Under the pieces are notes generated by a model that saw only the letters and a list, made by a program, of their open reading frames with translations, did not search any database and was not told the DNA's origin. Below are positions 1 to 64,000 of a DNA stretch of 64,000 nt, piece by piece (position 1 is the first letter of the stretch; each line of letters starts with the position of its first letter). The position numbers were made by a program, and so were the translations under genes. The stretch is from Liolophura sinensis (taxonomy: Eukaryota; Mollusca; Polyplacophora; Chitonida; Chitonidae), in assembly GCF_032854445.1 (NCBI RefSeq), contig NC_088300.1, positions 42,320,984-42,384,983 of the forward strand. Direction: 5' to 3'.

Positions 1-1178
1 CCCTCACAGTTTTCAAAAATCAATATTAAAAAAGCAAAGGCGGTACAAATATTTTGTCACAAAACGGTGTACTTCTGCTGAAAAAAATTCCAGTATTATT
101 TTACTGCTGATTAATGCTGTAAGCTGTTTTGTTTCATCTCCATCTCTCAATTAATGCTTTTCCATCAAAGGATAAGAAGTTTTCATCTTCCAAGACAATC
201 AAAATCAGAAGATGCATTCCTTTGATAAAAGTAAAACAAAAACTCAAGCCCAAAACTATACCAAAGGAGGCATGAACAACTGTTTGCTCCCTTACCCATG
301 AACAGGTTTATAATGTATCATGTCTTCAAATATGAATGCTACATGCACTTCTAGGTGGTGTCAAAAATCACAAAAATCCATTTCACATTTCAAAATAATC
401 TTTCATGAGCATATTTGGTTGTGGAAATATTTAGCCTTCATCCACATTGGTAGATTCTTTACCAAAGAGCAATAACGCTACTTAAACCAAATTTCTTAAC
501 GATGCAAGCTGTATCCACATAATCACATACTTTGTGGCTATGCTGTTTATTTGTCATGTAAACTCTATTTGTTTATCACTGGACTAGACACCCCACATGG
601 TACAAGCTCCAACGTATTTTTGTTTACACTCTTACCAATGTTTGATTCAAATCTTGGGAAATTAAACTGTAGACATATCCATAAAGAAAAGTATACATCT
701 GAGACAAAATCAAAAAATAATTAATCATATCTTGAATTTTAAATTATGTATGCAAACACATTTGATACAAAAGATTATAGTGTTGCAAAATGTTCCAATA
801 AATAGCAACATAAAGTTCTTTATAATAAGATAAATACTACAATGAGACTTTAAATAAATCGAGTTTGTATATGTATATATGTGTACTGATTGAAGTTCAT
901 TATGAGCCACTTGGAGATAACAGCTCATATTGGTGGAACTTCTTAACACCCAAAACCATTATTAGACTGGGGAAAAGCAGCCTCACACTAGAGACAGCTG
1001 GGTGGTCTCCCTTGGTGGAGCTGGGCTAGCTTGCTTGACATTGCTTTACTCAATGATACACACACGAAACAAGTATGTGTACATACCCCTGCAGTTCACT
1101 CAGTCATGTCCTTCACATCTCTTCAGGGGTCAGACAGGATTTGCGTCACAAAGAAAGTTCTGTTCCATACTTCCAACC
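1..1178. other. 3' flank of RhoBTB, no gene seen
   Basis: AT-rich sequence downstream of the RhoBTB stop. Short ORFs here show no recognisable domain. A minus-strand AATAAA (TTTATT on plus) near 546 is a candidate poly(A) signal. The stretch probably holds the RhoBTB 3' UTR. Confidence 0.4.
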
Positions 1179-4100
1179 TCAGGTCTGGTCATCACTCATT
1201 GAGCGCTGGATTTTTACCCGACTTCGGCGAGTGAAACAAAGGCAGCCACTGCTTGACCGTTGTCGCTTAAAATTTTGTCTGGGCTGGCGTTTTACAGATA
1301 CCTGGCGTGCTCGCTCAAACATTTCCACTTCCTTATAATACCTAAAATGATGAGCAAAAGTATACATGACACACCTGTGACTACACACTTAAGACACTCT
1401 TTTATATACATGTGTGTACACATGACCATCTGGCCTGACTCAATACAGATGCAGTAGTACTGGTCATAAAACTTTCCGGGTAAACCACAAGTCAACCATA
1501 AAATGAACAATCTGGCATACAGTTCTGTAATTTAAAATGTAAACTTTTCCATTTGTGCATCATAGCTGTGAACAGCTGTCAGTGTTACGTTATTGAAAAC
1601 AAACAATACAATGTTACCGCAGTTAGCTACTGGTATAGATATAGGCATGTTTTGGTCTTTCATTTATTTACTGATTTGCTTAACTGAGGGAGAATACTCA
1701 AGAGTATTATGCTCACTTATACATGTATAACAGCAGCCATGTTTATAAGTTATAAAAACCTTACTCCCTGCGCTGACTTGTCGCTACCTAGATCTGAATT
1801 ATCCCAACACTGCTAGGAAAGGCCAACCATATATGTAGTTCGCATCACAATCACTGTTTCCATTTACGAATATGTGAAATGCAAATATCACCGACTTCAC
1901 AAAATTACTGAGGGAAGAATTCTATTGGACATACAGCAGACAAGTAGGGTGTACGTGTCACTTCAGATCTCGGAACTGAGCATAGGGAGCAGTTACATGT
2001 ATTAGACCTTACTTAAGTGAGATCACAACTTCACCAGGTGCATGATCAACCTCCTCATATAAGCTGAAACAGTGACAGCTCAACTTGAACATATGCAGTC
2101 ATGGGTTTACCATTAGCAGCATGACAAGAGCCTGACTTCCAGGATTTCAAATTTTTATTGACATCTGCAACATCATCTTCAGATATATAACCTACCGTTC
2201 ATTTATTTGACAGCTGTTTAAGACCATACTAAAACATGTTTCACTTACAGGATGGCAGTCAGCATTATGGGCGCAGGAATCCAGAGAACCCGGGAAAAAA
2301 AACACAAACATTCCCACATGTGACTCACAGATATGCATACCAAACTGGTAGAACTTAAGATGTGGTCTTCAAACAAATACTGCACCGTGCAAATGACCAA
2401 GCAAGTGTTGTTGGCTGCTTGTTGTCCCCAAGGCCCTACAAGCAATGGGAGTGGTCTAATCCACAAATTCCCTGTCCATAACCGGTTTTGAACACGCACT
2501 TTATGTGTCCACACCATACATGTGTTTTTTCTATCACTGTAACATTAAACTTACCACTGAGGGGGGTATCTGTGCTTGTCAATGTAAATCTGGTTCTCCA
2601 GCTTCAGCCCCTTCCATAGCTTGGTGTAGTTTTTTGTTAATTCTTTGAAATGTGTTCCCAAATAAAACAGGCAATAGCTTGCCAGCTGGTCTGCATTCAA
2701 AAACTAGAAAAGATGAAGACATCATTTTACTTCAGGGGCATGTGGACTTCTGTTGGTGATGAGAGAAAAATAATACGGCATCAGACAGACACATATTTCG
2801 GCTCAGCAAGATTTATTTATTTATTTGAATGATGCTTTACATCGTACTCAAGACCATTTCACTTATACTATGACAAACAGTATTATGGTGAGAGGGAAAC
2901 CCACAACTCCAAAATGCAACTCACATGGTTTTTATACATTTATGATATATGCAGTAGGATGATATATTTTTACACTCAAAGTGGACAGTGATATTAACCA
3001 TCTTCTACTAAATGACATCACACTGACCTCTTACAAAGGCTGTCTAACATTTAAAACAAAACACAGATACAGCAGAGTACGTTACCTGAGCAGGCTCTAG
3101 CATATTGATGACATCCTCCATGATGTCCTCACCAGCCTCGTCTGCCTTGTTGAGCTCACGAACCACATACTCCTCAGTCAGCTTGATGAGGCGGTTGAGA
3201 CACAGACGGTTGGCCACCTCGATCAGATCCATACAGTCCACACCTGTCATGGCTGGCCGCTCGTCGGTATACAAGTACTCCTGCAGGGCTCGAAATGTGT
3301 CCTTACTGATCCCAGGAAATGGGATCTGAAGAGAAAAATACGCATGCATTCTTGGTTTTGGCATCTGCTTCTGGTCACTCCTACTGACTCACTTGGATCC
3401 AGGCCAGAGGGCCAGAAACACATAAAGAGAGAAAAGGGCAAAGAATGATTGATAACAGTAATGCCTCTCAGGAAGCTGTAGGGAAATCTTAGCCCCAAGT
3501 CTTTCTTTCTCAGGTTAAAGATCATACACCAATGATATGCCATGCATTATATATTTGCTCATTTATTTTATTTGTTTTACAATACACTCAAGAATATTTC
3601 ACTTATCCAATGGCGGTCAGCATTATGGTCAGAGGAAACCGAGTACAACCCCAGGGAAACCCACGACCATTTGCAAGTTACTTGAAGACCATCCAAAGTA
3701 TGGCTGGAGAGGAAAGCCATCATAAGCTGGACTTGAACTCACAGCCACCGCATTGGCTAGCTTCACAAAACTGTTCAAATTACTTCTCCACACCTAACAG
3801 TTCTTTCATAATGTTTCAAAAATATCAGCTGAAGAAGGAATTGAAAAGGTTGAAGAACATGGGTAAGCCAAAAAACACACCTTGCACAACACAAAAAAAT
3901 TTTCAGAAATGACCTGCAGTCTTTATTTCTAGGTGAGAAAAACAAGATTTACTCACCAGTTTTGCTGAAGCCTCTAAGAAATCACTACTAAACATAGCAA
4001 ACATCATGTCACATCGGGCCATTAACAAAGGTTTGTGTGCTGATACAGTTCCATCATCAACTTCAAATGTGATATCTACAACAAAGAGCAAATGAATAGA

Positions 4101-7100
4101 TTGCAGCAATAAAATTTAAGCTTTGAAACACAAGTGGCATATTTTCCGAAATCATTCTAAGATTTCGATTATCATTTATTTACTTATTTATTTATTTGAC
4201 TGGTGTTTTACGCCATACTCAGGAATATTTCACTTACACAGCAGTGACCAGCATTATGTTTGGTGGGTGGAAACCATGCAGAGCCCGGGGGGAAAGCCCA
4301 GGATCATCTGCAGGTTGCTGGCAGACCTTCCCACATACGGGTGGAGAGGAAGCAAGTATGCAATGGACTTAAACTCACACCGATTGCATAGGTGAGAGGC
4401 TCTTGGGTCATTGCATCTGAATATAGCAACAGATTCCACAGAACATTCAGGTGATGCTGTTACCTGTCAGTAACTTCTTCTCCAAGGCCAGTTCTCGGAG
4501 CTTACTGCAGCGTACACGGTGGAACTGGTTCTCTGCCTCAGCATTCAGATAGGCCTCATTAGTCTGGAAACTGGAGATCATGACGAGCAGGTTGGTCAGT
4601 CCCATCAGTTCTGCAGCTCGCTTGACTTCCTCAAACAGATCGTAGTCCTCCCGGGCTTTCCCTGTGTACAGATACTGCAGGATGAACTCAAACACACGTG
4701 GTGAGATGTCGGAATTCAGCGTGACCACAGTCTGCAGCAGGAACTGGCCTGGGTGGTATGGGTCATCACATCTTTGTAGATGTACCGAGTGGAAGGCTGG
4801 CAGGTTCACCTCCTTGTATGGCAGAGGAGGCTGAGTGTCCATAGCGTCTCCACCATCCCCTGTGTCTCCCTCCCCTGACAAACCTGTGAGCTGGGGAAGA
4901 TAACTCTCTAAGGCATGTCCCATCTCATCACCAAGCAAAAGCTTTTGACGGTCATCCCCATCCTCAAACAAGAGCTCTTCGCTTAAGTCTGTGGCTGAGG
5001 TTTTCACCGAGATAGCCCCAGAAGCGGTGGAAGCAGGGGAGATAACTACATCTGACAAATCCATGGTGAATAGCTCATAGAACACATCAGCGGCCACCAT
5101 AAGGACAATCTTGTGAGCTTGGAAGCAGTTGCCCTGCACACTGAAAATAACATCACAGTCAGACTGGTGGAACAGCAAACGACTGAGGTCATCCTGGAAT
5201 GTGGCAAATGGCACCACAACCTTTGGTGGCTTGGGTTTGGGGAATTCCATGGGGCGCTGCATTAGAGGGTGTCGCAGCTTGCGTAAATCTGTGTTCCAAA
5301 AGCGCACCTTCCTACGGTCGCAGACTGAAGCTCGTACTACGTTGTCAAAAACATCATTAACCCCATAGTGCGTGAGGACACTTGTTTCATAATAAGGTGC
5401 TCCAATCTCCTTGGCTACCTCACGACCTTGCTCTGGAGATATTATGTCATTTTCTGTTATGTCTCTGTCAACACACAACAAAGTATATTAACACTACATC
5501 AGACGATTCATTTGAATTCTTGGGTTACAGCTTAACTTCATGAACAGTTAACATGGCGATCATGGTAGCACACTGTCTGACAGTCAGTAATGTCAATCTG
5601 TTTAACAGCTTACTACCTAATACCAGTGTTCAGTAACGCTTGCTTAATAACATTAACTGGCATTTTCATGCACAAGCAGATGATGATGAAAAGTTCTTTT
5701 TCATATATCTCTAAACTTAAAATTATGTTACAAACAATCTTAACAACTAATTCTTGGAAAAATATTGTCAGTTGTACAAAATTTTTGACACTGTGTTCTT
5801 TAAGAAAGATTTTCCTGACACTGCTTACTGCTTACCTGTAGAGCAGGCCTTTGTTCATCTTGAGGTACTCCTCATCTTTGTACATGTAGCGCAAATCTAC
5901 CTGGGTACCCACTAGCACAATGGGTGTGGAGGGGATGGCCTGTTTTATCTCTGGATACCAGACCCGCCTCACATTCCTCAGGGAGTTGGGGGAGACTGTA
6001 CTAAAACAGAGCAGCACCACGTCTGCCCTACAACAAATAAGCATTTCACATTAACAAAATAATTCTTTTTATGCCATTAAACCATGCAGCATTATATCTT
6101 AGTAATAAAATGTTAAACGCAATAATGGATTGCCAAATGTAAACTATTATTCCTGTACCACTCCAAAATTTCATTCTTCTACAACACTGAGGTGTCCATA
6201 ACACAATGCTCAAGGAATTTTCAAATACCTGATGTCAATCAAATTTATGGGCGGGGGAAACTAGAGAGCTCAAAGTAACCTCCTTGAACAACAGAAACAT
6301 TGACAGTTGGATTTGAACACCCAATAGAAGCAATGAGCCAGTGTTGTTAAGAACCATCTGAGCCATGGCCGTGCACGTATCTACCGGCAGATCACCTGTT
6401 GTAGGCAAACCCTCTGTCCTTGTCATGATAGCCAAATGTATCCCATAGTCTGAGGGAGATTGGGACACCATCCACTTCACGCCATGATCTCTCCAAAACC
6501 TGAAACAGTACAAGCAGATTTCTGAAAAGACAGAGATTTCATACAACTATTGTACTGTTGGAAAGGCAACCACAGATGGGAAAGAACAAAGGGCAGCTTG
6601 TACATGTATGTGATCAACAAGACTGTGTTAAGCAGGTTTTAAAAATCTCACTAATACTATTATTATTTCATGTTCTAATTTAATTTTAGGTCTTCTAAAT
6701 AGTTTTTCAAGGCTGTCAACAGTTTTCAACACTAATTTGGCCTCATCCTGATGATGTCTCCCATCTGGTATACATACATCTGGTATACATGTATTTATAC
6801 ACATGTAGACAAGCCTCACAGGGACACCACACAGAATAGTTTACCAGAGAAACTGCCTAAACTAGTCATAGTATACTGACATAATTCTCATCATAGATCC
6901 CTTATACTGCATGTGAAACCATCTTTTTCTTCATTTACTTATTTATTTATTTGATTGGTGTTTTACAGTGTATTCAAAAATATTTCACTTATATGACTGC
7001 AGCCAGCATTATGGGTGAAATCCAGGCAGCACCTGGGGGAAACCCAAGACCATCCGCAGGTTGCTGCCTGACCTTCCCATGTACGGCAAGAGAGGAAGCC

Positions 7101-7701
7101 AGCATGAGATGGACTTCAACTCACAGCAACCACATTGGTGGGAAGCTCCCGAGTCATTGCGTTGTGCTTACGTGCTAACCCCCTCAGCCACGAAGCCCCC
7201 CCCCCCCCCCCACCCACAATCTATGCCTGAAAATCTTCCACTTGTGAAGACACTTGACCTGTCAGCCAGTGGCCACTTAACACAACTTCATAAATCAATT
7301 TTACGTAGGTACATGATGTTACCTTACGCTGACATAACCCAGGCAAGTATGTTTTTTTTTTTTTGTGGAAGTGACCCCAGGTTAGTACCAGCACAAGGCA
7401 GTTATAACATTTTCAGGATTATCTGATCATTCTGACGTATTTTCAGCATCTCATTCATAGTTTCAATCAGGCACATTTATTGTACATTGTATTAGACTCT
7501 GAAATTACAGACCTCCCTGTCATTCCTGTAGTGATCAATGGCCCAGACAGTGGCTACATGAGTCTTCACCAGCTGCTGTAGAGTGTACTTGGTGTCACAG
7601 GCTCGAGCACACACCAAACAAGTCTTTCCCACACCAGGGTCACCAACCACAACACATTTTACAAACTCATTTGCATCTCGATGACTAGTAGCTGTTGCCA
7701 T
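1179..7701 (-). CDS. RHOBTB: RhoBTB: atypical Rho GTPase with two BTB domains, complete, 8 coding exons
   Basis: Coding exons, in gene order: 7513-7701, 6396-6499, 5836-6027, 4464-5464, 3957-4075, 3086-3325, 2555-2703, 1179-1341. All have GT/AG borders and phases that join to 718 aa plus stop; human RHOBTB1 and 2 are about 700-730 aa. Residues 13-200 form the Rho-like GTPase domain, with P-loop GDPGVGKT at 20-27. DTFG replaces the usual DTAG, and TQVD replaces the guanine-specificity motif, as is typical of this divergent family. The first BTB starts near residue 253 and is interrupted by an acidic linker. The second BTB spans about 496-615. The C-terminal exon is basic and has no CaaX prenylation box. 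Family knowledge: RhoBTB proteins are Cullin-3 ubiquitin ligase adaptors rather than classical switches. The start ATG has a good context (GCCATGG), and an acceptor at about 7731 shows that a 5' UTR exon lies upstream. Confidence 0.95.
2811..2906 (-). repeat. SINE family A, 3' fragment
   Basis: It has the (AAAT)n tail and the conserved 3' domain of the tRNA-derived SINE seen complete at 24064-24337, in reverse orientation and diverged. It lies in the intron before RhoBTB coding exon 7. Confidence 0.75.
3561..3757 (-). repeat. SINE family A, partial copy
   Basis: A reverse-orientation copy with tail, 3' domain, middle domain and part of the tRNA-like head, including the B-box region at its right end. 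It sits in a RhoBTB intron. Confidence 0.8.
4174..4415 (-). repeat. SINE family A, nearly full copy
   Basis: A reverse-orientation copy carrying the (AAAT)n tail, the 3' and middle domains and most of the tRNA-like head. It ends about 50 bp from RhoBTB coding exon 4. Confidence 0.85.
6932..7211 (-). repeat. SINE family A, near full length
   Basis: A reverse-orientation copy covering tail to head, ending in a long C run that matches the G-rich 5' end of the element. It lies in RhoBTB intron 1. Confidence 0.88.
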
Positions 7702-7729
7702 GGCTTATACCAATCAAAATGCATCCTGT
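7702..7729 (-). other. RHOBTB: RhoBTB 5' UTR piece after an upstream splice acceptor
   Basis: On the minus strand a pyrimidine-rich tract ending in TTCCAG at about 7730 precedes 28 nt that lead into the RhoBTB ATG. No coding frame runs through it into the protein. It is probably the end of a 5' UTR intron. A good donor (CAG/GTAAGTT) on the same strand at about 10585 could mark the upstream non-coding exon, but this is a guess. Confidence 0.5.
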
Positions 7730-8910
7730 TACAACCTGGAAGATAAATGATAACATACTGTGAGTACATATATGTAGTATTGTACACTTGTACCCATTGA
7801 TTAAACTGTACATTGACATAGTATGACAGTAAGAAGGCTCAGGGTGGAAGAAACTGGACAGAGCCCAGGGGAAACAATTGTTCCCAACTACGTGCAGGCA
7901 AAAGCCAAGCCAGCAGGGCCAAGAACTGAAATTAATAGCACACCAGTCAGGGATTTATCATAGACGTCTATCAGAAGTGATTCGATTCTCCAGCAAGGGC
8001 ACCACTTCTGAGTGTCTGCGATTCGCTTTTTCCTAAGATAAAGTTATGGCTGCGCCAGTAAGATTTGAGTTTCAAAATGCCAACCCAGAGGTCAAAAGCT
8101 TAGAGTAAGATAAAATAAAATTTTATAGAGGAACATAAGGTAATATTCTGTACAACTAGGATAAAAAAAAAAAGATACCTGAAAACAACATACCTGAAAC
8201 TTACACATAATCAAATTTCTATGTGTATGTACATGTATATGTTAGCATCCGCCATGCAAACAATTCAAAGGCCAAATGTACATGCAGTCTCGGGGAGTTC
8301 AGGGAGAGCCTATTGACAACAAACGGCAGGAGTGTATTGACTCACACTGATAAAAGCTGCATTCAAACAGACACGGCGCAGCATAAATCTCCCTTTTAAG
8401 TGCCAGGTGAAGTAAGCAACAAACATATTTCACTCTAGAGAAGCCATAAATGATCACAGCTACAGAGATGATTATCGACCTGAAAATGACAACCCCTCTC
8501 GGACATGAATAACATGAATGTTTAGTGGCTGAAATTTTGAGACGTAATAGTTTTCACAAATTAGCAATGTATGGACAGTTGTGCATACATATGTTCTTCA
8601 GAAAGATAATCCCCTCATTTCTTGTCTCTTTCATCACTTTTTTGTATTATGAATGAATGATTATGGTTTAATGCCCCTGCAAGAATATTGCAGATATATC
8701 ACAACTTATGTATTGTAGCTGAAATTGAGACAAAGCTATGTAATCAATAAATTGTCACAATTAAAACTGGTCAGTGTTAGCTTATATACATGGAGATGCA
8801 GCAGACAGAGAACAATATGGATGTAGCTGGCACAATTCAAATAAGATACGAGAAAACCGTAGTACCTTTATGAGCTATTTTTGTGTTGGTGTGAGACCTC
8901 ATTTACATGT

Positions 8911-9170
8911 ATTTATTTATTTATTTGATTGGTGACTTACTCTGTACTCAAGAATATTTCACTAATACAATGACGGCCAGCATTTAAGTAAGAGGAAATT
9001 GGGCAGAGCCAGTGGGAAACCCACAACCATCCGCAGGTTACTGCCAGACCTTCCCACATATGGCCGGAGAGAGGAAGCCAGAATGAACTGCACTAAATGC
9101 GGAGGCTCCTGGGTCATTGCGCCATGCTGGCGTGCTAACCCCCTCAGCAACAGACCCCCCTCCCCTCCCT
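8911..9170 (-). repeat. SINE family A, near full length
   Basis: A reverse-orientation copy from the (AAAT)n tail to the tRNA-like head with a C-rich end. It lies in the RhoBTB-DBNL interval. Confidence 0.85.
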
Positions 9171-9596
9171 GCAAGACATCACAGTAGAACGCAAATACCT
9201 TTAGAGATGAAGGAACAGGTATTGCATTTCTTGCTCAATACTCTGGAAATAGTTTAAGCCTTTTTAACAGATGTAGCAGCGTGTCAAGATGATGCACACA
9301 CAAAAATCCTGTCTGTGCACAACCTAGATCCTCACACCTATAATCCTGCCTTTCTTAATCTAAGCCTTTTTTCCAGAATAAATAAGGTGAGTTTGCATTT
9401 CAGGAGTCCTGAAATATGGATAATGGATAAACATGCAATATAATACTAAACTAATGTTTGTCAGTGTGCATATGGACAGTTAACTTAGTGCCAAAATGTA
9501 ACATTACCTTGATAAATATAGATGCATATAAATTCATATATCTGTACTTGCAATCACGTGTATTTGGATACATATACATTACACACATGAGTAACA

Positions 9597-9789
9597 TGGG
9601 GGCCTCCATGGCTGATGGGGTTAGCACGCCAGCACGGCGCAATGATCAAGAAGCCTCCCACCAATGTGGTTGCTGTGAGTTCATCGCATGCTGGCTTCGT
9701 CTCCAGCCCTACGTGGGAAGGCTGTTGTATGAATGAAATATTCTTGAGTACAGTGTAAAACACCACTCAAATAAATAAATAAATAAATA
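9597..9789 (+). repeat. SINE family A, internally deleted copy
   Basis: The tRNA-like head starts at GGGGCCTCC. The middle domain is mostly missing, and the 3' domain and (AAAT)n tail are present. Confidence 0.85.
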
Positions 9790-10905
9790 GGAGTCATAAG
9801 CTATTCAATTTCTACCCATGAGCAAAACAATTTTACCGGTACATGTATAGCCTATATCACAGTCGCAGCCATAGAAATAGCTGCCCATCCACTTGCACTA
9901 GTGGACTCATGAAAAAGAAAATTAGTGCTATTTAAACTCCCTGTTTTCAGCACTTTAAACATCACAGTGATTGAACAAAATGAAATGAGGAGATCATGCT
10001 CTAACAAAATAGCTTCAAAAATGGTTGCCTCTGGTCCCAAATCTAAGGTCCATGCCTGTTATAATTTCTCCATTGTCCCATGAAACATAGGAACAACATT
10101 TAGATGAAATGTAAGCTATATTACTTGTCGGGTTGGGTAAAACTAGGATAATTGCTCATTTTGCACAGTCCCTACTTTAACATATTCCCAGTAACCCTGT
10201 AAATGAACTGTTTGAAATCAGTATGATCCTAAAGCCTACAAAAGAGAAAGCTACATCAATAAACTGACCTTCTTTTATTGCTGCCTGTATGTGTTCTATC
10301 CTCTTATACTTATTAATTATAGACTTAATTTAAACAGGTTTTTGATTCTGGGCCTACATATCTCATTTGGTGGCAAAGGATCTGACCTGGCTTGTGCAAA
10401 ATCTGCTCAAGTGGCTATTAGAAACAGAGCTAGGCAGCTAGACAGACGGACAGTGTTACAAACATCAAACCGTACGCCTAACAGTAACATTGATAATATG
10501 GGGGCCTATATAATGTATTAGGCGTGATCTACTGCGTATATAGTTTACCATTCATTCTGACAGACACCTGAGAGGCAACTTACCTGAAACAGCTTCACAA
10601 CTAGAAAAGGTTCCAGTTTGCCACAGAAAACAGCAGTGTTTCCATTCATTTGAAACCATTCGAATGATGCCATTGATGGATGGCAAAACAATGAAAGATT
10701 TAAGTTTAGTTCACAAACATTTTTGCCAAAGTGTTGATAAACCCAGCAGCTTAAGATGACAGTTGTTAGGAGCACATACTTACCCCTTACAAAACAGATG
10801 CTTTTACTCCAAAATAGCAATCATTTACTTTTTCATAATGATATGAGATAATTTATATTTTGCTTCTTCTGTTAGGTGTTCTCGAGCCTCTGCATAAACA
10901 AATCC

Positions 10906-10913
10906 TGACGTCA
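10906..10913. promoter_or_regulatory. Perfect CRE palindrome upstream of DBNL
   Basis: TGACGTCA lies 72 bp before the DBNL start codon, with a TGACG half site about 25 bp further on. The full palindrome is the consensus for CREB/ATF factors. Its position fits a core promoter, but no expression data support this here. Confidence 0.45.
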
Positions 10914-10984
10914 GCGAATTGTGTGTACACACATTATGTGACGTTCTCCTCACGCAAGGTTCTTCCCATCCAAAACCGGCTAGG

Positions 10985-13900
10985 ATGGCGCTTGACGTTC
11001 GGAAGAACAAGGATTCTCTCCTTGCAGCTTACAATGCTGTCTCTAAGCATGATTCGAATACTGACTGGTAGGCCTTTAAGTAAATGTCTTAATTAGCTCT
11101 ACTTAATATCTATCTGTTTGAGAGTTTATTCTTGCCAGCCGAAAACAACAACGGGAGGGGCATCTCTCCCCAACTTCCGCCTCCCAGTCTCACGCTGAGC
11201 TTAAGACCCTGTGTTTTTCGATTTTGTAACCGAGCATTTTTCAGGATATTTGTATATTTGACAATTACTTTATGTCTACTCACTTAATTATTTTACCACC
11301 TTGCATACTGTTTAGTTTAGCTCTAAAACAATATCTTTATAAAAAAAAAATAAATAAATCATCCTTTAATGATCAATGAGTCATTGTTTGAATGGTCAAA
11401 TGATCTAATTGAGAAAGGGTCAGTGTAACTGTATTACTGCGGGCCTGTTTCGCTCAATCTATTTCCATGCACCTCTTTGACTATATCAGATTTTTTATAG
11501 TAGGCTGTTGTCAGATTTGTTCAATTGTGTGGATCCCCTTCCAGTAGTGACATACTTTGTAATCAAATTACAAGATCTAATTGATTTGATCAAGCCAAAA
11601 TGCTCACTTCCAAAAAAGCGTGTACAAGATTTTCCCGTTACAGAATGGTTTTCTGCCTATGTGGTGTGACTTCTGGTTGCTTGAATTTTGTGTATGCATT
11701 GATGTATAACAACTTATTTAGAAAGCCTACATTCCTCATAGCCATTAGTGCATTGTACGTATGGCATGTGTATATAGATGTGCCAAAATTGTAAATCAAG
11801 CTTTGGACAATACTTGAAGATGTGCATGTTCTCTCTTTTTTTTTAACACAGCTCAACAATTTTTAGCATACATACTGTACACATATAGCACCTTTCACAC
11901 AGTGATTTTCAGATGTACAACTGTAACAGTTTTCTGTCACATGATCTATAAATATGGGTGAAATTGCGGGTCAGGTAACATGTTCTTCAGCATCAAATTC
12001 TTCAAATTCAGATTTTTTGTTTTCACATGTCGTCACATGATATGTATCAGTTAAAACCTAATTTGCATACATATTGCATCTTTTTTCTGTCAAAATAGCC
12101 TCTAGGGAACGCTTGTGATGTTTGTTAAATTTTATGTCAATCGGACGTTTGGTTTTGAAGAAAATGACTGTCAAATGTCATTTGTTAAATGTCACTCAGC
12201 TTTTTACTCGTCAAAATTCATCTCAGAGTCTACCACATTTCACACATTTCTGTTGGGCCTTTTTAGATGTAGAAGTTTTTCAATTTAGAAAAATGGCAAT
12301 TTTCTTTTTGGTATGTACGACTTCCAGTTTGCTGATGTCATCACTGGTTATGCAAAATTTGTTCTCCTTGCCTGGGGATGGTGTTAGGCCCTTAAGATTG
12401 TGTCTCTAGCTTCATTGTTTCTGGAGATATACCAACTTCCGGTTTGAAAAAATTCATTTTCGGAGTCAGCATCAAAAACTACATCAGATATGACTATTTG
12501 CCGAACATCATCTGTGAAAGTGTAGAAGCTATTAACATAAAAAAGATTTTTTGGTCACATAACATGTTCACCTGATATCGAGCTTGTACAGTTTTTCAAT
12601 AAAAAAAATTACACAATCTCACCCTTAATGTGCCTAGGCTTTGTGCAACTGCAGTTAAACTTTCAGCTAAATCGCATCAGCCATTGTGAAGGAGAAGATT
12701 TCTTTAGATTTTGCACAAAATTCAATATGGGGACCAAGCGATGTTTAGAAAACATAAAAAGCTCAATTTTTGATCCTTTTTTTAGGATATTTTTTAACAA
12801 CATAACTTAATAAAAGTTTTTGATGGAGAATTTGGATGACTTTTGTTTGATTTTGTGGTGCTTGACAGCCAGATTTAAGAATTGCGGCTGAGCTGATGAC
12901 AAAGAGCTGTGGGGCTTAACACAAAGAGAAAGTGCCAAAATATTTAAATTATTATATATATATATTATTTATATATATATATTATATATTTATTAAATTT
13001 ATATTATATATTTGATTGCTGTTTAATGCAGTACTCAAGAATGTATTCACATGATTTAAAGATGATTGTAGTCACACATGTAGCATCACACAAAATTTAC
13101 TGCCAGTGTATTAGTGGGCATTTGGGTAAAAACTTATTCGAGATGTAATTCTGTTATATAAACAAAATCAATCCATTTTAAATCAGATCTTTAAACCACT
13201 GCAAAAACCTACTATCAGTTCGAGCTCTATTAAACGAAGTGACTCTTATGTCATTAAGAGCTTCAAAGGGGTAGTTGCCTTGCAATAGCAGCAACAAATA
13301 TGATGAATTTCTTCAGTTATAAATGAAAGATTTGCTTTGATTGGTCCGTAAGTAGTTTATATATCCACTGATCTCTGCAGTTCACTAGAGGTCACTTAAC
13401 AAACTGTCAGTGGAAGTATTAGATTGTTGTTGGCATGCTGATGTTGATTTACATAAGATCTGATTATATGTTCAAAGGCTTGAAAGTTTTTCCGTTTCAC
13501 TGCAATTTGCAGGGTTTTTTTTATAACAGCCTTTAAAACATTTTGATTTTAAAGTGTTTTCATGATGTTTGTCATGTCTTCCATAGATCAAAAACTTCCA
13601 TAATCTGCTTGGATTCCTGTAAAACATTTTTACAAAAATAGTATTGAAAATGTCAAATTGCATATCTGCTTTCTTTGTACAAGTGGATGTGGGAGTTATT
13701 GATATTAACATGCAATCCTCGAATTGGTTTACTTTTATATGCATTAGGGTCTGCCAGCAACCTGCGGATGGTCGTGGGTTTCCCCCGGGCTCTGCCCAGT
13801 TTCACCCACCATAATGCTGGCCGCCGTCGTATAAGTGAAATATTCTTGAGTACGGCGTAAAACACCAATCAAATAAATAAATAAATAAATTTATATGCAT

Positions 13901-16900
13901 TAGTACATTTACTCGAGCAACTTCTTTGTTGTACCAGATTCCATTGGATTCCTGCTTTTTTTCTAGATTTGGAGTAGATCCTAGTGAAGTCTTACAAAGC
14001 AAAATTTAAGGATGTCAGGTGTTAAATGACGGAAATAAAGGCTTGATCTGTTGACAAGGGTTAGGCTGATAAGCTGTTTAGGCCTTGTTCTGTTTAGTAA
14101 CATACAGTTCCTGTATAGTTATGCTAATATAACAAAGAGGAAGTTCACATGCACTGCAGCATACACAGGTTTTAGCCAACTACAAGTGGAAATGACCCAC
14201 ATTCTAATGTGCCTTTAACACTAAAACTGCATCTTTAATATTTAATTTGTTCTATTCAATTTCATTCCACATGTTTACATTAATTTACATTTCATTTCAT
14301 AATTTCCACCTTGCATCAGAAAATTTGGTGAACAGAACACCCAGTACAGCTTTTTTATTCAACCTGTGAACTGATTGTTTTTGTAGCTATTCATTTTAAT
14401 ATGTTTTTAAAATTTTCAGGGCTCTATTTGGATATGAAGGACACACCAATACACTGAAGAGTGTGGCAACTGGCGGTAAGTTTACCCATTCACAGAGCAT
14501 ACCATTAGGCATTTATATGTGCAGTAGCGCTGTCCAGTGTATAACAATGGCACCATAGACTAAATTATGCGTTACCCTTCATTTAGTGTGGACTGGCAAC
14601 ATTAAGTGGGGAAAAAACCACAATTCTTCAAGGGATAGACTCTTAAGAACAAAAAATGCAAAAATATTGGAACTGAAATATTATGAGGTTCAGGCATGGC
14701 TAAGGATGGACAGTAACGTATGTTTCCATGTGCGTGCATGTACTTACATGCACTTACATGCACTTATATGCACTTATTAAATTCTATTCCATAAATCACC
14801 AGGCTATATTACCATTGTGGTATTAAGCTTGAATCAGTTTTAATTTCTTAGACATTGCTGTTATAGTTTTGTGACAAATCACAGGATTGGCAACTTTTGG
14901 TTAAAGGTAGCGCCATTTTGTGGTTGTAAAATAATTCATGTGATATTTGTTGATATAAAATGTCATAGCCACACTTTAATATGTTGTGTTTGGCCTTCAT
15001 GTTGGACTTATAAGAAAAAAAAACCTACCCACTGAGGCAATTTACTAATTTTACAAAGTTTCGTGAAGCCGGGCCCATATCTTTAGGTATCTGTGCAAAC
15101 TATTAAGTAAATACTGTGGTTAAGAAAGCGAGTTTATTATATGACTGTATATTCCAGAAATTAATGCTGTCAAAGTAGTTGATCATTGTTGAAATATTAA
15201 GCCTGATGCATGCCTTTCTTTGTTTTCAGATGGTGGTATTGAAGAGATGGTGGATGATCTAAACAGTGGCAGTATCATGTACGCCTATTGTAAGGTTCTG
15301 GACCCCAATACAAAGCTGCCAAAGTTTGTCCTAATTAACTGGGTAAGTACACAAACATGTGTACAATGTGTCACTTCCAGGAAGTATCCATGCTGGGCTA
15401 AGTTAGGAGGCTAATCCTAGTCGCATAAATGTTGAACACGAACCACATGAAAAATGAGACCACCATACCACAAAATATATCACACAAAGTACTAATATGG
15501 GTCATGAGTTTCCCCTGGGCTCTGCCTTGTTTCCTCCCACCATAATGCTGGAAGATGTCGTAGAAGTGAAAAATCCTTGTAGACTGTGTATAAAAACATC
15601 AATAAATTAAATAAAGACCAATATGCATGAAAAAGGGTTACACATTTATTTGTACATGTACCCTAAATGGCCTCAAATTGGATCCATGACTAACTTGCAC
15701 AATTTATTATGATATTCTGAGAATTCTAATGATCTAGAAAAGTAAGGTTTGGAAAGTATGATATCCTGCTGGAAAAATGTCTGTTTCAGCATTAAAAATG
15801 ATATTTTATGACATTTTTTTGCCTCTAAAAATGAACTTTGGTGGGTTAAATTTGGTGATATTTTGGATACTTTCCTTCAGAAAAGCTAGCCCAGGAAAGG
15901 TTTTGGACTGAACCTACCAGATAAGACAAAGCTTCCCTTCTGCTAGGCTGTATCACAAGTTGTACATATTAAACACATATGTCAACCCAGGTAGATAGTC
16001 TAAATTCTCTAAGGCCGCCTATGGCACAATACAACATACATGTACATGTATCAAGAGCTATTTCATATAGTTGAATGTCTTTGTTTTGCATTTAGCCTGA
16101 AAAATTACACCTTTCTTGTTTCTGTTTTTTTTTTTCCCAGCAAGGTGAGGGATCACCTGAAACCTTCAAGTTCAAATGTGCCAGTCATCTGAGAGATGTT
16201 CAGAATTTCTTTAAGGTTAGTCTTTTATATTCTTGTTTTATTTCCCGTTGTCGGAGGAATTTTCACAAAGTTAACAAAGGTTGATGGTTAACTTCGGACA
16301 CTGACCTTTACAAGGTCTTGATAATTAGCATTTGTGCAGTGTTCAGTTTTTTTTTGTTAATTCTGTTTTGTTAATAATGTTTGAGACAGAAATATGTTTT
16401 TTGTTGAAATACATGTAGAACTTTTTAAAAAATAATACATAATGTCAGACAAGTTGTATGCCACATTGGCCTGCATGGCTATGCAAGGTACCAGTCAGCG
16501 CATCCTGGACAGCTCATGAGTGTCGTTCTGAAATCTTAGGTACTCTGGTAGGTTTATCATCATGTACACGTGTATCGAGAATTAAAAGATGATCATGGAT
16601 AATTTTTGAAAAGTGTATCCACATCTTTCCAGTGACTGTGTGACATATATATGTACAGTAAACCTTATAACAACTGAAGCATCAGAGTTGTCACATTGTA
16701 TGCCTTTGCCTGCGAAAGTTTTGAAAGACGTTCAGATTATACTTTTTTGGCCGTTGTTGAAGTCTTGTGTCATGACGTTGTTGTATATGTTTCTCCTGGT
16801 ATAAAACTGTGTACAGAAGTTCAGTTCTGTAACAATACACTGGCTGTAACAATAAGTGATTGTAACAATATAGTGACTGGCATATTTGTGTCATTAAACT

Positions 16901-19900
16901 TTTATTTCAGACTTTAAAAAATCTTTTTAATTTTGTTACATTCTATTTGAGTAAAATTTTGAGTCAACAAGCCCAATCTCAAGTTGGAAGGGAAATAGTC
17001 TAATGCAAAGGTGTTGACAAAAATGTCAAACTAACGTTGAAAAAAATTCTGTCTTGGGAGTATAAAGCCTGGAATTGGCCAACGACACTCCAGACGTGGT
17101 TAGTACACGGCAACTGAAAAAGTCAGGAATTGATATGGCACCATACCTGTCCTTTTACAGAAAGCATCTGTTGTGACTTCAAAGTGCTCTCGTGAACTGT
17201 GATTTGTCAGATTCCTCCATATTTTCTAACCGAAAATGTTGATGTACCAAAATGAATAACTATTGTGAGTGTGTTTACATGCGAGTGTGTTTACATGTGA
17301 GTGGGTTTACGTGTGAGTGTGTTTACATGTGTGTGGGTTTGCATGTGTGTGGGTTTACATGTGAGTGGGTTTACATGTGAGTGGGTTTACATGTGAGTGG
17401 GTTTACGTGTGAGTGGGTTTACGTGTGAGTGTGTTTACATGTGCGTGGGTTTACATGTGAGTGGGTTTACATGTGAGGGTTTATTATTTCCTGATAGGGA
17501 ATACATGTGACGATTAATGCCAGGACAGAAGATGATGTGGATGTGGATGACATACTGAAGCAAGTGGCAAAGTCTTCAGGCAGTAATTATAGTATTCACA
17601 AAGAGAAAGCCAGGCCTGCTCCTGCCCCAGCCCCTGTGGTTAGTTCTTCATTAATCTTCCTTCATGTTTTTTGATATAAGTTTTTTTTCCTGTTTAATCA
17701 CTTTCAGCATGAACTGAATAAACAATCTACCATTTGGTATTAATTCTAGTATAATTTTATATCTCTAAGTTAGATTTCTTAAGCACAACCAGCCTATTTA
17801 TACATGTATGGTCTGAGCTATTCAAAGTTGAAGTTGTAAGTTGACTGTAGACTGAAGTTGAATGTAGACAAATGGCATGTCAGTCTTTGATAGACTTCTT
17901 CTGTAGGGAGCTCGAGAGTTATGCTGAAGTGGACCTTAGACCATTTCTGTTGATCCTTGTGGTTGACTTACTATTGTTTTATTTAGGGTCTGTCTACAAG
18001 AAAACAGCAGCTCAGAGAGAGATTGATTCCAAGTCTCGTGATAATTTCTGGGCACAGACAGAGGTAAGGATCAAAGGAAAGGAGCAATGTTTACCTCTCA
18101 TTTCTATTATTTTTTTATTTTTGTTTTTTTTTTTCATTTTTTGGCTCTTGTGATGTCACAATCTCACGTTAGTGTGAATTCACATCTCTGTTCAGCCTTG
18201 TTTGATGCGTGTACATTTTCCTTTTTAATCCACCTGATTCAAGCAAATTGTACTGACAAGTTTTATTTTTCAGCACGATTCACTTTTGACTGATACATAT
18301 ATAACCTGTCAGCATGATATGTTTGGTGTAGAATTGGGTCAAAATCATTCATTTACTCTTGTGACATATAACTCAACATTACATGGTTCAAGTTTACAAC
18401 CAAATAGTACACAAATAGTACACTCCCTTAGACAAGCCAATTCTTTGGAGATGCACAGCCATCAGGTTCTGGTGCAGTTGTTCGAGGATTTCTTGTGTAA
18501 GGAGGTATTGTTTACCTGCAAACAGGCAGAGGAGAAGAGACGTCAGGAGGAAGAGAGAAAGAGGCAGAAGGAGGAACAGGCCAAGCTGGACAAAGAGAGG
18601 AAGGAACGAGAGGTACCACACAGTTTTACAGGCCCTCTTTTACAAATCCTTATAAATCCATTCTTCGAATTAAACTTTTCTTGTAGTTCATGTTGCTTCG
18701 TGGTGCCACAGTCTAGTGACAACATTATTTATGAAAACGTTATGGAAAAGATAACTTACAAAGTTTTGTGAAAGTGGTTCAAGATTTAAAAGTTGTTATT
18801 TCTGTTGGTCGGTCAGTCAGTAAGTCAGTTTAAGTCTGAGCAATTCACAAAATTTTGGATCTGAATGATGGCTTGAGTTGTTATGGTGCTATATAATATA
18901 TGGACGTCGCTTCATTCAGATCCAAACGTATGTGAATTGCTCAGATTTAAACTGACTTACTGGCTGACTGCAGTCATATATGTTTTGAGTTGTTATGGTG
19001 CTATATAATATATGGATGTCACTTATATGACAGCAGCCAGCATTGTGATGGGAGGAAACCAGGCAGAGCCCGAGGGGAAACCCACAACCATCTGCAGGCT
19101 GCCGACAAACTTTCTGACATACTCTTGTGATACTTACCGATAAGTTCCGTTGTTTAATATATTACTAAATGGTATGTTGAGTTGCCTCTACCATATGCTC
19201 TGACGAGTAGTAGATAATGCTAATGTAAACTGCAGCTATTATATCATGGTTTCATTTCGTCTTTCAGCTGAAGGAGACAAAGGAAAGAGACAGGCGAATG
19301 AGTGAGAAACTGAAGAATGTTCAAGAACAGAAAGCAGCAGAACGAAAAGCAGATGCAAAAGACAGGACTGCTGACAAACAAAAATGGGTATGTTGGAAAT
19401 GGTGTGTAGGGTAGAGATGTTTGTCTCTCAAATATTATACATGTATATCCACCATACATCATTGATTTTTGTCACACAAAAAAAACCCCAGTATTTCAGG
19501 AATGGTTCTTAAGTGATGATGTAGATACTCTCCATACATTGATTTTTTGTGAAATGTGGAAATTGAGTGTATTGTGATCAATATGTGTTCTTGGTATGAA
19601 AAGAAACTTGCTTTTTACATAAATCTGAAATCTATGTACAGTATATATTTATATCTACATGTAATTTATGCTCTTGTGTTCAAGGAGCGTGAACAAGCAG
19701 ATACATACAAAGATGACGAGGAAAGAAGACATCGAGCAGACTCTGCGAGAAAAGAGAGAATTGCTGTAAGTTGCTAATCTCATGTGTTCTTTGTGTTATT
19801 CATTTTAAAGGAAATTATATCTCCAGGCTACTTGAGGCTAGCAAAATACTAAAACGTTCACGGAGCACTTGTTGAACATCATTTGTCTTGAGCTAAGAGT

Positions 19901-22900
19901 TCCACAACTCCTTATATCCCATCCCTCGATGTGCACTATCTGTATATCATTCACCAGGACATGTTCGGTCTTAAAATAAAATTAAAGCAAGAAAGTCATT
20001 TATGAGATAAGTTTATGCCGAGTTTTCATCTTGGTTTGTCTACAGGAAGCGAGTAACCTGACTGCTAAAGCTGGTAGTGCCAGAGCGTTTTTTGAGCAGC
20101 AGTCAAAGGGAGCTGCTGTTGGGGAGAAGCGGGCACCACCACCACCCAGGTGAGTGGGCTTCTTTGGGATCTGTCTTCATTTGGATAAAGTGGTGTCCAA
20201 TTTTGAAAAACTTTTATGCAACTGAAATCAAGCATTTTCTGATTTTGATCAACTTCTGTACATCCTAGGATCAAGGTTTGTCTGATTTTGTGTCTGATGA
20301 AGTTGATTTTGTGTCTGATGAAGTTGATTTTGTGACTCTTTACATCAAGGCTGTAAATGATCTTTCTCCATGTGAAAGTTTTGCTTTTTTTGCTTGAGAT
20401 GTAAATTCTCCGAATTGTTTTGTTTTGTGGTATGCTCTCTCACAGCAGGCTGTGTATCGACAGAGTGTGAATGTTTTCCCATCCTCTATGCCATATGCTG
20501 CTGTCTAATTACGTGACATACGGCACTATTATGGCACAATGTGTTCACCTGATAATCTTGACCACAAGGTCAGCCTCAGTTTGTGTTTTGTCCTAGAAAT
20601 GGGTAATCCTGTTTTCTTTAAGCTTGAGAGCCTTCTGATTTGCCAAGTGTTGTCAGTGTAGTGTGAACCAGTAAGGTGTCTTCTCTTCTGTCATACATGC
20701 TGACTCATTTTATAGAAGATGTGATGTGGTGGCATTGGTGCCATCCTGCTACAAGGCACTCTGATGAAAACTTAACAGACAAAATATCTAAAAATCAGCA
20801 ATTTGAGGGACACCTTTGGAATTTAGATGACTTAATAAGTGAACAATTAGCTTAATAACCTTATTCGTTTCCCCCAGGTTGTACCTGATTTCCTCCCACT
20901 ATAATGCTGTCTGCCATTGTATGAATACTCTTGAATACGCCATTAAACACCAATCAAATAAATAAATATAACTGCTTATTATCAAAAAATTCTCTTATTT
21001 CAAAGTACATTAGTTTTCCCTAATTTTCTGGTGATGTGTTTTGCTCTTCTGTGGTATTTCAGAAAACTACGTCACAGCTTTGGGCGTGATACCTCAACAG
21101 AACAAAATGAGCCAACCAGAAAAGCTCCGATAAAGCTACCAACAGCAGAGCCAGAGACAGACGCTCCTGTGAAGCGCTACCAGCCTCCGCCACGGGAACC
21201 CTCGCCGGAACTTGTGCGAGAACCTTCACCTGTGCCTCAGAAAGAACCATCCCCGGAACCCTGGGAAGACGAACCCTCACCAGAACCCCAGAGAGAACCC
21301 TCACCGGAACCCCAGAGGGAGCCTTCACCGGAACCCCAAAGGGAGCCTTCTCCTGAACCTGAATCGTATAACACCCCAGCTAGCCCCATCAGCCCTGCCC
21401 CACCACAGAGCAACAGTCTGATGAAGCAGAGTATGCCACGCCGGCCACCATCCGACTCAGAGGAAGAGGAGGATCAGAAATGGGATGGTAGTGTATATCC
21501 TCAGTTGTCTCCCCCTTTTTGCTTAGTTTTGATACAAAGTGACAATGTTGTCATTTGCTGTCCATTGTTGTGGAAGTACCTTGAAGTTCTAACTTTGGTA
21601 AAGTAAGGTGCAATGTACCAAGGGGTATAAATTGTGTCACTAATGTACACACAAGGAATAATGACCGTGCTGATATTAGATCTCATTAATTGTTTCTGTG
21701 ATAGTTAATAAGACAAAATAATTGCAGCATGCTCATGATTTTTCTGTTTTCTGGAAAAACACTTGCTAACAATCTTGTTATTCATGAGACACAAAACCTT
21801 TTTTTTTTACCTGATGTCAGCCATGATCAAAGCAGTATTTTTTTCTTACCACAAAGTTTTCTTCCATTTTGTTTACATTTTGCACTTGACTCAGGGGACA
21901 TTACCATGTGTGAGGCCTTGACTGATTTACCTTCGAAATCCTGTCATATTTGGTCTCATATGTTTAACATTTTAGCGCATCAAATCAATAGAACTTTCTC
22001 TGGTGATAAAGGAGGATAAGGCTTGACTGACACACTGGTGCATTGCACACATGTTAAAATGTGACTATTTTTGATGCCTTTAGACTCAGACCCCGAGCAG
22101 CCCAGCATCCCTCAAATTGTCTCTCCTCAAGTCCCTGAGAGTGACACCCCTGGGGACTCTCCAGACTACGAAAGCCCTCCAGAGGTGCCCCCAGAAGATG
22201 CAGGTGGGGCGGCTGGGGGACCACGTGCTCGGGCACTGTACGACTACCAAGCCAGTAAGTCTCTTCCGTAGCTCACACCTGGAATGTGTTCATGTGAAGT
22301 ATTTATGATCTAAATGCTGATCAACTTGTAGGCAATTCCTCGGGCTAGAATCAGTTTTCTTTACTTCATATCCCCAACTTTGTGCTGCATACAATTGTGT
22401 TTACTTGTTAATGTTTATTGACCTGAAGACAAACATCCAAATTTGTCAGCCTTTTCAACTGCATTTGTAACCAATATTTTGAGACATTCTGCCAGAGCTA
22501 TAATTTTTACAATTTTATGAAGCTTGCATCTTTATTCACACAAACAAATCAGTTTAGTGTCATCCTCATAGTAATTGTATGTATAAATTCCTCTGAAAGA
22601 AGTGCTTAGTGGTGTAAAAGGTTAAATATTTTCTGGTAATTTAGGAAGGTATGTAAACAGTTTGAATCCAGCTTTAGTTACCTCAGCTACATCTTGTATA
22701 TACGCTATGTTATCAGGAACCTGGTATTGAGATACCTTGGATTTTTTCAGCTTACTAATACACCTGATAAGTGTTATACAGTTGAAATATTATTGCATAC
22801 AGAGAAAACACCAATCCGTTAATATATTAATGCCCTGAATAAAATTAGTTACATGTATTTCTGCTGATGAGGGAAGAAAAACGTGAGAACAAAGGATGAT

Positions 22901-23186
22901 GGTGATGCAGTTCATGTAATGCATATATCCACTTTTCAAAGTTCACCCAAGTTCATGCGGTGACATTTAAAAAGTGTCATTTTGCCTTACATGAAGTTTG
23001 TTCAATCCTGCACGAGTACAAATTAATTTTGTGTTTTGCCTGTTTTCAGCTGATGCAGACGAGATATCATTTGACCCTGATGAGATCATCACAGACATTG
23101 ATCAGATAGATTCTGGTTGGTGGGTGGGGACAGGGCCTGACGGACAGCGGGGAATGTTCCCAGCCAACTACGTTGAACTTATCTAA
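10985..23186 (+). CDS. DBNL: Drebrin-like actin-binding adaptor (mAbp1/HIP-55), 13 exons
   Basis: Exons: 10985-11067, 14420-14475, 15230-15342, 16141-16215, 17498-17638, 17987-18063, 18526-18612, 19268-19387, 19685-19765, 20046-20149, 21063-21487, 22084-22254, 23050-23186. The product is about 556 aa; human DBNL is about 430 aa. Residues 1 to about 140 form an ADF-H actin-binding domain (LPKFVLINW block in exon 3). Residues about 160-290 form a highly charged coiled coil. A proline-rich exon follows with repeated EPSPEP, and a C-terminal SH3 domain begins at ALYDY and ends FPANYVEL. The family links F-actin to endocytosis and signalling through the SH3 domain. Oddity: the phases of exons 5 and 6 disagree by one base (donor after 17638, acceptor before 17987), so a base is missing or a microexon exists. 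The extra length comes mainly from the EPSPEP exon. Confidence 0.94.
12951..13012. repeat. AT-rich simple repeat
   Basis: Runs of TA/AT and TTTAT in DBNL intron 1. Confidence 0.8.
13748..13890 (+). repeat. SINE family A, 5'-truncated, with target-site duplication
   Basis: The middle and 3' domains plus (AAAT)n tail are present and close to the family consensus. The 14-bp sequence TTTATATGCATTAG occurs immediately before (ending 13747) and after (13890-13903). Truncation plus a target-site duplication is the mark of LINE-driven insertion. The copy looks young. Confidence 0.92.
15499..15615 (+). repeat. SINE family A, diverged 3' fragment
   Basis: A 3' domain with many substitutions and an AAAT-like tail, in DBNL intron 3. 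Confidence 0.75.
15640..15990 (+). repeat. Unnamed dispersed repeat, copy 1
   Basis: It resembles 31985-32280 in the same orientation. Both share, in the same order, a TCCATGACTAAC block, an ATTCTGAGA block, a TGACATTT/AAAAATG block and a GCTGTATCA block. The copies are old and share no coding sequence. Confidence 0.55.
17258..17478 (+). repeat. 16-bp minisatellite next to a DBNL splice acceptor
   Basis: About 13 tandem units of GAGTGGGTTTACATGT with A/G and G/T variants. The array ends only 20 bp before the acceptor of exon 5 at 17498, so it replaces most of the usual upstream intron sequence. Confidence 0.9.
18814..18970. repeat. Imperfect inverted repeat (foldback) in a DBNL intron
   Basis: Arms at 18814-18867 and 18912-18970 are reverse complements apart from a few mismatches and a 4-base insertion. 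They are separated by a loop of about 44 bp. The loop sequence (TTGAGTTGTTATGGTGCT onward) is repeated directly at 18983-19021. This resembles a foldback MITE or a duplication with inversion. Confidence 0.85.
19021..19121 (-). repeat. SINE family A, middle fragment
   Basis: A reverse-orientation piece of the 3' and middle domains without the tail. It directly follows the foldback element. Confidence 0.7.
20866..20970 (+). repeat. SINE family A, 3' fragment
   Basis: A diverged 3' domain with an intact (AAAT)n tail, about 90 bp before DBNL exon 11. Confidence 0.8.
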
Positions 23187-24030
23187 ATTCCAAAGTCATG
23201 TGATATTAACTTGTATGTTTGTGTGGGAGTTGGGCCAAGCCTCATTAACAATCATGTGCAAGCCTTTCCACTATTGACCAAATATGTAAAATATACTTAT
23301 TTTATAATAGAACTACATAATGAAGTTTTGTATATCAGATGGAGGCAAGATTAATATGTTTTATGGATAAATATGTACTTGTATACAATTTCAGTGCTTA
23401 CTTGCTTTTTGTTTTGCCAATATTTCTGTTTCACCATAACATGATCTTATATGTTACGTCTCATTTCTATCACAAGGAAAATAAGTGCTGTATGACTACA
23501 GCCATGTATTGATTAACAGATCACTTTTGATTTTAGCCTTCCACACCATTCACTTTTACAAACCACATACATGTTAGCTTTTATAGTTATGCGATACCCT
23601 TTTTGATCCTTTGTAGGAAGGAAAGTTTCCAGTATTTTTGTCTCAAGGAAGTGCCTGTTATGTTATGTTCTCATTAAGATCTTGCCTTGGTTAAAGACCA
23701 GTTACATTAGTTTTTTTCAAATCTGCTTATTGAAGTATATGTTTTTGAGTGACAGTAATAATGGAAGCACATTTCTGTAACGTAGATAACATTTTTTGCC
23801 AGGTTTTATTTAAACAACTCTTCCCTTGATTTTTTTAGTTTTTGCTGATATTGCAAAAAGTATTTTTTAGCTGTTGCAAGCAACTCCATAATGTAGTCAT
23901 CCTGTTGGTTGGTCAGTTTGTCAAGATCATCTCATTTAACAACGGGCCTGATTGCAAGACACTGGCACATTGCAGCTGCTGTGAATTTGTGCTTGTTTAT
24001 TGTAAAACCTTCATATATGTACTTGTTTAC

Positions 24031-24036
24031 AATAAA
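24031..24036 (+). terminator. DBNL: Poly(A) signal of DBNL
   Basis: AATAAA lies 845 bp after the DBNL stop and is followed by a GT-rich stretch. It is the first canonical signal I see downstream of the stop. Confidence 0.55.
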
Positions 24037-24063
24037 GTTGTATGGCCTGTGTATTTGTGCTTA

Positions 24064-24337
24064 GGGGGGGCCTCCGTGGCTAAGTTGGTTAGCATGCTAG
24101 CGCAGCGTAATGACCCAGGAGTCTCTCACCAATGTGGTCGCTGTGAGTTCAAGTCCAGCTCATGCTGGCTTCCTCTCCGGCCGTACGTGGGGAGGTCTAA
24201 CAGCAACCTGCGGATGGTCGTGGGTTTCCCCCGGGCTCTGCCCCGTTTCCACCCACCATAATGCTGGCCGCCGTCGTATAAGTGAAATATTCTTGAGTAC
24301 GGCATAAAACACCAATCAAATAAATAAAATAAAAAAA
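24064..24337 (+). repeat. Full-length SINE family A (tRNA-derived) with target-site duplication
   Basis: The 5' head has pol III A-box TGGCTAAGTTGG and B-box GTTCAAGTCC. A conserved middle domain, a 3' domain and an (AAAT)n tail follow. A 12-bp duplication TATTTGTGCTTA flanks the element (24052-24063 and 24338-24349). It serves as the reference copy for the window. It may belong to a described metazoan SINE superfamily, which needs a repeat-library search. Confidence 0.95.
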
Positions 24338-26147
24338 TATTTGTGCTTAATTGGCCAGGTGCAAGTTTGCATGTTAAATATGCAAAATGTCAGTTGTAAT
24401 GTAGGCTTACCCTCCCCATCTTCACATGAACATATAGATTTAGTGTAGTTTGTATACTCCTAGCAATTCTTGTTTTTGACAGTTGGAATAATTTGACCAC
24501 TTCAGAATATGTATTGCAGGGAAAACTGTAACTGTTTGGCCTTTGAGAAAATGCAATGCAAAAAAAAAAGATAGTAGGATCAGAAACAAATAACACTATA
24601 ATGAGCAGGGCGTTCTGAATGCATCCCTGAAAAAAAGTAAATCACTACATGTATGCTGAAATCTGGTACAGGTGGTTCATTAGTCTTGAAGCACCTATGG
24701 TAGATTGCGTGGCTGGGTTCAGCATACCCTACACATACATGTACTAGGCACTCTGTTATGCTAACGGGTTGTACACCTGGTTAAGGTTGTAATACTTGTA
24801 TACCATAACATCTCAGCAGTATAGATTATAATAAATACATATTTAAAATAAGCTATATGTGGAGCAAATAAAATTCATACCAATTTGTATGATTGTTTGT
24901 TTTAGAGTTGTTGTTTTTTTTTTTCAGAAGAACTGATCTGAATGATGTTGAATAATTTTTTTTTTTAATCTGATTTGCATTTCTGCACCATTTAAGAAAT
25001 TTACAGGAAACCTTGTAGTATACGCTGGAAGTCTCTTTATTACATCTGAACCCAAAAGATGGACTAGAAAAGCTCATGCAGAAATAAGCAACCCATTTGT
25101 ACATGGTGAAGAATAATGAACTTTTTTCACAAAGTTCCTGCAGACTTAAGATAGTGATTTAGTGATTTAGTAGAGGAATCCATGACTCCATCTTGACTAA
25201 GTGCCTAAAGACTTAAAGCAGTGGTTAGTGCTCAGGGGAAACCATGACTTTCACTCTTTACCAAATGCCTAAAAACTGAAATCAGTGGTTAGACTTAAAA
25301 CTTGTCAGGTACCTGGCAAGTGGTAATGGCTTACGGAATGGTGGTCATACAAGTCAAAACTTCTGCAGCATGGCATTTTAACGACAATCAAATTAAAACA
25401 AATGGATAGGAATAAATGTGTAAAACTTGTATCTATAAGGCTTTTATAAGGCTTTGTGATTATATTTTATGAAAATTTACACCATAAAAAAACTTTTTTT
25501 TGTAAATTCATATTTCAAAAAAAGATCCATACTAAAAATGATTTCTATCTACACAAATTTACATATACATTTATATTGATTTATAAATATCATACTAACA
25601 GTTCGGCAAATGGGGAAAACAGCATCTATACTGATATAAGTCTCGTTCTAATACCTCCCTATACCAAGACAATCTTTTAAAACAGATTATGACTTATTAA
25701 CACTTGTTAAACTACTGACCACATCTAGTTTCATTTGCACTTAAGTATTACTTTCACACATTTGAACCTACAGTAAATCCATAATGGTCCAAATTCACAT
25801 TTTAATCAAACCTTCATAAAACATATATACAAAAATATTTAAATGAGTTCCCTTTACAAGAGAGTGACAGAACATAATAAAGCTTCATCATCAAGGCATG
25901 AATAGTACTAGTACATGTACAAAGGCAGGAGCGTCATTTGATGATGCATCACAATGTGCTATAAAAACAGTTTTACACCGCACCTCAACAAGATATTGGC
26001 GGTATGCGGTCTGAGATCAGATTGACAGTCATGAAAGAAATCTGAATTTTTTCAGCATAACTAAAATTTCTTTGATTGTCTGTAATATCTCTGAGACACC
26101 TTCCTGTACAACACTGACAGCTTGGAGGCTCTTATCAGTCCTATCTA

Positions 26148-26265
26148 TTCATTTATTTTGATTGGCGTTTTATGGTGAACTCAAGAGTATTTCATTTATA
26201 CGATGGCAGCCAGCATTACGGTTAGAGGAAAGTGGGCAGAGCCCATGGAAACCCATGTCCATCCA
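26148..26265 (-). repeat. SINE family A, 3' fragment
   Basis: A reverse-orientation tail and 3' domain. It probably lies in the HPS1 3' UTR or just past it. Confidence 0.8.
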
Positions 26266-26472
26266 AAACCCACGTCAGTTGTAGTATACATCTGTTAAGC
26301 CCCATTCATATGGTTTAACTAATTATTATACTGAATTGCTAAAACTGACCAAGCTCTTTCCTCTTATGATTCGTATCTTTTGACTAAAATCTATTAGCAG
26401 CTCACATATTTTGATTTTGTTGAATTCTGTTCAGCATTGTCTAAACTCGGCTTAAGACAATCCCCTCAGTCC

Positions 26473-29400
26473 TCAGAGCAGACTGATGGTGAAGGCTTCC
26501 CACAACTGACTGGCCAGCTTCCTACAGTGACTCACCACATACTGTGTGGGCACCACACCCACATGCATTGTCACCAGCTCAAAACAGTGGATTCCTCCCA
26601 CAATCCCATCAGGGAAGCAGCTTCTGATCAGCTGACTGTCAACAGAGATCAAGATATTCACTAAAATGCATTTCATCCTTGAGAATTTCATCTTTGAGAA
26701 ATCAATGCTACAGCATCTTACTTACTCATTATCATGCCATCCTTAAAAAAATTCCTGGTTGAAGATAGTGCAACACTATATGGAAAGATAGGGTAGGTCG
26801 ATACAAATATAGATATGGAAAAGATAGGTATTTTAAAGAAATTAACACTGAAATAAAAAGCCCAGTAAAATCTTTTGTGTAGGACCCATTCAGGTTGTCC
26901 CAAACAGACAAATTTTTAATAATAGCCTCAAGGGTATTCAGTTTCTGAATTTTTTTTTTTTTTTTTTTTGCCACTAAGAATTTTTCATCAGAAATCTCAA
27001 GAAAAGACTGCATTTGATTAATTTCAAAAGAATATATCGTAATGATTTTTTTTTTCATAGTATTCTTTTAAATCTACACTGTACCAACTCTGTTTCAGAT
27101 GGATGTGTCACTATTTTAATAGATGCAGAATGCTTGTTTAAATAGTCCACTTAGGGCAGCAATTATGTCAATGTATTTGATCACTCACTCGTAAAAGTTT
27201 CCTGCTATTACACCAGGCTGAACTGAGACAGATTCTGGTTTAAACGGCTGCTGATATGTCAGCGGGTTACCCTGCAAGCATACAGCACATTCTAACATTT
27301 CAATCTCATCATATATACCTTTTAAACGACTTAAAATTTCATCCATGACCAAGTTGCTCATTTTTCCAGACTTCTACTGATTTCAGTTCTACTGATTTGA
27401 GAAAGGTACTTTGAGAGGAGCTTTGAAGGTAGGATGATATGTGTATCAGCTATGGAGTGAGTCTGTGAATTCCTCCAATGGTTAAAACATTCAAATGGCA
27501 TTTGTCAACAGTTTCAGCACTGCATTCTGATCTCAACTCAAATAAGCCATATAAACAAAGTTAATAAAGTCATAGTAAGCAAACATTTAATCCATGCAAC
27601 ATGACTGATAAAAAAATTAAACAAATAGTTTTCAAGATGTTTAATTTTAAGAAATATATACTTACATAATACTTTAAAGCAGAAAACAAAATGAGCCTTA
27701 AGTATAGAAATATCTACTATAAAATCATTAAACGTAGAGACACATACTGCACTATCCTCAAACCAGAGAAAGTAACCAAAATGGAAATCGCCATCTCTGA
27801 CAGTAAGAGTTGTGTAACCCTGGCTGAGTTTGCTCTGAATCCAGCTGCACCTCTGCCAAACCTGTTTGAACAGTGATTAAAAAACAAATAATGCTACAAT
27901 TTTATTGGTGACATCCCCTGTGTATGACATAGCTCTTTAAAACATAGAGGGCTGAAAGACACAGACATATTATCCCAGCACAACTAGAAAATAATTAGAA
28001 AATGCATGCTCATTAAGAAGCTAAAAATTATGTACTAACTATGGAGATATCCAACAGAAATGGTCACTGACTGGATTTTAAGGACATATCAAAAATAACC
28101 AAAACAGAAATATCTGTGCAAGAGAAGACAATACATGACCTTATCTTTAAGCAGCTGAGTGGCATCATGCTGTGAGCGCTGCTCATCACTGGCTATGTTG
28201 ATAGAAGGAGCTGTAATCTGGTTGGACGTCCGATCCACATAGATGAAATGAACCAACCCAGGGTAGTCTTCTAAATATCTATGACTTGGTTAAGGAAACG
28301 GCACACTGTTTCACCACACCAACACCACAATGAGACACTTACCCATGAAACACATACCTAATGAGACTCTTCTTTTGTGAAACAGATGTAACATGATAAC
28401 AACAATTTATATGTCTCTATAAACACCTTACTTGTAAAACTCAACAATGATCATACATGTTGGAAATGCAAAGACCAGCTAGAACACTGAACAATAATGA
28501 CCAAGAACCAGGAAACGTGTGAACAAGTACATGGTGGAAATGTGAAGACCAGCTAGAACACTGAACAATCATGGCCCAGAACCATTAAAAGTGTAAACAA
28601 GTACATGGTGGAAATGTGAATACCAGCTAGAACACTGAACAATAATGGCCAAGAATCATGAAATGTTTAAAGAAGTACATGATGGAAATGTGAAGACCAG
28701 CTAGAGTACTGAACAATAATGACCAAGAACCATTAAAAGTGTAAACAAGTACATGGTGGAAATGTGAAGACCAGCTAGAACATTGAACAACAGTGACCAA
28801 GAACCATTAAATGTGTGAACAAGTACATGGTGGAAATGTGAAGATCAGCTAGAACATTGAACAAAAGTGACCAAGAACCATTAAACATGTGAACAAGTAC
28901 ATAGTAGAATAGCTAGAATACTGAACAATAATGACCAAGAAACATGTGAACAAGTACATGGTGGAAATGTGAAGACCAGCTAGAACATTGAACCATAATG
29001 ACCAAGAACTAGGAAACGTGTGAATAAGTATATGGTGGAAATGTGAAGACGAGTTAGAACATTGAACAATAATGACCAAGAACCAGGAAATGTGTAAGCA
29101 ATTACATAGTGGAAATGTGAAGACCAGTTAGAACAATGAACAATAATGACCAAGAACCAGGAAACGTGTAAGCAATTACATAGTGGAAATGTGAAGACCA
29201 GTTAGAACACTGAACAATAATGACCAAGATCCAGGAAACATGGTGGAAATGTGAAGAGATCTAGAAGACGTATCATTAATCATCAAAAGTGTTTCACCAT
29301 TACAGGTTATTGTGAGTGCAAAATGATGTGGGACATATATCGCCAAATAATAAGAACCTTCGATGATACATTGACGAGCAAAACAAACCATTCATGCAAC

Positions 29401-30871
29401 ATGTATATTTGATCTGACTTCAATGTGTGGGGCATATACTTCACACTGAAAGACCTGATAACGTTTCCTTACATACATACATTTTTTTGGGGGGGGGGGA
29501 TTTGAATTCTATTTATTAGCTACATGTAATTATGTTTTAGTGTGACAATCACAATTTATATGCACATGCACAACTGCACCTGCACAAGGTGCTGCATAAT
29601 GAATGATCTCATCGATACATGTAGTTTCTTTGGCTTGTCAGTATATATGCAGGCGGTGAAGTTCAAAGGTTACTCTCCTCATGGAGAGGCCCATAGCCTG
29701 CCGTCTACTACCTCTGCTGAAAGAGCTTAAAAAACTGATACAGATGGCTAATTAACGTAATCCAGAATGATCAATGCAAATGATCACAACATCGTAAGCT
29801 GTAACATGTTACTGATGTAAATTTACTGTGAACGAACCAAGCGGTAGGGTGAATATGGAGCAAATTTTACCAAATTCATTAATAAAGATTGGGTTTTAAG
29901 TATGGAGATTATTTATGGTTCATTTGTGGGCGATCTGTGATGACAGATATTACTGAAGTAGTTTTTACTTTGCTGGAAATGTAAGGCTTCGTAGTTGTAT
30001 AAGTTATTATGAATACTAATGAAGACACACCTCCACTCCAACCAATGAAACTTTGCCAAGATATTTTTCCCACACTGTTATCGTTGGATAACACTAATTA
30101 CGTCAGTTTTCACTCATGTCAGAAAATCAAATGTCTTTCCATAGAGCGTAAAACCAATAGATTGGAATAGTCTGTCATGGAGGGAGTATTCGCAGGTGAT
30201 GGCAAAAGGATACGTAGTCATGGTGACATTTCTCTGAGCTTTGACAGCTAGGTATTCCTTATAGTCTTTGAAATGATGGACCAGCACCTCCTTGGAGTCT
30301 AAAACTGCCTTCTGGATGGCATCCGTAGGTGGGCGGGGGGACAGGTACAGCAGTCGGAACAGGTCGCAGATTTTCGTGGTCAAATTCCTCAGCGGGGCTT
30401 CTAACCTACAATATTATGTCGTCATGATCATGTTTTCAATCAATCATGCTTTCAATGTATATCTATTTATTTATTTATTATACTGGAGTTTTATTAAGTA
30501 CTCAAGAATAGGTCCACAGGTTGCTGCCACACCATCCCGCATGCAACCAGGGAGGAAGCTAACATGTGCTGTGCTAGCACACTAACCATTACGCCACAGA
30601 CTCCCTCGCATCCAATGTATAGTTATTTATTTATCTGATTGGTACTCAAGAATATTTTACTTATACCACAACAGCCAGCATTATGGTGGTAAGGAAAAGA
30701 ACAGAGCCCAGAATGACCTGGACACACGCAGAGCGATCGCATTGGTGAGAGGCTCCTGGGTCACTGTATCATCCTGTATAAAGTCGCACTTAAACAAATT
30801 GTACTTTATTGTAATCCTCAATAAATGAAGTTTTAAAATGATAGAAACACATACATGTACTCTGAAAGGTC

Positions 30872-30912
<41 letters not shown>

Positions 30913-33900
30913 CTTTGTCACAGTACTAACTTAAGAAATGTAATACTTCTTATACTCCATATTTAGTTCATGGCATGTCGAAACATGAAGAATTACAAAT
31001 TAGCTCCATAGTCATCTTCTTATGGGGTAAATATTGTATTAAAGATAAGACTCCATTAGCTCTTAGCCATCCACATCATGGTTAATGAGCTAGTCGTTAG
31101 TAGCACAAGTTGTAAATACTGTCAATATCACCACTGGAAATTCCAGAACAGGAATAAAATACATGCTTAAAGGGGCATAAAAACTGAATATAAAAAAACT
31201 GCAAATGCATATATGCTTCATGAGTGCAAAATAACTGCTTTGATTTCTGTAGTGTTAGCTTTACTAAACGTTTACAGTCATCATTTAACCTTGTCATCAT
31301 ATCACTGAAAAACTGCGACGTTAAACCCCAAGCATACATATACATTAATCCTTTAACTCCCTATTTCATACAACGTGAACACCCTTTTTACCACCTCAAA
31401 ATAACAAGACTTACTTTGAAGATATTTCATCCTTTGCGTTTTGCTCCATGTAAAGGTCAATGTTATTTCTCTTGCAGTCTGCCCATCGTTGGCGAACATC
31501 TTTCTGTAACCTGTCCCATGGAAGCTGTAATCATTGTGGTATTGGAAAATCAGGCCCTCAGCAAACAATCCTGCTGGCTCCAGTTTCACAACATACTGCT
31601 GTGTACATTATATTCAATTAAAAGCTATCAACAAAACCCACTCACCCACTGGATTCCAAACAAAGGTTGTAAAGACTGTTACATTTACTATCTGTTTCAA
31701 TTATTTCTGAGTTATGTCATTACGACAAAAGAGTGACATCCCACCCAAAAATGTCACTGCTCATGTTATGGCACAGTAGGCATACTTCCATATTTTTAAC
31801 ATGGCAGTATTCATGTTTAGATAAAACTGCTGACCCAATATCTTTATTTTTGCAATGTTTGACACCCTATCTCACCCAAGAACACAATTTCTAAGGATCA
31901 ATTTATAAAAGTTGTTGATTAGGTTTCCACATTCTATATATCATCCCTGGCTAAAGTTGGCAGATCCAACCATGCCACAAAGTGACAAAATAAAATACCC
32001 CAAAATGATCATATATTTTGTCCATGACTAACATGCTCGTTTTTCCTAATTCTGAGAGTTCTTTTGATTTTAGAAAGGTGTTTGGAGTTTTGCTTGGAAC
32101 ATGGGATGAAATTGTTAACTTCAGTACCAAAAATAGTATTTTGTGACATTTATTTGGCTGTAAAAATGCACTTTTGTGGGCTAAATTGCAGGTGATTTAG
32201 GCAAAGCCATGTTGCAAAGGAATGTCACTCTGTAGTCATAATGCTGTATCATGAGTATATTTCTAGATGCCCTACAGAAATGATGCTTTGATACATTCAC
32301 AGTCTACAAATTATGTAAACAAAGGGTTACGCTACACCATGGTACATTACTAATATATTACCGTGCAACATACTGAGGTTAATAAGTTTGCATCATACCT
32401 TTTTCAACAAGCCTATGACCTTAGCCATGTTTGTTTCCAGAGCCTCATACAACTCTCCTCCGTGCTCCCTGAGGACAGCACTGGAGTTTCCTGCTAACAC
32501 CTCCTTTAGCAAGTTCATCGTGCGACAGAGTGTGGCACTGTGACTGGCTCGTGACGACTGTGGACAGGTACCACATCAGACCATGTATCAAAACACTCCC
32601 AATATTGTCACAAATCATGGACTCAGAAACACAAATCAAAAACACTGGTTTGCATTTTTTTCATTTCTACAAAACATCGCAAGACTGCACACGGATATCA
32701 ATGTTGAAAAAAGAACAAAACCATTTTTAACTGACAAAAACAAAAATCAAAATAAAAGAAGCCAAAAATAATTTTTGTAAAATTTAGATAAAATCAGATG
32801 ACTCTCATTTCTTTAACATTGTTATCTAAATTTTTAACGGCTTTCAAATTTAGTGGAATTGTCTTGGCTACATGTCTGGTGTCTTTTATTCAACAAATGC
32901 CACAGTAGCATGAGTTAGGGATGGCATCATACACTTACACCTTCTCATGTAGAATGTAGAACTCATTATCCTGCATCTAACAAGACACTAAAGACTGTAT
33001 TTAACTGATACATTTGATGCAAACCCCTTAAGCTTTTCAGAAGTTAAGCTAACAAAAAAATCATACATGGTCCTATCAGGTAGATAAATAAGTGAGAATG
33101 AAGAAAAATATGCCACTAGGAAAAGTCAAACTTTGAGGTGTAGTACGGTGAAGTACATTTCCACATCCGGCAGCTGATGCCATATGGTGTGTCAGTTCAG
33201 GTTATCTTCCTTTGCTTAGCTGTCAAAGCAATTACAACACTGAAGAGACTTGCAGAATTGGTATTGGGATAAATTTGTCTCAGGCCCTCTTACAGGAGGG
33301 TTACTGACCTAATATATTTCTGTACCCTAAGTAACTGTGTAACAGATGTTACAGATGATCACACCAGTATTAAGCACACTACATACCTGAGAGACAATGA
33401 CTAGGACCATGCCTGGCAACACCTTGACACAGTGTAGGATGTGTGGAGTGTATGGACAGCCCGGATTATTGAGAAAGACCGGTAAGCGCTGGTAGTCAGG
33501 ATGCTCCAGAGGAGATGCCCGCGGGGAAATGGGCAGTGGCTGGGCAGCTGCAGCCCCACCCACCAAAGGGTTAGCAGCCTGTGCAGAGAATAAGAAAAGA
33601 ACAGTATTGTATATATTGTCTAAAAGTAACATGATAGAGTCAAAATAATGCTTGAGTATAAATAGCCTTTGGTTATTCACATCAAGCATGTGTCATTTTG
33701 GCCATCACACTTTTTCAAACCATATTTTGCCATGGCCAACATAATAGGTCAATACGTCACTCATACATTTTGAGAATGTTTTCACACATAGTTTTGAGAA
33801 TAATTTACAATGCTGCTTTTCTTCATGATTGTTTAATCTTGACTAATTCAATTTCAGGAACACCTCTAGCTCTCTCAATAATGAAGAAATGTAATGCTGC

Positions 33901-36900
33901 GAAAAGCTATAACTTAGATATATCTTAGTACCGGTATTGAAGTTGTGAGTATGGTAATTTACAGTAATATGCACACTGAACATCAGCAATGAAACAGTCC
34001 CCTCGTGTCATTGTGCTTTATATGCGTGCAAACCTGAGCTCAATACATCCAGTACTTTTTGAGATACCACCCATAACATTTGCTTTTAAGGAAAAGAAAA
34101 TTTAAATATCAAACAAATATCACTGAAAAGAGTATGCATTTCTTCGCAGGTGCAAGCCATAAAAAATTCTAATGTACCTCAAGCTGATAAATTATAAATA
34201 AAGTCAGCGCCAAAATCCGCTGTGGGTGACTCCATTTTGCCTAAGAACTATTCCTGAAGTCTTCTGTGTTAGAAGGACAATTGGCGTCGCAAACCGTTGA
34301 AGCGCAGTTTGTACATTTCTGTTAGAACTCTTCTTCCCAAAAGGTAGGGAACAGTACAATTTGTTTTCCGTTTGACGATCAGGAAACTGGAATGCTGGAC
34401 GTAGGTTCCCAGTTTACACAAACAAGCCAGCATTTTTAATGACTCTCACTGGCTGAGAGGCAACCCCCCCCCCCCCCCCCCCCGCAATGAATTCAGCGAT
34501 TTATGCCAGCTTTGCCTTTTTCAGACTTTACGTATATGGCGAGGAAAAATCTCAAAATTATGCAGCAGGCACCACCAGATAGAAAAAAATGTGCTCTTTT
34601 CAGCCTATTGTTTCATTGTTTTAAGTTTTCTTCTCCTATAACATTGATTCCAATGCACAATACACTAAGTTATGGATTTTGTAATTTTTGCAAATCACTG
34701 ATGAAATTTTCTGCTTGTGTTATTTTGATCTACATGTGTGCAAAACCTGAGCTCAATACTTGCAGTACTTTTTGACATATCACTTCTAACATCTTCTTTA
34801 GCACTGCTTTCCCTGTTATTGGATGGCCAACAAATACCCAAAGACAATACCTCTGTGTTACTTTCAGTCTCTCTTGGAGTGAAATAGTAATCTTCAGAGC
34901 CTTGCATGGACACTTTGGGGTAAGGAGATGCACTACCTATAATAGAATGTGCAACAGTAAGCATAAAAACCTGTTCGTCCACATTGTAAAAAGCACCAAA
35001 AAATGAAATTTGTTAAAAATGATGTACATACATCCTGTACATTACATTATCTATCATTTCAAATGATTTCTTCTCATGATACTCAATGCCAGTAGATTCA
35101 CTACATAGAGACAGGAGACTAATAATCAAGGTGGTATGTACAAATTGTTTAGCCATCAAGACGGAATTAGAACAACACTGACAGGTTAAAGTACTGGAAC
35201 ATACCACTAAGTTCTGTGTTGCTTTGTGTGTTTTGACTTTCCCCAGGAGAGTCACTATCCTCCACCTCCTCCTTCACCGGGGTGGTGCATGGACTGTAAT
35301 ACTGACATAAGCAGATCCCCTATTATTACCTCTATTACCTACATCAGGTTGGGTGGTGTACATTCATTAGTGCGAATAGAACCAAGATTTCTCAAACAGA
35401 TCATATATACATAGTCAAATAACATATAATCTGTGAATCTATGGTGTGTGTTTCTTGAATTAACCAAGCATAAATTTGACCACTAAAATACAAGTATGAT
35501 AACAACAGCTTATACAAGATCCGTATCATCTCATATCTCATGCAGATACCAATTTGTGTTCTCTGTGCACATTTAGTTCTCAAGTTATTAGTCATGACAT
35601 CTGAACTGAATTTAGTAAATAATGGATACTAAACATGGACAAAGAACACACATATTCCATATCTTGGTCCTCAGCACTGATAGCTTAAAGCAAGGTAACA
35701 GGACTGGTCAGTTCAGCGTCACTATAATGTGACTGGATATGATACTTCAATGACTGCAGCACTTTGGCCGCATGGACTCGCCCTGCCACGAGAAGGCACA
35801 GTATTGATATATACACCTCATGACTCCTAATGACGTAAAACTCCAAGCATACACACATATATAAATTCTATATCTCGCCAGAATCAACATTTATGGGGAG
35901 ATAACTGGAATGTAATACAACAGTGAATGTAAAGGAATGACTCAATCATTTAATGGCAGCAAACGTACAACCCCAAGCAGCCCAATGCGTCATACTGATA
36001 TTTGGGAGTTATGTCCCTTGAGCGTTTAACAATACAAATACATAGCTTCTGAGTTGTGACAGTGCAGCACAACAGTGATATTCCATTTTAACATTAGTGG
36101 GTTTATACAACAATTAATATTATCCATAACTGATGACTTTTACTACCTAAAATATTAATTTTAGAAGATTTCCACGGCACATTAGGTACTTACAGTCATG
36201 TTTTGTGGATAATTTTTATTACTGTATATCACCGCCCAGGTTAAATGCAGTGATTTACCCCACCGTGTAGTAAAGTGACAACATCAAGTCACACAGAGAC
36301 CTCGCCATGATGTTGTAACGTCGTAACTCAAAACTCCTGCATTAATTTACATTACATTCCTTCTTGCAAATATCTATGTACAAAGTAATCTCCCCTATGT
36401 GAAACTCAGTCTGGCGGAATTACCTCCACTTCCTCAGATGAGTCCTCATCATCCCCTTCAAGAGCACTGTCATATCGCTCTCGCTGAGGGATGTAAATGA
36501 CACCAAAGTTTTTGTCAGTGTCAGAATACCTTCTCTGTCGACAGGAGTATGAGAACAAGTCCTCAAGTTTCTCCTCTGAAGGCAGCATGCTCTGTACCAG
36601 CACAATGATGGCCAAAACATCACTGGGCTGCAACTCCACTGCGTTACGACTGCATTAAAAAGATGAGATGACAGGAGGTCACTTGTTAAAGAAATGACAA
36701 CAGCTCTCAGTATTATATCTCAGATTTATCTGGCTGTATTTTCAGTATGATCTACTATGTCAGGTAGCAAACATAAGTTACAAAATATTCTGGTCAGTAA
36801 AAATATATTCACACAACGTTTAGGGATCTAGAAAAATTAACACAATGTAAACATTGAATATTCCACATATACAACACAATGTTTCACAACATTAACACTG

Positions 36901-39609
36901 ACCTAGTAAGGTGGCACATCTACCGCCTGTTACTTCTGAACAAGTCCATTAATTATGAATACCACACCAGTTCTCATGTCCAGATATACTGTGTGAACAT
37001 AGTTACATATGTGTACATATTTTACCTGGAGTAGAGAGCGAGGAGTTTGGAGTTGACCAGCAGCAGGGCGTGCTGAACATGCTTGTCCCCTGCCGAAGTC
37101 ATCTTCTCCATCACAGTCTCCAAGGATTTAATACAGCTCTCATTGACCACCTGGGTAACATTCAGTCTCTCCACAGCCTGAAGTATCATACAGCAGAACA
37201 AAATGATCAGTTTTACCAATCTCATGTTTAATCAGCCAGCACATTCTTAGGTCAATCCACTACAAAAGTGCTGTTCTTATCACAGCCACTCAGGCCCTGA
37301 CGACTAAGGTCCCAGGTTCAAACCCAATGCTTGCTGGTTCGCCTGCAGCAGCTTTTCAGGTACATGTAGACGAGCAGCTGTTTAGTCCAGGTGCTCTCTT
37401 TCAGCCTAATATAAAATTGTCTCCTATCATATAATACATCATATACCAGACTGATCTCCAAGCGCAAATTTGTATCAGACCTGTAGAAAAAAGATAATAT
37501 ATTCATTGCCTTATTACATTTATCCCTTAATTTGAATATCACATCTGAAGTCACGTCAAGACCAGTATACACGCCAGAAACCCGCTGGAGGATGCATTTA
37601 GCCTTTGTCTGCATTCCTACATGCAGACCAAACGGAAAATGTCAGGCAAAACAGAGGAGTTTCTGTATTGCCAGATATAAGATCTCCAAAATGTTCAAAA
37701 TTTACAGAATATAACAATTAACAGCATGGGTAACATGCTGATATCTACCTCCATCAGGAAAGACTGTTCTTCTCTGTACAGATCCACCCATGTGTTCAGA
37801 AGACACCTGAGGAACCTATGCCTCTGTCTTCTTTCCTGAGAGTTCTCTGGTTTTATTCTGTCAACACAGAAAGACTGGCATTCACATCAGTCAGCTAGCT
37901 ACCATGGATAAACGAGACAGTCTTTAATGTTTATTTACATGTGTGCGGATTAATACTGTCATTCTCAACATATTTCCATCCTTTCATGTTACTTTGTTTC
38001 AAGTACCATGAAGCAGGATTCCCAAATTTAAAGATTTTGACATGCCTCTGTTTGAGATAAATGTTTGATTTCTTTTAGATCATATATATGTCATGTCTAT
38101 ATACAAAATATAAATCTCAATTTATTAGCCTTACAATATAATCAGGATTAAAAACACATGTATTTAATAACCATCTCAATGAATGATTGCCTGCGGTAAA
38201 GATATTCCTGATGTTACTTACTCTTCTGACACTGGTCCATATAAAACCCCATTTAATTTCTGAAATACTGATAATTTTCTGTTAAGAAAATCTTCTGATT
38301 CAGTTCCATCTCCATTTACAGCCAAGTGAAGCTGATCCCCAAACTGCAAAACAAAGAAGTATTTTCAGAATTCATACATACTGAGAAAAAAATAGCACAT
38401 TTCATAGTTCAACTTAAAATCATGTTGTTCATTTTAATCCAAGTGATATGTCAATTAATACCTTACAGCAAACTTTTCACACGTTAAGGTGTCACATAGC
38501 CTTGCTTTCTTCTGCACACCTAGAACGGTTTAAGAATCAATCCATACAGAAAACTGACTTTGTGGATACATGACAGACTGTTGTATTTCTGTTTTCACAG
38601 ACCACAAAATATTTTGCAGAGAACTAAATGAGACAACTTTATAACAGTGAACAAGTACAGCACCTGTTTAAAGACAAACAGAAATCCATTTTCACATCTC
38701 ACAGAGGAATAAGGATTCTTGAGCTGTGCTACCATAAATCTCTGAGAAGCAGCCAAAGGTGAGAACAGCTGAACAGCGACATTTGGGTCTATGGTGTGAG
38801 TCTCCACTGCCTCTGGCTAAAAAAAAAAAAACATTCCATACTCCGATAATCATGTGAGGTCCAGTGTAAACTTTACATGCCCACATCAACTGATAAACTG
38901 CATACATGGCAGAACCAAACAAAAAAGACATTTGTAATTAATTCGTTCACAACACTGTATCTTAGACACTGTATACAAGTTTCTAATGGGGAAAAAACAA
39001 TGCTTTTAAGTCTTTCTTTTTCCTTTACTTGTTCCTTTCTACTGACTTTCTCATCAGTACTCATGACAAATCATGTTCAGAACATCTAGGACTGGGCTCT
39101 AAATTAAGCTGGTCCCTATAGTGCATCTAGATGGAGTGCATTTTAAAATAGCTGGTGTGTTATTTTTAAAAGGCATGGATGGACTCAGTGAAATCATGAA
39201 TGTCAGGTCATCTGATGGTCACAGTACTGGTGATGTCATTTCCGAAAACTTTAAGACCACTGACAGAAAATGTGCATAAAACAGAGGGGTTTAGCCAAGA
39301 AATCAGCTGTTAACTTACAATCATATTGGGTAAGGTCTAGAATGACAGCGATCTCCGCCAGTCTATAATTATGAGCCATCATCAGACCGGATTTTCTCCC
39401 GAAAGGGTTAAAGCATGATATAAAATATATAAAACACTGCAGTGTTGTAGTGACAGTGGCATTGGCAGTGACAACATCTGCCCATTTTCACAAGTTACCT
39501 CTATAAGACCTGTTTCTCTGCCTTGCTTATTTACATATGCTGTAAATTCTTCATCTGCAGCAACAAAAACAACGTCGTTCATGCCATCGAACACTATTGT
39601 TCCCTTCAT
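26473..39609 (-). CDS. HPS1: HPS1, BLOC-3 complex subunit, 16 coding exons
   Basis: Exons: 39499-39609, 38664-38816, 38222-38343, 37749-37857, 37026-37177, 36424-36649, 35205-35301, 34851-34936, 33387-33578, 32399-32557, 31415-31524, 30214-30405, 28140-28278, 27748-27861, 27189-27271, 26473-26635. All phases agree, giving about 735 aa; human HPS1 is 700 aa. Recognisable blocks run in order: the N-terminal longin-like start, NGDGTESED in exon 3, a VNSKLLALYS block, the PSDVLAIIVLVQ block, RNVTMTTY, PGLVHFIYVDR, GYTTL and FLWFED, and a C-terminus rich in conserved Cys/His ending LWEAFTISLL. Family knowledge: HPS1 with HPS4 forms BLOC-3, the exchange factor for Rab32/38 in lysosome-related organelle biogenesis. 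For exon 11 an alternative acceptor 21 bp downstream is also in phase. HPS4 is not in the window. Confidence 0.93.
28455..29260. repeat. Minisatellite of about 73 bp in an HPS1 intron
   Basis: About 11 tandem copies, each containing GACCAGCTAGAACA and AATAATGACCAAGAACCA, with substitutions and a few shortened units. The array fills most of the 5' half of the intron between the exons at 30214 and 28278. It has no lasting reading frame. Confidence 0.92.
30462..30607 (-). repeat. SINE family A, internally deleted copy
   Basis: A reverse-orientation tail joined to middle and head segments. Most of the 3' domain is missing. Confidence 0.75.
30620..30772 (-). repeat. SINE family A, second adjacent copy
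   Basis: It has the same orientation as its neighbour at 30462-30607, and the tail is only 13 bp away, so this is an insertion next to or into an older copy. Confidence 0.75.
30876..30912. repeat. (AT)n microsatellite
   Basis: About 18 uninterrupted AT dinucleotides in an HPS1 intron. Confidence 0.95.
31985..32280 (+). repeat. Unnamed dispersed repeat, copy 2
   Basis: A diverged relative of 15640-15990 in the same plus orientation, lying antisense in an HPS1 intron. Confidence 0.55.
35690..35865 (+). repeat. SINE family B, 3' fragment
   Basis: It shares with 58613-58940 the blocks ATAATGTGACTGG, a GATACTTCA block, CATGGACTCGC and the closing GACGTAAAACTCC-like end. It lies in an HPS1 intron. 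Confidence 0.65.
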
Positions 39610-40022
39610 TTTGTCTCATGTGAAAATACATCGTCTGCTTCCTTATTTACCCCATTATCATCACGTGCTTTCTATTTCCATTCTTCAAGATAGTTTCGTA
39701 ATTGTTAGACAGAGCCATTTTCTAAGTTATTTCAGCATTGTACATAAGTTAGCAATAAATATTCTTTTTATTATTAATGTTTATCTGTATTATATTCTAA
39801 ATACTGATTTCGCGAGTAAGTAAGATATTGAATTGAATACGACAAGCGGCTTAAAGAGTCGATACTATATGTCAAGTGAACAACAACAACATCCGGGAGG
39901 ACGAAGGTTTCTGTCGCCTGTCAAAACGAACATGAAACAGTGTCGTTAATAGTGGATTTGTCTACACCTGAAGGATTAGCAGATGAGTGCTCGAAGATGA
40001 GCAACTGATACATTGTTTAGAA
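39610..40022. promoter_or_regulatory. Putative bidirectional promoter of HPS1 and PCGF1
   Basis: Only about 410 bp separate the HPS1 start (minus) from the proposed PCGF1 start (plus). There is no coding sequence, and one E-box at 39661. Shared promoter use depends on the tentative PCGF1 first exon. Confidence 0.35.
39661..39667. promoter_or_regulatory. M-box/E-box TCACGTG upstream of HPS1
   Basis: TCACGTG sits 52 bp before the HPS1 ATG, in the interval shared with PCGF1. This is the core of sites bound by MITF/TFEB-type factors, which in vertebrates control lysosome and lysosome-related organelle genes. Its function here is inferred from position only. Confidence 0.4.
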
Positions 40023-43000
40023 ATGGAAGAGGTATCTGAATGGAGCGTTTTCTGGTCTGAGGATTTTTTTTTTGCCTGCCGGTATTTCATCATTTTCACC
40101 GGTTTATTGACGTTCACTTAAAGTTTCATTTTCGTTCGTATTTCATTTTCCTGAATTCATAAAGATGCATGTAGTCGGACAGTTTCAAAAAGGGTATTCA
40201 CATGAAAATATTGTGCTGTTTTGCTTGTGCTCTTAATAGCCGGTCTGTCTAAACCTAACCTGTAGGCCTAAACTTGTCCGAATATTCTGACGTAAACTTG
40301 CAGCAAATATTGTGATAGTCCTAATGGCATGTTAGAGTCAGAAGTCGTTTCATTTGAAACAGTGAATTGCTTATGTCACACTTGTCAAAAGACATCGCTC
40401 CGAGAACACCCGGACAAACACGAGGACTGCTAACAAAAAACCGTTGATGGACAAAAGCATAACAAATCACCACCAGCAACTCCAAGAAAGATAAAGCGAG
40501 GAAGGCTCCCGTTTGTCCACATGTGACGTAAGCAGTTAGTGCATACACACTGGCGGCCATTTCGGTAAGAGTGAAAGCTTGAACAGAGAGACTTTGTTTG
40601 TCAAAATATCATTGACAGTTGATGAACAATGAAGAAATAAGAGAATAGATGAGGAGAGAAAAACTATAGGTGCTTGAATGTAGCTAAAATAAGGGGATAA
40701 GTTGGTTAATTTAGGGTCAGCAACGTTGTTTAGAAACTCTTAATTTTTTCAGATGAAACAACTGCAGCATGCCATTAGAGCTATCACAATGTCTATTGCA
40801 AGTTTAAGTTGGAATATTCCGACTAGGCCTAAACCACAGTCTGAACTGTCATCGGTTCGAGATTGGATGAGTAGATTACAGCTCCTGTGATAAACAGACT
40901 TAAAAGTGAGATTGCCCAACATTAAATGATGTACCAAAATTGGATTCGGCATGCTAATCCATGTGAATAAAGAACCCATGAATGTTAGCATTAGACACTG
41001 TGTCCATGTAGACATGGACATGATGTCATCATTTTAGCCATGAATGTCAGAATTTATATATCAGGACTGTAAACATTTACCACATTGTGCCCTGCTTGTA
41101 AATAATGTTAAAAGCAATGACATCTCCTAAGGTTAAAGGAGAAGAAAAGATAAAAATCATGCCAAAATCAGATGAAAGTGCCGGAACACTTATTTGCGGT
41201 CTTTAATATTTTTTTCCATTTTTTCTTTCTGTAGAAAAGGGTACTTGAAAATATTTTTGTATGGTGGGTTTTTGGGACCACAATTTGCTAGATATCGTCT
41301 TTGCATAATAATGTTCTAAATAAGGATGTGATGCATGTCTAATAAATGTATTTCAATGTAAATTTGATGTTTAACACATGCATTTAATCTGAATTGTGAT
41401 AATATTTATAGATATGATGAAAATCCAGGTTGAACACATTTGTTATCTAAAAAAAGACCATACTCTAATGCAAATAAATTTGTTAAACATGTGTTGCATC
41501 CTCATTTATAACGTTGTTAACTAAACACAAGATATATCAAGAGTTGGTCCCAAATACCAACCATGCATAAATTATTTTCATGTGTCTTTTCCTCTTTAAA
41601 GAAAAATCGAAAAAAATATTGATGGCCACATTTACAACTAACTTTTTCCAATCTTTCATCTGAACTTCATCTAATTTTTGTGTTTTTAGCTGTAACAGTG
41701 TGTCATAAATTGCTTTTCTATTGCCATGTCAGAAAAGATATTCTGTTAATCTGTTACAGCCTCTGAAGATCAGTATCCGAGATGTAAATCCTCACATTGT
41801 GTGCTCACTATGTGCTGGTTATTTTATTGATGCCACAACGATTACTGAATGTCTTCATACATGTGAGCAATCACATATTTCTTTGTACTCAGTTTAATCA
41901 TTTTACATACTATGTAAGATGTATCTGGTGAAGGTCTTGTCTTTCATGTAATTAATAATTAATTTTTATGTTGTTGATAGAGTACATGTGTTTAAACTTG
42001 CTGTGAAACACAAAGTTAGAAGTGCAGTAAATGGTACTGTTTTGTTACTGTTCATTTCATGTGTCAATGCTGAAGTAAAATAGTTCATTTGTTGATTATA
42101 AACAGTAAGCACATATCTTCTGGTAGACTTAAGCTGTGTGTATTTGATGGGATGAGCAGTTTTGAAAATGTATGCCTTACATCCTCATGTTGATTTTTAT
42201 AACTTTTCTGATGTTTTCAGTCTGTAAAAGCTGTATAGTAAAGTATCTGGAGAGCAGTAAGCAATGCCCACAGTGTAACATCAAGATCCATGAGACTCAA
42301 CCCTTGTTCAACTTAAGAGCTGACAGGACTTTGCAGGATGTTGTTTATAAGCTGGTGCCAGGATTGTTTGAACGTATGTCTGATAATGATACCACAAGTA
42401 TGTCATGGAACTGTCAAAACTGTTTACTATTTCTTTTCATTTCTGCATTCTTCTTTAAACATTTTGTTTAGGTGAGTCTATGTGGAAATTTGTGATCATA
42501 TTTATAGGTTATTGGATTGTATGGTCCTGTATGGACGAGTCCTGGGCGCCCAGGAAAGGGATGAGCTTGCGAGTTTATACACTATTCTATACCCACTTGT
42601 CAAAAACGTAGGTAAATAAACTCGAACGCTAAACAAATTGGGTAAAACCATGCTAATTATTTCATATCGCATAAGAATAGCGGATAGCCGGTTGCGGATG
42701 AATATGGAATACTGAATGGAGCATTTTCATTGGCTGATGGAAAATTGGGTCAGGCTTACGTGGCTGAAGCGGTATTTTACAAACAGAAGTGTAAAGAAAA
42801 GGAATGCAAACGTTTCAGTGAAAACAGACTAGTGTAATCTTTACAGGATGAGGACGAAAGAGAAGTAGAGTTTGTTGACAAAGTTAGCTGATTATCCTTG
42901 GGATTCTGTGCGGAAGTTGATGGCATCAGAGTTGTGAAAACTTTGTTTGTGTGCACTTGAACTGGCCGGCCAGGGAGTGGAAGCGTGGGAGATGGTTGAC

Positions 43001-46000
43001 TGAAGGCGCGATTGCCCTGAAGTAAACTCGACATTTGCTTCTTCTCTACGTGATCTAATTCAGAATCATGCTCCTGGATGCCAGCAAGGGATTTGTGTCC
43101 GGTGACCTGCATAATTTTATGTGGTGTGACACCAGATTTTACAAGGGTTTTGGACGGTTGTTTTTCGGACCGAGTGATTAGTTTTCCGGCCTTTCAGTCC
43201 AGCGGCCTCGGCTGCCCTCTTCATTAGCTCTCCCAAACAACCAGATTCTTTACTAGATTCCCCTCTAGCTCACCCAGCATCAGGTTTACCAGATTCCCCT
43301 CTAGCCCACCCAGCACCAGGTTTGCCAGATTCCCCTCTAGCCTACCCAGCACCAGGTTTGCCAGATTCCCCTCTAGCCCATCCAGCACCAGGTTTGCCAG
43401 ATTCCCCTCTAGCCCATCCAGCACCAGGTTTGCCAGATTCCCCTCTAGCCCACCCATCACCAGGTTTGCCAGATTCCCTCCAGCCCACCCAGCACCAGGT
43501 TTGCCAGATTCCCCTCTAGCCCACCCAGCACCAGGTTTGCCAGATTCCCCTCTAGCCCACCCATCACCAGGTTTGCCAGATTCCCCTCTAGCCCACCCAG
43601 CACCAGGTTTGCCAGATCCCCCTCTAGCCCACCCAGCACCAGGTTTACCAGATCCCCCTCTAGCTCACCCAGCACCAGGTTTGCCAGATCCCCTTCTAGC
43701 CCACCCAGCACCAGGTTTGCCAGATTCCCCTCTAGCCCACCCAGCACCAGGTTTACCAGATTCCCCTCTAGCCCATCCAGCACCAGGTTTGCCAGATTCC
43801 CCTCCAGCCCACCCAGCATCAGGTTTACCAGATTCCCCTCTAGCTCACCCAGCACCAGGTTTACCAGATCCCCCTCTAGCCCACCCAGCACCAGGTTTGC
43901 CAGATTCCCCCCCAGCCCAACCAGCACCAGGTTTGCCAGATTCCCTCCAGCCCACCCAGCATCAGGTTTGCCAGATTCCCCTCTAGCCCACCCAGCATCA
44001 GGTTTGCCAGATTCCCCTCTAGCCCACCCAGCACCAGGTTTACCAGATTCCCCTCTAGCCCATCCAGCACCAGGTTTGCCAGATTCCCCTCTAGCCCACC
44101 CATCACCAGGTTTACCAGATCCCCCTTTAGCCCACCCAGCACCAGGTTTACCAGATTCCCCTCTAGCCCACCCAGCACCAGGTTTGCTAGATTCCCCTCT
44201 AGCTCACCCAGCACCAGGTTTACTAGTTCCCCTCTAGCTCACCCAGCACTAGGTTTACCAGATCCCCCTCTAGCCCAACCAGCATCAGGTTTACCAGATT
44301 CCCCTCTAGTCCACCCATCACCAGGTTTACTAGATTCCCCTCTAGCTGAAGCAGTATCAGGTTGCTTGATGATAGATTGCTCCATAGCTCATCCAGCACC
44401 AGTGTGGTTGACCAAGAGTTATGCTTTGCCGGGTGGTCTGCGGGGTTATATATGAGCTATAGGTTTATATATGAGCAAATATTCCTTATGCTGTTTTTGT
44501 TGGGGGGTAGGGGTGGGGGGGTTGTTGAATCTGCTCATTTAAACCCATCTACCATTGTTTGATATCAGGTGAAGAGGACAGGAAAGAGGAGTTTTATAGA
44601 TCACGTGGATTGGGAACACTCAAGAAAGAAGGTAATTCCTTGATTTGTCCATACTCTTTAAGAGTACAAGGCTAAACACATGTATCAGTCACCAAGATGT
44701 CATAAATATGGAGATTGATGCTAAATTTCATAAAATGACAGGTCATTACCATAAAGGAGCAAATTCACATTTATTAAGATTGCCTTTTTCTAATCCAAGC
44801 AGTTCTCATGTAATTCATCCAGTGTGGTTTTTTTTCCAGGTTTGATGACCAAGGGCACAGTAGCAGAAGGTAATGATGTTAAATACGACTCTTACAAATG
44901 TTTAGCCATGTTTAGATTGTTTTTCAATTTCTTTATTTCAGCTGTTATGTACTACACTCAAAATATCTACCAGTTTAATTCATTATATTTTAGACATCAG
45001 CAAATGTAATTCCATAAAGAGCTTGCTATGTGCAGTGAATTCAAAAGTTAAAAATAAATATGAAGTCATTTTCTCCCACCCAAATGATACTGATTTAGTA
45101 TCACATTGTTTTGCAGAAGATGAAGGCAGTAGTCACTGTCTGACAAGCTTAGACAATCAACCCCAGGGTCATCGTTACAGACATGATGAGCAGGTGTGTC
45201 TCTGTCTGGAACGTTACAGGTAAGGTCAGACACAAACTTAGCTATCAGTGTGCAAAGTTATGGTGAGGAGGGCTCAGATTTGTGGGTCGCTGTGACTCTC
45301 AAGCTCATCGTCTATGAGGGATTGTGTTCAAATCCAGATATCACTGAGGCATTTAGTCATACAATTTATTTCATAGAAAGTTGTAGAGACCATTGTGAAA
45401 CATCAACTAATCAAACAGATAAACTTATCATAGGTCAGCTCGGCTTGCTCAGCTTCAGCCATGTTTGCTATGTGTGCCATGTTTCTGATTAAACCGTGCA
45501 AAATGTTTTTCATAAATAAATACTAATACACAAATAGTGAAGGTCATTTTTTTAAAATGCAGTGTACATAAGGAGCTTAATAACTGTGAGGGTAAACATG
45601 AAACATTGTAATCAGATATGCCTATTGGTCACGACTGAGGTGTTTAAGTCCCGGTTGAAATGTAATTATTTTGTCATTTTCTCAATTACAAAGTTTGTTT
45701 TAAAGTATAAAAAATTTAGAAGTGGCAAAGTGGGAATTTATTCTAGACAACGATGGGTATGCCTTAACTACCTTTTGAATGAAAATATATTGTCTTTCAG
45801 TCGGCAGTCTGTTCCCCATAAAGGATCATCTCTTTCCCTGAGAGCCCTGGAGAAGAAGTTTGTTCGCTGCTCAGTGCGTGTTCTTGTGTCTCATCTGAAG
45901 GAGATGCTGAGCAGAAAGCTCAATAAGCCAACCAATCTTGAGGTAAAGGAAAATTCCTGACGTTTTCATGTGGTAATAATGGGCATTTTCTTATTTGTCT

Positions 46001-48421
46001 GTGTTTTTTGAGGTTTCATCAGTTACTTCATTGTTCACTTTTGCTGTACACATGATTTTCAAATTTAGTATTAAACATGAAGGTTAACTCTTTTAAATTG
46101 GGATCAGTCCTGAGGCTTGTCATGCCTCATACATTCTGTACTTCCTTACTGTGCCAGATAATACGGTATGCCTAGTGAATGTCAGACGTGTATACTGTCA
46201 ATCCACAGCGGTCATGTCTGGTGTTTTCTGCATGGTTTCTGTAGATGCGCTGCATGACCAACTTCTTGCAACCATATTGGAGTACACTAGCTATACTAGC
46301 CCATGTAAACAGGACTCCAATATGGCTGACAGGCTATTGTTCTGTGAGGGTGATGATGTCATGTGCATGTAACATCACTCTGTTGTGGATGCACTGTTAA
46401 TATGTCAACATAGAGACTGTTCTCCTTCAAAAACACATTGTCATAATATAAATAAATGTGACAAATATTGCTTAATGTGAAGTTTATACAGTTGACAGTA
46501 TTGTGTGGCAGTCTTGTGTTCAGGGGCCAATTCCACCATAGCCCTTTTTGACTTCAGTCATAATTTTAAAAATTTGAAGAATTAATGTATGTGTCAGTGT
46601 ATACCTGTATCTGGAAGTTTTGTGTTCAGAAAGTTGTGTTATAGCTGGAAGTCTTGTGTACAGAGGCTTGTGTTATAGCTGGAAGTCTTGTGTACAGAGG
46701 CTTGTGTTATGGCTGGAAGTCTTGTGTACAGAGGCTTGTTTTATGGCTGGAAGTCTTGTGTTCAGAGGCTTGTGTTGTACCTGGAAGTCTTGTGTTTAGA
46801 GGCTTGTGTTATAGCTGGAAGTCTTGTGTACAGAGGCGTGTGTTATAGCTGGAAGTCTTGTGTACAGAAGCTTTTGTTATAGATGGAAGTCTTGTGTTCA
46901 GAAGCTTGTGTTATAGCTGGAAGTCATATGTTCAGAAGATTGTATTATAGCTGGAAGTCTTGTGTTCAGAAGATTGTGTTATAGCTGGAAGTCTTGTGAT
47001 TAGAAGTTTGTGGTATACCTGGAAGTCTTGTGTTCAGAAGCTTGTGTTATAGCTGGAAGTCTTATGTTCAGAAGCTTGTGTTATAACTGGAAGTCTTGTG
47101 TTCAGAAGATTGTGTTATAGCTGGAAGTCTTGTGTTCAGAAGCTTGTGTTATAGCTGGAAGTCTTGTGTTCAGAAGCTTGTGTTATAGCTGGAAGTCTTG
47201 TGTGGCTAAGAATTAGTGTGTGTGTGTGTGTGAGTGTTTACTTACAGCTGGAAGTCTTGTGTGGAGAAAAGTTAGTGTACATACTTGTGTTTAATTATAA
47301 CTGGAAGTCTTGTGTTTAGAGGCTTGTGTTATAGCTGGAAGTCTTATGTTCAGAAGCTTGTGTTATACCTAGAACTCTTGTATTTCAAAGAATTAGTGGG
47401 TGTGTGTGAGTGTTTACTTACAGCTGGAAGTCTTGTGTGGAGAAAAGTTAGTGTACATGTTTGTGTTTACTTATAGCTGGAAGTCTTGTAAGGAGAAAAG
47501 TTAGTGTATATGTGAGTGTTTGCTTATAGCAGGAAGTCTTCTGGTGAAGAGTTAGTTTATATGTCAGTGTTTACTTACAGCTGGAAGTCTTGTGTGGAGA
47601 AGAGTTGCTCCAGGAAGAAATGTCCATGAAACAGATCTGGCTCATGTTTTGGCACAAAAGGGTACTCTGGTTTTATCTTCTTTTGTTCTGTTCATCTAAA
47701 TATACATTTTGTATATGTGTAGTTTGATAGAACACTAACTCACAATATGAGAAGTGAAGTGAATTGTCGCATTCTCTTTTCATGACAGCAATATTTATGG
47801 TATTTATACTTAAAGGATACATGAAACGCTTTTGTTTTATTTCTTAATGTGCAGATTATTGTAATAATATATAATGATAATATATAACAGTACAAATAAA
47901 TTTTTCAGCTTTCACTGTGGGGGGTAAAAATGGCTTGCCCACACTGTAGTGACACTGTTCACAGGGTTCGGGCCACTTTGGGGTATTCGCCAAATTCCAA
48001 GCAAGATCAAAGATGACGTAATTTCTGAAAAAATCTGACCGTTGACGGAAAATATGCATGAGATATAGGGGTAATTAACAGGTATAAAAATATTCCCCAA
48101 AATGAAATTTTTTTTAACAAAAATTCCGGGGCGTAATTTTTTTCGTTTGACATAGAAACATAAGCTTCGTTTTATAGTTCCTTTTCATGTATCCTTTACC
48201 TATGTCGTGCTATGATTCTTCAAATACAAATGTGCTGCCATTATAATGATATTGCAGCTGTCATCATTTTACCAAAATTGCGGTCAAAAGGTCTTCATTA
48301 TGAGTTACATACAATTTTGTCATAAGTAATGCAATTCTTATTGTTTCAGGAGTCTCCTATGTTACTCTACTACAGATTTAAAACCACCGAGAGCCCATTG
48401 AATTTATCCGAGGATAGGTGA
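40023..48421 (+). CDS. PCGF1: PCGF1 (NSPC1), RING subunit of variant Polycomb complex PRC1.1
   Basis: Exons: tentative 40023-40031 (M-E-E), then 41760-41862, 42221-42373, 44569-44631, 44840-44869, 45117-45219, 45801-45942, 47581-47661, 48350-48421. Phases from 41760 on all agree, giving about 251 aa; human PCGF1 is 259. A C3HC4 RING finger covers about residues 18-57 (CSLC, then CLHTFCKSC, then CPQC). [12 protein letters not shown] and KIHETQPL are close to human PCGF1, as is the long YKLVPGL block. The C-terminal RAWUL ubiquitin-like domain begins near the [10 protein letters not shown] motif and ends LLYYRFK. Family knowledge: PCGF1 pairs with RING1/2 and through RAWUL binds BCOR to ubiquitinate histone H2A. 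The first exon is chosen because its phase and Kozak context fit, but nine coding bases cannot be verified. Two introns are full of minisatellite. Confidence 0.93.
40321..40560 (-). CDS. Possible small hydrophobic protein or alternative 5' exon
   Basis: A 79-aa ORF with an excellent start context; the ATG sits inside a YY1-like AAATGGCGGC motif, often found at transcription starts. Residues about 17-37 form a hydrophobic stretch ([17 protein letters not shown]) that could span a membrane. The rest is unremarkable and I recognise no family. It lies 0.7 kb upstream of HPS1 on the same strand and antisense inside the proposed PCGF1 intron 1. It may instead be non-coding 5' exon sequence of HPS1. 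Confidence 0.2.
   Translation of the reverse strand: MAASVYALTAYVTCGQTGAFLALSFLELLVVICYAFVHQRFFVSSPRVCPGVLGAMSFDKCDISNSLFQMKRLLTLTCH
42777..43255 (-). pseudogene. Crypton-like tyrosine recombinase, C-terminal remnant
   Basis: On the minus strand, first in one frame: [17 protein letters not shown], containing the H-x-x-R of the recombinase active site. A one-base frameshift at about 43155 moves to [17 protein letters not shown], with the second conserved GHKS block, followed by a typical [13 protein letters not shown] tail. This arrangement matches the DUF3504-type tyrosine recombinases of Cryptons and related domesticated genes. Only the last catalytic third is present. It ends at the 36-bp minisatellite and lies antisense in a PCGF1 intron, so it is a dead fragment. 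Confidence 0.75.
43241..44362. repeat. 36-bp minisatellite in a PCGF1 intron
   Basis: About 30 tandem units, each a multiple of three and rich in CT on the plus strand. Units read on plus as repeated [12 protein letters not shown] and on minus as repeated [13 protein letters not shown] few units have lost a base, which breaks both long frames. The array starts directly at the recombinase remnant and ends about 200 bp before exon 44569. Confidence 0.95.
44503..44521 (+). other. G-quadruplex-type G run
   Basis: Runs of 6, 4 and 7 G separated by short spacers, about 50 bp before the PCGF1 acceptor at 44568. Confidence 0.6.
46610..47567 (+). repeat. 34-bp minisatellite derived from a PCGF1 acceptor and exon start
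   Basis: About 23 units, mostly 34 bp, each with TATAGCTGGAAGTCTTGTGT or a near variant. The true exon at 47581 begins right after TTACAG with CTGGAAGTCTTGTGTGG. Units at about 47248 and 47422 copy the intron end, the AG and some 20 exon bases exactly. The repeat is therefore an amplification of this splice site and exon start, and the functional exon is the last unit. Confidence 0.92.
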
Positions 48422-49819
48422 TTGGAAGAGTTGTCTCCCTTAAGCGCCAGCAGATCCGCTGTATACTGCCATCTTCTGCTTCAAGGCAATGGTTTTGAAT
48501 CCAGAAATTCTGTACAGTGGATTAGCAAGCGTTAACATTTTGACTTCTGTCACAAGCTTCACAAAAAAAGCATTAACATTTTGACTTCTGTCACATGCTT
48601 CTCAAAGAAAGTATTGTAGTAGCTTAAAACCAAAAAATATAGTACACGTTGATTGGATAATTTGGTTTCTCTATAAATCGGTATTCCGTTGTATCAGTAG
48701 AATGTGTGATGTAATACACAGCTAAAACTAGATGACGCGGCATAGTATTGTGGGTTGGAATAGGGGCTTTCTGAAGACAACTGAGATGTGTGTTTTCAAA
48801 GATTTATAATTTTATCTGGAAAGTTCGGATGTAGCCGTCCATATTTTATTGTTTTGAGAAACTTAGGTTGATGAATTCTTTGTCGTTTAAACCTGTGTGA
48901 TTGATTATAATAATTAAGTAATCAAGAATGTTTTAGTGGTTTAAAAGTGATAATTAAATGTTTTAGTGGCATTTATTAGTGTATTAGCCCTTTCTTGCAG
49001 CGGTCAGTGATGGCTTGTACAAGATATGGATATTGGAAACTCATGCATTTGCTATTGCCTAACCTCATTACAGTTTAAGTTTTACAACTGTTATTGTCCA
49101 AACTGGTCAACTGGTCAAACCAAAGATCTCCAGTGAACCTGAAGTACATCTTGGTGAAGGGTGTTGAATCTCACCAATTTTAGGCTCTCAGTACAGCTTC
49201 ATATTACACCCCCCCCCCCCCCCACCCGAGGGCTCTATTGTTGTTTGCGCCAAATACCAGTACTGATTTTAAGACTGTTTTGAAATGCAATGCATTTTGA
49301 AACTTTTTGGAGTGAATATGTGAGGAATGTACATTTGCGTCCTGCGTGATCTGTTAAGTTCTGCTTATTATAGGTATCTGGTTTGTTAAGTGGTTATGGA
49401 TACCTATGATGAATATTCTAGTCTATGACTACAGAAATATATCGTGACACAGATACCTGATCTATATATACATACATTACATGTAATACATAACTATATA
49501 TTTTTTATAAGGCATTGTTCTTAATCGATAAATATTAGTCCACAAATCACTTGTATTGACCTAAACATGTCAGAAACTTGTGAAGTACTGTTGTTATTGT
49601 TATAGCTTGTAATGAATGTAAATGTTAAATTTAATTAAAAATTGTTTTTGATGAGAGATGTTTGTGATTATCAGTTTATTCCTACTCGTATTTTTTAAAG
49701 GCACATTGACACAACATTCGTATTCTAACTGTACCATGGCTCTTATCCCTGCTCTAACAAGTAGGGGACATGTTGTGAAAGAAAAATACTTCCAGAATGC
49801 TTGTTTGATTTGATTGATT

Positions 49820-50077
49820 GGGGCCTCCCTGGTTGAGGTGCTTAGCTTGTCAGCGCAGCACAATAACCTAGGAGCCTCCCACCAATGCAGTTGTTGTGTG
49901 TTCAAGTCCAGCTCATGCTGGCTTCCTCTCCAACTGTACATGGGATAGTTTGCCAGCAACCAGTGGATGGTCATGGGTTTCCCCCCGGCTCTGTCTTGTA
50001 TCCTCCCATAATGCTGGGCGCTGTCATGTAAGTGAAATATTCTCGAGTGCGCCGCAAAACACCAATCAAATAAATAA
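49820..50077 (+). repeat. SINE family A, near full length
   Basis: A tRNA-like head starting GGGGCCTCC, B-box GTTCAAGTCC, middle domain, 3' domain and short AAAT tail, moderately diverged. Confidence 0.9.
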
Positions 50078-51138
50078 CTTTGACTGATGTTTAAAGCCTA
50101 TTCCACAATTTTGACTTTAAAACAACAGATAAAGAAATTTGGTTGCTTCCAAGCCCCTTTGCCCACACCTGGCAAATTTTTTTTTTTTTTTGATTTCAAT
50201 GGGACTGAGTTGGGCTATGTTGGTTCATGTGTCACACTCTAAGACATGATGCACTTAATTATACTGATGGTATAAGTGTTTTTCAAAGACCATTAGACTG
50301 CACAAAGGGCCACACCAGAGTTGTTGAATGCTTACTATTACAAGGCATCACAAACGAGTCTAAGGCTGGATTTGAACCCGTTCCTCACATATCCTAGCCA
50401 TGAAAGCCAATGGGAGCTGGAATCAAAGGTACTATAACACCAGTGATGAGCCCACTGAGGTGAAATATCTTTACACACTTGGACCTTCACGCTAAGTCCG
50501 ACTTCTGGCAGTACATGTCACACACCAGTGTTCATGGGAAACCTTCTCCAGAACAGTGAGAATTCCACCTGAAGTATGGTGGAGAAAACTGGGTAAATTC
50601 CTAAGAAAAACATAGCATCTCACCAGTACCTGGTGCTGGATTTTCACTTGTTTTTTTTACTGAAGGAGAGCACTGCACTCCATCTATCAGTGAGAGTTCC
50701 TCAGCAAGTACAAGTACACTGTTACAAAAAAATCTTCAAAGAAACAACATATGAACTCAAATTTGAAACATTTAATCATATATAGCCTTGAAGTCAATAA
50801 ACTATCATATACATGTATATACAATCTTATCCAAAACATTTGATGTAGTATTTACATAAAACAGATCATGTACATGCCGATCCTTTCTATAAACAGGTTT
50901 CTAGAAGTTAAATGTATACTAGTATCCCATAAGCTTATCAGCCTCTGGGACAAGTGGTGATACCTGGTGACAAGCACATATAAAAAACTATAGCTGTCTC
51001 ATGAGTCATTTGACTTTACAATGTATCATGATGGGAATGAAAGAATGTAGATGTACGTTGACTGTCTGACAGCATCAACCTTCCACATACTAAATAGGGT
51101 GCTTCCTCATTAATTCCCCTTATACAAGGTGAAATAAT

Positions 51139-51342
51139 GGTATGCACCCTTCACTAGAGCACATGAAGGCACCCTTCACTGGAGCACATGAAGACACCCT
51201 GCACTGGAGCACATGAAGACACCCTGCACTGGAGCACATGAAGGCACCCTTCACTGGAGCACATGAAGGCACCCTGCACTGGAGCACATGAAGGCACCCT
51301 TCACTGGAGCACATGAAGGCACCCTGCACTGGAGCACATGAA
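51139..51342. repeat. 25-bp minisatellite downstream of PCGF3
   Basis: About eight units with GCACTGGAGCACATGAAG, alternating CCCTTC and CCCTGC variants. It may lie in the PCGF3 3' UTR. Confidence 0.93.
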
Positions 51343-52105
51343 GAACATAACTCTCCTCCAGCACCTGTTTCATTCAGTCCCTAGTAACATCTGACAACAG
51401 GGCAAATCAACATGAGACCATGAGTGTATATGAGTGGGATTATCTGACTTCTTTTCCTTTTTTTTTTTTTTTTTTTACAAAAGCACAACATAGTCAATGA
51501 TAAATATAGCACAATGATCATAACATAAATATTCAATTTGATCTTTGTTCTAATACTTAAAACATTTCTGGGCATCACCCATGTCAACAGTCTCAGATCT
51601 AGTGGCTGCTCCCTATACTGTCACCTGCTTGACATGAAATACAATCCTTGTTTTCAGCCTAAAACATCCTCCTAAAATATGCAGGCAAGTTTGATTAAAC
51701 CGACAGTGGATTGGCTAGGCATTTCTTCAGACCTTGTTGGTGACCAGGTGATATACAGTGAGCAGCTACCAGATATTTAGTGAGAATGCCACGTGATAAA
51801 GACCAACTTAAATTGTAAATGAATCCAAACTCGTGGATGTTTGTTTGACACTAGACCGTCACATGTAAATCGAACAGCACATCAGTATATTGTAAAGAGA
51901 GTACAGTGACACTGTCACATATGAGCAGCCCCTTCTCAATGTAAAGCAAAGTGTGACTTGTCAGGGCCTAACCATTGGCCCTCTTCATAAATAAACTGTG
52001 CAAGTGGCACATGCTAACCATGCTCATAGAGGAGAAAATGGAAAGGAAAGGAAAACATGAGGCAGCATGTTTGCTGACCACAGAGCTGCTACCCCAGAAA
52101 TACTG

Positions 52106-55696
<3,591 letters not shown>

Positions 55697-55823
55697 TCAC
55701 AACAAATACAATATCCCATTCACGTTTATTGTTATCCTCCAAACCAACTAAAGCTAAAACAAGACAATCTTTACTGTATATCAAGAGCCTAAAAACCACC
55801 TTAGCTAGCGCATAATGAATTAT

Positions 55824-55955
55824 ATTTATTCATTTATTTGACTGGTGTCTTTTGCCATATTCAAGAATATTTCACTTATGCGACAGCAGCTTGCTTTATG
55901 GTGGGAGGAAACTGGGCAGAACACTGGGAAACCCATGACCATCCACAGTTTGCTA
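55824..55955 (-). repeat. SINE family A, 3' fragment
   Basis: A reverse-orientation tail and 3' domain upstream of the PCGF3 coding start, probably in its 5' UTR intron. Confidence 0.8.
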
Positions 55956-56269
55956 ATGAAATTTTAACAGACATATTAAAAATGTTTATTGCTCAATTCA
56001 AATTTACACAATTGAAACCTTAAAGGCCTGAGCAGAATGCACACAGTTTTTGCAGCAGTACCAATTGGCCCCACTGCTACCAACAATGCTGTTGACTTGA
56101 GCATGGAATAGTACAGCATGGGGCAAGCAACATTGAGAACTCAGTGTAGACATTACAGCCGTATAGAAACTGGCTACTTTCAACGTCCTAGAGTATAGGA
56201 GCATAATCATGACAGGAAATGTTGCTGATGGGGATAGGGTTTTGTACCTGAACTATATCCATGGTGGTA

Positions 56270-56467
56270 TTTATTTATTTATCTGATTGGTGTTTTACAC
56301 CGCACTCAAGAATATTTCACTTATACGACAGTGGCCAGCATTATGGTGGGAGGAAACCGGGCACAGCCCAGAGGAAACCTACACCCTTCCGCAGGTTGCT
56401 GGAAGACCTTCTCACTTACAGCTGGAGAGGAAGCCAGCATGAGCTGGACTTGAACTCACAGCGAAGG
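56270..56467 (-). repeat. SINE family A, partial copy
   Basis: A reverse-orientation tail, 3' and middle domains and the B-box part of the head, with no 5' end. Confidence 0.85.
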
Positions 56468-57099
56468 CCGTGCTGTCTCCTTCAAAGTGACATTTCCAAA
56501 AGGCAAATAAATAAACCTCAACTGAAATCAAATTAAGTTTTCACTTTGGACATAATTAATTTGGGATTAATTGCACCCTAAAATTGATTTCCTCTTTCAA
56601 GTGCACCTCTAGTTCCGATCGCTATGTCAGTATTCAGTCAGACAAGCCAACTTTAATTAACAATACTAAGAATTTAACTCATTTCTTGACTAGGTCTGTT
56701 GGTGGTAACGTAGAAATTCAGAGCATAGTTATCAAACATATCTCTGATAACTTTCTCAATCAATGAATGTTCCACTTTCTTATCAAGCATCTAAGAGTTG
56801 TGCTGTAGACATGCTGGATGCCATTAATCACCTAAACACTTCAGCCTATTGCGAGTGAAACACAAATGAAGCTGGGCAAGTCAAACACACCATGATGTCG
56901 ACATCACTGCAACAACAACAGTAATACAGTTGACATCAGAAACAAAGAGATGACACGGTGAGCTTGTACGTGACCTCGAGCATTCCTTCTCTTGCAAAGC
57001 TCAATGCTTTATAGAGACTATAACTCACTCAACGCATACTCACGGAGAAAGGAAAGAAGCACCCCCGGTTAGGAATACAATATTCGACAGTAGTTGTCG

Positions 57100-57192
57100 A
57101 CTTCTTTTGGCGAAGCCATTTTGGCTACAGAGATGCCCGATGCGGCTCGATATCTTCTATTTCATTGGCTGTTAACAATTATAATAGCCAAT
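57100..57192. promoter_or_regulatory. Candidate PCGF3 promoter with YY1-like and CCAAT elements
   Basis: On the minus strand, CAAAATGGCTTC at about 57109-57120 resembles the YY1 initiator-type motif. It is followed upstream by AGCCAAT (57164-57170) and, facing the other way, ATTGGCT (57186-57192). Together these suggest a TATA-less promoter. No TSS data are available. Confidence 0.35.
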
Positions 57193-58612
57193 AAAATCTC
57201 CCAACACACAACGGTGCACCAAAGAAAAATAGGTCAGCGCTGGGGTTCAAAAGACTTATCTACTGATTCAATTTCATTTATTAGCTGTACCATTTATCAA
57301 GTACAGACAAATTAATGGAAATACATGTATAACCAAATGGGATATGCTCTGTCTGTTACACAGATGCTTTAATAATGTGGTGAAATGGAAACGTATGCAT
57401 ACCAGAACGTATAATAATTAATATGTACAGGTACATGTGTAAGATAATCATGTATACATATATACATATATTTAATTAGCACATACCGTCGTTTTCTAGC
57501 AACAAAGTATCAAAACAAAATAGTCGTACTACAGAACTTGAAAACATAACTTTCATACTCCATGTGCGCTTTACGAAATCTTGTCCATTGATTGGCTGAG
57601 CGCAATGAGAAAAAAGACAGTACGGGTATAGACAATGTTGTGAAATTTAGTGGCCTATATCTCTCATAAAAAAAGACAAATACATAAGACATGTATACAA
57701 TGCTTCAAATAAAAGTTGTAATCAGTGAACAATTAACATACCTTTACTCCTGTCTTTGTAAAGACAAACTAGTAATATAATTCTTCATAATTTAAGTATG
57801 ACTTTCAAAGAAAGAGTTCAGATTACCGGTACCACAGGTTATGTTATTCAGTGTCTTTCATATACGCAAGATACATGGGAACTCGAGACAAAATTATTGT
57901 TAGAAAAATATTAAAAGGGAAATATGGCCTTCTTAAAGAACTTGAATGCCATTTTATTGATAAAGATATTAAATGCGCAAATGGAGGAAGTGTGTGTGTG
58001 GTTAAATAAAAAACCTATGAGATTTGCATTAGTGGGATCTATGGTTTAATACTTGACGTAGTATCCGAAACATTTATAATGTTATTTATTCTTCAGGCTC
58101 CTATTCCAGATTTTACTCGTTGTATATAGCTAATTGGCTTCTTCAACCTTTTATTTGATTAGATCAGCTCTAACTCTTTTCATCAGCCTCCGAATGACCA
58201 ATTAATTCGTGCTATAGGCCTACTTTTGAAGATGTCTTTTTTATGGAAGCCAATAGAAGACTTTTCATTACCTCACTTACTGAGGTCTTTCTAACAGAGA
58301 ACAAGGTAGCGATGTATAGAGATAGCCAGCGAGCCAGGTAGCCTTTAGATATAGCGAAGCGAAATGATTGATGCGAGGTAACGGTCGATGTAGTGATGTC
58401 ATGTTACTACCTTGCTGTACCTCTCCTTGTATTAAAATGATCGAGGTATATAGCGACGAAACGAAAGTGTCTTTATCGCTTTCCATACTTTTACATTTTT
58501 GCATATATACTTCCACGAGGCTGAGAAACAATTTGAGAATGAAGGTTGGTGATGCAAAAAAATTAGTATAGCCGTGAGTACAGTAGTTTCTATGAATGGT
58601 TGCATTTAAACG

Positions 58613-58940
58613 GCTTTGGCGGCCGTGTGGAGAGCGTCCGCTTCGCAGTGTGATCCAGATCTAGGATCAAACCCGGGAGGGGTCATACCAAAGACTTTTA
58701 AAATGGTACTTGTTGCTGCCTCACAAGGAAACAGGATTGGCTGGCCCGTTGTCAGTATAATATGACTGGGTGGGGTGTCATGTCTAGCTGGTGTCTTCGA
58801 CATGATATACTTCAGTAACGGCAGAATTCTATAACGGTATGGACTCGCTCTGTCACAAGAAGACACAGTATATGTACATACGCCTGTTGACTCCTCATCG
58901 TCATTTGACTGAAAAATTGTTTACGATGTAAAAAATAAAC
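58613..58940 (+). repeat. SINE family B (second tRNA-like family), near full length
   Basis: The head has a tRNA-like start (GGCGGCCGTGTGG) and B-box GATCAAACCC. A body unlike family A follows, ending in a CGATGTAAAAAATAAACCC-type tail. A second fragment is at 35690-35865. The element gives a spurious antisense ORF. Confidence 0.75.
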
Positions 58941-58978
58941 CCCAGTGGCTTTGGAATCGGGGGATTGCATGGATATTT

Positions 58979-59019
58979 TTGGGGGGTGGGGTGGGGTGGG
59001 GTGGGGTGGGGAGGGAGGT
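58979..59019 (+). other. GGGGT tandem repeat, strong G-quadruplex candidate
   Basis: Six or more GGGG blocks spaced by single T or A residues. Confidence 0.85.
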
Positions 59020-59196
59020 AGATACTGGCAGAACATGCACGTTCGTCTTATGATAAGATTGATGAGGGGGACAAAATTTAAAAGCCCAAAAATAAGCTTT
59101 AGATCATATTCCAAGTTTTGACTTAAGACAGGAATGGTCTCGTGGAATCGGACCCAAAAGCCACATTTATCAAACATCTTCAGACTTAAGTCAAAA

Positions 59197-59420
59197 GGGG
59201 CCTCCGTGGCTCAGTCGGTTAGCGTAATGACACAGGAGCCTCTCACCAATGCGGTCGCTGTGAGTTCAAGTCCAGCTTATGCTGGCTTCCTCTCCGGCCG
59301 TATGTGGGAAGGTCTACCAGCAACCGGCGGATGGTCGTGGGTTTCCATAATGCTGGCCGCCGCCGTATAAGTGAAATATTCTTGAGTACGGCGTAAAACA
59401 CCAATCAAATAAATAAATAA
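59197..59420 (+). repeat. SINE family A with target-site duplication
   Basis: Head, middle and 3' domains with small internal deletions. The 13-bp ACTTAAGTCAAAA flanks both ends (59184-59196 and 59421-59433). Confidence 0.93.
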
Positions 59421-59983
59421 ACTTAAGTCAAAAATTCAAACACCACTACAATTATACTATTTTACTCTAGGAAGTTTACAATTATCGCCCTGATTCTTTA
59501 CTGCAGAGCATTGTGCCAACCACAATTTGAATTCTTTCCTGTTCTTAGTTTGACTTTTTAAACCCTTGCAATTTATGACTTAAGTCTTAAGTTGCTTGAT
59601 AAATATGGGTCCAGCTAGGGGCCTAAGGGGACCCTTGTCCCTGGCGTGTATAATGCTGCATGGGATAGACTTTTAAAATCGTCCCCAATTAATTAAAAAC
59701 TTAATTAATATTTTTCACCAATCGCTTTTCAGGCTCTGTACTCTTTAAACCCCATATTTTGGTTAAAAAGAGCTCTACCGAGTTGTGGCCACTGAACTAA
59801 TAATGTGCGGATATCGGTACAACATATGGGCCTATACATAAACAACCCGGGTATTTTACATTTTGAACTGAAGGCCTGCCAAAGCAATGACAGCTAGGAC
59901 GCGTGTTCAAACCATTTGCCGCGCTTGTCAATCTGTGTCGTACGCCAGGTACATACGCTGAAATTTGCCGTCCCCAACATACT

Positions 59984-60115
59984 CCGAGTACACTGACTGT
60001 GGGTTGAGAAATTTTCGGATATGCCGAATTCATGGGTGCTCAACCTAGGTTGTAGATTGAGTAGCTATGAATATGGCAAATCTGATTATTTCTCAACCCA
60101 CAGTCAGTGTACACG
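59984..60115. repeat. Long imperfect palindrome
   Basis: Two arms of about 63 bp meet at about 60048 with almost no loop and pair at roughly four of every five positions. The outer 26 bases, including ACACTGACTGTGGGTTGAGA, are perfect. Confidence 0.88.
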
Positions 60116-60568
60116 GACTGAAAAATTTCATTACATTACGTCTCAAAAAATTTCAAGCCGATTTTTCGCCAATGGTCAGCTATTACACCAGCGACGAACT
60201 TTTCGACCTCTACATTCGCATTGATGTCAGTGCAAATCAACCATGTATCACCCAAATCGAAAAGAGTTGACAGGTTTTTAAAAAAAAAACCAGTTGGAGA
60301 ACTATAGGACTCCATATCCGGAATGACGACAGTTACAAGTTATCTCCCTTAGCTTGACGATAGAGGGCGACGAAATTAATTTATCGGCTGGAACTTCTTG
60401 TAGGCCTGTGCAAATTTTAATTTTTCTCCTTATGACTCATTATGTTTGAAACAAAAAGTGTTGAGAAGACGTTGGTAGGGTTATCTTCATGACGCTTTTT
60501 CTTGCCGTTCCACACCTGACGTTATATCTCGTCATCAACCAAGCGAATAACAGAACCCCTCAAAGGCC

Positions 60569-60910
60569 ATGGCCCTTAACGGATGGTTTCAGATACGATG
60601 TCATTGTGGAAAATACTTCCCATCCGAAGCACACTGGATACAGCATAAGATCGAAGACCCATCCTCGTCAGGCTGCCCGCCAGACTGTCAACGCAGTTTA
60701 TTGGTGACATCAAGGGTAAAAATTATCCGTGCACCAGTCACTGCGGTTCAACAGCAGAATACCATTGTGAAAACCGGTACAGTAAACCAAAAAACAATTT
60801 CCTTTGTGTGTAGTTGCGGTAAATCTTTTCAGGAGGAAGGTGATTGGAAAACGCACAGAAGGACAGAACACCCAAGTGACGCCAGACTGCTAGGGAGCAA
60901 GAGGAGGTAA
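60569..60910 (+). CDS. Small two-finger C2H2-type protein, intact ORF
   Basis: 113 aa in one uninterrupted frame, with an in-frame stop 21 bp upstream and a strong start context (GGCCATGG). Residues 11-26 form a finger with a single residue between its cysteines (CHCGKYF, then HWIQH). Residues about 82-102 repeat the pattern (CSCGKSF, then H-x4-H in THRRTEH). The linker is basic and low in structure. The spacing C-x-C-x12-H is less usual than the C-x2-C of classical fingers. A poly(A) signal AATAAA follows at 61081. I cannot assign a family. It could be a real intronless gene or a remnant of a longer zinc-finger or transposon protein. Confidence 0.5.
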   Translation: MALNGWFQIRCHCGKYFPSEAHWIQHKIEDPSSSGCPPDCQRSLLVTSRVKIIRAPVTAVQQQNTIVKTGTVNQKTISFVCSCGKSFQEEGDWKTHRRTEHPSDARLLGSKRR

Positions 60911-61080
60911 TTTCTGCTCCAGCAAATAGTTCATCATTGGTCATGCCTACCAACACTACAGGAAATGGCAAAGCAACATCTGTGGCACCAAATCCTGATT
61001 AAATAACCCCGAAAGGCTTCGAAAATACCTCCTGAAAGAATATCAGAATGACAGAATATACCAAAATGATCGTACACATG

Positions 61081-61086
61081 AATAAA
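61081..61086 (+). terminator. Poly(A) signal after the zinc-finger ORF
   Basis: AATAAA lies 171 bp past the stop codon of the 60569-60910 ORF. Confidence 0.4.
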
Positions 61087-61371
61087 CGCTTATTGGAAAA
61101 TTCGTATTCCTCTATATTTGATTCTGTTGTCTAGACTAAGGTTTGTGCATCAGTCTGTCATGTGCAGGCTACATGTTAAGTAAAAGCCAGAAAAACGCAC
61201 AAGACCCTGCCAGCATTTGTGATCGTGTTTTTAATCATACACGATATTTATTTGGTGTATTGTTAAAATATAGAAACTACAATAAATATTTGTTTGGGAT
61301 ACCCTGTAACATTATAGATCAGTTGTATTCTCTTTTTGTACATCTTTTGAGAGATGGAAATATACACAATT

Positions 61372-61515
61372 TTTTATTTTTTAATTTGATAGGTGTTATA
61401 AGCTGTACTCAAGAATATTTCACTTACACGACGGCAGCCAGCATTATGGTGGGAGGAAACCGGGCAAAGCCCACGACCATCTGCAGGTTGCTGGCAGACC
61501 TTCCCACTTTCGGGT
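61372..61515 (-). repeat. SINE family A, 3' half
   Basis: A reverse-orientation AT-rich tail, 3' domain and start of the middle domain. Confidence 0.85.
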
Positions 61516-63000
61516 ACACGAATCAGCCTATGCGATTTATAACAGGAGGAAGAAAGTCTTACAAGACCCAGCATGTCGCTCCCAAGAATCTTGCTTATGC
61601 TAATCAAAACAAAGAGCTACAGTGCATTCTAATTTGGCTGGCTTATAGTCTTCCTCACACGCGTTATATGATAAATGAATCATACGGAGGGTTATGTCCG
61701 GTCGTTGCATACCGTAGGCCTATACCCCGAAGCTAGTCACTACAAGTCTTCCGGACTGATTGCTGCTTTACAGTGTACTCCAGCATTGTTCACTTCTAGG
61801 CAGCGTTCCGCGGAGGCAAATAGATGTCGGCGATCAGTCAGTGATCTTCGCAAGTTATCGACAAACTTCCCCACGTATGACGTACACTTTTGAGTCAAAT
61901 GGTCTCCAAGTCAACACAAGACTGCTTAAACGACGATAAGAGTGCCATCGACCGCACCTTACTCAAAGCTACATCTCGCTACCCATCGTTTTGCTCAATA
62001 TGGTGTTGTCTGATCTCTCACTCTTACCACCTGATACACTTATCACCTTATCAGACACGATCGCTTTCACATTAACATACCACAACATAATGCTGTATCC
62101 TGATCTCAGCAGATCTGTTTTCTATTCGCCGTTATCTGACAACGCTTTTCTCAGTCATGGGAATTAAATTTAATACTTCTTTCACAGGCTTTGGACAATA
62201 CCGTTATGACACGACTAATATTACTGGCACACTATAATGCCAAAATCATTTGTTCATTCATGCATTACTAGTCTTTGTAATAATCATACCAACACTGTGA
62301 AGTGTTTTACCTGTACTTTGTTTTGTACAGCAGTTTATTGAGACGACTTCAACTGAGTCATTGTTTATTGCAGATGACCTGTACAGAGTCAATGTTTTAC
62401 TAAGATGACTTTTACACAGTCACTGAAAAACACCTCAAGGTGCATGTAGTCCATGGAGCATGATATTCAAGTCATGTAATCTATGTGGAGAAATAAACCA
62501 CAATAAACTTTGTTAGAGAGACACTGACCACATCACATACCAAGAAAATGGAAGAGAACCAGGTCAGTATTTCTAAAATGAGAAATGTTGGAACGGATAA
62601 CATTAAATGAACACCAATCATACAGGGCATGATGCTATGACTTATTGTGTGGATACGTAGTCATTGTTACCCTAATCACTGGGTAAATCAGAAAAGAAAG
62701 CAATTGTTAGGTCCACTATTAACAGGGACTCTGCGTCCTCTACTTACATGACAAATCATTGTTTCATAACATGAACTGTATGACAGATAGGTAAAGCAAC
62801 ATCTACAGGCCCTGAAAGGTTGACACAACAGTCCGCGTGAAAAAATTTCTGTGGGAGTAAAAACTCTTACCCAACACAACAATATAACATGTATATGTTT
62901 TGTTTATATCTGCCATAGACATCCTCTCCATTAAAAGTTATACATGAAGCAAATTTTCAATGAGGCTAAACAAAATGATTGGCAACTGCACTTGGCAGTT

Positions 63001-63758
63001 TTAGTCTGCTTCCTTTTTCTTCTTCTTCTTTTTCATCTTCTTTATGGGCGGCTCCCCATTTTCCTCTTCAGCAATTTCCATGGAAACGTCTCCATTTATG
63101 TCTCCACCATTTGATTTCCTCTTTTTCTTCTTTTTCTTGGGTGTGGCCTCTCTGTTGTTTCTACAGTGTTCATGTCCTCCGTCACTTCTGATGCCTCTTG
63201 AGATTTTCTTTTGTCTTTCTTTTTTTTCTTCTTTTCCTTCTGGCCAGTTTTGTCCTGAACCTCTGTCGCCTGAAGAAAAGAAAGTCATATTTATGTGTGT
63301 TGCCAAGATCTTTGACCTCGGGCAAATTACTCAGAACCTTTTTTGACATGTAAAACTAATGTACACAATATGCACACCACACTGATGGAAGACGAGTGGC
63401 CCTCAATGACTGTTGTTGATTGCTTACTGCCACACAGTCCCCACACAATGAACCTGCACCCTGTGTGTCTAGTGAAGCACTTTAAACCAATCAGCCACAG
63501 TGCATTTCCTCTCACACTTTAGGTTCAGTGTCATTTACTTTAACAAACTTATAGAAAAAGTGTATGAGATCATGAAAAAGAAACCACACAGAACTTGCCA
63601 CTATCTCCAACCACCTGTATTGTCTTAAAAATCTTACCTCCTCGATGGCCTTCTTCATCACATCAACATTCTTCTCTGGGTTTCACCTGTTTCATAAAAC
63701 TTCAAGCGATCTTCCACCTGCTGTCTCAGATGCTCACCAAATACCTGAGTAGGAAATT
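63001..63758 (-). CDS. NOP56: NOP56, 3' end of a box C/D snoRNP core protein gene (partial)
   Basis: Two exons are seen, 63638-63758 and 63001-63269; the rest lies beyond the right edge. The first encodes the end of the NOP domain ([20 protein letters not shown], then [12 protein letters not shown]), nearly the human NOP56 sequence. The last encodes the lysine-rich KKE/K tail ending KKKEAD. Family knowledge: NOP56 with NOP58, fibrillarin and 15.5K guides rRNA 2'-O-methylation in the nucleolus. Each exon lacks one base needed to hold the frame: near 63693 (after GETP) and near 63133 (before EATPKKK). With these the protein is otherwise perfectly family-like, so sequence error is more likely than a pseudogene, but I cannot exclude decay. 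Confidence 0.82.
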
Positions 63759-64000
63759 CTGCAAGATATACAATTAGAGTTTTCAATTTCTACACCAAGC
63801 TCTCTGACTCTGACATCCTACATAAAGAAGTAATTGGCTAAGAAATATAATTCATCTTTTACATGTATTCAGTAAGGTGAGTTACAGAGGACTTTCCACT
63901 CTAAGTTGTTTTATCTGGCAACAGGAAATCCACAATTGCAGATCATGAAACAGATTAGATTTATTTACTTCCCTGATTTATAACATTTGCCCTCATACTC

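Follow-up and report, generated by a model that had tools for sequence, protein, structure and literature searches.

Tandem repeats lying over intron-exon boundaries have been described in amphioxus under the name 'mirages', namely in Adh3, BflGb6, BflGb9 (globin), TnC, and PGBD5 (PMC3087553, PMC3902484). For these lancelet mirages, RT-PCR gives normal splicing, length changes are found between haplotypes, and somatic instability has been reported at Adh3 (PMC3087553, PMC3902484). Another related system is intron 7 of the human F7 gene (IVS7) with its variable 37-bp donor repeats, where the most upstream, exon-adjacent site alone is normally used (PMC6627357). Intronic minisatellites of C. elegans tied to alternative splicing (PMC4039745) were rejected as a match, as they are not described as copies of splice sites.

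In this study, we analyzed a stretch of 64,000 nucleotides of the chiton Liolophura sinensis (the window; NC_088300.1, positions 42,320,984 to 42,384,983), which carries an array of this kind in an intron of PCGF1. Like the amphioxus mirages, it consists of boundary-spanning tandem units within an intron, the last junction of the series being the real one (PMC3087553, PMC3902484). Splice signals are likewise kept in many, not all, units, and both acceptor and donor types exist. The host differs, being a mollusc and not a cephalochordate, and so do the dimensions, with 25 units of 34–59 bp in PCGF1 versus 3–6 units of 150–160 bp in BflGb6 and units of 10–72 bp in Adh3. For the amphioxus mirages, normal splicing and length differences between haplotypes are shown, whereas the chiton array is known from the sequence of one haploid assembly. 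With F7 IVS7 it shares the exon-boundary minisatellite and the abundance of decoy splice sites within a single intron, the copy number being variable in F7 (PMC6627357). In contrast, the F7 repeats are human and donor-side, and the PCGF1 array is acceptor-side. Intron gain by tandem duplication, of which potato RdRp is reportedly a case, starts from the same raw material, a duplication with a splice site, but the PCGF1 copies lie inside an existing intron and no new intron was seen. Such gain by duplication of a segment bearing a splice site has been discussed for BflGb13 (PMC3087553).

In the open-access literature searched, no report of mirages in molluscs or chitons was found; as far as these papers show, mirages in a mollusc are new, while the kind itself is already known. 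We consider it very likely that the PCGF1 structure is a minisatellite of the mirage type, derived from the exon and one of a class, with upstream copies that are bystanders over which splicing passes.

Architecture of the array in the PCGF1 intron

The assembled exons gave Pfam matches to RING and RAWUL above cut-off, and PCGF1 was their best match in a PDB sequence search (9v9r_M, E = 3.3e-58); with RAWUL alone, the best match was again PCGF1 (4hpl). Both lines agree with an earlier sequence-only reading, which had assigned the exon to PCGF1. Across the intron, the protein aligns without gaps to BMI1, and there is a small length difference to human PCGF1. The head of the downstream exon encodes conserved PCGF1 RAWUL residues and is old conserved coding sequence, from which the array is therefore derived. 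A second RAWUL-like reading frame on the opposite strand (52947–53390, minus) belongs perhaps to another PCGF gene or a pseudogene.

Units were counted in the intron (45943–47580) wherever the first 15 nt of exon 47581–47661 recurred with at most three mismatches to CTGGAAGTCTTGTGT. This yielded 25 tandem units at 46611–47580, with starts from 46611 to 47530, plus the exon itself at 47581. Tandem copies of the acceptor and first codons had been noted before, but their number had been put at about 23, and the intron had been taken to be filled by them, while the array covers 970 of its 1638 bp. Unit length is 34 bp in 19 of the 25 and 51–59 bp in the remaining six, with the long units nearest to the exon, and TRF reported a 34-bp repeat with 17.4 copies (91% matches) and a 53-bp repeat with 3.8 copies that continues into the exon. 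The features are listed in Table 1.

Table 1. Features of the PCGF1 locus and its repeat array. Positions refer to the window; slashes mark splice sites.
Feature	Position	Strand	Basis
PCGF1 exon upstream of the intron (first part of RAWUL); ends KLNKPTNLE, phase 0; donor GAG/GTAAAG; start predicted from cag at 45798–45800	45801..45942	+	sequence, frame, PCGF1 match
Isolated decayed unit (26th copy) outside the main array, TGGCAGTCTTGTGTTCAG	46505..46522	+	local alignment score 26; 0/1000 shuffles equal
Left-edge trace of a 53-bp parent unit (GAAGAATT from the exon 3′ part, plus intron tail)	46576..46604	+	
17 consecutive 34-bp units, consensus CTGGAAGTCTTGTGTTCAGAAGCTTGTGTTATAG	46611..47188	+	
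8 further units of 59, 53, 34, 34, 55, 53, 53, and 51 bp, adjoining the exon	47189..47580	+	
Decoy junction, site 47247/47248, with all 36 bp (−15 to +21) as in the true junction	47233..47268	+	
Second decoy junction, site 47423/47424, with all 36 bp (−15 to +21) as in the true junction	47409..47444	+	
True PCGF1 exon; acceptor TTTACTTACAG/CTGG; donor AGG/GTACTC	47581..47661	+	sequence, PCGF1 homology
Predicted last PCGF1 exon (ESTALHLSVRVPQQVQVH...)	50666..50785	+	

All 25 copies lie in the intron upstream of 47581, so that the real junction forms the exon end of the series, and 16 of them reproduce the first 15 nt of the exon exactly. A 53-bp unit comprises about 27 nt of intron and 26 nt of exon and spans the real boundary. 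Two units had been said to match the true junction over about 35 bp, and the identity was confirmed over one base more (Table 1). The 34-bp units have only the last few intron bases in common with the true acceptor (TATAG vs TTACTTACAG). At the left edge of the array, the remnant of a 53-bp unit is identical to 47546–47574 at 24 of 29 positions (0/1000 shuffles equal). No 15-mer that starts at or beyond position 13 of the exon recurs in the intron, thus the junction alone was copied. Junction identity and the conserved exon head support the view that this minisatellite was made from the splice site of a PCGF1 exon.

A comparison of the exon match with chance, which the sequence-only reading had proposed, was made with 2000 first-order Markov surrogates of the intron. 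In these, the best single 15-mer match reached 15/15 once and 10–12/15 nearly always; 16 exact copies in tandem are far beyond this, and chance is excluded.

The published assembly of Liolophura japonica, renamed L. sinensis in a correction, comprises 609.5 Mb in 632 scaffolds with 13 pseudomolecules. On one contig of 108 kb (G000:C99), COX1 is matched seven times at a spacing of about 15.5 kb, and the contig is probably a mitochondrial-genome concatemer produced during assembly. A genome-wide search for the PCGF1 array (609,464,459 bases, 632 contigs; one haploid assembly) found it in a single copy, hence it is not a mobile repeat. The sole other match, at locus L002, was rejected as an unrelated 17-bp minisatellite.

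Tandem arrays can be misassembled, as is generally known, but it is extremely improbable that the PCGF1 array arose in this way: the PacBio HiFi reads average 8.3 kb and are longer than the 1-kb array, its units differ among themselves, and other arrays of the same kind are present.

Decoy acceptors and the choice of splice site

The AG before the exon-like part is kept in 17 of the 25 units, which gives about 17 decoy acceptors, and lost in the other eight, so that the claim of an acceptor in each unit was correct for about two thirds of them. Splice sites were scored with an approximate generic matrix not trained on chiton sequences. On this approximate scale, the decoy at 47477 (7.6) ranks above the true acceptor (6.4), two other decoys reach 4.8, and the 34-bp units with AG lie mostly between 1.6 and 3.8 (exceptions are 5.0 at 46883 and −0.3 at 46849). 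Since the score of the true acceptor is not outstanding, its position beside the exon together with the donor must single it out, or decoys are used. The donor of the exon is weak (2.3 by the same approximate generic matrix), and exon definition may therefore be poor. In all 25 cases, reading from a decoy runs into a stop codon in frame before the end of the exon is reached; thus, use of a decoy would give truncated or decay-prone mRNA.

Two decoys share every base with the true site between −15 and +21, and another one scores higher; the decoys might therefore compete with the true acceptor, and PCGF1 mRNA would then fall as the repeat number rises, amounting to a dose control dependent on copy number. 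The stops in all 25 extensions and the weak donor would fit such a control. However, any intron extension of such length would be expected to contain a stop, the AG is lost in eight decoys, the lancelet mirages leave splicing undisturbed, and normal F7 alleles use the exon-adjacent site only, so that we regard competition as unlikely. Slower splicing, alternative transcripts, and a PCGF1 dose set by repeat number had been envisaged in the sequence-only reading; the published cases speak against all three. Going by the published lancelet and F7 work, the spliceosome would most likely use the acceptor beside the exon, and the decoys would be bystanders.

Junction arrays at other exons of the genome

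As minisatellites occupy a large part of introns, a class of such arrays is to be expected. The survey sample comprised 30 kinase and 30 kinesin loci of the same genome, and junction arrays were assessed at 53 kinesin exons. Tandem arrays with a period of at least 10 bp make up 9.1% of the 208 kb around the 30 kinase and 30 kinesin exons, with larger arrays covering 17% of the kinesin flanks vs 1.3% of the kinase flanks. Clear junction arrays were found at two of the 53 kinesin exons (3.8%; about 0.5–13%), and a third is probable.

At the first locus (L042, 773–1529; G000:C8 at about 682 kb), the kinesin exon EAMSINKSLS (EAMSINKSLSALG...) has 11 copies of its acceptor in front of it, in a 64-bp unit that includes about 30 nt of exon. 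TACAG is lost in three of these copies, and the real one adjoining the exon is intact. The second array is of the donor type (L055, 1605–3168; G000:C11 at about 27.413 Mb): a kinesin exon ending in STLMFGQR is followed by at least 20 copies of the donor junction with a 73-bp unit, and the array runs beyond the locus. Its donors are mostly GTACGA, the true one being GTAAGA. At the third locus (L040, about 1–1194 on the gene strand; G000:C9 at about 4.628 Mb), a TSMNDHSSRSHS kinesin exon directly follows a row of about 26 units that resemble strong acceptors (CTCTCTGTTGTCAG/GTATTTT; CAG/GTATTTT). This array is graded only as a probable junction array because the true acceptor may be GTCAG/CAG, 16 nt inside. 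With the same arrangement at other exons of this genome and the published mirages of amphioxus, the notion of an oddity unique to PCGF1 had to be given up.

Other candidates were rejected as mirages: the array at L066 begins about 55 bp past the exon donor, those at L038 and L053 stop short of a junction, and an array elsewhere in the PCGF1 locus (43255–44346, 36 bp × 30.4) has flanks without an exon junction. The latter array is free of indels and open in two frames over long distances. On the minus strand, the ORF 42780–43193 resembles the end of a tyrosine recombinase. A 16-bp × 13.4 array at 17264–17477 (TGTGAGTGGGTTTACA) ends 20 bp short of a likely exon at 17497 and has TACATGTGA in common with it (8/2000 shuffles equal); it is possibly a small mirage.

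Array seeds were found at 1129 of 87,000 bases, from which about 1.4 junction arrays are expected for the 106 ends of the 53 exons. The two to three seen are no clear excess over random birth of minisatellites, which speaks against junctions as preferred birth sites through a process linked to transcription or splicing, as does the location of 17 or 18 of the 20 larger kinesin-locus arrays away from any tested junction. Counting PCGF1, there are three or four junction arrays of both acceptor and donor type, which would agree with preferred birth, but we consider this doubtful. Rather unlikely, too, is a more far-reaching proposal, by which mirages form a genome-wide class in chitons, with several per cent of exons affected and introns containing 5–30 near-identical competing splice sites, and by which the number of repeats adjusts how much correct mRNA is made at some genes including PCGF1.

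Origin and meaning of the array

The block of 34-bp units is flanked on both sides by sequence of the 53-bp type, which makes 53-bp duplication followed by the 34-bp form the simplest order and suggests that expansion went from 53 to 34 bp. A junction-spanning segment, about 27 nt from the end of the intron and 26 nt from the exon head, would have been tandemly duplicated into the intron, where 53-bp units multiplied first; a shortened 34-bp form would then have expanded and been partly homogenised. Coding selection and splicing would act only on the copy joined to the rest of the exon. The upstream copies, a third of them without AG, would be drifting intronic bystanders, and the PCGF1 array is one of a class in the chiton genome.

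Within the 34-bp units at 46611–47368, the variability of the 15 columns derived from the exon is about one third of that of the remaining 19 columns (0.047 vs 0.154; permutation p = 0.014), and this frame is the best of all 34 rotations. The effect is weak, and pure drift would not obviously predict it. Such low variability could mean that the exon-like part is retained because it has a function, such as enhancing splicing or serving as a decoy, or that it is renewed by conversion from the exon. Yet the p value comes from column permutation over related copies at one locus, chosen post hoc, and the pattern could be mutational, which leaves retention or conversion improbable. The array is real and was correctly read from the sequence; it is most likely neutral, a by-product of repeat growth that probably does no harm.

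For PCGF1 itself, nothing special is shown, and effects on dose are possible but unsupported. Mirages are not confined to lancelets. An intron in which many splice sites are nearly identical is a test of how the spliceosome chooses one of them. Should such arrays prove as frequent in the chiton as the small sample implies, a single RNA data set could suffice to measure the effect of position, the decay of decoy products, and any effect on dose at many loci.
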